In this document: in pieces, positions 1-51,148 of the stretch
Position numbering within the stretch: the first letter of the stretch is position 1
How the letters are laid out: every line of letters starts with the position of its first letter
Source of the DNA: Candidatus Yanofskyibacteriota bacterium
Lineage (GTDB): Bacteria > Patescibacteriota > Minisyncoccia > 2-02-FULL-40-12 > IGHO2-01-FULL-4-A
Reading direction: 5' to 3'
Assembly (NCBI GenBank): GCA_903897805.1
Contig: CAIUCV010000019.1
Span: 1-51,148 of the forward strand
Length of the DNA stretch: 51,148 nt
Notes under the pieces: generated by a model
The model's database searches: none
Seen by the model: the letters and a program-made list of their open reading frames with translations, nothing else
Told to the model about the DNA's origin: nothing
Made by a program: the position numbers and the translations under genes

Positions 1-1292
1 ATCGGCTTGTAAATTTTTTCAAAAAACTCTACGCTGTACGCTTCCGGCCGGCCGTCAACAAAAACTTTCTGTTCGGGGTAGAGTTTCCATATTAAGAAAC
101 TTCCCACGTCAAAGTTATTAAACACAGGTCCTTTTATGTTATTTTGTTTGACAAACTCAACGCCTTGCGCCGCACCCGATGGGATTTCTAATCCGAATTT
201 TCCGCCATCTTCCATCCATGTGCGGAGATTATTGTTTAAAACATTTATTATAAGGAATGCGAAGACTGCCGAAAGGGCCAGATAAAAAATTATTTTGACC
301 GGCCGTTTTAAAAATTTCGCCGCCGGTTTTATAGCGCTCAAATTCAAAGTGGTTACGGACGTAAAGATCGTGGCGTAAATCCCCGTGTTCCTTATCATTT
401 TTACGGCCAGTATTGAAAAGGCCAGACCTGCCAGAAATTCAAAAACGATTTTTCTACCGCCGTTTTTCAGGGCGATGACGAAGCTGATTATTAGGACAAT
501 CAGAGAAATTTCAAAGATATTAATAGTCGCCAGTTGGATCCCGTAATCTTTTAAGAAAAAGATGGATTGGTTTTCAACGATGGTATAGCCGTAATTTCTC
601 AAGATTAAAAGAGGTGCCAATGCTCCTTTAATGAAATTGGGATTTAAAAGCGTGGCGGCCGAAGTTGCAAGGAAAATCCAAAATATTTTGGAGAGCGCAA
701 CTTTTCTTTCTTTATCAAGCGCAACGTCAACTAGGAAAAATAGCAGGAGAGCGGGTCCTAGGACGAAATAGATATGGGCATTGCTCCACAAAACCTGGAC
801 AAAGGGTAAGGCATAGAGCCAACGGTATTGGCCGAAGAACCTTGCCCGCAAAATGGCAAAGACGAAGAATGCAAGAAAAAGATAACTGAAAATCTCCGGC
901 CGAACATCGCTTCGGTTTAAGAAGACGAGAATGCCCAAAGGGGCGGAAACCAAAAACGGCCAAAGCCCCGTTTTTTTATCTGTGGCTTTATAGATCAGCC
1001 AAAAAGAAACCGCGACGACCACCGCTTTAAATATTATCAGCCCCTTGAGGCCGATGATGCCGGAAAGAAGATAAAAAACCACCTCGCTTAACCAGTGGTG
1101 ATTTATAAAGGGGTAATTGGGTTCGGTGAATGAGAAAAGATTTGTTTTGGGAACGCTCTTAGTTTCCCAAATAATTTGCCCGAGCTTCAAATGCCGCCCG
1201 ATGTCCTGATTTATAGAATTCAAACTGTGGACACAAACTAAACCTACGAATAAGAATAAAAGAACTATTGCAACGAGACGAAAATATTTCAT
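1..1292 (-). CDS. Polytopic membrane protein, GT-C-like (3' end cut off by window)
   Basis: Reading the minus strand from the ATG at 1292-1290 gives an open frame of about 430 codons that runs off the left edge, so the C-terminus is missing. An N-terminal hydrophobic segment (about residues 4-23) is followed by a soluble loop containing DIGRHLKLG and NHHWLSE, then repeated hydrophobic helices. A D-x-x-x-H-L-x-x-G loop after the first helix, followed by a WL motif, is typical of a large set of uncharacterised GT-C-like membrane glycosyltransferases that use lipid-linked sugars. The final visible part (KVFVDGRPEAYS) also fits that set. It lies downstream of another minus-strand glycosyltransferase, separated by 75 bp of repeat-rich DNA. 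Assignment to GT-C is by architecture only; it could also be a flippase- or transport-like membrane protein. Confidence 0.75.
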   Translation of the reverse strand, partial: MKYFRLVAIVLLFLFVGLVCVHSLNSINQDIGRHLKLGQIIWETKSVPKTNLFSFTEPNYPFINHHWLSEVVFYLLSGIIGLKGLIIFKAVVVAVSFWLIYKATDKKTGLWPFLVSAPLGILVFLNRSDVRPEIFSYLFLAFFVFAILRARFFGQYRWLYALPFVQVLWSNAHIYFVLGPALLLFFLVDVALDKERKVALSKIFWIFLATSAATLLNPNFIKGALAPLLILRNYGYTIVENQSIFFLKDYGIQLATINIFEISLIVLIISFVIALKNGGRKIVFEFLAGLAFSILAVKMIRNTGIYATIFTSVTTLNLSAIKPAAKFLKRPVKIIFYLALSAVFAFLIINVLNNNLRTWMEDGGKFGLEIPSGAAQGVEFVKQNNIKGPVFNNFDVGSFLIWKLYPEQKVFVDGRPEAYSVEFFEKIYKP

Positions 1293-1298
1293 AGGCCC

Positions 1299-1330
1299 AA
1301 ATCCTAAATTCTAATATCTAAATCCTAATT
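1299..1330. repeat. AAATCCTAA-type low-complexity repeat
   Basis: Degenerate tandem copies of a 9-10 nt unit (AAATCCTAA, AAATTCTAA, ATATCTAA, AAATCCTAA) sit directly upstream of the minus-strand start at 1292. An inverted copy (TTAGGATTTTA, 1360-1370) lies at the other end of the same intergenic gap and overlaps the stop codon of the neighbouring gene, so the gap could form a hairpin. The same unit recurs at 38353-38383 and a close relative lies inside the gene at 31151-33460. Confidence 0.7.
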
Positions 1331-1367
1331 GGTCCATAAATACCAATGGCCAATGGTGCTTAGGATT

Positions 1368-2621
1368 TTACAACAAGTCTTCAACTTGTTGAACCATTTT
1401 GTTCAAATCAAATTTTAACACTACCGTCTGGTGGGCCTGAATACCGAGTTCTTGCCGTAGACGTTCGTCGCCGATTAATTCTTTTATTTTTTGAGCGATC
1501 AGTGACGGCTTACGGGACTCAACCATAAACCCGTTTTTGCCGTCTTCTATGATTTCCGGCACTGCACCGACATTTGTGGCTATCACCGGCAGTTTTGCTG
1601 TCATCGCTTCAAGCAATACCCACGGGAAACCCTCTTTCACTGATGGCAGGACGAAAATATCAAAAGCCGCAAGATACTTGCGGGCATCGGGTAATTTGCC
1701 CGTAAGGAAAATCTTATTTTTCATCCCCGATTCTTTTATCTGCAATTCCAGTTTTTCTTTTTCCGGTCCGTTGCCGACTATAACAAATGCGGCATGCGCG
1801 ATGGCCGGCTCGGTGCGGAGCAATCTTATCGCTTCAATAAAATATTCAAGCCCCTTGGTTTTGTAAAAATTGGCGACTGTGCCCACTACTATTTTTGCGT
1901 GGAGAAAACCTCTTTGCCTTTGAGAAAGTTTTTCAAACAATTTTATTTTTGCTTCATCTTTGCCGAAAATTTCCAGCTTGTAGGGGTCAATGCCGTTGTG
2001 GATCAGTTCAACGCTTTGCTTCGGTCTTATTTTCAACCTTTCGGCTTGCTCAAGGTCGTGGCGGTTGTTAACTATAATTATGTCTTTAAATCGCGCCGTG
2101 CATTTCTCCGCAAGAATGTAAAAACGGCGCACAAGCCACGGCATCGGGTCGTTAAACGACCAGCCGCCGATGCGATAAATTACTTTTACCCCGTCAAATT
2201 GCCGCTTTGCGGCACCGATTCTGCCGGATTTGACTGGGTGAAAACGTGGGAATTTCTTGGCTGCCAGCGAGCCGAGGACGCCCGCCTTAGAGCTGCTTAA
2301 AAACAGCGTATCGGGCCTAAAGTCCCTTATTAAGCCCCTTACCTCTAAATAGCCCCTAAAGTCGCCGTAGAGACCAATTTTGCGCCTTAAAAAGCGAAGG
2401 GAAAGGGTAGAAACATCCATATTCCTTAAAATCCCCAAAAACTCGCCGTCACCGTCTTTTCCGGCTGCTACGAGGATCTCATACTTATTGCGGTCCAGCC
2501 GGGGCATGAGCTCGCATAAAAACCGCTGAGCTCCGCCGAGTTCTGACTGGGTGACAACGAAAAGGACCCGTTTTTTGGGGCTTATTCCCGAAATTTCGTT
2601 AGGATTGCTTTTGGCCTCCAT
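1368..2621 (-). CDS. Glycosyltransferase family 4 (GT-B fold)
   Basis: A 417-residue protein that should transfer a sugar from an activated nucleotide donor to a growing lipid-linked glycan on the cytoplasmic side of the membrane. The N-terminal Rossmann-like half begins with VLFVVTQSELGGAQ, the GG-A loop usual in GT4. The C-terminal half carries the donor-binding E-x7-E motif (E330 and E338 in EGFPWVLLEAM) followed by PVIATNVGAVPEII. A basic stretch around residues 125-145 looks like an insertion. The gene is divergent from the next one with only 25 bp between the starts. Its stop codon lies in a TTAGGATTT repeat copy. Donor and acceptor cannot be read from the sequence. Confidence 0.9.
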   Translation of the reverse strand: MEAKSNPNEISGISPKKRVLFVVTQSELGGAQRFLCELMPRLDRNKYEILVAAGKDGDGEFLGILRNMDVSTLSLRFLRRKIGLYGDFRGYLEVRGLIRDFRPDTLFLSSSKAGVLGSLAAKKFPRFHPVKSGRIGAAKRQFDGVKVIYRIGGWSFNDPMPWLVRRFYILAEKCTARFKDIIIVNNRHDLEQAERLKIRPKQSVELIHNGIDPYKLEIFGKDEAKIKLFEKLSQRQRGFLHAKIVVGTVANFYKTKGLEYFIEAIRLLRTEPAIAHAAFVIVGNGPEKEKLELQIKESGMKNKIFLTGKLPDARKYLAAFDIFVLPSVKEGFPWVLLEAMTAKLPVIATNVGAVPEIIEDGKNGFMVESRKPSLIAQKIKELIGDERLRQELGIQAHQTVVLKFDLNKMVQQVEDLL

Positions 2622-2646
2622 TTATGGCATGATACTAGCATAAACA

Positions 2647-3795
2647 ATGGATTTTTCAAAGAGAATCCTGCTATTTTCTACGGCCTACAGACCGTTTGTT
2701 GGTGGTTCGGAGGTCGCGATAGAAGAGGTTGTTAAGCACCTGCCGGATGTTTTTTTTGATATTGTTACACCGAGATTCGGACGGAATCTGCCGCAACTGG
2801 AGTCCGGCGACAATTTCCGTATTCACCGGGTCGGTTGGGGTTGGCCCTTGGATAAGTTTATCTTTCCGGTTTCGGGATTTTTGCATGCGCGGAAACTGGT
2901 TAAGGAAAACGATTATAATTTTTTCCATGTCTTTCAGGCGTCGCAAGCGGGCGGGGCGGCGTGGCTGTTAAAATTTTTCCATCCCCGCATTCCCCTGATT
3001 TTAACTTTGCAGGAGGGCAAGGATTTGAACAGTCAGGGTTCGTTTGTTAAATTTACCCGGAAATTGTTAATAAAGAAGGCGGACAAAATTACTGCCATCA
3101 GTGATTATTTGAGGAAGTATGTTTCAAGGATCAGGAGGAACGCCCCTGTAGTAGTCATACCAAATGGGGTTGATATTGATAATTTTTGCAGGGACTTCAG
3201 TTACGGCGAACTTTCAGTGCTTCAAGACCAAGTCGGAATTAGGCCGGGAGAAAGAGTAATTATCACTATCTCGCGCCTCGTTCCCAAAAACGGCGTAAGC
3301 GATTTAATAAAGGCAACGGCGGTACTAAGCGAAAAAAGAAAAGAGCCAGTTTTTAAGTTGTTACTGCTTGGCGAGGGGGAACAGAAGAGCGACCTGTTGA
3401 AACTGGCTGGTAATTTAAAAATAGAAGACAAAGTAGTTTTTATCGGCCGGATAGATCATTCCGACCTCCCGAAATATTTGAAAATTTCCGATGTGTTCGT
3501 ACGGCCTTCTTTGTCCGAGGGATTGGGCAATGCTTTTTTAGAGGCGATGGCGGCGTCAATACCGGTGGTCGGGACTCCGGTCGGAGGGATACCGGATTTT
3601 CTCAAAGATGAAGAGACCGGCTTGTTTTGCAAAGTCGGCAATCCGGAAGACATCGCGCAAAAAATTGAAAAACTTGTTTTTGACGATTCCTTAAGGAAAA
3701 AAATAATCAGCAACGGCCGCAAATTGGTGAAGGAAAAATATAATTGGAAAACTATAGCGAAAGAATACGCAGAATTATATAACCAGCTTTCCTAA
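2647..3795 (+). CDS. Glycosyltransferase family 4
   Basis: A 382-residue GT4-type protein. The N-terminal half has the glycine-rich acceptor-side loop (FVGGSEVAIEEVV) and the C-terminal half has ISRLVPKNG and the E-x7-E donor site (E291 and E299, SEGLGNAFLEAM) followed by PVVGTPVGGIPDFL. Length is normal for the family. It is the first gene of a same-strand run extending to about 13 kb; the next gene begins 3 bp after its stop. A possible promoter with an extended -10 (TTGCTT, 17 nt, CATGAT at 2628-2633) lies 13 nt before the ATG. The sugar transferred is unknown. Confidence 0.92.
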   Translation: MDFSKRILLFSTAYRPFVGGSEVAIEEVVKHLPDVFFDIVTPRFGRNLPQLESGDNFRIHRVGWGWPLDKFIFPVSGFLHARKLVKENDYNFFHVFQASQAGGAAWLLKFFHPRIPLILTLQEGKDLNSQGSFVKFTRKLLIKKADKITAISDYLRKYVSRIRRNAPVVVIPNGVDIDNFCRDFSYGELSVLQDQVGIRPGERVIITISRLVPKNGVSDLIKATAVLSEKRKEPVFKLLLLGEGEQKSDLLKLAGNLKIEDKVVFIGRIDHSDLPKYLKISDVFVRPSLSEGLGNAFLEAMAASIPVVGTPVGGIPDFLKDEETGLFCKVGNPEDIAQKIEKLVFDDSLRKKIISNGRKLVKEKYNWKTIAKEYAELYNQLS

Positions 3796-3798
3796 AAA

Positions 3799-4953
3799 AT
3801 GAGAATTTTGATTACAACAGGGATTTTTCCTCCTGACATCGGCGGTCCCGCGTCTTACGCAGGACTTTTGGGGCGGGAATTGTCTAAAAGGGACATCTCC
3901 GCCACCGTACTTACTTATTCTTCCGTCTTAAAATATAAAGCCGATAGTGTCCAGCCCTTCAAGGTTGTTAGGGTCTGGAAGGGCATTCCCAAAATTTTGA
4001 GACATTTAATTTATTTCCTGAAAGCACTTTCTTTGGCCAAGAAGGCCGATATTATCCTTTCTTTGAACGCCGTTAGCGCTGGCTTGCCTGCGCTGTGGGT
4101 GGCCAAAATCAGGAAGAAGAAGTTTTTAGTGAGGATCGTCGCGGATTACGCCTGGGAAACCGCTATTAATAGCGGGAAAACATTTTTATTGGCCGATGAC
4201 TTTCAAAGGTCTAAAAAACATGGCCGTATAGGCAGATTGCACAAGCTTCAAGTCAAAGTTTGTAAAGGCGCTGACATAGTTATCACCCCGTCTAACTATA
4301 TAGCAAACATGGTTAAGAACTGGGGCATCGCGGAAGAGAAGATAAGGGTTATTTATAATGGCGTGGATTTTAAGCCGCTAGAAATAAGCAAAGAAGAGGC
4401 AAGAAAAAAGATAGGTATTGCCGGAAATATCCTCCTTTCCATCGGGCGACTCATACCGCTCAAGGGCTTTAAGATGCTCATCAAAATAATGCCCAAACTT
4501 TTTGAGATAAACCAATTCTTCCGGCTGGTTATAATCGGCGATGGGCCGGAGAAGAAGACCCTGGAGTTAATTGTGAAAAATATGCATTTGGAAAATAAGG
4601 TTTATCTCGTAGGCAGCAAGTCTAAAGAGGAATTGGCAACTTTTTTGGCTGCTGCGGATATTTTTGTTTTAAATACGGCCCAAGAAGGATTTTCCCATCA
4701 GATATTAGAGGCCATGACAGCGGGCGTGCCGGTAATTACCACGGCCGTCGGTGGCAATAAAGAAGTAATAAGACAAGGCGAGAACGGATTTATGGTCAAG
4801 TATAATGATGAATTCAATTTGGTGGAAGCAATAAAAACCGTATGGCAGGCAGAAGAACTCCGTACCCGTTTCATTGAAGAGGGCAAGAAAACGGTTGAAC
4901 ATTTCAATGTCGAGAAAATGTTGCAAGAGACGGCTCAAGTTTTAACTAGCTGA
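3799..4953 (+). CDS. Glycosyltransferase family 4
   Basis: A 384-residue GT4 protein starting MRILITTGIFPPDIGGPA, the typical opening of this family with the nucleotide-sugar-side glycines. The donor site motif is E296 and E304 (QEGFSHQILEAM) followed by PVITTAVGG. An SIGRLIPLKGF segment marks the start of the second Rossmann domain. It follows the previous GT by 3 bp and the next gene starts 1 bp after its stop, so translation is probably coupled. Substrate is not predictable. No Shine-Dalgarno sequence is visible before the ATG. Confidence 0.92.
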   Translation: MRILITTGIFPPDIGGPASYAGLLGRELSKRDISATVLTYSSVLKYKADSVQPFKVVRVWKGIPKILRHLIYFLKALSLAKKADIILSLNAVSAGLPALWVAKIRKKKFLVRIVADYAWETAINSGKTFLLADDFQRSKKHGRIGRLHKLQVKVCKGADIVITPSNYIANMVKNWGIAEEKIRVIYNGVDFKPLEISKEEARKKIGIAGNILLSIGRLIPLKGFKMLIKIMPKLFEINQFFRLVIIGDGPEKKTLELIVKNMHLENKVYLVGSKSKEELATFLAAADIFVLNTAQEGFSHQILEAMTAGVPVITTAVGGNKEVIRQGENGFMVKYNDEFNLVEAIKTVWQAEELRTRFIEEGKKTVEHFNVEKMLQETAQVLTS

Positions 4954-4954
4954 A

Positions 4955-6079
4955 ATGAGCAAACTTTTAATGATTTCGGGAGACAGGTCGTTGGCCGAGG
5001 GAAAGCGCGGCGCTTTTTATAATACTCTTGAAGAATTTCATAAGTACTGGGGCAGAATTGACATAATTTGCCCGAATTCAAAACTTATACCCCATACCCC
5101 ATGCCCCATACCCTACTTCAATAACGTTTTTGTCCATCCAGCGCCTTGGCCGCTGATAGCGCAACCGCTCTGGATTTTGAAAAAAGGAAGACAAATTTAC
5201 GCAGAGCAAAAATTTAATTTAATGACCGTCCACGAATATCCCCCCTTCTATAACGGCATCGGCGCGCGATTGCTTTGGAGCAAAATAAAAGTGCCGTATG
5301 TTTTAGAGGTAATGCATATTCCGGGCTATCCTAGGTCAGCCAATTTTAAGGAGTGGTTTTATAAAAATTATACGAAATTATTTATTCGATTCAATGTAAA
5401 GAAAGTAAAAGCAGTAAGGGTAATAAATAAAATTCAAGTTCCAAACTTTCTTGTTAAATACGGAGTACCCAAAAAGAAGTTAAAATATATTCCGGCATTT
5501 TATATCGACATAGATGTTTTTAAACCGTTGGGTTTGGAGAAAAAATATGACCTTGTTTTTGCCGCCAGACTTGAAAAAAACAAGGGCATCACTTTGCTTT
5601 TACAAGCAATTTCAAATGTAAAAATCCAAATACCAAATGTAAAGCTGTTAATTATAGGCAGTGGTCCATTGAAAGAAAAACTTCAGGATTATGTGGAGAG
5701 AAACAATTTGGAACATAATGTATTTTTTTCAGGCTGGCTAGAAACATTAAATGATGTTGCTCGGGCCTACAATAGTGCTAAGATTTTTATTAACCCCTCG
5801 CTAAACGAAGGAGGGCCCAGAGTCGTGCTTGAAGCAATGGCTTGCGGTTTGCCGGTCATCACGACGAAAGTTGGCTTGATGCTCGATATAATAAATGACG
5901 GGGAAAACGGTTTATTTAGCGATTGGGAACCAGCCGAACTAGCAGACAAAATTATCCGATTGCATAATAACATTAGCCTGCAGAATAAGTTTTCTCTAGC
6001 CGGTCGTGATTTAATTATGCAGTTTGAGAAAAAGACGGCTATTAGAAATTACGCAGAGAATTTAAGGCAAATAATATGA
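4955..6079 (+). CDS. Glycosyltransferase family 4 with low-complexity insertions
   Basis: A 374-residue GT4 enzyme. The C-terminal domain has the E-x7-E donor motif (E285 and E293, NEGGPRVVLEAM) and PVITTKVG. The first domain is less conserved. Two patches look foreign to the fold: residues around 45-53 (LIPHTPCPIPY), encoded by four tandem 7-mers at 5087-5114, and residues around 217-228 (NVKIQIPNVK), encoded by AAATNCNAAA-like DNA near 5611-5642. Both keep the reading frame. The gene overlaps the next one by ATGA, which suggests coupled translation. Function in glycan assembly is inferred from family and neighbours. Confidence 0.9.
   Translation: MSKLLMISGDRSLAEGKRGAFYNTLEEFHKYWGRIDIICPNSKLIPHTPCPIPYFNNVFVHPAPWPLIAQPLWILKKGRQIYAEQKFNLMTVHEYPPFYNGIGARLLWSKIKVPYVLEVMHIPGYPRSANFKEWFYKNYTKLFIRFNVKKVKAVRVINKIQVPNFLVKYGVPKKKLKYIPAFYIDIDVFKPLGLEKKYDLVFAARLEKNKGITLLLQAISNVKIQIPNVKLLIIGSGPLKEKLQDYVERNNLEHNVFFSGWLETLNDVARAYNSAKIFINPSLNEGGPRVVLEAMACGLPVITTKVGLMLDIINDGENGLFSDWEPAELADKIIRLHNNISLQNKFSLAGRDLIMQFEKKTAIRNYAENLRQII
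5087..5114. repeat. Tandem 7-mer (ATACCCC) inside a glycosyltransferase gene
   Basis: Four consecutive 7-nt units (ATACCCC, ATACCCC, ATGCCCC, ATACCCT) lie within the coding sequence and are translated as a proline-rich patch. The unit length is not a multiple of three, so a gain or loss of one unit would shift the frame. Confidence 0.8.
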
Positions 6080-7104
6080 AGCTCCTCATTGTTACTCAAA
6101 AAGTAGATCCCGAAGACCAGTTGCTGGGATTCTTTATTGATTGGATAAAGATTTTCGCGAATAAATTTGAATCAATAATTATTTTATGTCTCGTGCAAGG
6201 CAGATTTTCTCTACCCGAGAATGTCCGGGTTATTAGTTTGGGCAAAAATCGTGGCGAGTCAAAGGCGTGTCAACTTTTCAATTTTTATAAATATACTTGG
6301 CTATTACGCAAAGATTATAACGCCGTTTTTGTGCATATGAACCCGATATGGGTTGTTTTGGGGGGTTTCTGGTGGCATCGGCTGTCCAAAAAAGTTTTCT
6401 TTTGGTATACCCATAAAGCTGTCACTTTTAAACTTAAACTGGCCGAGCAATTTGCCGACGTTATTTTCACGGCTTCTAAAGAAAGTTTTCGTTTGCCATC
6501 GTGCAAGGTGATTATCACGGGCCACGGGATTGATACGAATCTTTTCAGGCCGGATCCAAGCCGTAAAAAATACGATGGAATCACTAGGATTTTAAGTGTC
6601 GGCCGTATCGCGCCGGTGAAAAACTACGAGACATTAGTGGATGCAGCTAAAATTCTGGATGGTCGGCAATTCAATTTCTCCGTTGCTATAGTAGGGGAAC
6701 CGGCCCTGAAAAAGGATGAATTATACGAGAGGCGATTAAAGGATAAGATTAAAAATTTGGGGCTGGAAAAATATTTCAGATTTTTGGGTAAGATAGTTAA
6801 TAAAGACCTTGCGCCATATTATCAATCACAAGATATTTTTGTGCATTTGAGCAAAACGGGGAGCGTGGACAAAACTCTGCTTGAAGCAATGGCCTGCGGC
6901 ATGAAGGTGGTAAGCTGCAATGACTCGGCTCGGGCTTTTTTGTCTTCGGATTTAATTTTTGACGAGGACGACCCAAAAGAATTAGCAGAAAAAATTATGG
7001 AAATATTAGTGAAAGAAGCAGACCCGGACTTAAGAGAATGTGTATTGGAAAATCATAATTTAGGCCGATTGATCAACAAGATTACCAACGTAATAAATGA
7101 ATAG
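6076..7104 (+). CDS. Glycosyltransferase, GT4-like variant
   Basis: A 342-residue protein with the GT-B second domain signature ILSVGRIAPVKNYETL and HLSKTGSVDKTLLEAMACGMKVV. The second glutamate of the E-x7-E motif is present (LLEAM), but the first position is occupied by glycine in a KTGSVDK context, a variant seen in a branch of GT4. The N-terminal domain is shorter than usual. It starts in an ATGA overlap with the previous GT. Its last codons overlap the start of a truncated ORF (7097-7186) that resembles the start of yet another glycosyltransferase. Confidence 0.88.
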   Translation: MKLLIVTQKVDPEDQLLGFFIDWIKIFANKFESIIILCLVQGRFSLPENVRVISLGKNRGESKACQLFNFYKYTWLLRKDYNAVFVHMNPIWVVLGGFWWHRLSKKVFFWYTHKAVTFKLKLAEQFADVIFTASKESFRLPSCKVIITGHGIDTNLFRPDPSRKKYDGITRILSVGRIAPVKNYETLVDAAKILDGRQFNFSVAIVGEPALKKDELYERRLKDKIKNLGLEKYFRFLGKIVNKDLAPYYQSQDIFVHLSKTGSVDKTLLEAMACGMKVVSCNDSARAFLSSDLIFDEDDPKELAEKIMEILVKEADPDLRECVLENHNLGRLINKITNVINE

Positions 7105-7186
7105 AAATCTAACAATTTTATATTTTGGCTTTTATTCCCCGAAAAATTTTTGGTTAATTTTATTAAAAAGATTAAGCGAATTCTGA
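7097..7186 (+). pseudogene. Truncated N-terminus of a glycosyltransferase
   Basis: A 29-codon ORF overlaps the preceding stop by 8 nt and ends 1 bp before the radical SAM gene. Its peptide contains ILYFGFYSPKNF, close to the VLYFGFYNPEYP that opens the glycosyltransferase at 8696-9748. The overlap with the upstream gene is the normal arrangement for this operon, but nothing follows after codon 29. The simplest reading is the head of a glycosyltransferase gene cut off when the radical SAM gene arrived or when a deletion removed its body. It is also possible that the short peptide is a neutral ORF, but the shared motif makes that less likely. Confidence 0.6.
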
Positions 7187-7187
7187 A

Positions 7188-8645
7188 ATGAAAATTATTT
7201 TAATAAATCCACCTAATCCTGCAAGAGATAATAAGAGAGCAATTCTTCCGCCTTTAAGCCTTGTATACCTCGCCGCTTATCTGAAGAAAAACGGTTTTGA
7301 GAGCCGGATTTTGGATTTTGACGCTGAAAATGTACCGGTTGAAAAAATGGAAGAACTTTTGAAGGGCGAAAACCCCGATATTATCGGTGTCACCGGTTAT
7401 ACCCATACTCGTTTTCAGGTGTATGAAACGATAAAAAAAGCGAAATGGCTTTTTCCAGATGCGCTTATTGTGGCGGGCGGTTACCATTTTACCTGGCTGG
7501 CCGAAGAGGCGTTGATTAGTATTGCGGAATTGGATTGCGTTGTGAGAGGCGAAGGCGAAATTACTTTTTTAGAATTAGTCCGCGCCAGACAGGAAGGAAA
7601 ATTATTTAATGATATTTTAGGAATAACTTTTAGAAAAAACGGAAAAATTATTTCTAGCCCCGATAGGCCGCTTCATGAAAATGTTTTTGATTTTAATATT
7701 TCCATTGAAAATTTGCCGCGAGGAAATTATGAATTTCTAGTGCCTTTTCGCAGGGGAAAGGGAGGAAGAGCGGTTTTGGTTCTGACCGGACGCGGCTGTC
7801 CTAACCGTTGCGTTTTTTGTGTTCAGGGGAACAAGCAGAGGCGTTTTATCCCGGTTGAAAAAGTCATTGAAGACATCAAAATAAAAACGGCGTATTTTAA
7901 AACTTCTTATGTGTTTTTCTACGATCCGTCTTTGACTCTGGATGCTTTATATATCGAGAAATTGTGTCGTGCTATTATTGAAAACAACCTGAATATTAAA
8001 TGGTATTGCGAAAGTCGGGTAAATATCAATTTGAAAATTCTGGAATTGATGCGGGAAGCCGGCTGTATTTCTGTTGATTTCGGGCTGGAATCCGGTTCGC
8101 CGAAAGTTTTGAAAAACATCAAAAAAGGAATTGTCATCGAACAGGCCTTATCTTTCGCTCAAAAATGCCACGAATTGGGAATCCACAACCACACTTTTAT
8201 TATGGTCAGTTTGCCTGGCGAAACGGAGGAAGACGCCAAAATGACTTTGAATGTGTTCGAAAAATTGACACCCTACATCGACAGTTTTTCACTTGGAGTT
8301 TTGAATTTATTCCCGGGAACAGAGATATACGAAGTATGCAGAATGGAGGGTAAATTACCGACCGGTTTTTCGTGGTTTAAGCCCTGGGAAAATCTGGAAA
8401 ATAAAACTTTGAGAACGGATATTTCAATTCCGCTTTATTTCGAGCATTTAACCCCGGAATTTATTAGAAATGTTTTTTTGAAGGAAGTCGATAGAATCTG
8501 GCTGACAAAAAAACGCACCATCTTTGGCGTTATAAAAAAACATTTGCTCCCGACTATTTTTGATTGGAAAAACGAGAATTTTTACTGGAAGGTGAAAAAA
8601 ATCGTCAGACTTGCTAATATGATTAAATATCGTTTGAAACCTTAA
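7188..8645 (+). CDS. B12-binding-domain radical SAM protein
   Basis: A 485-residue protein with an N-terminal cobalamin-binding-like Rossmann domain (MKIILINPPNPA start, PPLSLVYLAAYL, then VVRGEGEITFLEL) and a radical SAM core with the [4Fe-4S] triad C204-x3-C208-x2-C211 (GRGCPNRCVFC). FGLESGSPKVL and MVSLPGETEED are core strands typical of the B12-radical SAM (BchE/P-methylase-like) class. The classical DxHxxG cobalamin histidine is not seen. The family performs methylations, cyclisations and other radical chemistry; the substrate here is unknown, but the position inside a glycan operon suggests modification of a sugar, lipid carrier or attached group. It is one of three such genes in the window (with 19699-21111 and 27092-28555). 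Confidence 0.88.
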   Translation: MKIILINPPNPARDNKRAILPPLSLVYLAAYLKKNGFESRILDFDAENVPVEKMEELLKGENPDIIGVTGYTHTRFQVYETIKKAKWLFPDALIVAGGYHFTWLAEEALISIAELDCVVRGEGEITFLELVRARQEGKLFNDILGITFRKNGKIISSPDRPLHENVFDFNISIENLPRGNYEFLVPFRRGKGGRAVLVLTGRGCPNRCVFCVQGNKQRRFIPVEKVIEDIKIKTAYFKTSYVFFYDPSLTLDALYIEKLCRAIIENNLNIKWYCESRVNINLKILELMREAGCISVDFGLESGSPKVLKNIKKGIVIEQALSFAQKCHELGIHNHTFIMVSLPGETEEDAKMTLNVFEKLTPYIDSFSLGVLNLFPGTEIYEVCRMEGKLPTGFSWFKPWENLENKTLRTDISIPLYFEHLTPEFIRNVFLKEVDRIWLTKKRTIFGVIKKHLLPTIFDWKNENFYWKVKKIVRLANMIKYRLKP

Positions 8646-8695
8646 ACATGGCAGTGAATAAAAAATATAAGTAATTTTTTGGTTGAGTCAGTACT

Positions 8696-9748
8696 ATGAA
8701 AGTTTTATATTTTGGTTTCTATAACCCAGAATACCCAAGAAATCATGTTTTGATTGATGGGCTTAGACAAAATGGAGTTGAAATCATTGAGTGTAATGAG
8801 TGGGACGTATCAATGTGGAGATACCCTAAGCTCGTCTGGAAATACTTGAAAATGAGGCCTAAGCACGACGCAATGATAGTTGGATTTCCCGGACAGGAAG
8901 CAATGTTTTTGGCGAAGTTTTTAACAAGAAAACCGATTATTTTCGATATATTTACCTCCCATTTTATGGGCTATATACTTGATAGGAAATATTTCTCATC
9001 GCAAAGTTTTCGGGCAAAATATTACCGTTTTCTTGACCGCTGGTCTTGTAAGTTAGCCGATGTCGTTATTTTAGATACCCAAGCCCATATAAACTTTTTT
9101 GTAAGGGAATTTGGCCTAGATCATAAAAAGTTTAAAAGGATATGGCTTGGAGCAAATCCTGATTTACACAGACCGAGGGAGGTTTTAAAGAATAATGATT
9201 TATTTTCTGTTTTATTCTGGGGCAACTTTATACCCCTTCAAGGAGCAGAGGTCATTGTTAAAACAGCTGAGATACTTCGAAACGAACCGATCATTTTTAA
9301 CTTAATAGGTAGGGGCCAGACACAAGAACCAAATAAAAATCTGGCTCGAGACCTGGGGCTTACAAAAGTTAATTTTTTAGGGCATTTGCCGGACCAAGCT
9401 TTAATAGAATATATTAGCAAATCTGATGTCTGCCTCGGCGTTTTTAGCAGCGGCCAGAAAGCCGACATTACCATTCAGAATAAAATTTTTGAATCGATGG
9501 CCTCAAAAAAGCCCATCATTACAGTTAAAACAACGGCACTTAGGGAATTATTAAATGATGGTCAGGGGGTTCTGTTGTGTGAAAAAAATAATCCGGAGGA
9601 TTTGGCCGCTAAGATACTAATGCTTAAAAATAACCCCGAACTTAAAAATAAAATCGCCGAAGAAGGATACAAACTATTTTTGGAAAAATTAACTCCCAAG
9701 AAAATCGGTCAAGATCTAGTAAAAATCGTAGCCGAATTTAAAAAATAA
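8696..9748 (+). CDS. Glycosyltransferase, GT4-like
   Basis: A 350-residue GT-B-type protein opening with MKVLYFGFYNPEYPRN. The second domain contains VLFWGNFIPLQGAEVIV, the usual strand at the domain boundary, and QNKIFESMASKKPIITV at the donor site, where only the second acidic residue of E-x7-E is kept. Length matches the shorter GT4 members. It stands 50 bp after the radical SAM gene, a gap holding only a tiny AT-rich sequence. The next gene follows by 4 bp. Acceptor unknown. Confidence 0.88.
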   Translation: MKVLYFGFYNPEYPRNHVLIDGLRQNGVEIIECNEWDVSMWRYPKLVWKYLKMRPKHDAMIVGFPGQEAMFLAKFLTRKPIIFDIFTSHFMGYILDRKYFSSQSFRAKYYRFLDRWSCKLADVVILDTQAHINFFVREFGLDHKKFKRIWLGANPDLHRPREVLKNNDLFSVLFWGNFIPLQGAEVIVKTAEILRNEPIIFNLIGRGQTQEPNKNLARDLGLTKVNFLGHLPDQALIEYISKSDVCLGVFSSGQKADITIQNKIFESMASKKPIITVKTTALRELLNDGQGVLLCEKNNPEDLAAKILMLKNNPELKNKIAEEGYKLFLEKLTPKKIGQDLVKIVAEFKK

Positions 9749-9752
9749 AAAT

Positions 9753-10925
9753 ATGAAAATTTTAATTGCCGGATACTCATTTATCAGACGAACTTACTTT
9801 GATACGTTTAATTTTTATCCGGAAAAAGACGGAGCATTTTTTTTATTGCCCAGGAAATGGATGGCCAAAGGAGGAAAAGTCGTTTTTTATCCTCCAAAAG
9901 AGAAGAATGTTCTTACGACGCCGGCGATTTTTCACCATTCCGGCTACCCATTAATAGGTGGATCATTGAAGGGGTGGATGCCCTTCTTCCCGCTGGCCTT
10001 ATTGCGCTCAAAGTTTAAAAGCCGAGTAAGCATTGTTTTTAACTGCAACGAGCCGATCCTTTTGAGCTCTTTTTATAATAGTTTTTGGGCTAAACTTTTC
10101 GGGTTTAAAAATATTTTGTTCTCTTGGGAGAACGTCCCTTACGAAACCAAATTCATGGGGTTTGGTTCAATGATACAAAAGTTTATTTTGAAGTTGAATT
10201 TATTTTTTTGCGACGGCATAGTGTGCGGTAATAAAAAGTGCAAAGCAATTTTCGAAAAACTAACGTCAAAACCCCTCGAAGTGATTCCGATGAGTGGTTT
10301 GAATGAGAAATTTTTTAAACCTCTGGGGATTAAAATTACGAAAGAATTAGAGGGCATAAATCTGGAAGGGAAAATTATTTTTTCCTTTGCCGGTGCCATA
10401 GGTTTTAGAAAAGGCATCCATCTTTTAGTAAAAGTTTTCCCCGGGGTTTTGGAGCAAATCCCGAACTCTGTTTTAATAATTGCCGGGAGCGGGGAATATG
10501 AACGGGAGATTGATCAGTTAATTGACAGTCTTGACTTGAGAAACAGTATAATCAGGATACCCTGGCTGAATCAAGAGCAACTGCGCCACCTTTTATCCAT
10601 TTCGGAGATATTTTTGTATCCTAGCCTGCCATATAAAGGTTGGGAGGAGCAATTCGGTTATTCAATGGCTGAGGCGTCGCTTATGGAGCTTCCGGTTATT
10701 TCCACAACATCCGGTTCAATAGAAGAAGTGGTTGTAGATGGGAAGACGGGCATTTTAGTAAAACCCGGGGATAAAGATAAATTAAAAGATGCGATGATAA
10801 GATTAGGAAAGGATGAAAATTTACGAAAGAACCTAGGGACGGCCGGGCGGCAATATATTATGGAAAATTTTAGTTACCAAAAAGTAGCCCGAAGTTTTTA
10901 CGATTTTTTTAAGAAATTTAAATGA
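9753..10925 (+). CDS. Glycosyltransferase family 4
   Basis: A 390-residue GT4 protein. The second domain has FSFAGAIGFRKGIHLLV and the E-x7-E donor motif in EEQFGYSMAEASLMELPVIS, followed by GSIEEVVVDGKTG. The N-terminal half has an aromatic-rich segment (FSWENVPYETKF) that recurs in membrane-associated GT4 enzymes. It ends in an ATGA overlap with the next gene, so the two are likely translated together. Donor sugar cannot be assigned. Confidence 0.92.
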   Translation: MKILIAGYSFIRRTYFDTFNFYPEKDGAFFLLPRKWMAKGGKVVFYPPKEKNVLTTPAIFHHSGYPLIGGSLKGWMPFFPLALLRSKFKSRVSIVFNCNEPILLSSFYNSFWAKLFGFKNILFSWENVPYETKFMGFGSMIQKFILKLNLFFCDGIVCGNKKCKAIFEKLTSKPLEVIPMSGLNEKFFKPLGIKITKELEGINLEGKIIFSFAGAIGFRKGIHLLVKVFPGVLEQIPNSVLIIAGSGEYEREIDQLIDSLDLRNSIIRIPWLNQEQLRHLLSISEIFLYPSLPYKGWEEQFGYSMAEASLMELPVISTTSGSIEEVVVDGKTGILVKPGDKDKLKDAMIRLGKDENLRKNLGTAGRQYIMENFSYQKVARSFYDFFKKFK

Positions 10926-12124
10926 GGATAACCTATATAACAAATCAGCGCATGCCGACAGAAAAAGCCTACGGCGTTCAAGTCAGTAAAATGTGCGAAG
11001 CCTTTGCTTATTCCGGAGTTTCGGTAATTTTACTGGTGCCATTTAGAAAAAATAAGATTAAGGAAGCGCCGTTTGAATACTATGATATCAAAGAGAATTT
11101 TAAGTTTAAGAAAATCTGGGCACCGGATTTCTATTTCTCGGGGCGATCGGACAAAGTTGCGGTCGTATTGAAAAATTTCATTTCGGCAGTGATTATGTCG
11201 GTTTGGACATTTGCCGAGGAGGCAGATATTTTTTATTCTCGTGACGAGCTGGTTCTTTTCCTCCTCTCTTTTTTAAAAAAACCGCAGAAGCTGGTTTTTG
11301 AGGCTCACAAATTTTCTAATTCAAGGCTATTTTTCTACAGACGATTTAAGAAAAAGAATTTTAAAATCGTCGTAATTTCCCGCGGGCTAAAAGAAAAATT
11401 TGTTGAATTTGGTTTTAAGCCGGAGAATATTTTAATTGCTCATGACGGGGTTGATTTGGAGGAATTTAATATCTCGGAAAGCAAAGAAGATTGCCGAGAG
11501 AAACTTAATCTCCCCCAAAATAAAAAGATTATCGGATATGTCGGCCAGCTTAGAACCATGGGGATGGAGAAGGGCATAAAGAGTTTGATTGAAGCATTTA
11601 AGATTTTACGCGGCGAATTCCCCGATGTATTGCTTCTAATCGTCGGCGGCAGCAATGTGGATATGGAGTATTACAGATTTTTTGCGCGAGAGACCGGCCT
11701 AAAGGATGAGGTGTCATTTACGGGACAGAGAGCCCACAATGAGATTCCTTTTTACCTTAAGGCTTCTGATGTTCTGGTGATGCCATTTCCCGACAAGCCT
11801 CATTATGCCTGTTACATGTCCCCCTTAAAAATGTTTGAATATATGGCATCTGGGCGGCCGATTATCGCGTCTGATTTACCTTCTATCAGGGAGGTGCTTA
11901 ACGAGGGAAATTCTATTTTAGTTAAGCCGGATGATCCTGAAGCCCTTGCAGGCGGCATTAAAAAAACGCTGGAAAACATTGCGCTTTCAGACCGAGTAAG
12001 TCAAACCGCTTTTGAAAACGCAAGAGGATATACTTGGGGGAAGAGAGCGGCAAAAATAATAAGATTTATAGATACAACCCGCGATAATTATGAAAAGCGA
12101 TACGTGCCCCAAAAACTTAAATGA
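10922..12124 (+). CDS. Glycosyltransferase, GT4-like
   Basis: A 400-residue GT-B-type enzyme beginning ITYITNQRMPTEKAYGVQV. The second domain has IGYVGQLRTMGMEKGI and the donor-site block MSPLKMFEYMASGRPIIASD; the first glutamate of E-x7-E is replaced and the second is kept, as in a common GT4 subgroup. It overlaps the previous gene by 4 bp and the next one by 35 bp, so its last codons are read in two frames. Likely cytoplasmic, acting on the lipid-linked glycan. Confidence 0.9.
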   Translation: MRITYITNQRMPTEKAYGVQVSKMCEAFAYSGVSVILLVPFRKNKIKEAPFEYYDIKENFKFKKIWAPDFYFSGRSDKVAVVLKNFISAVIMSVWTFAEEADIFYSRDELVLFLLSFLKKPQKLVFEAHKFSNSRLFFYRRFKKKNFKIVVISRGLKEKFVEFGFKPENILIAHDGVDLEEFNISESKEDCREKLNLPQNKKIIGYVGQLRTMGMEKGIKSLIEAFKILRGEFPDVLLLIVGGSNVDMEYYRFFARETGLKDEVSFTGQRAHNEIPFYLKASDVLVMPFPDKPHYACYMSPLKMFEYMASGRPIIASDLPSIREVLNEGNSILVKPDDPEALAGGIKKTLENIALSDRVSQTAFENARGYTWGKRAAKIIRFIDTTRDNYEKRYVPQKLK

Positions 12125-13157
12125 CCATCTTCTTGCCTGTGGCAAGAACAGAATCCTTCTGGTTGCAGCCGGGCCTTGCGCGTTCAAAGACCCCTGCCGA
12201 AAAGCTCTGATCAAGTTGGGTTTTGAGATTACGGATTTTGATTATCGCAGCAGCATATATTTTCACAGCAAGACGATGCGCAGGATATCCAGGAAACTCC
12301 CATTTATCAAGAGAGTTGTAAATAAAAATACCAATCGGCGGTTTAAAAGGGCGATTGATATTTCTCAGCCTGACGCCCTTTTTTGTTTAAAAGCGGATAC
12401 GATTTATCCCGAAACGGTGCAGTATGCAAGAAAAAAAGGTATCATCACAATTAATTGGTACCCCGATTTTATTTGGGACTGGGATACAATCCAAAAACTG
12501 GTGCCGGTTTATGATTTTTTCTTTAGTCAGGATTCCTATGTCCTGCGATTGCTAAAGGAAAGAGGATTTAACAATTGTCACTATCTACCTTCGGCCGCTG
12601 ATTTAAATGAAAATAATCCAGATCCGTTTATAAATAGAACCGACAATTATAATATAGCTATGATTGCCACCTATTCGGGATCTGTATATTCCGAAAGGGC
12701 CAAATACATCGAAGCCGTAAAGGATTTGGGGCTTAACATTTGGGGTCCACCAAGTTGGTTAGGCAGTCCTCTGAAGCACTACTATAGGGGCACAATAACG
12801 CCGGATAAAGTATTTGATATATATAGAGAAACCAAAATCGTTCCGAACATCCATTATAGCAAAGAAATTGCCGAGGGTATTTCTCTCAGGCCGTTTGAAA
12901 CGATGGGCTCTGGAGCAATGCTCATATCCGATGATGTGAGGAGTGATATATTCAATCTTTTTAAGGATGGCGAGGAGTTTGTTTCTTTCCCTGATGGGGA
13001 TGCCAATGATTTCAGAAAAAAAGTCAAGTATTATTTAGAACACGAGGATGAGCGTCTCAGAATCGCTAAAAACGGTTATAAAAAAATCATAGCAAAACAT
13101 ACCTATAACACGCGGATGAAAGAAATGATAGATGTGGTTAGCAGAAAGAAAGTATGA
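12090..13157 (+). CDS. CgeB-like glycosyltransferase
   Basis: A 355-residue protein whose C-terminal half matches the CgeB/Glyco_trans_1_2 type: SLRPFETMGSGAMLISDD followed by a glutamate-rich tail and the closing IIAKHTYNTRMKEMIDVV. The N-terminal part (RILLVAAGP) is the usual entry to the first Rossmann domain. The ATG at 12090 is the only plausible start in this frame, because the ATG at 12121 is out of frame; this gives a 35-bp overlap with the upstream GT. CgeB-family proteins add sugars to spore or surface glycans elsewhere; here a role in the same surface glycan is inferred. A second copy of its C-terminus survives at 14111-14212. Confidence 0.85.
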   Translation: MKSDTCPKNLNDHLLACGKNRILLVAAGPCAFKDPCRKALIKLGFEITDFDYRSSIYFHSKTMRRISRKLPFIKRVVNKNTNRRFKRAIDISQPDALFCLKADTIYPETVQYARKKGIITINWYPDFIWDWDTIQKLVPVYDFFFSQDSYVLRLLKERGFNNCHYLPSAADLNENNPDPFINRTDNYNIAMIATYSGSVYSERAKYIEAVKDLGLNIWGPPSWLGSPLKHYYRGTITPDKVFDIYRETKIVPNIHYSKEIAEGISLRPFETMGSGAMLISDDVRSDIFNLFKDGEEFVSFPDGDANDFRKKVKYYLEHEDERLRIAKNGYKKIIAKHTYNTRMKEMIDVVSRKKV

Positions 13158-13320
13158 AAATCTATTTTGCGAGCTGGTAATCCCAAAAAGGCCGCACTAT
13201 CCCGGAACGGGTGATGACATTATGGAATATTATAATGTCAAAAATCCATTTAAGATAACCAGATTATATTTGCTTGATTTAATAAATCTTCGGACATTTC
13301 TTAAATGTATAAAAAACTAA
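13154..13320 (+). pseudogene. Degenerate coding remnant between CgeB-like and methyltransferase genes
   Basis: An ATG at 13154 opens MKIYFASW and stops after eight codons, while another frame over the same DNA (up to 13320) reads as plausible protein with KRPHYPGTGDD and KNPFKITRLYLLDL. Together these look like the beginning of a gene broken by a frameshift and truncated where the methyltransferase begins. No family could be assigned to it. It could also be non-coding spacer that happens to be open. Confidence 0.4.
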
Positions 13321-14105
13321 AAAACTTGATTCTTGATCCTAATCCATTGCGCGCAATAGCTAAGAAAATTATTCAAAAGTTTGGTAGTTATGAGCAGCGC
13401 ATAAGAATAGGAGCTACAGACTATCCGTACTACGGTTACTGCGTTTATAACGCTGCTATTTTAGCGAGGAAACTTGGGTATAAGCGGATAAGTGTTTTGG
13501 AGTTCGGGGTAGCTAAGGGAGATGGACTCAAAAATCTTGAATGGCACGCCCAAGAAATCTCAAAACTGCTTTCGATAGACATTGACATTTACGGCTTTGA
13601 TACGGGCGAAGGACTTCCAGAACCTTTGGATTATAGAGATCTCCCGTATCACTTTAAAGGGGGATTCTACAAAATGGACATTCCCAAACTCCAAGCACAA
13701 TTGAGAAGGGCAAAATTGGTATTGGGAGACATTAAAGAAACGTCCAAAAACTTTTTCGAAAAGTATAATCCAGCGCCAATCGGAGCAATAATGCAAGACC
13801 TTGATTTCTATTCATCAACAGTCGTTGCGCTGAGCATGCTTGAGGCTGGCGAAAAATACTATTTGCCTCGTGTATTCTGCTACTTTGACGATACTGTTGG
13901 AACTGAAGTTGAGTTATACAACGATTTCACCGGAGAGAGGTTGGCAATAAACGAGTTTAATCAAGTCCACGGGGACATTAAACTGGGACTTCCTTACCAT
14001 CTATTAGCAAGAAGGGTTGTGGAGTCCTGGCATCATCGAATATGGATATGTCATTTCTTTAAGCACAGTCGTTACAATGAATTTATTAGCATGGAAGATC
14101 GATAA
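13305..14105 (+). CDS. Putative class I SAM-dependent methyltransferase (TylF-like)
   Basis: A 266-residue protein. SVLEFGVAKGDGLKNLEW (about residues 64-81) matches the SAM-binding glycine loop, IYGFDTGEGLPEP (about 98-110) the acidic second strand, and IMQDLDFYSSTVVAL (about 161-175) the DxD-like region seen in TylF/macrocin-type O-methyltransferases. A sugar or lipid O-methylation role is plausible from context. It is flanked upstream by a degraded ORF and downstream by a copy of the C-terminus of the CgeB-like gene, which suggests it was inserted or exposed by recombination. Substrate unknown; the fold call is moderate. Confidence 0.7.
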   Translation: MYKKLKNLILDPNPLRAIAKKIIQKFGSYEQRIRIGATDYPYYGYCVYNAAILARKLGYKRISVLEFGVAKGDGLKNLEWHAQEISKLLSIDIDIYGFDTGEGLPEPLDYRDLPYHFKGGFYKMDIPKLQAQLRRAKLVLGDIKETSKNFFEKYNPAPIGAIMQDLDFYSSTVVALSMLEAGEKYYLPRVFCYFDDTVGTEVELYNDFTGERLAINEFNQVHGDIKLGLPYHLLARRVVESWHHRIWICHFFKHSRYNEFISMEDR

Positions 14106-14110
14106 CTTCT

Positions 14111-14212
14111 ATGAAAATGCAAACAGATAATTCGCAAAAAACAATTACCAGACATACTTACAATGTTAGAATGAGAGAGATGATGGACATTGTTAATAAA
14201 TTCGGCGAATAA
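14111..14212 (+). pseudogene. C-terminal remnant of a second CgeB-like glycosyltransferase
   Basis: A 33-codon ORF whose peptide (ITRHTYNVRMREMMDIV) lines up with the last residues of the CgeB-like protein at 12090-13157 (IAKHTYNTRMKEMIDVV). Similar length and the same position relative to a stop codon show it is the tail of a paralogous copy. The body of the gene is absent; the methyltransferase sits between the two tails. Confidence 0.75.
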
Positions 14213-14242
14213 AACCGGGATTGACAAAGTCGGTGAGCCTAG

Positions 14243-14271
14243 TTGACAAAAACACTGCAAATCGATAACAT
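14243..14271 (+). promoter_or_regulatory. Sigma70-like promoter of the radical SAM cassette
   Basis: A perfect TTGACA (14243-14248) is followed after 17 nt by TAACAT (14266-14271). A second TTGACA lies at 14221. This is the best consensus -35 in the window and contrasts with the weak -35 boxes elsewhere. Transcription would start near 14278, about 50 nt before the ATG. Confidence 0.7.
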
Positions 14272-14283
14272 CTAGTTAGTACT

Positions 14284-14320
14284 ATCCTTCCAAAAGAAGG
14301 ATTTTGAAAATTAAGGAGGG
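14284..14320 (+). promoter_or_regulatory. Leader hairpin and strong Shine-Dalgarno
   Basis: ATCCTTC and GAAGGAT (14284-14290, 14296-14302) form a perfect 7-bp stem with a CAAAA loop. The ribosome site AAGGAGGG (14313-14320) is 7 nt before the ATG at 14328 and decides that start over the TTG at 14304. Shine-Dalgarno sites this strong are rare in the window. Confidence 0.65.
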
Positions 14321-14327
14321 AGATCAA

Positions 14328-15328
14328 ATGTCAGACCAAAGAAACTTGGCTAGCTTCCAATCAGCAAATACCTTGCCCTGGAAGCTTTTTCAGGATACAG
14401 AACTAATACGCAGCATTACTTCCAATAAAATCATACTTCCCCGACATCTACAGGTTGGCCCGACGAGTGCCTGCAATTTAAACTGCTCTTTTTGCTCATG
14501 CAAGAACCGAGCAAGAACCGAGCAAGAACCGTACTCTCCATAGATGCGCTCAGGGCAATTGTTGACCTCAGCATACGTCTCAAGGTTGCAGGTTTTACGA
14601 TAACCGGCGATGGCGAGCCATTGCTTCACCCGAAGATTAATCAGTTTCTTGAATACGCCCTAGACCACGGCATCAAACTGGGGCTGGTTACCAACGGATC
14701 GATGTTGGACTGCTTGGACAAAACCATTGCCTCTCTGCTTACGTGGTTGAGAATTTCCTTTGATGATAATCGTGAGTTTGACTCGGCATTTATTTGTCAA
14801 TTAGAAACCCTGTGCGAAGCAGGTAATGGGATTGACTTAGCATTCAGTTATGTTGTGTCTCCCCATTATCGGCTTGAAAAAATCGCTGAAATAATTTGCT
14901 ATGCCAATCGCCATCAATTCACTCATATCCGACTGGTTCCTGACTTGTACCAAACTGAGCTCGTGGACATGAATGCACTTCAGGGCGCGCTGGAAAACCT
15001 TGGTATTGACACTAGCCGATGTATTTTTCAAGGCCGCTCTCAGTGGACAGTTGGTGTCCGGGAATGCTGGATTTCCTTGCTCAAACCCATGATTGCCTCT
15101 GATGGCTATTTATATCCTTGTTGCGGCGTGCAATACGCTTTGCCGGATGCCGACAAACAAAGAACATTTCCGGTCGAAATGCGCATGGGGCATTTTACGG
15201 AACTGCCCGCCATCATACAAGAACAAAAATGTTTTGATGGCTCAAGATGCGTCAGATGTTATTATGACAATTACAATACTGCCCTATCGGGTTTACTGGC
15301 CGAATATCAACACCTCGACTTCGTTTAG
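14328..15328 (+). pseudogene. Radical SAM/SPASM-like protein, frameshifted by an 11-bp repeat
   Basis: The first frame (from 14328) gives the radical SAM cluster motif C49-x3-C53-x2-C56 (ACNLNCSFC) and then runs to a stop near 14543. A second frame continues to 15328 with GFTITGDGEPLLHP, the glycine-rich SAM strand, and a cysteine-rich C-terminus (DGYLYPCCG, CVRCYYDNY) typical of SPASM/twitch domains. The break falls in a tandem 11-mer at 14501-14531. Removing one unit restores one continuous frame of 329 residues through KNRARTVLSIDALR. Members mature peptides, sugars or cofactors; the substrate is unknown. It has its own promoter, ribosome site and terminator, unlike neighbouring genes. It may be inactive, switchable by repeat slippage, or an assembly artefact. 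Confidence 0.85.
14501..14531 (+). repeat. 11-bp tandem repeat causing a frameshift
   Basis: Two full copies of CAAGAACCGAG and a third partial copy (CAAGAACCG) occur in a row. The unit length is 11, so each gain or loss changes the frame. With one unit fewer the radical SAM gene is intact. Confidence 0.9.
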
Positions 15329-15348
15329 ACGAAGAAGCTTCCAAAAAC

Positions 15349-15373
15349 ACTCCTGCCAAAGACAGGAGTTTTT
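15349..15373 (+). terminator. Rho-independent terminator of the radical SAM cassette
   Basis: ACTCCTG and CAGGAGT (15349-15355, 15363-15369) form a 7-bp stem around a CCAAAGA loop, followed by a T tract to 15373. It begins about 20 nt after the stop codon at 15328. Confidence 0.85.
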
Positions 15374-15524
15374 GCTGTCAGAAACTCACAAATTTTTACA
15401 ATACCTCAGGAATGCTGTATTATCTATCCAGTTTCACTATGGAATTATATTATTTTTAAATATCTGCTAAAATTTTTGATGACCCCCCCTATGATTAATG
15501 GGCATTATTTTTTAGAAAAATAGT

Positions 15525-16322
15525 ATGGCATTTAAAGATACTGTAAAAACAGCAATATTCTTCTGCTTGAACGCAATATCAACCTTTTTGCCTAGGCACA
15601 GGAGTGCGGTTTTGCTTTACCATTCCATTGACGATAATGACGTTTACCTGACCGTGAAACCGGAGATTTTTGAAAAACAAGCGCAGTACTTAAAGGAAAA
15701 CGATTATCGCGTTATTAGTTTAAAAGAATTGGCCGGAATTATTAGAACAAAAAAGGAAATTCAGCCTAAGACGGTTGTCTTAACTTTTGACGATGGCTTT
15801 CTTTCCCATTACGAAAAAGTTTTCCCTATTTTAAAAAAATACAATTTTCCGGCGACCTTTTTTGTCAGTACCGGTTTAGTGGGGGGCAGTATGAATAATA
15901 GTCAGGGATTGCCCCAGTCGACTATGACCTGGGAACAGATCAAAGAGATGTCGCAGTCACCGTTAATTGATATTGAGCCGCACGGTGTTAGCCATAAAGA
16001 TTTTAGCAAGATTCCTTTGCTGGAGGCAGAGCGCGAAATCATTGAATCAAAAAATGAGATTGAGCAGAGATTGAATAAAAAATGTTTTTCTTTCGCCTTT
16101 CCGCGGGGCGGGTGCAATCAAGACCTGGCGGGTCTGGTAAAAAGACGCGGTTTTGAAACGGCAGTTACGATAAAAAAGGGATTGGTTAAAACTGGAGACG
16201 ACATCTTTATGCTGAAGAGGAATACAGTTGATTCATCTTGTGATAATAATATTCAATTTTTGGCAAGATTGAATTGGTCAGTCGTTTTGTTTGATCGTTT
16301 AACATCGCCCCTTAAGTTCTAA
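15525..16322 (+). CDS. Polysaccharide deacetylase (NodB/CE4)
   Basis: A 265-residue CE4 enzyme that should remove acetyl groups from N-acetylated sugars of the surface glycan or cell wall. The catalytic TFDDG motif (residues 87-91, D89/D90) and the metal-binding H153-x3-H157 (HGVSH) are present. SFAFPRGG gives the third CE4 motif. An N-terminal hydrophobic stretch (residues 8-22) may anchor it in the membrane with the domain outside. A candidate extended -10 (TGCTAAAAT, 15465-15473) precedes a C7 tract in the 5' leader. It is the first of two NodB genes here. Confidence 0.9.
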   Translation: MAFKDTVKTAIFFCLNAISTFLPRHRSAVLLYHSIDDNDVYLTVKPEIFEKQAQYLKENDYRVISLKELAGIIRTKKEIQPKTVVLTFDDGFLSHYEKVFPILKKYNFPATFFVSTGLVGGSMNNSQGLPQSTMTWEQIKEMSQSPLIDIEPHGVSHKDFSKIPLLEAEREIIESKNEIEQRLNKKCFSFAFPRGGCNQDLAGLVKRRGFETAVTIKKGLVKTGDDIFMLKRNTVDSSCDNNIQFLARLNWSVVLFDRLTSPLKF

Positions 16323-16457
16323 AAAACCATGTTCAAGATTAGACAGATTCGGACGCCTAATTTTATTTATTTTGATAAATTTTTGGGAACGAAAAATTTG
16401 CAAACCTGATTTTCGTGTGGTATTTTTAGTTTTATTCAAGCGCAGCCCGCAATCATT

Positions 16458-18056
16458 ATGAACAAAACTTTGGTTAAGATTATATTGGCAGTCATCATTT
16501 TCTGCGTTTCGGCCGGCGCTTATTATTATCCCATCCACAAGAAGGGGTATTCTGCGAGTGCGGATTATTTGAATTTAATGGAGGCCAGAAATTATGCCTC
16601 TTCCGGTACATATATGACTGAGGATGCCAATGGGGCTTATCTTTCTTCTCAAAATGCCAGGTTGCACGGAGTGATTACGGGCATTCCCAATCCGCTAACG
16701 CCGATAATATATGGCCAGATTTTCAAGTATCTCGGCTTTAATATCAACCTCCCCCTCTATGTGTCAATTGTTCTTTTTTCAATTTTTAATGTTTTACTGT
16801 TTTTACTCATCTCGCGTCTGCTTTCCATTGAAGTTGGGTTTATCGCCGGGATTTCGAGCGCCCTTATCCCCGTAATGGTAGTTGGTGCGATTACTGCCGG
16901 ATTTTATGAATGGGCGATGTTGTTTTTCATCGGAGCGCTTTGGCTTTTCCTTGGTTCAAAAAACGGCCCGTTCAAGGCCGGACTTGTCAGGATCTTTTTT
17001 GCAAGCATACTCTTTGCCTTAAGCGCGCTGGCCAGAAACGCTTTTGCCATATCCTTTATCCCGTTTTTTCTTTATGATTTTTATCTTTTTAGGTCCGTAA
17101 AAAGAGGACTCTTGTTCTTTTTGCCATTTCTCATCATATTTGGCTCAACGCTTACCCCCTATTCTTGGCTAGGAGCCCCCAATGGATATGGCTCAACAAA
17201 CCCTCCCTTTAGCGAAGTGGGCCATTTATTCCCAGACCCCTATACGTACCATTTTGAAAAAGATGCCTATGTCGCCTCGAATTTTCCTCAGGGCAAGGAC
17301 CTTAACAGATACGAAACCCAATTTTTGGGAAAGTATGGATTTTCTGCAAAAATAAACCTAAAAAGTAGAATAGGGGCATATTTTGAATCAGCGAAATTTT
17401 ATGTAAAAACCTTTTTTCCCATAATCAGTCTTGGCGGTCCGCTGGTGCTCGCTCTGATATTTTATGGTGCTTGGCTTTTGCGTAAAAGAAATCCGCAGTT
17501 GCTGACATTCTTTTGCCTTTGGTTCATTATTTGGTTTTTATGTTTGGTTTATGAGGAAACTGGTAATGGGGATCATTACATGGAACTGATATTTCCGATT
17601 GCAACTTTATGTTCACTTGGCCTTTTTGAATTGATTAAAACAGTTAAAAATGCAATCGGCTCGAAGACTGGTCAGTGTGCCGCGATGGGACTTTTCTTGT
17701 TATTTATTTTGCATCTTAGTCAATCGGATAAATGGAGACTTTTTGACGATTACCGTTCATCCAGAGTTGCGCCCGTCATTAACCTAGTCAACTCTCCTGA
17801 CTTCAAAAATATCAAAGGCCCGGTAGCCGTTTATATTCATCCAGACGTTGCATTTGCCCTGAACTATTACTCGGATCGGGACATCGTTTATTTTGACAGC
17901 CAGACGGTAAAAGACAACCTCGCGGCCGGCAAATTAAAAAATATTTTCTCTATTTATGGGATAAAAGCAGCCTTCGGCTATTCTTCTGATCTGTCTTCTC
18001 AAATAAAATCAGCTCTCAAGATCCCGGTTTTCCCATACGATAAGCCCATACAATAA
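16458..18056 (+). CDS. Polytopic GT-C-like membrane glycosyltransferase
   Basis: A 532-residue membrane protein with an N-terminal helix (about residues 4-22), a soluble loop (SASADYLNLMEARNYASSG) and about nine further hydrophobic helices, ending in a soluble C-terminal domain of about 110 residues. This matches the ArnT/PMT-like GT-C layout, with the acidic D/E in the first external loop as the probable catalytic region. Such enzymes use polyprenyl-phosphate sugars; the neighbouring GT2 (18089-18973) is the kind that makes those donors, which supports the call. Substrate is not predictable. The 135-bp gap upstream holds no clear gene. Confidence 0.8.
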   Translation: MNKTLVKIILAVIIFCVSAGAYYYPIHKKGYSASADYLNLMEARNYASSGTYMTEDANGAYLSSQNARLHGVITGIPNPLTPIIYGQIFKYLGFNINLPLYVSIVLFSIFNVLLFLLISRLLSIEVGFIAGISSALIPVMVVGAITAGFYEWAMLFFIGALWLFLGSKNGPFKAGLVRIFFASILFALSALARNAFAISFIPFFLYDFYLFRSVKRGLLFFLPFLIIFGSTLTPYSWLGAPNGYGSTNPPFSEVGHLFPDPYTYHFEKDAYVASNFPQGKDLNRYETQFLGKYGFSAKINLKSRIGAYFESAKFYVKTFFPIISLGGPLVLALIFYGAWLLRKRNPQLLTFFCLWFIIWFLCLVYEETGNGDHYMELIFPIATLCSLGLFELIKTVKNAIGSKTGQCAAMGLFLLFILHLSQSDKWRLFDDYRSSRVAPVINLVNSPDFKNIKGPVAVYIHPDVAFALNYYSDRDIVYFDSQTVKDNLAAGKLKNIFSIYGIKAAFGYSSDLSSQIKSALKIPVFPYDKPIQ

Positions 18057-18088
18057 GAATTAGACGACCCCCCCTTATTTAAATATTC

Positions 18089-18973
18089 ATGAAAACGAGC
18101 GGCGAAAAAATTAAACTATCAATCATAATCCCAGTTTATAATGAAGAAGAAACAATCGCTCAAGTTGTTAACGGTTTAAAAAACGAACTAAGCAAACTTG
18201 ATTTGGATTATGAAATTATTGCCGTTAATGACGGGTCATCCGACAATAGCAAAGAAATTTTAGAAAATATTAAGGAAGTAAAATTAGTTAATCATCCCTA
18301 CAACAAGGGCTATGGCGCTAGTTTAAAAACCGGTGCCAGAAACGCAAAGTTTGACTGGCTTTTATTTTTTGACGGAGATGGCCAGCACAAACCGGAATGT
18401 ACTAAAGAACTTTTAAAATATACAAATGAATACGACGCGATTATTGGCTGGCGCCAGGGGTACCAGGGTCCGGCCCTTCGCCAACCCGGTAAAAAATTGC
18501 TTCACATTGTCGCCGATTATTTGGCCGAAAGAAAAATCCCCGATTTAAATTGCGGCTTAAGATTATTAAAGAAGAAATTATTTCTCCAGTACGAACATCT
18601 TTTCCCGAATGGCTTTTCTCTTAGCACCACTTCAACTTTAACCTTTTTTAAAGAGGGGCTCAATGTAAAATATGTACCCATCACAATAAACAAAAGATGC
18701 GGAAAAAGTTCGGTGAAAGTTTCGGATGGTCCCAGAACCCTGATGTTAATTGTAAGATTAATAATGCTTTTTTCGCCGTTAAAAATCTTCCTGCCTGTTT
18801 CTGCCGTCGGGTTTGTAATTTCTATGGGTTGGGCAATTTACGATTTAATAAACAGTAATTTCCACGCGATTTCTAAATCCAGCGGCTTCCTCTTCGTCGC
18901 TTCGCTGTTGGTCTTCCTTTTCGGTTTATTGGCAGATCAAATAGCTGCCATTAGAAGAGAAATTAAAAGATAA
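18089..18973 (+). CDS. GT2 family glycosyltransferase, dolichyl-phosphate-mannose-synthase-like
   Basis: A 294-residue GT2 enzyme. SIIIPVYNEEETIAQVV (start of the GT-A fold), AVNDGSSDNS and FFDGDGQH (DxD-like metal site) are all present. Two C-terminal hydrophobic helices (from about residue 228) anchor it to the membrane. This form usually transfers a sugar from a nucleotide donor to polyprenyl phosphate, giving the substrate for GT-C enzymes such as the upstream gene. It is preceded by GACCCCCCCT, a C7 tract, and followed by a deacetylase after 1 bp. Confidence 0.9.
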   Translation: MKTSGEKIKLSIIIPVYNEEETIAQVVNGLKNELSKLDLDYEIIAVNDGSSDNSKEILENIKEVKLVNHPYNKGYGASLKTGARNAKFDWLLFFDGDGQHKPECTKELLKYTNEYDAIIGWRQGYQGPALRQPGKKLLHIVADYLAERKIPDLNCGLRLLKKKLFLQYEHLFPNGFSLSTTSTLTFFKEGLNVKYVPITINKRCGKSSVKVSDGPRTLMLIVRLIMLFSPLKIFLPVSAVGFVISMGWAIYDLINSNFHAISKSSGFLFVASLLVFLFGLLADQIAAIRREIKR

Positions 18974-18974
18974 A

Positions 18975-19730
18975 ATGAAAGAGAAATTTATTTTGACTTT
19001 TGATTTAGAGTTTTGGCATAACAGCGGTTTTCTGAAAAAATACCTCCCGAAAGATAAAAATTTTTCCAAGGATTATATCATCGAATCGACTGAACCAATT
19101 CTTGATCTGTTAAATAAATACGGCCACAAGGCGACTTTTTTTGTTTTGGGGAGAGTGGCGGAAAAATATCCGGAATTAATAAAAAAAATAAATAATTCCG
19201 GCCACGAAATTGGCTCCCACGGCTATTCCCACTGCTCCTTCTTTGAACTAAACGAGGAAAAACTTGAAAAAGAAATTGAAATCACTAACACTATTCTTAA
19301 AAAGATAACGGGGAAAAATCCGAAGGGTTTCCGAGCGCCGAATTTTTCGCTGGGTGAAAAAACAAAATGGGCGTTAAAAATCATAAAAAAACATTTTCAA
19401 TACGACTCAAGCCTTAACCCTTTAAGTTTTTCAAAATTATCTATGCCGGTTCCTGAAATCGCCCCGTCTTTAGGAGGCATTTACTTCAGGATTTTGCCGT
19501 TAAAATTATATTTATTTCTGGCGAACCTTCTTTCTAAACAAAAACCGCCAGTTTTATATTTCCATCCCTATGAATTGTTTGAATCTTCGCCTAAAATAGA
19601 TGCCGGACCTTGGTACAAAAGAAAAATAAAATACTGGGGCACAAAAACCGCCTGGAAAAAATTTGAAAAATTAATGGGGGGATTTCGTTTTATATCTTAT
19701 GAGAATTTTATTAATCAGTCCGCCGACTGA
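18975..19730 (+). CDS. Polysaccharide deacetylase (NodB/CE4), XrtA-associated type
   Basis: A 251-residue CE4 protein. The first motif is FDLEFW (D10, E12) instead of TFDDG, as in the polysaccharide deacetylases of exosortase-type loci. The metal histidines are in SHGYSH (H82, H86) and the RAPNFS motif and late HPYEL are present. No signal peptide is visible, so the site of action is uncertain. Its last 32 nt overlap the next gene's start. A role in modifying N-acetyl sugars of the same glycan is inferred. Confidence 0.88.
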   Translation: MKEKFILTFDLEFWHNSGFLKKYLPKDKNFSKDYIIESTEPILDLLNKYGHKATFFVLGRVAEKYPELIKKINNSGHEIGSHGYSHCSFFELNEEKLEKEIEITNTILKKITGKNPKGFRAPNFSLGEKTKWALKIIKKHFQYDSSLNPLSFSKLSMPVPEIAPSLGGIYFRILPLKLYLFLANLLSKQKPPVLYFHPYELFESSPKIDAGPWYKRKIKYWGTKTAWKKFEKLMGGFRFISYENFINQSAD

Positions 19731-21111
19731 AAATACCATTGCCAGTGTCATGCCCAAAGAACTTGAAGAGGGCCTAGATTTCCTTCCTCCCTTGGGGTTG
19801 ATGTACGTCGCCGCTTATTTGGAAAAAGAAACCCCTCATGAGGTTGAAATTCTTGACTGCCCCGTAGAGGGAATAAGTCACGAACAATTAAGAGAAGAAA
19901 TTAAAAAAAGAAATCCCGAAGCAGTTGGTATTACGGCCATGACTTTTACTCTGATAGACGTAATGAAGGCGGCAAAGGCAGTAAAAGAAATAAACCCTGA
20001 AACTAAAGTCATTTTAGGCGGACCCCATGTTATAATTTTTCCGGAAGAAACAATAAAAAATCACGAAATCGACTTTTTGGTTTTAGGGGAAGGAGAGGGG
20101 GTGATCAAGCCGCTGCTGGAAAATATTGATAATCCAAGAGAATTAAAAAATATAGAAGGCCTGGTATTTAAGGACAATGGAAAAATAATTAATACCGGCC
20201 GGGCCGGTCTTATAGAAAATCTTGATGACTTGCCCTTTCCCGCCCGCCTTCTCACGCCATATAAAAAATATTTTTCCATACTTTCGCCCCGCAAGCCAGT
20301 GACAACCATGTTTACCAGCCGCGGTTGCCCATATAGATGCTTATTCTGCGACCGGCCTCAATTGGGGAAAAATTTCCGGGCCCGTTCGGCCAAAAATGTT
20401 GTGGACGAAATAGAAATTTGCCGAAGAATGGGCATCAAAGAAATTTTTATTTACGATGACACTTTCGGCGTTGACCGCCAGAGGGTTTTGGACATTTGTT
20501 TGGAAATTATTAAACGAAATATTGATATTGCCTGGGACATTCGAACGCGGGTCAATACCGTTGACGAAGAAATTTTAAGGGCGCTTAAGCAAGCTGGCTG
20601 CCAAAGGATTCATTATGGCGTGGAGGCCGGCACTCAAAAAATATTAAATGTTTTAAGAAAGGGGATTACTCTGGAACAAGTTGAAAAAGCTTTCAGAATA
20701 ACAAAAGAAATTGGTATCCAAACTGCCGCCTACTTTATGATCGGCTCTCCGACAGAAACCAAAGAGGATATTCTCCAGACAATTGAATTTATGAAAAAAA
20801 TTAATCCTGATTATGTTCATATTACAATTACCACGCCCTTCCCGGCTACTGATTTATATGAAATGGCTCTCGGAGAAAGGGTAATAGCCAGTGATGTTTG
20901 GCGGGATTTTGCAAGAAATCCTCAACCTGGTTTTATTCCTCCGATTTGGGAAAAAGAATTGCCGCGGGCAGAATTATTCTTTTTATTGAAAAAAGCTTAT
21001 CAATCTTTCTATTTTCGTCCGAAATATATTTTAAAAAGAATTCTTCAGCTCAAATCACCTCAAGAGTTTTTTCAAAAAAGTTTAGCCGCTTTAAAGTTGC
21101 TCAAAATATAA
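19699..21111 (+). CDS. B12-binding-domain radical SAM protein
   Basis: A 470-residue protein with an N-terminal cobalamin-binding-like domain (MRILLISPPT, PPLGLMYVAAYL, FLVLGEGEGVIKPLL) and a radical SAM core with C210-x3-C214-x2-C217 (SRGCPYRCLFC). YGVEAGTQKILNVL and MIGSPTETKEDILQ are core strands. The ATG at 19699 lies within the end of the upstream deacetylase, a 32-bp overlap. The B12-ligating histidine motif is not obvious. Probable radical modification of a glycan or lipid; the substrate is unknown. Confidence 0.88.
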   Translation: MRILLISPPTENTIASVMPKELEEGLDFLPPLGLMYVAAYLEKETPHEVEILDCPVEGISHEQLREEIKKRNPEAVGITAMTFTLIDVMKAAKAVKEINPETKVILGGPHVIIFPEETIKNHEIDFLVLGEGEGVIKPLLENIDNPRELKNIEGLVFKDNGKIINTGRAGLIENLDDLPFPARLLTPYKKYFSILSPRKPVTTMFTSRGCPYRCLFCDRPQLGKNFRARSAKNVVDEIEICRRMGIKEIFIYDDTFGVDRQRVLDICLEIIKRNIDIAWDIRTRVNTVDEEILRALKQAGCQRIHYGVEAGTQKILNVLRKGITLEQVEKAFRITKEIGIQTAAYFMIGSPTETKEDILQTIEFMKKINPDYVHITITTPFPATDLYEMALGERVIASDVWRDFARNPQPGFIPPIWEKELPRAELFFLLKKAYQSFYFRPKYILKRILQLKSPQEFFQKSLAALKLLKI

Positions 21112-21113
21112 AA

Positions 21114-22118
21114 ATGATTAAATTAAAAAACAAAATTGTTTCTTGGTTGATAGCAAAAATCAATATAGGGAAATTTGATAAAGCTATTTCCAAAATTCCC
21201 CTTATCAATATTATTTATAAGTTTTTTGCCCAAAAGACCATTAATTATGATTTCCCCACCCATCTTTTTATAGAATCAACCAGCATCTGCAACTTTCGTT
21301 GCCAAATGTGTCCTAGGACACACGGTGATACTCTGCTCGGCAACATGGATTTTTCTTTGTTCAGAAAAATAATTGACGAGGCCAAACAATACGGACCCCG
21401 AAATTTTTGCCTGCATCTTTTCGGCGAACCGTTACTGGCGCCTAAGATTATAGAGATGGTCGAGTATATTAAAGAAAGTGATCCTCTCAACACCATTCTT
21501 TTGACCACTAACGGCGCCCTCATGACGCCGGAGAAATCGGAGGCCTTGGTTAAGCACCGGCTGGATAAAATTTCCATCAGCTTTACCAGCCCGGATCCAA
21601 AAACTTATTTTGAAAAAACAGGAATGGATAAACTGGAAGAAACGGAAAAAAATATAGAACAACTGATAGCTATCAAAAAAAAGAATAAATCCAAAAGGCC
21701 CTTAATTTTCGTAAGAATGATTGTTGACCAGGAAACAGAAAGCCAAACCGGCGAGTTTGTAAATAAATGGAGAAATAAAGATGTTATTCTCGAAATCAGA
21801 GACATGCATAATTATGGTGGGAACATTAAAAAAAGTCGGGTCAAAAAGAATAAAAAGAGATATCCCTGCTATCATCTCTGGCTTTCCCCGGCAATTCACT
21901 GGAATGGCGATGTTTCCGTCTGTTGCAATGATTATGGGAGAAAATTAGTCTTAGGCAATGTTAAAAATCAAACTATCCACCAAATTTGGACAGGACCCGA
22001 AATTCAGCATTATAGGAAACTCCATCTGCAAGAAAAATATGACCAAATGCTGATTTGCGGCCAATGCGACGTTTGGAACATTTATTCCGATTTGTTTTTT
22101 GGCTGGCAGAAAAAATAA
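21114..22118 (+). CDS. Radical SAM protein with SPASM-like C-terminus
   Basis: The start chosen is the ATG at 21114, giving 334 residues; an upstream in-frame start at 20898 would overlap the previous gene heavily. The cluster motif is C59-x3-C63-x2-C66 (SICNFRCQMC), followed by HLFGEPLLAPKI and a C-terminal SPASM-like region with DVSVCCNDYGRK, LGNVKN and CGQCDVW. Proteins of this form modify peptides, sugars or lipids with auxiliary Fe-S clusters. It follows the B12-radical SAM gene by 2 bp, so the two may act in sequence. Confidence 0.88.
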   Translation: MIKLKNKIVSWLIAKINIGKFDKAISKIPLINIIYKFFAQKTINYDFPTHLFIESTSICNFRCQMCPRTHGDTLLGNMDFSLFRKIIDEAKQYGPRNFCLHLFGEPLLAPKIIEMVEYIKESDPLNTILLTTNGALMTPEKSEALVKHRLDKISISFTSPDPKTYFEKTGMDKLEETEKNIEQLIAIKKKNKSKRPLIFVRMIVDQETESQTGEFVNKWRNKDVILEIRDMHNYGGNIKKSRVKKNKKRYPCYHLWLSPAIHWNGDVSVCCNDYGRKLVLGNVKNQTIHQIWTGPEIQHYRKLHLQEKYDQMLICGQCDVWNIYSDLFFGWQKK

Positions 22119-22157
22119 ATAGTCAAAGCACGTTTTTTATAGGATACTTTTGAAAGC

Positions 22158-23099
22158 ATGAGGCCATTTATTAATTGTTTAAAAAAATATTCCTTTTTTT
22201 TGGGTTTAATTTTATTTGTGCTTATTGTATCAAAGCTGAATCCTGCCGAAATTTTTAAAAACATCAGAGAAATTAACCTATGGTTCTTGCTCCTAGCAAG
22301 TTTACTGCTTTTCCCAGCGCTTATTTTAAAAACATACTGCTGGAATTATATTAAACGTAAACAGGGGATAAATTACAGTTTAAAAGATTCCTTTTTAATG
22401 TATTGCAGCGGTCTTTATATCGGCTTGCTTACGCCGGGTAGAGTTGGCGAAGTGGTTAAGGCTTTTTATTTAAAAAAAGACGGCCATTCATTAGGTAAAT
22501 CATTAACCAGTATTTTTTTGGACCGGCTTTCCGATTTAGTGTTTCTGTTAGTATTTGCATGCCTAGGCTCGCTCTTTTTTCTCACCCTTCTAGAAAAACA
22601 GTTTTTGATTTTGGTTTTAGGTTTAGTTATTTTGACCGGCTTGTTAATTATTGCCATAAAAACTAAATTGGCAAGATGGTTTTTAAATAAAATTTTTGTA
22701 GTCTTCGTTCCGGCTAAATATCAACAATCCTGCAAAATAAATTTTCAAGATTTCATTAATGATCTCAAAATTTACAATCTCAAAAGTTATTCAGTTATAA
22801 TGTCTATCACTGCCCTCTCCTGGTTTGTCTATTTTTTTCAAATGTATATACTGGCCCAGGGAGTCGGCATTCATATTTCTCCCTATTATTTATCAATCGT
22901 GGCTACTATCGTCGGCCTTGTTACCATCATTCCTGCCTCGATTTCTGGGATTGGCACCAGAGACGCGGCTTTGATCATTTTTCTTTCCCCCCTTCTAATT
23001 CTAAGAGAACAAATTATCGTTTTTTCCGCTTTGATTCTTTTAATGTCTTTATTCGAGGTTTTATTTGGGCTAATTTGTTGGTTTATAAAACCATTATGA
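22158..23099 (+). CDS. Flippase-like membrane protein (LPG_synthase_TM / UPF0104 type)
   Basis: A 313-residue, very hydrophobic protein with about eight helices. The cytoplasmic motif TPGRVGEVVKAFYL followed by LGKSLTSIFLDRLSDL is characteristic of the lysylphosphatidylglycerol-synthase-TM/UPF0104 family, which moves or modifies lipid-linked substrates. It may handle a lipid-linked sugar in this locus. A possible promoter (TAGTCA, 17 nt, GATACT at 22143-22148) ends 9 nt before the ATG. Confidence 0.8.
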   Translation: MRPFINCLKKYSFFLGLILFVLIVSKLNPAEIFKNIREINLWFLLLASLLLFPALILKTYCWNYIKRKQGINYSLKDSFLMYCSGLYIGLLTPGRVGEVVKAFYLKKDGHSLGKSLTSIFLDRLSDLVFLLVFACLGSLFFLTLLEKQFLILVLGLVILTGLLIIAIKTKLARWFLNKIFVVFVPAKYQQSCKINFQDFINDLKIYNLKSYSVIMSITALSWFVYFFQMYILAQGVGIHISPYYLSIVATIVGLVTIIPASISGIGTRDAALIIFLSPLLILREQIIVFSALILLMSLFEVLFGLICWFIKPL

Positions 23100-23117
23100 T
23101 AATACGTCTACATTACG

Positions 23118-23327
23118 ATGAAAATTTTATACGATAAGAAAAAGTGCATCAGGTGCGGTCTTTGCACGAGCTTGCGTTCGGACGTTTTTGTTTTGAGTGG
23201 AGACGATATAGAAATTATTAAAAAGGTGGGAGGCCAGACCGGTGAAAAGGTTGATGAGAAGTTAATTAATGATTTGAGGATGATTGAGGCGGGTTGCCCC
23301 GTTGAGGCCATTAAGATTGTGGAATAG
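23118..23327 (+). CDS. [4Fe-4S] ferredoxin
   Basis: A 69-residue electron carrier with C10-x2-C13-x2-C16 (CIRCGLC) and C60-P (AGCPVEAI), the four ligands for a single [4Fe-4S] cluster. Length is normal for this ferredoxin type. It is followed after 2 bp by a flavin oxidoreductase, so the two probably form an electron-transfer pair. Its place among six radical SAM genes suggests it could reduce their clusters; that link is inferred. Confidence 0.9.
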   Translation: MKILYDKKKCIRCGLCTSLRSDVFVLSGDDIEIIKKVGGQTGEKVDEKLINDLRMIEAGCPVEAIKIVE

Positions 23328-23329
23328 CC

Positions 23330-24049
23330 ATGCCGGGAAAAAAGCGTAAATTTGACTGCGTTTTGGTATCAAAAAAGAAAGAAGCCGAAGGCGTCATTAC
23401 CCTTAAATTTAAACCCAAAAGGGCCGGTAAGATTTCATTTATCCCGGGGCAGTTTATAATCATCTATTTAAAAAACGGATTGGGCTCAAAAGGAAAACCC
23501 TATACGATTTCAAGTATTCCCGATGACGAATTTTTATCTATTACCGTAAAAAAGGTGGGGGAATTTTCAACGGCACTGCATAATTTAATGACGGGAACAA
23601 GCGTTGCAATAGAAGGGCCAATGGGACGCTTTTTTCCAGAAGAAAAAAACGGGGAACTTGTTTTTATTGCTGCCGGTATCGGAATAGCTCCTTTTTTCAG
23701 CATCATCAGAAATTACGCGAAGAGACGGCTCCTTAGAAACAAAAAAATCCATCTTTTTTACAGTAACAAAACCAAAAAAGATATAGCTTTCTTTGACGAG
23801 TTAAACAGGATATCCGACAAGAATAAGGACCCGAGGATATTTTATTATTTAACAAGACAAAAAATAAAAGACAGCCGCATAAAAGAATTTAAGAGAATAG
23901 ACGTAAAAAGCATTAAAAATAAATTGGGCCATCTTGAAAATAAAGATTATTTCATATGTGGCTCCATGGATTTCGTTTCCGATATTAGGAGGATTATTCT
24001 AGGTGAGGGCATAGGTAGGCACAACATTCACACGGAGTCGTTTTATTAA
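23330..24049 (+). CDS. Ferredoxin-NAD(P)+ reductase-like flavoprotein
   Basis: A 239-residue protein with an FAD-binding beta-barrel domain (GQFIIIYL, then KPYTISSIP, the RxYS-like flavin motif) and an NAD(P)-binding domain (FIAAGIGIAPFFSIIRNY and the late FICGSMDFV). It should move electrons between NAD(P)H and the ferredoxin encoded just upstream. No fused 2Fe-2S domain is present, which fits the separate ferredoxin. About 155 bp of apparently empty DNA follows. Confidence 0.88.
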   Translation: MPGKKRKFDCVLVSKKKEAEGVITLKFKPKRAGKISFIPGQFIIIYLKNGLGSKGKPYTISSIPDDEFLSITVKKVGEFSTALHNLMTGTSVAIEGPMGRFFPEEKNGELVFIAAGIGIAPFFSIIRNYAKRRLLRNKKIHLFYSNKTKKDIAFFDELNRISDKNKDPRIFYYLTRQKIKDSRIKEFKRIDVKSIKNKLGHLENKDYFICGSMDFVSDIRRIILGEGIGRHNIHTESFY

Positions 24050-24204
24050 AACAGATTTCAGGAACTCGCCGTTATACCAGAATTCAAGATCAAATAACAG
24101 GGCGACCTCTATTCACAATGCCGTAGTGTGCCATGAAAGACAGTTGTTTGGAAATTGTTTTTCGGTAAAAATTATGGTAAAACTGAATCACTATACTTTA
24201 TGGC

Positions 24205-25347
24205 ATGATTTTATCAAAAAAGCTAAGAAATTTCTTTATTTTTGGCGTTTGTTCGGTTCGGTTCTTTGTGAGCGGCCGTGCCAAAAAAATTCCCAGAAAG
24301 ATTAATAGCATTGTTTTTATACAGATGGCCCATCTGGGCGATATGGTCTGTACAACTCCGCTCTTTCGTGCGATAAAATCGGCTCGGCCGCAAGCTCGCG
24401 TAATTGTTGTCAGTAATCGGCCCAGTCTGGAAGTGTTACAGGACAATCACGACATTGATGAGCGTATAATAAAGACCGATTTATGGAGCTTAGTTAGGCA
24501 AATCCGATCACGCCGGCCAGATTACGGTTGTTTGGTAGGGCCGGACTTTTTCGGTTTGGCAGTCTTGTATTTGGCCGGTATTAAGGCAATTAGTGCGCCG
24601 GACGTCAGGCAAGGCGTGAGTACCGGTTCGACTCGTTTCTATAATCTCCTCAAAAAGTTTGTTATTACCACTCCGTATTATGAAGGTCATTATTTTGCCC
24701 GACAATATCTGCGGTTACTTGAGCCGATCGGTATCGTTGCCGAAGACACGACTAAACATTTGGGATTCTCTGAATCTGCCCGAACGACGATTAATCAATT
24801 CTTGGCTGATCGTAATATCGTCAAAGGCCAAAATTTATTAATTGGCTTTTCGTCTTCGGCTGGCAATAAAATAAAAGTTTGGCCAGCAAGTAATTTTGCG
24901 AAAGTAGCCGACTATCTTTTTCAGAAGTATCGGGCAAAACTTTTTCTGCTTGGCGGCCCGATGGATAAAGAAGAGGCAGCGCGAACGATTGCCAACCTTG
25001 ATCCACACACTGAAGTTACAAACTGTTCAGAGCTTTTTACTATTGATGAATTGAAGGCCCTAACCTCAAACCTCGATCTGTTTATTTCTACCGATACTGG
25101 CCCAATCTATATTGCAGAAGCATTTGGGGTGCCGACGGTTGATATTGTCGGTCCAATAGACGAACGAGAACAGCCTCCGATAGGGCCAAAACACAAAATA
25201 GTCAGCCTCCACACCGACACCGTTCGGCCAGAACTTTCGATCTTAAATGCCAGGATATTTAATTACCAAGAAGCTCGGCGACAAGTTGAGGAAATTACGC
25301 CGGAAATGGTAATTGAAAAAGTGGAAGAGATTATAAAACAGTTATAA
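24205..25347 (+). CDS. GT9 (heptosyltransferase-like) glycosyltransferase
   Basis: A 380-residue protein. After an N-terminal extension, IVFIQMAHLGDMVCTTPLFRAI matches the GT9 opening, although the usual first residues of the family would start near codon 33. The C-terminal FISTDTGPIYIAEAFGVP matches the GT9 donor-site motif. The ATG at 24205 lies inside a TTTATGGCATGAT element that may be a -10 promoter box. If so, the GTG at 24268 could be the true start. GT9 enzymes add heptose or related sugars to outer-membrane lipids, so here another sugar on the surface glycan is more likely. Confidence 0.85.
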   Translation: MILSKKLRNFFIFGVCSVRFFVSGRAKKIPRKINSIVFIQMAHLGDMVCTTPLFRAIKSARPQARVIVVSNRPSLEVLQDNHDIDERIIKTDLWSLVRQIRSRRPDYGCLVGPDFFGLAVLYLAGIKAISAPDVRQGVSTGSTRFYNLLKKFVITTPYYEGHYFARQYLRLLEPIGIVAEDTTKHLGFSESARTTINQFLADRNIVKGQNLLIGFSSSAGNKIKVWPASNFAKVADYLFQKYRAKLFLLGGPMDKEEAARTIANLDPHTEVTNCSELFTIDELKALTSNLDLFISTDTGPIYIAEAFGVPTVDIVGPIDEREQPPIGPKHKIVSLHTDTVRPELSILNARIFNYQEARRQVEEITPEMVIEKVEEIIKQL

Positions 25348-25405
25348 ATACGCCCGTTGGAATGATTAAAAAAATAGACGAATTAATGCCATTAATTTAT
25401 ACCTT

Positions 25406-26116
25406 ATGAATATGGAAATTTCCATTTTAGACGCCGCGGAAGAAGAATATTTGGAAACCAGCCACTGTAGGATTAAGGAAACTCTGAAAATTTTAGATTT
25501 AAAGCCGGGTCAAAGGGTGTTGGATGTTGGTTGTTATTCCGGTCTTTTTTCGGCTATTATGATGGAAAAGTTTCCCGGGATTGATTTATTGGCGGTGGAA
25601 ATTGACGATAAAAGAATATCAATGGCCAAGACAAGAGGCATAAAAGTCTTTAAGGCTGATATTGAGAAAGAGAATTTGCCCTTTACCGATAATTATTTTG
25701 ATGTGGTTCTCTTTCTCGAAACGATTGAACATCTGGCCAACCCGTTAAAAATTTTAGCGGAAATAAAAAGAGTCGTAAGACCCGGGGGAGAGGTCATTAT
25801 TTCAACCCCAAATTCAGTGAGCCTGTTTGCCAGATACAGTCATCTTCGGGGCGCGACCCCTTATTATATTCACTTTTTGCATTCTGCCAATATTCAACGG
25901 GGGCATAAAAATGTTTACAGTTATCACCGTTTTGAATTGAATTTACAGCAAGCCGTGGACTTGTTGGTTGAGAACGGCTACGTCGTTAAACAGATAAAGA
26001 TGACCCGCCTCAATAATCGTCGCAGGGGTTGGTTGATAAAACTGATTGAACGCCTGTCCATTTTAAAAACCAGTTGGTCGGATACGATGATTTTCAGATG
26101 CGGGGTTGAAAAATAA
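25406..26116 (+). CDS. Class I SAM-dependent methyltransferase
   Basis: A 236-residue Rossmann methyltransferase. VLDVGCYSGLFSAIM (about residues 38-52) is the SAM-binding loop, LLAVEIDDKRISMA the acidic strand, DIEKENLPFTDNYFDVV motif II and EIKRVVRPGGEVIIS motif IV. It may methylate a sugar or intermediate made by the adjacent glycosyltransferases or radical SAM enzymes. A 15-codon ORF (25362-25409) overlaps its start by 4 nt and could couple translation. Confidence 0.88.
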   Translation: MNMEISILDAAEEEYLETSHCRIKETLKILDLKPGQRVLDVGCYSGLFSAIMMEKFPGIDLLAVEIDDKRISMAKTRGIKVFKADIEKENLPFTDNYFDVVLFLETIEHLANPLKILAEIKRVVRPGGEVIISTPNSVSLFARYSHLRGATPYYIHFLHSANIQRGHKNVYSYHRFELNLQQAVDLLVENGYVVKQIKMTRLNNRRRGWLIKLIERLSILKTSWSDTMIFRCGVEK

Positions 26117-26144
26117 TTAAATATCGATTAAAATTTAAAACCCC

Positions 26145-27095
26145 ATGAGATTACCAGATATTATTTACAAATTTTATAGTCGGCTCAGGAAAATAGACGT
26201 TAAGCCGACTAAGTACCCAACCGACATTGATGGCAGTTTAACGACTTGGTGCAATCTAAACTGCAACATGTGTCCCAACGACAAGATTAAAAAAAATAAG
26301 GGTTTTATTTCTGCCGAACTTTTCAAATCGCTTGTGGATTGCGTCCGCGATAAATTTGAAGCGAAGACACTTTTAGGTTTAGGTGCCTGGGGCGAACCGT
26401 TATTACATCCCCAATTTAAAGAACTTTTAGCTTACGCTGATCAGCGGGGAGTAAAAACTAAAATGGCCAGTAATTGCGTTAATTTAAATAAAGAGGCGGC
26501 CGAAGCCATTGTTACTTCAAAAATGGCCCTGTTTGAAATTTCTCTGTATTCAATCAGAAAGGAAAGATATGAAAAAATGGTAGGCAAAAACACTTTTGAA
26601 GTTGTTTTCAATAATGTTCATAATTTTCTTAAGACAGCTGTGGAAAAAAATTATCATGGTAGAATTCGTTTGAGACCATTTAAAATTTATTCCGACGAAC
26701 AAGCGGAATATGAAAAAGAATTTTACGATCGTTATCCTGGTTTAAATTTTGAGCGCCAATGGCCAAAAGAATTAGGCAATTGGGCGGGTTTTTTTCCGCT
26801 GGCGGATACATTCAAAATTTATGTGCGTAAGCCGTGTCATTCTTGTTTTTCAAGTTTAGCCGTTGATTATGACGGAGAGGTAAAAATTTGCTGTGAGGCC
26901 ATGCTGGCTGACGATCTTTCATTGGGTCGGCTCGGCAAAAATTGCGACTTAAGCGATATTTGGAATGGAGAAAAATTAAAAGGTGTCAGAGATAAATTTT
27001 CGAAATTGAATTATGATGATTTTCCTTCTTGCCGAAAATGTTTGCGCGCAAGAAGATATTTAAAAATTTCCGATTTGTTTAAATTAAATTTATGA
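26145..27095 (+). CDS. Radical SAM protein with SPASM-like C-terminus
   Basis: A 316-residue radical SAM enzyme. The cluster motif is C36-x3-C40-x2-C43 (WCNLNCNMC). The C-terminal cysteine groups (KPCHSCF, EVKICCEAM, CDLSDIW, SCRKCLRA) match a SPASM domain that would hold auxiliary [4Fe-4S] clusters. It overlaps the next gene by ATGA (27092-27095), a tight pairing of SPASM and B12-type radical SAM genes seen also at 19699-22118. The substrate is unknown. Confidence 0.88.
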   Translation: MRLPDIIYKFYSRLRKIDVKPTKYPTDIDGSLTTWCNLNCNMCPNDKIKKNKGFISAELFKSLVDCVRDKFEAKTLLGLGAWGEPLLHPQFKELLAYADQRGVKTKMASNCVNLNKEAAEAIVTSKMALFEISLYSIRKERYEKMVGKNTFEVVFNNVHNFLKTAVEKNYHGRIRLRPFKIYSDEQAEYEKEFYDRYPGLNFERQWPKELGNWAGFFPLADTFKIYVRKPCHSCFSSLAVDYDGEVKICCEAMLADDLSLGRLGKNCDLSDIWNGEKLKGVRDKFSKLNYDDFPSCRKCLRARRYLKISDLFKLNL

Positions 27096-28555
27096 AGATT
27101 CTACTTATTAATCCGCCAGTTTTTAATGACATTGGCCGTGTTTTAACCATTACGCCGCCCCTCGGCCTTATGTATTTGGCAGCTTACTTGGAAAAAAACA
27201 GTTATACCAACGTCAAGGTTATTGATGCCGATGTGGCGAAGTTAAGCTGGCTGGATTTGGAAAATTTATTGGTTAAAGAAAGGCCGGAGGTGGTGGGCAT
27301 TACCGCCTCTTCTTTTATTTTACCAGCCATGTTCAGAGTGGCGGAGATTGCGCGGCGCGTATTGCCGGATTCAATTATTGTTACTGGTGGTTATGGACCA
27401 ACCAAAGAGCCGGAAAAGATTTTAAGAACTGTTAATCAAGCCATTAATTTTGTTGTGCTTGGCGAAGGAGAAATAACCTTTTTGGAATTAATCAAGCGTC
27501 TGGATAATAATAAAGTCGGGAATTTCAGCGATATTAGGGGATTGGCCTATCTGGATAAAAATAAAAATTTGGTCGTCACTCCTTCCCGGGAATATATTAA
27601 GGATTTAGATTCCGTTCCCTGGCCGGCTTATCATTTGCTTTTTCCCGATTTTAGCAAATATCACGGCATGACTTTTTTGAAAGAAGAAAGAAATCCTTCG
27701 GCTACCATGTTTGCTTCCCGCGGTTGCCCTCATCGTTGCGCTTTTTGCAGTCTTGGCTCCAAGATGTATCGTCAACGGAGCCCCAAGGACGTGGTGGCAG
27801 AAATGGAATTTTATCGGAATAAATTTGGTGTGCGGGCTATTCAGCTTTATGATGATGAATTTGTCGGTATGAGTTATCAACAAAATAAATGGATTGAAGA
27901 AATTTGCGAGGAAATAATAAAAAGGGGATTGCAAGAACATCTAATTATTGTGGTCCAGGGTCGTTGTAGTGAATATGTTGAGCTGGAGACCTTAAAAAAA
28001 ATGAGGCAGGCGAGCATTGCTTGGATTTGGTGGGGGGTGGAATCCGGTTCGCAGAAAATTTTAGACAGCATTAAAAAAGACATTAAGCTAGAGAATGTGG
28101 TGCGCAATTTTTCTTTGGCAAAAAAAGCGGGCATTAAAAATTTGATGTTTATCATGGTTGGTTTCCCGGGTGAGACGCCGGCCGACATCGGCCTCACTGC
28201 CAAAATAATTAAAAAAGCTAAACCCGACGTCGTTAGAATACATATTCTAAGTCCTTATCCTGGTTCTGAACTGAGAAAATATTTGGAAGAAAATAATTTA
28301 CTCGAGACTGACGAATATTATAAATATGACAGCTACTTCACGGTTATTCATCATACCAACGAGATGTCAGCGGAGGAAATTAAAAAATACTATGATATGT
28401 TGGTTTTCCGCTTTGTCAGCGGTTATTGGCATTTTACCAAATTTTTAGTTAAATCGCTGGCGACCAAAGAGGGTTGGAAAAAATTATTTGGAAGAACTAA
28501 AAGAGCTACTAGCCATTTTTGGGGCTGGATAAATATTTCTAAAGATTTTTCCTGA
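27092..28555 (+). CDS. B12-binding-domain radical SAM protein
   Basis: A 487-residue protein with an N-terminal cobalamin-binding-like domain (MKILLINPPV, PPLGLMYLAAYL, FVVLGEGEITFLEL) and a radical SAM core with C212-x3-C216-x2-C219 (SRGCPHRCAFC), then WGVESGSQKILDSI and MVGFPGETPADIG. It starts inside the stop of the previous SPASM-type gene, so the two may work together. Third gene of its type in the window. Confidence 0.9.
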   Translation: MKILLINPPVFNDIGRVLTITPPLGLMYLAAYLEKNSYTNVKVIDADVAKLSWLDLENLLVKERPEVVGITASSFILPAMFRVAEIARRVLPDSIIVTGGYGPTKEPEKILRTVNQAINFVVLGEGEITFLELIKRLDNNKVGNFSDIRGLAYLDKNKNLVVTPSREYIKDLDSVPWPAYHLLFPDFSKYHGMTFLKEERNPSATMFASRGCPHRCAFCSLGSKMYRQRSPKDVVAEMEFYRNKFGVRAIQLYDDEFVGMSYQQNKWIEEICEEIIKRGLQEHLIIVVQGRCSEYVELETLKKMRQASIAWIWWGVESGSQKILDSIKKDIKLENVVRNFSLAKKAGIKNLMFIMVGFPGETPADIGLTAKIIKKAKPDVVRIHILSPYPGSELRKYLEENNLLETDEYYKYDSYFTVIHHTNEMSAEEIKKYYDMLVFRFVSGYWHFTKFLVKSLATKEGWKKLFGRTKRATSHFWGWINISKDFS

Positions 28556-28559
28556 TTTT

Positions 28560-29762
28560 GTGAAAATTTTAATTTTATCGGATGATTTTCCTCCTCAAAG
28601 CTTTGGAGGGGCGGGGCTTGTGGCATTCAATCTGGCCAAGGGATTAAAAAATGCCGGCCACGAGGCCTTTATTGTTACTACGGTCAGAGAAAAATCAGAG
28701 GAGGGGGAAACGGACTACGAGGGTTTAAAGGTTTTTAAGATATATGCAAATTATCACGAAAGATGGCGCGCTTATTTAAGTTTATACAACCCACAGACCA
28801 TAAAAAAGGTGAAGAAAATAATAAGAAAGATTAATCCGGAGATAGTCCACGCTCACAACGTACATTATTATCTATCTTATCATTGCCTGAAATTAGCGAA
28901 GGCTGCCGGCGCGGAAATTTTCCTTACCGCCCACGATGCCATGCTTTACAGCTATGGCAAAGTTGCCGATGAATTTAAAATTTCTTGGGCGCAAGAACTG
29001 AAAAAATATTGGTTGAGATATAATCCCATAAGGAATTTAATAATTAGACGTTATTTAAAATATGTAGATGGAATAATTGCCGTTTCCGATATATTGCGGC
29101 GTGCGCTTGTGAATAACGGCATAAAAAATGTGGTAACAATTCACAACGGCATAGACCTTAACAGCTGGACAACATCAGATGAGTCGGTAGCCGATTTTAA
29201 AAGAAAACATGACTTAGAAGACAAGAAGATCGTTTTATTTGGCGGGAGACTAAGCGGGGCAAAGGGTGGAGAAAGTATTGTAAAAGCAATGGCGGTGGTG
29301 GCGAGGAGATGTCCCAAGGCTGTTCTTTTAATCGCTGGCCGAGAAGATGGCTATGCCAGCGTTATTAAAGATATTGCTAAAAAAGAGAATATCTTAAACC
29401 GCCTGGTTTTTACCGGTTGGCTTGATCATAAGGAAATGGTCGTGACCTATCGAGGTTCTAATGTTGTTGTTTTCCCCTCGGTCTATCTTGATCCATTCGG
29501 TTTGGTCGTCATTGAAGCGATGGCGGCCCAAAAACCCGTGGTAGCCACCTGCTACGGCGGGGCCCACGAAATTGTCGTTGACGGAGAGACGGGTTATATT
29601 GTTAATCCCAACAATATTGATTCGTTTGCTGAAAAAATATTGGGTTTATTGAAAGACGAGGCCAGGGCGCAAATGATGGGGCAGAAGGGTCGCGAAAGAG
29701 TCGCGAAAAATTTTACCCTGAAGCAACAAATAGAGAAATACCTCAATCTTTATAAAAAATAA
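28560..29762 (+). CDS. Glycosyltransferase family 4
   Basis: A 400-residue GT4 protein that starts with GTG at 28560, 4 bp after the radical SAM gene. The opening (KILILSDDFPPQSFGGAG) is a standard GT4 start. The second domain has VLFGGRLSGAKGGESIV and the donor block DPFGLVVIEAMAAQKPVVA, with aspartate in the first position of the E-x7-E pair. It is the last gene of the plus-strand run, facing the minus-strand flippase gene. Confidence 0.92.
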   Translation: MKILILSDDFPPQSFGGAGLVAFNLAKGLKNAGHEAFIVTTVREKSEEGETDYEGLKVFKIYANYHERWRAYLSLYNPQTIKKVKKIIRKINPEIVHAHNVHYYLSYHCLKLAKAAGAEIFLTAHDAMLYSYGKVADEFKISWAQELKKYWLRYNPIRNLIIRRYLKYVDGIIAVSDILRRALVNNGIKNVVTIHNGIDLNSWTTSDESVADFKRKHDLEDKKIVLFGGRLSGAKGGESIVKAMAVVARRCPKAVLLIAGREDGYASVIKDIAKKENILNRLVFTGWLDHKEMVVTYRGSNVVVFPSVYLDPFGLVVIEAMAAQKPVVATCYGGAHEIVVDGETGYIVNPNNIDSFAEKILGLLKDEARAQMMGQKGRERVAKNFTLKQQIEKYLNLYKK

Positions 29763-29789
29763 CTTATGTATATTTTCAAGCCGTAGTTT

Positions 29790-31052
29790 CTAAAAATTCT
29801 TTATTTCTCTAAAGAAGAAGGCTATTGAGAGGGTGGTTACATATAACTCGGTGGCTATACGGGCAAAAATTGCTCCCAGAATCCCAAATAAGCTTACTAG
29901 AATTACCAAAGCTACTATTTGAATAACCGCACTGGACAAATTCAAAAAATAGATTTTTTTCGTGGAGGCATGAATAGTAATTGCGTCAGTCAGGATGCCT
30001 CTTGGAATAAAGAGCAATGTTAGGGCAAAAATCTGCGAGAAGAAAACGGAGCCCATGTATTTGGGAAAGAAAATTTTAAAAAGGTACGGCGCCGCAAAAA
30101 TATAGGCGGCTACTATGGCAACTATGCATCCTAACATAATAAACAACTTGTGGGGTAACGTCTTTTTAAGCTCACCGACTGTCCTTTGAGCCAACTTAGG
30201 AAATGACAGCGGGAATACACTCTTCAGAAAACTTCTCATCTGATTTGTGGGGGCCGTGGCGAAAGAATATATAGCCAGCGGTACGGCTCCAAGCGAGTTC
30301 CAGACCAAAATATTATCAAGTTGTCCCGCTAATTCAGTTAATATTCCAATGGCACTTAGGTGCATCCCATAAGAAATGACATCCGGATCTTGTTTTGAAT
30401 CCCTAGGTATTTCTCTTTTTGTTTTTATTAAAAGAATAGCGTGAACTACGACTCTGGGGGCAAAATAAGCGAGTAAAATTAAAAATAAGTTCCGGGTAAA
30501 AACGATTGCCAGTATTAAAATTACGGTTGTAAGAATTTGGTTTACAATGTTATAAACAGAAAATCTGGCGAAATTCTTTTTTCCAGCCAGCCAACTTAAA
30601 TAAAGCGATAAATTATCTTTGAGCGGCAAAAAACCGGCAATAACCAAGAAGGCGCACCCAAGAACGGTATTTTGATGGAGAAAATAATAAAACGAAACTG
30701 CAATGCTGGCCAACCCGCTTATGGTTCCCCACCCCACACTGGCCTTGGTTGCAGGAACCAAGGAGCCGTCATATCCTCTGGCAACCGATCTTGTTAATGA
30801 TGTCCCCATTCCACTTAAAGAAAAAACCAGCAAAATACTGGCCATAGAAAGCACATATTTGTATGTGCCGAATATTTCTTTTGGTAAATAGTGGGCCGTT
30901 GCTACTGCCAATACGAATGCAAGAGCCGCGCTTATGATATTGCCGGAGGCCAGCCAAAAACCGCCTCTCACCAAATAGAGCATATCTGTCTTGACATATT
31001 TTTGCGTCCAAAGGAAAAACTCCTTTGTTTTTTGTTTTATTCCCATCGTCAT
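29790..31052 (-). CDS. Wzx-like polysaccharide flippase (MATE/MVF superfamily)
   Basis: A 420-residue, strongly hydrophobic protein with about twelve predicted helices; GGFWLASGNIISAALAFV near the N-terminus is the standard Wzx opening. It should flip the polyprenyl-linked glycan unit across the cytoplasmic membrane. It lies directly before the divergent ligase/polymerase gene (31151), the usual Wzx-Wzy pairing. Not confusable with a GT, as no nucleotide-sugar motif is present. Confidence 0.88.
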   Translation of the reverse strand: MTMGIKQKTKEFFLWTQKYVKTDMLYLVRGGFWLASGNIISAALAFVLAVATAHYLPKEIFGTYKYVLSMASILLVFSLSGMGTSLTRSVARGYDGSLVPATKASVGWGTISGLASIAVSFYYFLHQNTVLGCAFLVIAGFLPLKDNLSLYLSWLAGKKNFARFSVYNIVNQILTTVILILAIVFTRNLFLILLAYFAPRVVVHAILLIKTKREIPRDSKQDPDVISYGMHLSAIGILTELAGQLDNILVWNSLGAVPLAIYSFATAPTNQMRSFLKSVFPLSFPKLAQRTVGELKKTLPHKLFIMLGCIVAIVAAYIFAAPYLFKIFFPKYMGSVFFSQIFALTLLFIPRGILTDAITIHASTKKIYFLNLSSAVIQIVALVILVSLFGILGAIFARIATELYVTTLSIAFFFREIKNF

Positions 31053-31115
31053 TTACACGACCTAAATCTAGCACAATTTTTTATCTTTTCCAAAGTTTTT
31101 ACTTTTTCTTTAATT

Positions 31116-31144
31116 TTGATTTTTTCCGGCCTATCTGTTAATAT
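31116..31144 (+). promoter_or_regulatory. Promoter of the ligase gene, near-leaderless
   Basis: TTGATT (31116-31121), a 17-nt spacer and TAATAT (31139-31144) end 6 nt before the ATG at 31151, so transcription should start at or next to the start codon. Confidence 0.6.
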
Positions 31145-31150
31145 CTAACT

Positions 31151-33460
31151 ATGCAAAAAACAGTTGACTCCCATTGGATAGCCAAATTTTTGCGCTACGC
31201 CATATATATCGCAGCTTTTGTGCCGCTAATTATTTTTTCGCAGTTTATCTCGCCATTTCATTTCGGGAAAGTGGTGGTTTTCCGGTCGCTAGTTGAAATA
31301 ATGGCGGCTTTTTATTTTATCTTGATTTTGAGAGACAAGAGCTATTTGCCGCCGTGGCATATACTCCTTTACCTATTTGCCGGCTGGACTTTGTTTTTTG
31401 GTATTACAACAGTAACCAGTGTTAATCCTTATTTGAGTTTCTGGGGCTCATTAGAAAGGATGGGCGGGCTATGGACGTTCCTGCACTATTTGGTTTATTT
31501 CGTAATCCTAATCTCTGTGTTCAGGACAAAAGAAGACTGGTTTAGGTTGCTAAAAGTCGTGGTTTTTGTGGGCGTACTCTCGGCCCTTTATGGTTTCGGG
31601 CAGAAAACCAATATCAGTTTTTTTATCGGGTCGGGAGGAAGAGAAAGAATTTTCGGCACCATAGGCAATGCCGCTCTGTTTGCCGGTTATCAAATCGTAA
31701 ATCTGTTTTTGGCTCTAATTTTAGCTTTTTCGTCCCAAGTTTCGCAAAGGCAAAAACCTTATTTTTTCATAGCGGCCATTATAAATACTGTTGCCGTGTT
31801 AATGACGGTAGTAAGAGGTTCCATTCTCGGCACAGGGGTGGGATTTTTGGTATTTGTTTGCCTCTATTTCTTTTCTTCAAAATCTAAAACCGCAAAACGG
31901 TTATTAATTGCCCTTCTTGTTCTTGCAGTCCTCTTTGTTGTTTTTTCTTTTGCTTTTAAGAACTCCAAATTTGTTCAGAACTCCAGTTACTTGCAACGCA
32001 TAACGGACTTTTCTTTAAGTACCTATACTGTTCAGACGCGTCTCTGGGCATGGCAAGCGGGTCTTGAGGGGTGGAAAGAATCAGCCAAAACTATTTTGCT
32101 CGGTTGGGGGCCGGAGAATTTTAACGTTCCATTTTCAAAACATTTCAACCCGAAATTTTTCAGGGGGCCCGGCTCTGAAACTCTTTTTGACCGTGCCCAC
32201 AATATGTTTGTGGAAATTTTGGTCACCATGGGGCTTTTAACATTTCTGATTTATGTTGCGATGTTTGTTGCCACATACCGCTTGTTATGGAAATTTACTT
32301 TTAAAGAACACAGAATTGATAGAATGGTTGGCATCGGTTTGATTTCTTTGATAACCGCCTATATTATTCATAACTGTTTTATTTTTGATACCTCAGCCAA
32401 CTTTTTGGTTTTCTTTACGGTGCTGGGCTTTATCACCTTCTTAACCGCAAAACCCGTGACGGCTGCCATGCCCCAGGCCTTAAATCCCAAATCCCAAATC
32501 CCAAATCCCAACCAAGCCCCAAACCCCAAACTCCAAATTTCAAATCCCAGATTAAACATTGGCCTTAGAACTCTAATGCCCATTCTCCTAATTGGGACTG
32601 CAATTTTAATTTATAAAACCAATATTTTGCCCGCGAAAGCAAACTACGCGACTACTCGCGCGATTGTGAAGGGCTGGGCCAATGATTTTGACGGTGCCGT
32701 AGCTAAATACAAGGAGGCATTAGCGTATGATGTCCCGGGCAAATACGATTACCGACATCGCTATGCCCAATGGATTTTAGAATATACAAACGGGAAACAA
32801 CTAGGCGATAAGGAAATATCCGCGATACAATTTGCGATCTCCGAAGTTCAGAAAAATGTCTCCGAGTCCAAACAAGATTATCTACCCTACCTTTATCTTT
32901 CCCGTCTTTACATATTTTTGGGCAAGAACGACCCCAAATCGCCATATAACGATATGGCCCTTCAGAATTCAATGAAAGCACTGGAGATTTCTCCAACTTT
33001 TGTCAGAACCTATTATGAGATCGCCCAGGCGTATTTAGACAAGAAGGATTATAACAATGCCATAAAATATTTTGGCGAGGCCGCCGAACTTAATCCGGAG
33101 GTGGGCATGTCGTATTGGTATCTGGGCGCTACTTATCTGGAAGTGGGGGAGACCCAAAAGGGGCTAGTGGCCATAGACGAAGCAATGAAAGTCGGTTACG
33201 CGTTGTCTGAGTCAGACTATCTACGTTTAATCAATATTTATTTGAAACTGGGCAATTTTGCTAAAATCAGCGAACTTTACGAGTCGTTGATTAAGATCAA
33301 CCCCAATAGTCCCCAATACCACGCCTCTTCAGCGGTTGCTTACGCAAAAATTGGCAAAATAGACCAAGCCGTTGAGCAGGCTAGAATTGCCGCCCAGCTG
33401 GATAAAAGTTTTGAGGCGGAGGCGAGGGCATTTATTGAGAGTTTGGGCAGAAAGTTTTAA
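31151..33460 (+). CDS. O-antigen ligase / Wzy-type membrane protein with C-terminal TPR domain
   Basis: A 769-residue protein. The first 430 residues form about eleven membrane helices with a large loop (GWGPENFNVPFSKH, then DRAHNMFVEILVTMG), the signature of the O-antigen ligase/Wzy_C family that joins or polymerises glycan outside the membrane. After a low-complexity linker (about residues 437-466) a single helix leads to a C-terminal region of TPR-like repeats (RTYYEIAQAYLDKKDYNNAI, MSYWYLGATYLEVGETQKG). The linker is a DNA repeat (32482-32549) rather than a conserved domain. The TPR part may organise the assembly complex. Confidence 0.88.
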   Translation: MQKTVDSHWIAKFLRYAIYIAAFVPLIIFSQFISPFHFGKVVVFRSLVEIMAAFYFILILRDKSYLPPWHILLYLFAGWTLFFGITTVTSVNPYLSFWGSLERMGGLWTFLHYLVYFVILISVFRTKEDWFRLLKVVVFVGVLSALYGFGQKTNISFFIGSGGRERIFGTIGNAALFAGYQIVNLFLALILAFSSQVSQRQKPYFFIAAIINTVAVLMTVVRGSILGTGVGFLVFVCLYFFSSKSKTAKRLLIALLVLAVLFVVFSFAFKNSKFVQNSSYLQRITDFSLSTYTVQTRLWAWQAGLEGWKESAKTILLGWGPENFNVPFSKHFNPKFFRGPGSETLFDRAHNMFVEILVTMGLLTFLIYVAMFVATYRLLWKFTFKEHRIDRMVGIGLISLITAYIIHNCFIFDTSANFLVFFTVLGFITFLTAKPVTAAMPQALNPKSQIPNPNQAPNPKLQISNPRLNIGLRTLMPILLIGTAILIYKTNILPAKANYATTRAIVKGWANDFDGAVAKYKEALAYDVPGKYDYRHRYAQWILEYTNGKQLGDKEISAIQFAISEVQKNVSESKQDYLPYLYLSRLYIFLGKNDPKSPYNDMALQNSMKALEISPTFVRTYYEIAQAYLDKKDYNNAIKYFGEAAELNPEVGMSYWYLGATYLEVGETQKGLVAIDEAMKVGYALSESDYLRLINIYLKLGNFAKISELYESLIKINPNSPQYHASSAVAYAKIGKIDQAVEQARIAAQLDKSFEAEARAFIESLGRKF
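32482..32549. repeat. AAATCCC-type repeat inside the ligase gene
   Basis: Consecutive AAATCCC units and variants (AAACCCC, AAACTCC, AAATTTC) fall between the membrane part and the TPR part and are translated as a N-P-rich patch. The repeat belongs to the same kind as the intergenic AAATCCTAA copies. Confidence 0.85.
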
Positions 33461-33465
33461 CAAGA

Positions 33466-33966
33466 ATGAGATTAAGGCAACATTTAATAATTGGCGGAGC
33501 TGCCGCTCTCGCCCTTTATTTTTATTACGACTGGGCGTTATGGAAAACGACCCTGTTTTTTGCCGCGACAGTTATGATTGACGCCGACCACTATTGGGAT
33601 TATTTGTGGCGTAGCAAGTTTGCCGATTGGAGCGGCTGGCGGATGTTCAGGTTTTCTGACTGGCTCAAAAACAATTACGACGACAAAAGATATCTTGCTT
33701 TCAGTTTACTGCACACAGTTGAAATCTTTTTATTAGTATATATTCTGGCTAGGTTGTGGAGCGGTAGCTTCTTTATGCCCATTCTTTGGGGAATGTTTTT
33801 CCATTTGTTCTGGGATGTGGTTGATTTAACCTATCATAAAAAACCCTTCCTCAGGGCTTATTCGGTGATTGAATACTGGCTGAGAAAGAAAAGTCTTCTT
33901 CGGCGGGGGATTAGTCCCGACACTTTTTACAGAGAAATTTTTGAAAAATCAAAAAGACCTGTCTAG
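33466..33966 (+). CDS. Small membrane protein, YdjM-like putative hydrolase
   Basis: A 166-residue protein with three to four helices and conserved acidic-histidine motifs: DADHYWDYLW (about residues 41-50) and HLFWDVVDL (about 109-117). This arrangement resembles the LexA-regulated YdjM/metal-dependent membrane hydrolase family. It begins 5 bp after the ligase gene, so it is probably co-transcribed. Function is uncertain. Its stop codon lies in the loop of a bidirectional terminator. Confidence 0.65.
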   Translation: MRLRQHLIIGGAAALALYFYYDWALWKTTLFFAATVMIDADHYWDYLWRSKFADWSGWRMFRFSDWLKNNYDDKRYLAFSLLHTVEIFLLVYILARLWSGSFFMPILWGMFFHLFWDVVDLTYHKKPFLRAYSVIEYWLRKKSLLRRGISPDTFYREIFEKSKRPV

Positions 33967-33977
33967 ATGGGTCTTTT
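33952..33977. terminator. Bidirectional terminator between convergent genes
   Basis: AAAAGACC (33952-33959) and GGTCTTTT (33970-33977) pair over 8 bp. The stem is flanked by A and T runs on both sides, so it can end the plus-strand ligase run and the minus-strand fcl gene alike. Confidence 0.8.
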
Positions 33978-34013
33978 GTCTGTGCGGAACACACTTGGGA
34001 ACGAACTGGCCGA

Positions 34014-34952
34014 TTAATTATTGAGGTTAGACAAATACCATTTAATTGTTTTTTTAAGTCCGGTTTCAAAGTCGGTTTTAGCCAGAAAGCCAAACTCTTT
34101 CTTTGCCCGGTTGACGTCAAGGCGCCTTCGCGGTTGTCCATCCGGTTTTGTAGTGTCCCAACGAATTTCTCCTTTGAAATTCATAAACCGGCAAATCAAT
34201 TTGATTAAGTTTTTTATAGAAATTTCTTTTCCCGAACCTATGTTCACCGGCTCGGGTTTGTCGTATTTTTTAGTTGCTAAAATAATTCCTTCGGCCGCAT
34301 CTTCAACATAAAGAAACTCTCTGGTGGCCTTGCCGGTACCCCATACTTCAATAAAGTTTTTCCCCTCCTTTTTGGCTCCGGCTACTTTGCGGATCAAGGC
34401 CGGGATCACGTGGGAAAACTTGGGATTAAAATTATCTCCCGGACCATAAAGATTAACCGGCAATAAATAAATCGCATTAAAACCGTACTGTTGACGGTAG
34501 GCTTGGGCCTGGACAAGAAGCATTTTTTTTGCCAAGCCGTAGGGTGCGTTGGTTTCCTCGGGGTAACCGTCCCATAGCCTGTCTTCTTTGAACGGCACCG
34601 AGGTAAATTTGGGGTAAGCGCAAACAGTTCCCACTGCTACAAATTTTTCTACCCCGGTTTGCCTGGCAGCTTCCATAAGTTGAGCGCCCATCATTATATT
34701 ATCGTAAAACATTTCCCCGGGCTTTTCTCTATTAAATCCGATGCCGCCGACTTTAGCCGCTAAGTGAACCACGACATTTTGGTTCTTGGTCACCTCCAGG
34801 CAGTTTCCCCATTTTCGTAAATCGGAATCTTTAGAACGTGGTATGACAATATTCTCTTTTGGCACCCCTAGTTTTAATAATTTCTTTACAACAAAACTTC
34901 CCAGAAATCCGGCTCCGCCGGTGATCAAGATTTTTTTATTTTTTAACTCCAT
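34014..34952 (-). CDS. fcl: GDP-L-fucose synthase
   Basis: A 312-residue short-chain dehydrogenase-type epimerase-reductase that converts GDP-4-keto-6-deoxymannose to GDP-L-fucose. GGAGFLGSF near the N-terminus binds NADP, and the YxxxK catalytic pair is in APYGLAKKM. VCAYPKFTSVPFKED is specific to this enzyme. It overlaps the upstream gmd gene by 17 bp, and the two steps are consecutive in the pathway. Confidence 0.94.
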   Translation of the reverse strand: MELKNKKILITGGAGFLGSFVVKKLLKLGVPKENIVIPRSKDSDLRKWGNCLEVTKNQNVVVHLAAKVGGIGFNREKPGEMFYDNIMMGAQLMEAARQTGVEKFVAVGTVCAYPKFTSVPFKEDRLWDGYPEETNAPYGLAKKMLLVQAQAYRQQYGFNAIYLLPVNLYGPGDNFNPKFSHVIPALIRKVAGAKKEGKNFIEVWGTGKATREFLYVEDAAEGIILATKKYDKPEPVNIGSGKEISIKNLIKLICRFMNFKGEIRWDTTKPDGQPRRRLDVNRAKKEFGFLAKTDFETGLKKTIKWYLSNLNN

Positions 34953-35940
34953 ATTCCTTCAAATCGGCTTCCACCATAATTTTAACCAAATCATTGAATT
35001 TAGTTTTTGCTTCCCAGCCAAGTAATTTTTTGGCTTTGCTTGCATCCCCGATCAGCAAATGCACTTCGGACGGTCTTATGTCTTCCGGGTTATTCCAGAC
35101 TACATATTTTTTAGAATCAAGCCCTGCCATCTTGAATGTTTCCTCGGCGAACTCTCTTATAGAATGAGTTTCGCCAGTTGCAATAACGAAGTCATCTGGT
35201 TTCGGCTGTTGCATCATCAGCCACATGGCCCTGACATAATCTCCGGCATAACCCCAGTCCCGTTTGGCCTCCGGATTACCCAGTAGAAGTTTATCGGCAA
35301 GCCCTTGTTTAATAAGGGCAGCAGTATGAGTAATTTTTCTGGTTACAAATTCCATGCCGCGCCTGGGGGACTCATGATTAAACAGGATGCCGCAAACGCC
35401 GAATAATTTTATATCGGGATGGTCTCTATAATAATGAACGAGATGGTAGCCGGTAACTTTGGAGACGCCATAGGGAGAGCGTGGATTAAACGGGGTCTTC
35501 TCGGTTTGCGGTACCTCTAGAACGTTACCGAACATTTCGCTTGAAGCAGCAAAATAAAATTTGGCCTTGGGCACAATCTGACTCACGGCGGATAGCAGAA
35601 AATGAGTACCACCTATGTTGGTTTGCATTGTGGAATGTTCATCTTCAAACGAATATGAAACAAAACTTTGAGCGGCGAGATGATAAATTTCATCGGGCCT
35701 TACTTTGGCCAGAATTTGACAAATGCTTGGATAATTTTCCAAGGTAGCTCCGTGCAGTTTAACCTTTCCCCCCTTAACTAGGTGATTGATTCTTGATAAC
35801 CTATCCGCTTGGTCTTCTATGGCGACCCTCCTGACCATGCCGTGAACTTGATAGCCCTTGGCCAATAAAAACTCGGCAAGGTAACTGCCATCTTGTCCGG
35901 TTATTCCGGTTATAAGTGCTTTTTTATTTGTGTTTGCCAT
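34936..35940 (-). CDS. gmd: GDP-mannose 4,6-dehydratase
   Basis: A 334-residue enzyme that forms GDP-4-keto-6-deoxymannose, the precursor of GDP-fucose or GDP-rhamnose. Start and NADP site: ALITGITGQDGSYLAEFL. The catalytic region SSEMFG and SPYGVSKVTGYH carries the YxxxK pair, and PETKRDWGYAGD-like segments (PEAKRDWGYAGD) are typical of the family. Cytoplasmic. Probably expressed from its own promoter together with fcl. Confidence 0.95.
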   Translation of the reverse strand: MANTNKKALITGITGQDGSYLAEFLLAKGYQVHGMVRRVAIEDQADRLSRINHLVKGGKVKLHGATLENYPSICQILAKVRPDEIYHLAAQSFVSYSFEDEHSTMQTNIGGTHFLLSAVSQIVPKAKFYFAASSEMFGNVLEVPQTEKTPFNPRSPYGVSKVTGYHLVHYYRDHPDIKLFGVCGILFNHESPRRGMEFVTRKITHTAALIKQGLADKLLLGNPEAKRDWGYAGDYVRAMWLMMQQPKPDDFVIATGETHSIREFAEETFKMAGLDSKKYVVWNNPEDIRPSEVHLLIGDASKAKKLLGWEAKTKFNDLVKIMVEADLKEYGVKK

Positions 35941-35946
35941 TTTTTA

Positions 35947-35974
35947 AATATATCACCCTTGTAGCAGCGTGCAA
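35947..35974 (-). promoter_or_regulatory. Promoter of gmd, near-leaderless
   Basis: Read on the minus strand, TTGCAC (35974-35969), a 16-nt spacer and TATATT (35952-35947) end 6 nt before the ATG at 35940. Confidence 0.55.
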
Positions 35975-35997
35975 GCCCTTTTAAGACGTCTCGGTTC

Positions 35998-37320
35998 TTA
36001 TCTCCCTTCTTTTCTTAGAACGATGGTTATAGTTTTGAGAACTATGCCTAAATCAAGAAGGAATGAGCGGTTTTTGATGTAATAAAGATCGTACTGCAGT
36101 TTTTCGGCGGCATCTTTTATAGACGCCCCATAACGAAACTTAATCTGAGCCCAACCGGAAAGCCCCGGCTTGATTAAGTAGCGTTCGTCGTAGAATGGTA
36201 TTTTTTCTTCCAGTTCTTTGTGAAATTCTGGCCTTTCGGCGCGGGGACCAACAAATGACATTTCCCCGTGCAGTATGTTCCACAATTGCGGCAATTCATC
36301 CAATCGGGTTTTGCGCAGGAATTTCCCGACTCTGGTTATGCGATTATCGTTCTGCTGAGCCCAAACCGCGCCGTTGGAACTCTCGGCGTCCTTGATCATG
36401 GTGCGGAACTTCAACATTATGAAATTTTTTCCGGCTCTACCCCTTCTCAATTGCCTGTAAAAAACAGACCCGGGCGAATCCAATTTTATGGCCAAAATTA
36501 TAAAGGGATAAAGCGTGAGAGAAATTACCCCGAAGATAGAGGAGAAAATTAAGTCAAAAATTTTCTTCGCCGTTTCGTAGCCGCGTTTGCTGCCCTCGGA
36601 TAAATTTCCAAGAAACCAAGTTTGGTCAATCGCTCCCAAAGGGACCTTCCCGGTTACGCGTTCGTAAAAATCAGATAGATTGTAAAAGTTAATTTTGAAA
36701 CCAAGAAGGCGGTAAAATACGTCTATTATCTGAGGGATCTTATAAGTCGATGGTTCTAACACCAGAGTACTGACCCTTTTTTGCCTTATCAGATTTTCCA
36801 GAATATTCGGGACGGTGCTGTCTTCAACATCAATGATCCCCAAAACCCCGTAACCCAGTTGGGGGTTGGCAAGCAGGAAGTCGTACAAATCTTGCGACTG
36901 CGGGCTTACCCCGATGATCAGAGTATTGTTTTTATAGCCGCTTTGTGCTATAAGTTTATTGAAACCATAACGCCACAAAGACCCGAGAATGATAATTAGG
37001 GCGACGAAGATGAGAAGATTAGTTTTGGGCGTTATGCCGAAGAAGGGGACTAAATAGAAGAAAGCTATTGAGATCGCAGAGTTCGCGGCCACCGAGTAAA
37101 GAAATGTGGAGAAAAACTCCAGATTATTTTTTGAAAGGCCCAATTCATAGAGATTGGTGATATAAAAAACGAGGATCCAGATAATAAAGATGAAACTGAA
37201 CGGTAGGATATGGACATCTAATTTGTTATCAAAACCCTTCCCGTATCTGACGAGGAGGGTCAAAAAAAGCGCCAAGTAGAGTACGGCGATATCACCCAGA
37301 AGTAATAGAAACTTTCTCAT
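35998..37320 (-). CDS. Polyprenyl-phosphate sugar-1-phosphate transferase (WbaP/WcaJ-like)
   Basis: A 440-residue membrane enzyme that starts glycan synthesis by moving a sugar-phosphate from a nucleotide sugar to polyprenyl phosphate. Four to five N-terminal helices precede a Rossmann-like middle (NTLIIGVSPQSQDLYDFL). The C-terminal catalytic domain has a membrane-dipping helix, then FYRQLRRGRAGKNFIMLKFRTM, RKTRLDELPQLWNIL and GEMSFVGPRAERPEF, all diagnostic of the bacterial sugar transferase family. It is divergent from the dehydrogenase gene with 30 bp between. Confidence 0.93.
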   Translation of the reverse strand: MRKFLLLLGDIAVLYLALFLTLLVRYGKGFDNKLDVHILPFSFIFIIWILVFYITNLYELGLSKNNLEFFSTFLYSVAANSAISIAFFYLVPFFGITPKTNLLIFVALIIILGSLWRYGFNKLIAQSGYKNNTLIIGVSPQSQDLYDFLLANPQLGYGVLGIIDVEDSTVPNILENLIRQKRVSTLVLEPSTYKIPQIIDVFYRLLGFKINFYNLSDFYERVTGKVPLGAIDQTWFLGNLSEGSKRGYETAKKIFDLIFSSIFGVISLTLYPFIILAIKLDSPGSVFYRQLRRGRAGKNFIMLKFRTMIKDAESSNGAVWAQQNDNRITRVGKFLRKTRLDELPQLWNILHGEMSFVGPRAERPEFHKELEEKIPFYDERYLIKPGLSGWAQIKFRYGASIKDAAEKLQYDLYYIKNRSFLLDLGIVLKTITIVLRKEGR

Positions 37321-37328
37321 TTAGTTAG

Positions 37329-37358
37329 ATAATACAACAATTTCTCACAGATGTCCAA
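37329..37358 (-). promoter_or_regulatory. Promoter of the sugar-phosphate transferase, near-leaderless
   Basis: On the minus strand, TTGGAC (37358-37353), an 18-nt spacer and TATTAT (37334-37329) end 8 nt before the ATG at 37320. The -35 box falls inside the start of the divergent gene. Confidence 0.55.
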
Positions 37359-38361
37359 TACAAAAGACAAAAAGATAAGAGTAGGCGTTATCGGTATCGG
37401 AATGGTCGGCGAACCGATAAAACGCTGGTTTGAAAAGTGCCTTGGGTATAGACGAAATAAAGAATTGTTTTGTTGCGATACCAACCCCAAGAAGGGCTTC
37501 AACGACGATATAAATAAAGCCGACATCATTTTTGTAGCCGTGCCCACGCCGGCGAACCCCAACGGCAGCTGCGATCTTTCGGCAGTAGAGAGCGCGGTGG
37601 ACAAAGTTAGCGACGGGAAAATTATAGTTGTAAAATCAACGGTACCGCCGGGAACAGTTGAGGGTTTGCAGAGAAAATATCCCAAGAAAAGATTCGTCTT
37701 CAACCCAGAATTTTTGACTGAGTCCCAGGCGTGGCTGGATTTTATCAAGCCAGACCGCCAGCTCGTTGCTCATACTCGCAAAAGTTACGGAGATACAAGA
37801 GAGATACTCGCATTGCTTCCCCGGGCTTGTTTTGAAAGACCCTGGTCAAGCGACTATACGAAGAAGGAAATCAATGCGACGGAAGCTGAAGTGGCGAAAT
37901 ACGCTGCCAATGTTTTCGGCTATATCAAGGTTATTTACGGCAATATTTTAGCTGACCTTTGTCATGCCGTAACATTAAGTTTGAGTAGACGTAAGATTAA
38001 TGCCCCGGTTGATTACGAGAATGTAAGAGAAGTTATCTCTGCCGATCCTCGCATCGGCCCCGCTTGGTTAAATGTAGAACGCGGTAATTACTGCGGAGCC
38101 GGCGGTTATTGCTTCCCCAAGGATATGAACGCTTTCATAAAGTTTGCCGAGAATTTAGCGGGAGAACTGTCCGGCGGAAAGAAAACAAACAATGCGGGTC
38201 TCATTAAGTCGTTGAAAAAAGGGATTGAGGTTTTGAAAGCCGTGGTGGCTTACAATGAAACTCTTCTTGGCTGGCAGGGATTGACAATTGAGGATGTTTC
38301 GCGGCATGATAAAGAGGTGGTTGTTAATAAGCGTAAGCTGATACGTAAAGCGAAATCCTAA
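37351..38361 (+). CDS. UDP-glucose/GDP-mannose dehydrogenase family protein, shortened
   Basis: A 336-residue oxidoreductase, shorter than the usual 400-450 residues. The N-terminal NAD-binding GIGMVG and the central catalytic cysteine (C254 in GAGGYCFPKDM) are present. The third, UDP-binding domain of the family seems missing; the protein ends about 80 residues after the cysteine. Its normal job is to oxidise a UDP-hexose to a uronate. It ends exactly in an AAATCCTAA repeat copy, which supplies the stop codon. Either a short natural form or a truncation by the repeat. Confidence 0.85.
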   Translation: MSNTKDKKIRVGVIGIGMVGEPIKRWFEKCLGYRRNKELFCCDTNPKKGFNDDINKADIIFVAVPTPANPNGSCDLSAVESAVDKVSDGKIIVVKSTVPPGTVEGLQRKYPKKRFVFNPEFLTESQAWLDFIKPDRQLVAHTRKSYGDTREILALLPRACFERPWSSDYTKKEINATEAEVAKYAANVFGYIKVIYGNILADLCHAVTLSLSRRKINAPVDYENVREVISADPRIGPAWLNVERGNYCGAGGYCFPKDMNAFIKFAENLAGELSGGKKTNNAGLIKSLKKGIEVLKAVVAYNETLLGWQGLTIEDVSRHDKEVVVNKRKLIRKAKS

Positions 38362-38383
38362 GCACGAAATCCTAAATCCTAAA
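38353..38383. repeat. AAATCCTAA repeat at a stop codon
   Basis: Three AAATCCTAA units (one imperfectly spaced by GCACG) run from the last codons of the dehydrogenase into the gap. The first unit contains the TAA stop (38359-38361). Confidence 0.8.
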
Positions 38384-38402
38384 CAATACTTACACAATTT
38401 TT

Positions 38403-39431
38403 ATGAGTGCTAAAACCGATACAAAAAAAGTCCTTGTAACCGGTGGTGCTGGGTTCATCGGCTCCCACCTTGTGGACGCCCTTGTGGAAGAGGGCCATTC
38501 CGTCGTTGTTATTGATAATCTTTCAACGGGCAAGAAGTCACAGGTAAACAAAAAGGCGAAATTTATCAAGGCCGATATCCGCAATCTCAAGAAGATCAAA
38601 CCGTGTTTTAAGGGGGTAAATTTAGTTTTCCATTTGGCGGCCCGAACCAGCATTCAGCCATCAATCAAAGATCCAGTATCCACGTTTGACCACAATATCA
38701 CAGGTACTCTGAATGTTTTGCTTGCGTCGCGCGATGCCGGCGTTAAAAGAGTGGTTTATTCAGCATCGTCTTCTTCTTATGGCGACCAGGACACCTTGCC
38801 GCTTCATGAAGAAATGACCCCTCGCTTTAAAAGCCCGTACTCTTTATCAAAGTATGTTGGCGAGGAGCTGTGCAGGTTGTTCAGTAACTTATACGGCCTT
38901 GAATCCGTTTCGTTGCGATACTTTAATGTTTACGGCCCGAGACAAATTGCAACCGGGGCTTATGCCGCAGTAGTGGGAGTCTTCCTTAAACAGTTTAAAG
39001 ATGGCAAACCGCTGACCATTGTCGGCGACGGGAGTGTCCAGCGCGATTTTACGCATGTGTTTGATGTGGTGAGGGCAAATATTTTAGCTGTTCAATCCAT
39101 TAAGGTGGGCAAGGGGGAAGTAATTAACATCGGAACCGGCAAAAATTATTCAATCAACGAAGTGGCTTCAATGATCCTGACCCCGCCGGAGCGAGGATAT
39201 ATGCTACCAGCGAGGGATTTTAATAATCCTCGTTTGACCGGAGGAGTTGTCCCCAATGTTAAACCGGAAACGGTGCTAGCTTCGGCCGTGAGAGAAAACA
39301 GAATTTCTTATATACCTTCTCGTCCCGGTGAAACCCGCTGTTCCCTCGCCAATACCAGTAAGGCCCGCCAGCTTCTCGGCTGGAAGCCGACGATTTCTTT
39401 GGAAGAGGGGCTAGCGGCGCTGTTGAAATAA
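38403..39431 (+). CDS. NAD-dependent sugar epimerase/dehydratase (GalE-like) with in-frame insertion
   Basis: A 342-residue short-chain dehydrogenase-type enzyme, probably a UDP-sugar 4-epimerase. GGAGFIGSHLVDAL binds NAD, SASSSSYGDQ is the catalytic serine region and SPYSLSKYVGEE has the YxxxK pair. RYFNVYGPRQ and the late SRPGETRCSLAN fit the family. About residues 257-298 (from LTPPERGYMLPA to SAVRENR) do not fit: related enzymes pass directly from the SINEVA helix to the IPSRPGE strand. The inserted DNA contains a palindrome (39211-39232). Whether the enzyme still works is not known. The specific sugar is not assigned. Confidence 0.85.
   Translation: MSAKTDTKKVLVTGGAGFIGSHLVDALVEEGHSVVVIDNLSTGKKSQVNKKAKFIKADIRNLKKIKPCFKGVNLVFHLAARTSIQPSIKDPVSTFDHNITGTLNVLLASRDAGVKRVVYSASSSSYGDQDTLPLHEEMTPRFKSPYSLSKYVGEELCRLFSNLYGLESVSLRYFNVYGPRQIATGAYAAVVGVFLKQFKDGKPLTIVGDGSVQRDFTHVFDVVRANILAVQSIKVGKGEVINIGTGKNYSINEVASMILTPPERGYMLPARDFNNPRLTGGVVPNVKPETVLASAVRENRISYIPSRPGETRCSLANTSKARQLLGWKPTISLEEGLAALLK
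39211..39232. repeat. Palindrome within the epimerase insertion
   Basis: CGAGGGATT (39211-39219) faces AATCCTCG (39225-39232) with a 5-nt loop and one extra G in the left arm. It lies in the middle of the in-frame insertion. Confidence 0.65.
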
Positions 39432-39433
39432 CC

Positions 39434-39645
39434 GTGACCCCTCCCCAATTTCCCCTCCGATGTTCTCGCAGACAAATAATATTTCGATTTTCTCATTTCC
39501 CTAGATAAAAAATCGTACCCCTTCCGCTCCGCCCCGCCTCTGGCGGGGCTTCGCTACGTCCCAATTTATTTATCACGGGAAATATCAAAAATCTCAATTT
39601 ATTTGTTCCTGCTCGCCCATATAGGGGAAATTAGGGGAGGGTCAC
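39434..39645. repeat. 212-bp fold-back (long inverted repeat) element
   Basis: The outermost 23 bp at each end (39434-39456 and 39623-39645) are inverted repeats matching at 20 of 23 positions. The element continues inward as an imperfect palindrome, with paired patches such as ATTTCCC (39495-39501) and GGGAAAT (39577-39583), and closes on a perfect GCCCCGCC-TCT-GGCGGGGC hairpin (39531-39549). The outer arms and the inner hairpin share almost the same centre (39540), so the whole segment folds as one hairpin. No protein is encoded. It begins just after the epimerase stop and ends at the promoter of the next gene. This resembles a MITE or fold-back element with no transposase of its own. Confidence 0.85.
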
Positions 39646-39674
39646 TTAAAACCATGCCTTGCATCGTGTATAAT
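39646..39674 (+). promoter_or_regulatory. Promoter of the M30-like protease, near-leaderless
   Basis: TTAAAA (39646-39651), 17 nt, and TATAAT (39669-39674) end 7 nt before the ATG at 39682. The -35 box starts directly at the edge of the fold-back element. Confidence 0.6.
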
Positions 39675-39681
39675 TAGAGCT

Positions 39682-41445
39682 ATGAAATATCTTCGGTATC
39701 TTTTTTTTGCGACTATTTTTTTATTACTTGCGGCGTCAGTTAGTGCCGATACACTGGGGCAAAACCAGCAATTTTTTATCAGTCCGCAATATGATGCTCA
39801 ATCGCGAACTTTGGTTTCGGCCACGTTGATAGCTACTTCCGACCACGCCTATTTTTATGTTGAGGACGGCTATTGGAACAGTATCAGCCCTAATATGCGC
39901 AGCCAAGTTCTCAATAGGATTACTTCGCTCGGGCGGGAGTTTGATAGCCGTATATACCCGATAGAAACGCAGTTTTTTGGGTCGGAACCGAACCCGGGAG
40001 TTGACAACGACTCGCGGATAACAATTTTGCTTTCACCGCTTATTGAGAATGCCGGCGGCTATTTTGATACTGCGAACGAATATAATAAAGAACAGGCGCC
40101 CGGCACAAACAGCCGCGAAATGATCTATCTTAATGTAATGGCTCTAAATGACCAAAAGAGAATGGACGGTTTTTTAGGTCACGAGTTTCAGCACCTAATC
40201 TCTTTTAATCAAAGAGAAAAATTGCGCAATGTTATGGATGACACTTGGCTTAACGAACTGCGGTCGCAATATGCCGTAACACTGCTTGGTTACGATGACG
40301 ATTTTACCGGTTCTGATTTAGAGAAAAGACTGCAGGCATTTATCGGGAGCTCCTCGGATAGTTTAACAGAATGGAAAAATCTTCCCGCCGATTACGGACA
40401 GATTAGCTTGTTTGGAGAATACCTTGCCGAGCACTGGTCGCCTAAAGTGATTACCGACACCTTGAAAACCTCTTCGGTCGGGATAGTGAGCATAAATGAC
40501 ACTCTCAAACAAAACGGGTTTTCGGATTCTTTCCTTGATGTTTTCAGCCAATGGACGGCGGCAAATATTTTAAACGACACGTCCGTTAATCCAAAATTTG
40601 GTTATACTCGCGATGGTTTAAGAACTTTTCATATTGCCCCGACCAGAACTTTCAGCAATCTGGGCGATGATATTACCCTTGCCGCGTCCGATACAATCAA
40701 GGATTGGCAGGGTAGATGGTATGACGTTTCGCAATTCGCGAACGGCGGCAAGGGTGTTTTAAAGATAAACTTTTCATCGCCCTCGGTGGCCAGTTTTTAC
40801 GTTTCTTATCTGGTTTTGAAAAATGACGGGAGCCAAATCCTTTCCGTATTTAATCCTGCCATTGATTCCAGCGCTTTATACGTTAGCGGTATCGGCACGG
40901 ATGTAAAGGAAGTCGTTTTTATGCCGATTAAAAGGGATAAAATTTCTGGATTTACATCTGATGAGGTTGCTATACCACTTACTTTATCGGTTGAGAGAAT
41001 TGGGGCCATTCCTCAGGAAGCGACAGCTACGCCTACGCCCCTGCTCTCAACACCTTCCCCGACGATTAATACCGTAAATTTTCCGCTTGCAAATATTCCA
41101 GATGGCTCGCTGATCAGAGCTAACGGCGACTATAAAGTTTACGTAGTCAATGGCGGCTGGCGCAGACATATTATCAGCTCCAAGATTTTCAGTTTTTACC
41201 CGCAGTTTGGCTTTGATAAAGTTAAAATTATTTCATCTTCAGTTCTGGCCCAATATCGGGAGAGCGACCTTATACGCTATCAAGCCGGTACAAAAGTTTA
41301 TAGCATAGACGAATCCGGGGAAAAACACTGGCTTAATATATCCGCCGGGCAATTTTCCAATTCCGGTCGCGCCTGGGATTCAATATTTATAATAAACTCG
41401 CAAGAGTTGAATCTTTACGTAACAGGTGCTAACATCAGTGAGTAG
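39682..41445 (+). CDS. Secreted M30-like (hyicolysin-type) zinc metalloprotease
   Basis: A 587-residue protein with a clear N-terminal signal peptide (residues 1-22, ending SVSADT). The zinc site H167-E168-x2-H171 (GHEFQHLISF) and a following E192 (WLNELRSQYA) match M30-type peptidases; VDNDSRITILLSPL precedes them as in the family. A P-T-rich linker (about residues 448-470) leads to a C-terminal region with two similar units (DGSLIRANGDYKVYVV, DLIRYQAGTKVYSID) that may bind the cell surface. It probably acts outside the cell. It has its own promoter. Confidence 0.85.
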   Translation: MKYLRYLFFATIFLLLAASVSADTLGQNQQFFISPQYDAQSRTLVSATLIATSDHAYFYVEDGYWNSISPNMRSQVLNRITSLGREFDSRIYPIETQFFGSEPNPGVDNDSRITILLSPLIENAGGYFDTANEYNKEQAPGTNSREMIYLNVMALNDQKRMDGFLGHEFQHLISFNQREKLRNVMDDTWLNELRSQYAVTLLGYDDDFTGSDLEKRLQAFIGSSSDSLTEWKNLPADYGQISLFGEYLAEHWSPKVITDTLKTSSVGIVSINDTLKQNGFSDSFLDVFSQWTAANILNDTSVNPKFGYTRDGLRTFHIAPTRTFSNLGDDITLAASDTIKDWQGRWYDVSQFANGGKGVLKINFSSPSVASFYVSYLVLKNDGSQILSVFNPAIDSSALYVSGIGTDVKEVVFMPIKRDKISGFTSDEVAIPLTLSVERIGAIPQEATATPTPLLSTPSPTINTVNFPLANIPDGSLIRANGDYKVYVVNGGWRRHIISSKIFSFYPQFGFDKVKIISSSVLAQYRESDLIRYQAGTKVYSIDESGEKHWLNISAGQFSNSGRAWDSIFIINSQELNLYVTGANISE

Positions 41446-41475
41446 TTGTTTGAGAAATAAGGTCGGAGGGGTCTA

Positions 41476-41706
41476 ATGCCCAGTTCTCAAGATGTTAAAG
41501 ATCTTGTTAGGGAGCAAGTGGATAAATGGATTCTGGAAATTATGGGAGAACATAGGTGGCTAAGTATAAATGGCCTTCTTCGCCATATGGCGAAGAAGCA
41601 CCCCAAAACTGATGAGCAGGAAATGGAAATAAAGAGTGTAGTGTGGCGTTTGATCATCGAAGAAAAACTCGAATTTACCTGCCGTCGTAACCTAAAGAAG
41701 GTTTAA
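41476..41706 (+). CDS. Small hypothetical protein, possibly winged-helix-like
   Basis: A 76-residue charged protein with alternating helical segments (KDLVREQVDKWILEIM, LSINGLLRHMAKKH). The ribosome site GGAGGGG lies 6 nt before the ATG, one of the few good Shine-Dalgarno sites in the window. The tail (IIEEKLEFTCRRNLKKV) resembles the wing of small DNA-binding proteins, but no family could be assigned. It follows the protease by 30 bp. Confidence 0.6.
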   Translation: MPSSQDVKDLVREQVDKWILEIMGEHRWLSINGLLRHMAKKHPKTDEQEMEIKSVVWRLIIEEKLEFTCRRNLKKV

Positions 41707-41784
41707 TCAACTGCCGACAATGGCGGTTTTTATTTTCTTCTGAGCGAGCATATCTTTTGGGCGAATAGTTATCCACTTTTTTTC

Positions 41785-41813
41785 TCTACAATTTTTTTCT
41801 TGTGTTATATAAT
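41785..41813 (+). promoter_or_regulatory. Promoter upstream of a structured RNA-like interval
   Basis: TCTACA (41785-41790) is followed after 17 nt by a perfect TATAAT (41808-41813). It sits in an otherwise gene-free gap and points toward the hairpins and terminator at 41860-42057. Confidence 0.6.
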
Positions 41814-41961
41814 AAGAGTAGAAAAGTTTTTGAAAAGATACCCGCTGTTAAAAATTTTCTTCTGGCAGTTTGGTCGACTGTCACATTAGGAGGGTGAGGC
41901 AACTGGAAACTAGAAACCAGAAACTGGTTGCTAGCATGTTGTCTCATTGCTGCTCGATACA

Positions 41962-42003
41962 ATGGCAAAGAAAAAGAAGGCAAAGAAAAAGAAGAGAATA
42001 TAG
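41962..42003 (+). CDS. 13-residue lysine-rich mini-ORF
   Basis: ATG is followed by two tandem copies of a 15-nt unit (GCAAAGAAAAAGAAG) and AGAATA, then TAG, giving MAKKKKAKKKKRI. Short poly-lysine ORFs are known as starts of small histone-like proteins. It may be a real peptide or only an accident of the A-rich repeat. Confidence 0.25.
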   Translation: MAKKKKAKKKKRI

Positions 42004-42027
42004 TTTCTCTCCCGATTTGTCGGGAAA

Positions 42028-42057
42028 AAATCTCCCCTTGACGGGGGGATTTTTTTT
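42028..42057 (+). terminator. Strong rho-independent terminator
   Basis: AATCTCCCC and GGGGGGATT pair around a short loop (stem about 42028-42037 with 42043-42052), followed by a run of T to 42057. A smaller CCCGA/TCGGG hairpin lies just upstream (42011-42024). Confidence 0.85.
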
Positions 42058-42083
42058 GTTTCAAAAACATGTTATTATATAAA
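42056..42083 (+). promoter_or_regulatory. Promoter of hpf, near-leaderless
   Basis: TTGTTT (42056-42061), 16 nt, and TATAAA (42078-42083) end 6 nt before the ATG at 42090. The -35 box lies in the T tract of the preceding terminator. Confidence 0.5.
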
Positions 42084-42089
42084 GGTATT

Positions 42090-42428
42090 ATGAAGCTTAC
42101 TTTACACGCCAAAAACCTGGATTTAACCCCGAGTATTAAGGCTTTTGTTGAAGAGAAAATCGGCTCTATCTCCAAGTTTTTGCGGCCGGCGGAAAACGAT
42201 TTGGCCGAGGCACGAGTAGAGGTTGCCAAGCCGTCAAAGCATCACCGGTCCGGCTTTGTCTATTATGCGGAAGTAAATTTAAAAATCGGCAGCCGGCTTT
42301 TCAGAGCGGTGGCCGAACATCTGGATTTGCATACTGCCATAGATCTTGCCCGCGATGAGATAGAGAGACAGATCAAAGAGTATAAAGAAAGAAGTCGTGA
42401 AGCGCGCAGGACTGAAAAAAATATTTAA
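42090..42428 (+). CDS. hpf: Ribosome hibernation promoting factor, short form (HPF/RaiA)
   Basis: A 112-residue protein that binds the 30S subunit and stalls or protects idle ribosomes. MKLTLHAKNLDLTPSIKAFV is the standard start, and KIGSRLFRAVAEHLDLHTAIDLARDEI is the conserved second half. The ATG at 42090 is preferred over the in-frame ATG at 42069, which would add seven unrelated residues and overlap the promoter. It ends 13 bp before secA. Length fits the short form without the dimerising tail. Confidence 0.93.
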   Translation: MKLTLHAKNLDLTPSIKAFVEEKIGSISKFLRPAENDLAEARVEVAKPSKHHRSGFVYYAEVNLKIGSRLFRAVAEHLDLHTAIDLARDEIERQIKEYKERSREARRTEKNI

Positions 42429-42441
42429 ACGACGAATTTTT

Positions 42442-45126
42442 ATGGGAATTTTTAGTAAGATATTCGGTGACGCCAACAAGAAGGCGGTAGAAAACATAAA
42501 ACCTCTTGTTGAAAGCATCAACGGGCTCGAATCACAATTCGGGCGTTTTTCGCTCGGGGAGTTAAAGACGAAGACGCAGGAGTTTAAAAAAAGATTGGCC
42601 GAAGGGGAATCCTTAGATGATATTTTGCCGGAGGCATTTGCCGCTGTTCGCGAGGCGTCAAAGAGAACTCTCGGCCAGAGGCACTTTGATGTCCAGTTGA
42701 TCGGCGGCGTTGTTTTGCATCAGGGGAAGGTTGCCGAGATGAAAACCGGAGAGGGCAAAACGCTTGTGGCAACTCTACCCGTTTATCTTAATGCTCTTTC
42801 CGGCCACGGCGTGCATATTGTCACCGTTAATGATTATCTTTCCCGGCGTGATACCGTGTGGATGGGGCAAATATACGACGCTCTCGGACTGACGGTTGGT
42901 TGCCTAAACCACGAGGCCTCTTACGTTTATGACCCCGCACACAGACAAAGCACCAATGACCAAAACGGGGAAGACAAATTGGATAAAGAACGAGATACCA
43001 CCGGGGCATTTAAAGTTGTTCACGAATTTTTACGGCCTGCCGGTCGGCGCGAGGCCTACGAAACAGATATAACCTATGGGACGAACAACGAATTTGGCTT
43101 TGACTATCTTCGCGACAATATGGCTTACGATCTTAGCCAGATGGTACAGGCGAAAGGCCACAATTTCGCGATCGTTGATGAGGTTGATTCAATCTTAATA
43201 GACGAGGCGCGCACCCCTTTGATTATTTCCGCTCCAGACACCGACTCCACGAAACTTTATGAAACATTTTCCAAAATCGTTCCACGCCTGAAAGAAAACG
43301 AGGACTACAACGTGGACGAAAAACTAAAAGCGGTGTCCATAACCGAAGGGGGCATAGAAAAGGTTGAAAGTATACTCGATCTGAAAAATATTTATGAGGA
43401 GGGCGGCACGCGTTATGTCCATCATCTGGAGCAGGCGCTGAAAGCCCAGATTTTATTCCATCGCGACAAGGACTACGTCGTAAAAGATGGCGAAATAATA
43501 ATTGTTGATGAATTCACGGGCCGCTTGATGCCGGGGCGGCGCTGGTCGGAAGGATTGCACCAGGCGGTTGAAGCCAAAGAAGGAGTTTTTGTCCAGAAAG
43601 AATCGCGGACTTTGGCGACGATAACTTTTCAGAATTATTTCCGTTTGTATAAAAAACTTGCCGGCATGACCGGTACTGCCCAGACATCAGCCGAGGAATT
43701 CCATAAGGTCTACGGCATTGATGTAATATCCGTTCCGACAAATAAGCCGATGATACGCGCCGATTCCCCCGACAGGATTTACAAGGTGGAAGCGGGTAAA
43801 TTCAGGGCGCTGGCACGCGAGATTAAAGAGCGCCACGAAAAAGGACAGCCGGTACTGGTTGGCACCGTCTCTATTACCAAAAACGAGATACTATCCGCAC
43901 TTTTGGAGGGTGAAGGCATACCCCATAAAGTGTTGAACGCGAAAAACCACGAACAGGAAGGAGAGATAATCGCCCAGGCGGGGCGAGCCGGCGCCGTAAC
44001 GGTGGCAACAAATATGGCCGGTCGCGGTGTTGATATAATCCTTGGCGGTAATCCGCCCGATCCCGCCGAGGCGCAAAAAGTCGTGGAATTGGGCGGGTTG
44101 CATGTTATCGGCACGGAAAGACACGAGGCAAGACGCATTGACAATCAACTGCGCGGCCGTTCAGGCCGGCAAGGCGACCCGGGCTCTTCGCAGTTTTTTG
44201 TTTCAACTGAAGACGATTTGGTCAGAGTTTTCGGCGGCGACCGTCTTAAGAATCTTATGGAGCGTCTTGGCGTAGGCGATGACGATGTTATTGAAAACCG
44301 GCTCGTTTCCAAGGCGATAGAACAAGCCCAGTCCAAAATAGAGGGCAATAATTTTGACATCCGAAAATACGTCTTGGAGTATGACGACGTAATGAATAAG
44401 CACAGGACGGCGATTTACAAATTAAGAAGGGAAATTTTGGACGGGGAGGAAATAAAAGATAAAATCGTAGATTCTGTTTATGGAGAGATAGAAAGACTGG
44501 CCGGTGCCCACACCTCAACTGAAACTGGGGAGTGGAATATTGAGGAAATCGCTGAAAGCATGAAGGCCATGATTCCCATGGAAGAAGATTTACATCCGAA
44601 ATTGAAGGAAATTTCCGATTCGCGGAATGTCCAGCACCTTAATGACTTTTTGAAGGAAATTGCCGATGGCGCATATGTCCAGAGAGAAAAACAAGTGGGG
44701 GAGGAAGCCATGCGTAATCTTGAAAGAATGCTCTTTTTGCGGGTCGTTGACGAATTGTGGGTTGACCACTTGGAGCAGATGGAATATCTACGCGATTCGG
44801 TGCGTCTGCGTGCCTACGGTCAGCGCGACCCGCTGGTGGAGTATAAAATTGAGGGGCAGAAAATGTTCAATCAACTGCAAGCCGCAATTAATTCCCAAGT
44901 CGCTAATCTGATTTTCAAAGTCAGTTTTATCCAAAGGCCGATGCCGATAAGCGTTGAAGAAAAAAAGGAAAATTGGCCGGCGGCGTCGGGAGATGAGTCA
45001 GTTTCCTCTCAAATGCAGCAAGAAGCGACCCGCCAAGAACCAGCAACGCATGGTTCCAAAGTTGGCAGGAATGACCCATGCCCCTGCGGGTCGGGCAAGA
45101 AGTACAAGAAGTGTCACGGGAAATAA
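42442..45126 (+). CDS. secA: Protein translocase ATPase SecA
   Basis: An 894-residue SecA that drives proteins through the SecYEG channel. Start MGIFSKIFGD at 42442; an upstream in-frame ATG at 42397 would overlap hpf and add 15 basic residues. Walker A is MKTGEGKTLVA (residues 100-110), the DEAD-box region is DEVDSILIDEARTP, and GRSGRQGDPGSSQFF belongs to the second motor domain. The C-terminal SEC-C zinc motif (NDPCPCGSGKKYKKCHG) is intact. A family insertion carries a patch rich in D, E and K between the two parts of the first nucleotide-binding domain. It is essential for export of the secreted proteins seen nearby. Confidence 0.97.
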   Translation: MGIFSKIFGDANKKAVENIKPLVESINGLESQFGRFSLGELKTKTQEFKKRLAEGESLDDILPEAFAAVREASKRTLGQRHFDVQLIGGVVLHQGKVAEMKTGEGKTLVATLPVYLNALSGHGVHIVTVNDYLSRRDTVWMGQIYDALGLTVGCLNHEASYVYDPAHRQSTNDQNGEDKLDKERDTTGAFKVVHEFLRPAGRREAYETDITYGTNNEFGFDYLRDNMAYDLSQMVQAKGHNFAIVDEVDSILIDEARTPLIISAPDTDSTKLYETFSKIVPRLKENEDYNVDEKLKAVSITEGGIEKVESILDLKNIYEEGGTRYVHHLEQALKAQILFHRDKDYVVKDGEIIIVDEFTGRLMPGRRWSEGLHQAVEAKEGVFVQKESRTLATITFQNYFRLYKKLAGMTGTAQTSAEEFHKVYGIDVISVPTNKPMIRADSPDRIYKVEAGKFRALAREIKERHEKGQPVLVGTVSITKNEILSALLEGEGIPHKVLNAKNHEQEGEIIAQAGRAGAVTVATNMAGRGVDIILGGNPPDPAEAQKVVELGGLHVIGTERHEARRIDNQLRGRSGRQGDPGSSQFFVSTEDDLVRVFGGDRLKNLMERLGVGDDDVIENRLVSKAIEQAQSKIEGNNFDIRKYVLEYDDVMNKHRTAIYKLRREILDGEEIKDKIVDSVYGEIERLAGAHTSTETGEWNIEEIAESMKAMIPMEEDLHPKLKEISDSRNVQHLNDFLKEIADGAYVQREKQVGEEAMRNLERMLFLRVVDELWVDHLEQMEYLRDSVRLRAYGQRDPLVEYKIEGQKMFNQLQAAINSQVANLIFKVSFIQRPMPISVEEKKENWPAASGDESVSSQMQQEATRQEPATHGSKVGRNDPCPCGSGKKYKKCHGK

Positions 45127-45131
45127 ATTTT

Positions 45132-45644
45132 ATGGAAAAAATGGAATTTTTCAGAAAAAAAGAAGAAAGAAAACCACCCGAGCCAGAAGGTGAAGTAAAT
45201 CCCGAGAAAAAAGAAAAAATAAGGGAGTGGCAGGGAAAAAGGGCGGAGAAGTTGAAAGAAATTTTGTTTTCAAGAACGGCCGATGTGGCCGGAAATTATG
45301 TTCCTGGTATTGATGTTGTAAAAATGACCATAGAAGCCGTACTGGGAAAGACATTAAGTAAACGAGAGCTCTCGGCGACAGAAAGGACATTGTTTATCCT
45401 TTCTTCGGCGGCAATTCTGGGTTTTTATTTGACCGGCGATTTGCGCCTGCGCGCGGGTGCTTCAGCAATGTTCGATGCCCTGATGGTACCCCAGATTTTT
45501 AAGGATATTATTTCAAAAATTGCCCCTATCACTCCAGGTTTTGCCGCTATTTTGGAAAAGGCCCCGGCCTTCTTGGCGCAAAACATTCAGCAGGCATTGA
45601 ATGTTTTTAACTCAACCTTCATTTCTTTGAATTTGAACGCATGA
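45132..45644 (+). CDS. Hypothetical protein with pre-toxin TG-like domain
   Basis: Start chosen at the ATG 45132 (170 residues), 5 bp after secA; an in-frame ATG at 45078 lies inside secA. A charged N-terminal half (residues 1-45) is followed by a region NYVPGIDVVKMTIEAVLGK and LSKRELSATERTLFILSSAA, which resembles the PT-TG pre-toxin domain that precedes toxin tips in polymorphic toxins. The hydrophobic stretch near ILGFYL may insert in a membrane. No toxin domain follows; the C-terminal half (about residues 105-170) is helical and of unknown type. Recognition is by motif only. Confidence 0.45.
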   Translation: MEKMEFFRKKEERKPPEPEGEVNPEKKEKIREWQGKRAEKLKEILFSRTADVAGNYVPGIDVVKMTIEAVLGKTLSKRELSATERTLFILSSAAILGFYLTGDLRLRAGASAMFDALMVPQIFKDIISKIAPITPGFAAILEKAPAFLAQNIQQALNVFNSTFISLNLNA

Positions 45645-45847
45645 TTTTATCAGTTAGCGATTCGGCCATGGAAAAAGTTGAAAAAACAAAAAAGTTGGAA
45701 GAATTGATTAAAGAGCTCGTTTCTTTAGGGGAAGACGCGAGAGAATTATCATTTTGGCAGACGATTTTTGACGACCTTAAAGAAGAAGAGCAGGATTCAA
45801 TTATTGCTATGCTTCAAAAAGAAGCACTGGAATTGCGGGGGCGTTAA
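45641..45847 (+). CDS. Small helical hypothetical protein
   Basis: A 68-residue, acidic and lysine-rich protein with helical pattern (EKTKKLEELIKELVSL, DDLKEEEQDSIIAML). It begins in an ATGA overlap with the previous gene, so the two are probably translated together and may form a pair. No family recognised. Confidence 0.5.
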   Translation: MILSVSDSAMEKVEKTKKLEELIKELVSLGEDARELSFWQTIFDDLKEEEQDSIIAMLQKEALELRGR

Positions 45848-45878
45848 AACAAATAGCCGGCGAACTGGACCCGTAAAC

Positions 45879-46421
45879 ATGAGTACAATTTACGAACAAG
45901 TAAAGTCAGTTATAGATGCCTCAATTTGCAAGAATGAAGCTGTTTTTAATCGTTATCTTGAGAGGATCGAGCGGGGCAAGTTTTCAAGAGACGAAAACGG
46001 AGAAAGCCATTTCTGTGTTTATTTTTTGCCTTACAACTCAGCGACTAACAAAATTTTTATTGTTGACCATAAAAAATCAGGTTTGTGGCTAGCGCCAGGT
46101 GGGCATATTGATAAGAATGAAACCTTGCTGCAAACTCTTAACAGAGAAATTAACGAAGAGCTTGGGGTAATGAATAAAATTCAAGATAGCGTAAGGCCAT
46201 TTCTCCTGACCATAACCTTGATAGATCGGCCTCCTCATCCTTGCAGAGAGCATCTGTGTATTTGGTTTCGTTTTGAGTCGGATGGGCTGGATTTTAAAAT
46301 CGATCTTAGCGAGTTTTATGAAACAAAATGGGTTACGATTGAAGAAGCGAGAAAAATAGTCACTGATCCAGCCACAATCGAAGGCCTGGATAAAATGGAG
46401 CAATTTTTCAATGGAAAATAA
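45879..46421 (+). CDS. Nudix hydrolase
   Basis: A 180-residue Nudix enzyme. The box G-x5-E-x7-R-E-x2-E-E-x-G is complete (G75, E81, R89-E90, E93-E94, in GGHIDKNE...REINEELGV). Such enzymes hydrolyse nucleoside diphosphates linked to another group. The start at 45879 is chosen because an earlier in-frame start would overlap the upstream gene. It overlaps the ASCH gene by 11 bp. Substrate unknown. Confidence 0.88.
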   Translation: MSTIYEQVKSVIDASICKNEAVFNRYLERIERGKFSRDENGESHFCVYFLPYNSATNKIFIVDHKKSGLWLAPGGHIDKNETLLQTLNREINEELGVMNKIQDSVRPFLLTITLIDRPPHPCREHLCIWFRFESDGLDFKIDLSEFYETKWVTIEEARKIVTDPATIEGLDKMEQFFNGK

Positions 46422-46767
46422 GAAACCTAAAAAGTACGTCCTGAGATTCCGGGCAGTCAATAAGGATATTTTTGACGCGATTAAAGAGGGTAAGAAAAAA
46501 ATTGAGACCAGGGCTGCTACAAAAAGGTATCGCAACATAAAAGAAGAGGACGTCGTTATTTTAACGTGCGGGGCGCAGAGATTTGAAAAAATAGTTCGTT
46601 CAGCGCATATTTATAAAACAATCAGGGCATTGCTCCGTTCGCACAAACCCAAAGAAATCAATCCGAGGGTCTCCACCGAATCGGAGCTTATTGATATATA
46701 CTATAGTTTTCCTGATTATCGGGAAAAAATTAAGAAGTTCGGCCTAATTGCCCTGGAATTAAAATGA
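46411..46767 (+). CDS. ASCH/PUA-like domain protein
   Basis: A 118-residue basic protein. The opening (KKYVLRFRAVNKDIFDAIKEGKKKIETRA) and the closing LIALELK match the ASCH superfamily, an RNA- or nucleoside-binding fold. It is wedged between a Nudix gene (11-bp overlap) and a deoxyribosyltransferase-Nudix fusion (ATGA overlap), which suggests one nucleotide-related operon. It could process or bind a modified nucleoside. Confidence 0.7.
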   Translation: MENKKPKKYVLRFRAVNKDIFDAIKEGKKKIETRAATKRYRNIKEEDVVILTCGAQRFEKIVRSAHIYKTIRALLRSHKPKEINPRVSTESELIDIYYSFPDYREKIKKFGLIALELK

Positions 46768-47699
46768 GCAAAAAAACAAAACCCTCATTCCGCTGCGTGC
46801 TTCACGGGAGCTACCGAAAGCATTACGGCGAAATAAAACGGATTCACAAGCTTTTTACCCAAGCCGGCATTGAGGTTTTGGCCCCGGCAGATTCAGAGAT
46901 AACAGCCGTTGAAGATGGCTTTGCTATGTTGGAAAGCGACAAGGAGAAAGACCCCAGAATGATTGAGCTTATGTATCTTCACCACCTTAAACATCTTGGC
47001 ACCGATGGATTCAGCTATTTTGTGAATCCCAATGGGTATATAGGCAAGAGCGCATCGTATGAACTCGGCATCGCCCAGATATCAAATGTGAAGTGCTTTT
47101 TTGCGGAAAAACCAGAAGACCATCCAGCTTATTTGCATAAAAATTCCGTTTGGGAACCCGAGGATTTAATTGAATTTATAAAAACCACGGGCAATTTGCC
47201 CGACCCTAAGATAAAACGCAACGAAAAGGCAATTCATCAGCTATGGCTTGACTTAATGGTACCCGGTTCAATTGTGGCGGTTGGCGGGATTATTGAATAT
47301 GCTAAACCGACACAGTCCGGCGAGAAAGAAGTTTTACTGGTCAAAACCCACAAATGGGGAGGAAGATATTCAATCGTTGGCGGGAAAGTCAGAAGGAACG
47401 AGCGATTGGCGGACGCATGGATGCGGGAAATAAAAGAAGAAACCGGTCTTGGGGCCGATGTCGGAGAAGACATCTGCGCCTTTGACCAGATAAAAAATTC
47501 CGGCTACTACAAATCCGCAGTTAATCATATTTTTGTTGACAAGATAGCGCGTGCAAATAGCCAAAAGGTCAAACTTAACGATGAGGCCGAGGATTATGTC
47601 TGGATTTTGCCAAGCGAAGCTCTGGCCAAATTAGATATTGAGCTAAACGCCCGTCACACACTGGAACTTTACGCGAAAATGAGCAATGTTAAATTTTAA
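46764..47699 (+). CDS. Fusion of a nucleoside 2-deoxyribosyltransferase-like domain and a Nudix domain
   Basis: A 311-residue protein. The N-terminal half (about residues 8-140) has HGSYRKHYGEI, DGFSYFVNPNGYIGKSAS and YELGIA (E100), the pattern of nucleoside 2-deoxyribosyltransferases and related glycohydrolases. The C-terminal half (from about residue 165) has a full Nudix box (G207, E213, R221-E222, E225-E226, in GGKVRRNER...REIKEETGL). It could detect or clean a nucleotide by cleaving the glycosidic bond and the diphosphate. It overlaps both neighbours. The combination is uncommon. Confidence 0.72.
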   Translation: MSKKTKPSFRCVLHGSYRKHYGEIKRIHKLFTQAGIEVLAPADSEITAVEDGFAMLESDKEKDPRMIELMYLHHLKHLGTDGFSYFVNPNGYIGKSASYELGIAQISNVKCFFAEKPEDHPAYLHKNSVWEPEDLIEFIKTTGNLPDPKIKRNEKAIHQLWLDLMVPGSIVAVGGIIEYAKPTQSGEKEVLLVKTHKWGGRYSIVGGKVRRNERLADAWMREIKEETGLGADVGEDICAFDQIKNSGYYKSAVNHIFVDKIARANSQKVKLNDEAEDYVWILPSEALAKLDIELNARHTLELYAKMSNVKF

Positions 47700-48069
47700 A
47701 CTTCCTGAAAACGACAATAAATATGAGTGGACGAACCATGTAAAGGAAAAGATGGTTTATTATAGAATTTCCGTGTCTTTAATAAAGAGAATCGTTCGGT
47801 TCCCGAAGCGGAAGGAAGAGGGTGTCGCTCCCGGGACGACTGCCGTAATGCAACCCCGAGGCAGTGCGAAAACACCCCAAGAGATATGGGTGATGTACCA
47901 ACTCCGACACCCAAAGAAGTCGGGGTTCAGCACCACCTACGGCAAGGCCGTAGCGTCGGAGCCGAAGACAAGAGTAATTTCGGCATGGCGTTATCCCGGC
48001 ATCAGTCCGGTGGGTAAAAAAATCCCGATTCCGGACGAAATTTTACAGGAGCTGGAAAGTATCATATAG
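47686..48069 (+). CDS. Uncharacterised small protein with a palindromic insertion
   Basis: A 127-residue protein starting 14 bp before the previous stop. [15 protein letters not shown] and [18 protein letters not shown] form a recognisable small domain, of the DUF4258-like, RNase-fold kind found in many CPR genomes. A 22-residue patch in the middle ([22 protein letters not shown]) looks inserted and is encoded by a palindromic element (47902-47961). No function can be assigned; a toxin or RNase role is only a possibility. Confidence 0.6.
47902..47961. repeat. In-frame palindromic element
   Basis: Outer arms CTCCGAC (47902-47908) and GTCGGAG (47955-47961) face each other. An inner perfect stem CTACGGC-AAG-GCCGTAG (47937-47953) and an alternative stem near 47901-47926 lie between them. 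The whole is within an ORF and keeps the frame. Confidence 0.75.
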
Positions 48070-48070
48070 T
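48042..48070 (+). promoter_or_regulatory. Promoter of the cyclophilin gene, near-leaderless
   Basis: TTTACA (48042-48047), 17 nt, and TATAGT (48065-48070) end 9 nt before the ATG at 48080. The -35 box lies in the end of the previous gene. Confidence 0.55.
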
Positions 48071-48079
48071 TTAAATATA

Positions 48080-48748
48080 ATGAAAGTGCCGTTAGTTTAT
48101 TTACTCCTGCTGATTGTAATTATTGTCGCTGTTGGCGGCTATTATTTATTACAAAAAGACAAGGGGAATCTATCTCTGAATCAAAATCAATCAAGTCCAA
48201 CCGCGGCCGCAACTCCTTCGCCGGACACCATCAAAGTCACTATGATTACGGCCGAGGGCGACATTGTTTTAGAACTATATCCGAAGGTGGCCCCGAAAAC
48301 AGTTGCAAATTTTATAAAATTGACCCAGGACAAGTTTTACGATGGCACGAAATTCCATCGGGTAATAGCCGACTTCGTAGTTCAGGGCGGTGACCCGTTG
48401 TCTAAAACAGATGACCCAGGGGTGGGAACTGGTGGTCCCGGCTACGCTTTTGAAGATGAAATTAATCCGAGATCTCTTGGCGTTCCTGATGATGTAATCG
48501 CCCAATACGAAGCGCAGGGCTATAAATATGATTTCTCTCTTCAATCTTTGCCGGTTGACCCGGGCTATATCGCTATGGCCAATGCTGGTCCCAATACCAA
48601 CGGCAGCCAATTCTTTATCGTGACGACTAAACCCCAACAGCAACTCTACGGCAAGCACACGGTATTTGGCAAAGTTATTTCGGGCATGGATGTCGTTTTG
48701 AAAATCAAACAAGGCGATGTTCTGCGACAGGTTAAGATAACAGAGTAA
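48080..48748 (+). CDS. Cyclophilin-type peptidyl-prolyl isomerase, membrane-anchored
   Basis: A 222-residue protein with an N-terminal helix (about residues 5-23) that would anchor it, then a P/T/S-rich linker and a cyclophilin domain (residues 50-222). [16 protein letters not shown] and [13 protein letters not shown] carry the catalytic and binding residues. It probably helps fold exported proteins outside the membrane. An insertion near residues 125-155 is longer than in short cyclophilins. Confidence 0.9.
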
Positions 48749-48750
48749 CC

Positions 48751-49464
48751 GTGACTTACATTAAAACCTCAAAACCTCTTAAAATATCCCGGGCTAACCT
48801 CCAGCTCTTTAAAGAATGCCCGAGGTGCTTTTGGCTTTATAAGCACAAGGACATAAGGCGCCCTCAGGGCTATCCCTATACTTTGTCAATTGCCGTTGAC
48901 CAATTGCTCAAGGCCGAATTTGACCAGTATCGGGAAAGGGGAGAGATGCACCCGGCTCTGGTTGGATTCAAAGGCCTGGAAGAAGCCAAACTTTTTTCAG
49001 ACCAAGCACAACTCCAGAAGTGGCGCAACAACTTTGAAGGTCTGAAATATCACGACGAAGGCTTGGATGCCACGCTTTTCGGCGCCATTGACGATATGCT
49101 GGAATTCCCCGACGGTTCGCTTGCCGTCATAGATTATAAGTCATCGGGCGCGAAAGAAATTACGGTTTACGATGATTATAAGATGCAGATGGACGTCTAT
49201 ACCCATATTTTGGAGCAAATTGGTCATAAAACCGCCAAAAAGGGCTATTTTGTTTTTTATCAAGTGCAGAAAAACGACGGCTTTAAGGGGAGGTTGCCTT
49301 TTAGGGGAGAGATACGCGAAGTGGATACCGATTCCAGCTATGTTCATGACCTTTTTGCCCAAGCTGTTGATCTGGCCAGATCGGATACTCCGCCGAAATC
49401 TCACAGCGATTGCGAATACTGTCTCTGGGCCGGCCATCACAAGGAGCTTGAGCCCGGGTTTTAA
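48751..49464 (+). CDS. PD-(D/E)XK nuclease, RecB/Cas4-like with Fe-S cysteines
   Basis: A 237-residue nuclease starting with GTG at 48751, 2 bp after the isomerase. The core motif has D114/D115 and D128-x-K130 (IDDML, VIDYKSS), and Q146-x3-Y150 (QMDVY) is the RecB-type follow-on motif. Cysteines C23 and C26 (CPRC) and C221 and C224 (CEYC) could bind a [4Fe-4S] cluster, as in Cas4 and AddB-type nucleases. It is paired with the next gene, 14 bp downstream. Cas neighbours or repeats were not seen, so a DNA repair or processing role is more likely than CRISPR adaptation. Confidence 0.8.
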   Translation: MTYIKTSKPLKISRANLQLFKECPRCFWLYKHKDIRRPQGYPYTLSIAVDQLLKAEFDQYRERGEMHPALVGFKGLEEAKLFSDQAQLQKWRNNFEGLKYHDEGLDATLFGAIDDMLEFPDGSLAVIDYKSSGAKEITVYDDYKMQMDVYTHILEQIGHKTAKKGYFVFYQVQKNDGFKGRLPFRGEIREVDTDSSYVHDLFAQAVDLARSDTPPKSHSDCEYCLWAGHHKELEPGF

Positions 49465-49478
49465 ACTATCTCTAAACT

Positions 49479-50921
49479 ATGGCTGACAAAAAATACAAAT
49501 TGACCGGTGAACATTTCTACAAGTTTTTCCAATGCCCGCATTGGATTTGGTACGACGTTTATGGTGACCAGACAAAAAAAGGCAAAATCCCGCCCCTCAT
49601 TGAGATGATCCATCAGAACGGGCTCAAGCACGAAAAAGAGATGATAAAGTCGCGGAAGTTTGAAGAAATTAAACCGGAGCTTTTCCGTGATTTGGACGAA
49701 GCGTTCTTGGCAACAATGGAACTGATGAAGCAGGGGAAGAACATATACCATGGCGTTTTGATGGAGGGCGATTGGGTCGGTATCCCGGACTTGCTTGAGG
49801 CGCGGGAAGGGAAGTCCAATCTGGGCGATCATTATTACGTTGTTTACGATGTCAAAAGCGGCAGAGATATACGCGACGAATACAAATTCCAGCTCGTTTT
49901 TTACAGTTTGATCTTGGAAAGATTACAGGGCGTTCTTCCTCGCGATGCCTATATAATAAATGCCGACGGCGAGGAGCGGTCCTTTATGGTTGATGATTTT
50001 GTGGAGCAGTTCCACCTGACACGGCAAAGGATTGAACAAATTTTGGAAGGCGAAAAACCGCCCCCGTTCCTTAAAAGCGGGTGCAAGCATTCGCCCTGGT
50101 ATTCACTTTGCGTTGAAGATACGAAGGGTTGTGACGACGTTTCGCTTATTTACCGCTTAAGTCAGAACGACCAACGGCGGCTTTATGAAATCGGCATTCA
50201 TACGGTAAAAGAATTGGCAGCGGCTGATTTGGACAATTTGCGTTCAAGATTAGAAGATTGGCCGTTTGATAAAGTTCTCCGCATTTACAATCAGGCCCAG
50301 GTTTTGGTTTCCGGCGAGCCGATGATTTTAAAAAAAGGCGAATTTCCGGCAGTTGAGAACGAGATTTATTTTGACATTGAATCCGACCCCACCGAAACAA
50401 TTGATTATCTTTTAGGAATACTGGTGCGGCATAGTAGCGGGAAGTCCGAATACAAATGTTTTTTGGCGAAAGATAAGAGCGAGGAAGGAAAAAATTGGCG
50501 CGAGTTTTTGGATTTTCTGGAATCGCTGAACGACTTTGTCATTTATCACTATTCTTATTACGAAAGAGAGGTCTTTGGCCGCCTGGGGCAGAAATACGGC
50601 ATCTCAAGAGCGCTTGAGGACAAGTTCAAAAATAACACCTTAGATTTGCACTTGGCGGTGGTGGAAGAAGTGATATTGCCTTTGTATTTTTATAGCTTGA
50701 AGGACGTTGCTCAATACCTCGGTTTTAAATGGAGCGCGGAGGATGCGGGGGGGGCGGAGTCGGTCGTCTGGTACAACGAATGGCTTAAAACCGGTGACCA
50801 GAAAATTATGGACAAAATCATCAAATACAACGAGGACGATGTCCGGGCGACGCTGTTCGTGAAAGAGTGGCTAGAGAAGCAGAAGCCGAGAATATCACGG
50901 GAGAAATTACCGGAGGAATAG
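49479..50921 (+). CDS. RecB-family nuclease of the TM0106 type (PD-(D/E)XK plus RNase H-like domain)
   Basis: A 480-residue protein. The N-terminal nuclease domain has D104, D124-x-K126 (VYDVKSG) and Q138-x3-Y142. Cysteines C19, C202, C211 and C218 (C-x8-C-x6-C) can bind an Fe-S cluster. A short helix-hairpin-helix-like region (about residues 228-260) follows. The C-terminal RNase_H_2-type domain has YFDIESD (D299, E301) and YNEDDVRATL, the residues of a DEDD exonuclease. It follows the smaller nuclease and may act with it on DNA. Confidence 0.85.
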   Translation: MADKKYKLTGEHFYKFFQCPHWIWYDVYGDQTKKGKIPPLIEMIHQNGLKHEKEMIKSRKFEEIKPELFRDLDEAFLATMELMKQGKNIYHGVLMEGDWVGIPDLLEAREGKSNLGDHYYVVYDVKSGRDIRDEYKFQLVFYSLILERLQGVLPRDAYIINADGEERSFMVDDFVEQFHLTRQRIEQILEGEKPPPFLKSGCKHSPWYSLCVEDTKGCDDVSLIYRLSQNDQRRLYEIGIHTVKELAAADLDNLRSRLEDWPFDKVLRIYNQAQVLVSGEPMILKKGEFPAVENEIYFDIESDPTETIDYLLGILVRHSSGKSEYKCFLAKDKSEEGKNWREFLDFLESLNDFVIYHYSYYEREVFGRLGQKYGISRALEDKFKNNTLDLHLAVVEEVILPLYFYSLKDVAQYLGFKWSAEDAGGAESVVWYNEWLKTGDQKIMDKIIKYNEDDVRATLFVKEWLEKQKPRISREKLPEE

Positions 50922-50923
50922 CC

Positions 50924-51148
50924 GCGACCCCCTCTCACGAAATTCGGTTCGGACTTTGGCAAAGAGGGGCTCCGGCCATAATGCCTTCTGGGGACTTCGA
51001 AAACCCCAGCGTGGTTTTCTCATCCGTTGCTCTTGCCACCATTTGTCAAGGCGCAAGGGCCTATGACAAAACCATGCTGGCGGCAAACGCAGCGGCCCCA
51101 GAAGGCACTATGACCTTCGCCCAATATCCCCAAAGTCCTTTCTGAAAA
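50924..51148. repeat. Second fold-back element, cut by the right edge
   Basis: The DNA from the nuclease stop to the window edge reads as the larger part of a long imperfect palindrome. GGACTTTGG (50951-50959) faces CCAAAGTCC (51130-51138), and CATAATGCCTTCTGGGG faces a near-identical inverted copy (CCCCAGAAGGCACTATG). Further patches such as TGGTTTT face AAAACCA. The centre is near 51045. The outer right end lies beyond the window by about 17 bp if the element is symmetric. No gene is supported here. It resembles the 39434-39645 element in layout: it starts just after a stop codon and opens with a C-rich GACCCC block. Confidence 0.75.

Follow-up and report, generated by a model that had tools for sequence, protein, structure and literature searches.

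Structure and setting of the window element

In the genome of a relative of Ca. Yanofskybacteria, a non-coding segment at positions 39434–39645 of a 51,148-nucleotide stretch of DNA (contig CAIUCV010000019.1, the window in what follows) is able to fold back on itself over its whole length. An earlier note, made from the letters of the window, proposed either a non-autonomous mobile element or a long RNA hairpin. The locus raises the question of which of the two it carries, and on which strand the structure is maintained.

The 212-nt segment forms one unbranched hairpin, with a folding energy of -84.5 kcal/mol (z -9.9) using RNA parameters and -50.5 kcal/mol (z -10.6) using DNA parameters, and an equally good fold was reached by 0 of 200 shuffles in both cases, in agreement with the single long hairpin described in the note. 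The description of its ends and centre was also accurate: the 23-bp ends match without gaps at 20 of 23 positions, or with 22 paired bases if one bulge is allowed on each side, and pairing continues inward to a perfect GC-rich apical stem, GCCCCGCC-TCT-GGCGGGGC (Table 1). As had been noted, the element starts 2 nt after a stop codon (TAA, 39429–39431). The promoter at which it was said to end is represented by a single consensus match downstream (TTAAAA-17-TATAAT, 39646–39674), which is weak support since 0.6 such matches are expected by chance. An Rfam search with the element returned no family, neither at the gathering threshold nor at E<=10, and in the literature on Parcubacteria repeats nothing relevant was found.

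Table 1. Coordinates of the window element, its neighbouring genes and the loci of further fold-back cores
Feature	Position	Strand	Remark
Whole fold-back element, window copy (L040)	39434..39645	+	Fold z -9.9 (RNA), -10.6 (DNA); covariance-model match, E 3.4e-36
Outer left arm, GTGACCCCTCCCCAATTTCCCCT	39434..39456	+	Begins 2 nt past stop codon
Outer right arm, reverse complement of left arm	39623..39645	+	
Conserved family core, covariance model R1 full length	39462..39615	+	
Apical perfect GC hairpin, varies among copies	39531..39549	+	Differs even between close copies L040 and L057
Upstream gene, NAD-dependent epimerase/dehydratase, stop codon abuts element	38403..39431	+	Pfam PF01370, E 7e-65
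Downstream gene, 587 aa, without Pfam match	39682..41445	+	
Further core families, source genome	L185:19765-19958, L188:6820-7015, L189:10650-10853, L193:10420-10571; L188:8176-8363, L195:19436-19693, L201:1724-1968		

Copies and distribution of family A

The search for further copies that the note had called for shows that the segment is one member of a dispersed, non-coding fold-back family, here called family A, which in our sample is limited to one order of Parcubacteria. BLAST against the source genome (621,693 bases in 23 contigs) finds seven copies at distinct loci, one of which runs off a contig end. Of the 45 genomes of the order, 15 have matches to a covariance model of the core, and 48 copies were fetched and examined. 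Among 286 genomes sampled evenly across the class, matches are confined to members of the same order. Named records that contain both the core pattern and the fold belong to Ca. Yanofskybacteria. G001 and G005, of the same family, have no core covariance-model match, and G005 shares its genus with the copy-bearing G002. A phage collection and IMG/VR were searched and contain no copy of the element; matches in IMG/VR, Larkinella and Desulfobulbaceae are chance 19-mers without the fold. An assembly chimera was considered unlikely and rejected, as independent assemblies contain the same cores with compensatory differences.

In most source-genome copies, homology is confined to the middle of the element (element positions about 24–186), and the flanks differ from copy to copy while being self-complementary within each. 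The outer left arm of the window element has close likeness only to those of its paralogues L057 and L003. Contrary to what the earlier note had implied, the 23-bp ends are not fixed transposon ends: the outer stem changes from one copy to the next.

Placement at gene ends and copying to new loci

Family A copies are situated directly 3' of stop codons, with a bias towards the sense orientation (33/47), and they also occur within operons, at rplN–rplX and rpsS–rplV (ribosomal), atpA–atpG and mreC–mreD. Several of these sites are empty in related genomes. The rplN–rplX junction is occupied in G002 and empty in G007, where a 2-nt spacer (TTTAAttATG) contains no palindrome, and the L14 proteins of the two genomes are 96% identical. 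At rpsS–rplV the element is present in G006 and absent in G000 and G001. The mreC–mreD junction of G007 has the appearance of an internal deletion with the left arm retained. In G002, the rpsS–rplV spacer (L241) consists of tandem CTGTAAC-type units at a position where a relative carries a fold-back.

The window copy is 88.4% identical to L057, located behind the L25 gene rplY in the same genome, with the differences mostly in the apical hairpin. With its own orthologue, L062 at the L25 gene of G002, L057 shares only 67% identity. Because L057 is closer to the window copy than to its own orthologue, the element has been copied to new places. Copies at different loci in different genomes can also be similar, as for L058 (rplN–rplX, G002) and L056 (rpsS–rplV, G006), which are 79% identical. 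New loci thus carry copies that sister species lack, and neither outcome that would have spoken against mobility in the earlier note, a lack of further copies or a lack of homologous sites without the segment, is what we find. The mobile-element part of its proposal stands with respect to dispersed copies, empty sites and paralogue similarity, and fails with respect to constant ends; of the short target duplications that it predicted, no consistent one was seen by eye in occupied/empty comparisons or at arm ends. Counting against a mobile reading, sites at rpoC, ileS, rplY, lepA and dnaB recur across genera and families, which could reflect vertical inheritance and function instead of movement.

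A locus-specific outer stem around a covarying core

When each left flank was scored against all 47 right flanks, its own right flank was the best complement in 41 of 47 copies, with a mean score of 35 compared with 13–16 for cross pairs. The outer stem is thus specific to its locus and yet self-complementary. In 17 of 29 measurable copies it extends into the stop codon or the last codons of the gene, so that gene sequence makes up one arm and an inverted copy of it the other. At the ligA end in G022, for example, a stem of 34 bp without mismatch (GTAGAAGCCAACTGCCCATGCCAATGTTTTTAAA) reaches into the gene end. The feet of the stem contain TCGCT in 9 of 29 long copies, and in none of the shifted control.

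In the core, both partners of a pair have changed in 44 cells, where shuffles give 13.7, and one-sided wobble intermediates are limited to 8 cells; as copies per genome are few, the genomes are drafts and related copies are not independent, these counts and the mismatch counts below should be read with caution. Quasipalindromes are known in which template switching renders the arms complementary block by block, with few one-sided intermediates (PMC8794818, PMC3820800). The ratio of both-sided to one-sided cells in the family A core resembles that pattern, and template-switch repair of hairpins would be expected to produce such double-sided change in blocks. Unlike the published cases, which concern a mutational process on existing hairpins, the process would here act on a dispersed, copied element.

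Strand asymmetry of the fold

In the outer arms of family A, read on the gene-sense strand, A·C mismatches outnumber G·U (44 versus 9, or 25 versus 2 by locus). The individual mismatch cells are A·C 22, C·A 22, T·G 8 and G·T 1, beside pair totals of TA 384, CG 251, AT 218 and GC 126. A terminator control from the same data gives the opposite pattern (GU 22, AC 8). With RNA parameters, 46 of 47 copies fold better on the strand opposite to the gene, and with DNA parameters all 47 do; control segments have no strand asymmetry in folding. Other long fold-backs behind stop codons deviate in the same direction, more weakly (A·C 53, G·U 28; 41/68 folds). Pairing in the outer arms of family A is therefore wobble-tolerant on the strand complementary to the upstream gene. 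If a hairpin in the sense mRNA were under selection, G·U should exceed A·C, which is the reverse of what is observed. Neutral mutation in one arm alone was considered as a source of the A·C excess and rejected, since change in just the left or just the right arm does not account for the four mismatch cells. In our reading, the bottom strand is the one on which the structure is maintained, be it DNA or antisense RNA, and because many copies lie within tandem operons we prefer DNA. Within the outer arms, the asymmetry requires selection or a local mutational bias, and it is not accounted for by an element that is purely selfish. A strand-biased mutation process may be its cause.

Comparison with known systems and search for a mobiliser

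REP/BIME elements, tagged with GTAG or CGTC, are palindromic, dispersed and mostly 3' of coding regions, and some families are believed to be moved by Y1 transposases (PMC3733652). Family A is likewise palindromic, dispersed and located behind genes, and in several copies a bottom-strand GTAG precedes the apical hairpin. Unlike the 20–40 bp REP/BIME units, family A elements measure about 110–230 nt (108–226 nt for the core alone), occur in low copy number with copy-specific outer stems, and have no GTAG or CGTC tag at their feet, GTAG being present only at some apical hairpins. MITEs such as Correia, ERIC and RUP have terminal inverted repeats in common within a family and usually produce target duplications (PMC10969869). 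The similarity to family A lies in small size, lack of coding capacity, dispersed intergenic location, strong folding and multiple copies of one sequence, and the difference in terminal arms that are specific to the copy and in the lack of a visible duplication.

The search for a mobiliser covered Y1 genes and the integron integrase, and no transposase or recombinase of these two kinds is linked to family A. Y1 transposases act on a single DNA strand. Their presence does not track the copies: the copy-bearing genomes G004, G022 and G038, two of them incomplete, have no Y1 match. As an additional difference from REP/BIME, most of the Y1 genes inspected bear other, unrelated flanking palindromes; mobilisation by RAYT/Y1 was rejected on these grounds. 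The RAYT-like Y1 genes of the order at L222, L223, L224 and L225 are flanked by short perfect palindromes that are different for each gene. The integron integrase (TIGR02249) is above cut-off in 0 of 45 genomes.

Proposed mechanism and alternative explanations

Based on these observations, we regard family A as dispersed fold-backs of the bottom strand that are probably mobile and whose outer stems are specific to their loci. The fuller account, a dispersed, non-autonomous family of nested shells that moves as a single-stranded bottom-strand DNA hairpin, we consider to have an even chance of being correct. Each copy consists of three such shells: a locus-private outer stem of about 15–35 bp, placed at a stop codon or no more than about 10 nt from it, a conserved core whose pairs covary, and an apical hairpin that can be exchanged. 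The element would act and move as a single-stranded DNA hairpin of the strand opposite to the gene, recognised by a putative enzyme, and at each site hairpin-templated (template-switch) synthesis would rebuild the outer stem, with the fixed end of the gene as the template for the free arm.

The RNA alternative of the earlier note, a 3'-UTR hairpin of the upstream mRNA (intrinsic terminator or stabiliser) that is inherited vertically and whose stem is kept by compensatory changes, would account for the position and sense bias behind stop codons, for the core covariation, and for the recurrence at rpoC, ileS, lepA and rplY ends across genera. It is nevertheless disfavoured for the sense transcript and in our view unlikely, since the excess of A·C over G·U is opposite to that of the terminator control, copies occupy four operon junctions, essential operons among them, with empty sites in sister species, and the foot lacks a U-tract (at least 5 T in 8 nt for 5/43 copies, background 8.5%). 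The element does not appear to serve as a terminator for the upstream mRNA. An RNA of the bottom strand, through which the element would halt antisense transcription ahead of the gene or give rise to a small antisense RNA, agrees with the greater, wobble-tolerant stability of that strand (46/47 copies) and with the tight spacing to the stop codon. A U-tract is not enriched there either (2.2 A per 8 nt on the top strand, background 2.6), and such a function would not need new copies at new loci, so that we give it little credence.

Insertion into the loops of pre-existing hairpins, for example terminators, with an outer stem of host DNA, would explain why outer stems are unrelated between loci, and why one outer shell can enclose different cores, as behind ileS in G024 and G038 and in L057 and L195 of the source genome. 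We find it quite unlikely, because the one clean close empty site (rplN–rplX in G007) offers no hairpin to insert into, and long gene-end stems are rare, most of those in the source genome being fold-backs or simple repeats. A further alternative is an integron attC-like site, whose bottom strand a tyrosine recombinase would use in folded form, with the structure kept and the sequence free. In gene cassettes, attC is an imperfect palindrome behind the stop codon with variable sequence and apex, recombined as the folded bottom strand (PMC2727003), and in family A the position, the kept fold with variable sequence, the variable apex and the bottom-strand structure all conform to this description. 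Unlike attC, family A has a long conserved core sequence, adjoins housekeeping genes instead of cassette arrays, is accompanied by no integrase above cut-off, and has no R boxes, consistent AAC...GTT boxes at the arm ends being absent by eye. We thus regard an attC-like site as very unlikely.

A mobile bottom-strand fold-back would be of interest beyond this locus, as Parcubacteria have very small genomes and yet carry long fold-back DNA within essential operons. If the copy-specific stem and the bottom-strand fold hold, family A is a mobile hairpin without fixed end sequences, which transposon searches that rely on the ends would overlook. The family would then also offer a natural example of palindromes whose complementarity is maintained at the DNA level, and the proposed role of template switching in hairpin evolution could be tested by strain comparison.

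A wider class of fold-backs at gene ends

Gene ends in the source genome also carry other, unrelated fold-back cores in the same position. A genome-wide Lfold survey was too permissive, and a strict arm test was used instead. In 380 kb, this test detects arms at 28 of 739 gene ends, part of which are simple repeats or short terminators; shuffles give 0.2, and at positions within genes the count is 7 of 735. At the ends of rpoC, ileS, mreC, rplN and rpsS, the core that is present differs among genera, as though shared gene junctions were landing hot spots. At the ileS end, the base of the stem is common to G024 and G038 and the interior is different. We tentatively suggest, as a possibility that we rate below the mechanism proposed for family A, a new class of strand-specific single-stranded DNA hairpins in Patescibacteria that would land on gene ends, with the outer stem rebuilt from the local last codons at every new site and with architecture and landing sites common to several unrelated cores.

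The junction loci are L124, L133 and L136 (ileS), L154–L165 (rpoC), L094–L097 and L110 (rplN), and L226–L230 (mreC). At least two more core families of the source genome, GCACCGT...GGTGGATT and GCCGACTAGCAAATTGACGAG, adjoin gene ends and have variable outer arms; the outer shell of L195 resembles that of the window element. Within the window, a second, unrelated fold-back (50943–51147, -100 kcal/mol) lies at the contig end, just past a TAG at 50919–50921, and similar cores are found at rplN–rplX in G005 and G006, as well as at L202 and L194 in the source genome. The window also contains AT-rich dispersed repeats of the type AAATCCTAAATCC, which are intergenic at 1299–1328, 32482–32511 and 38353–38382.
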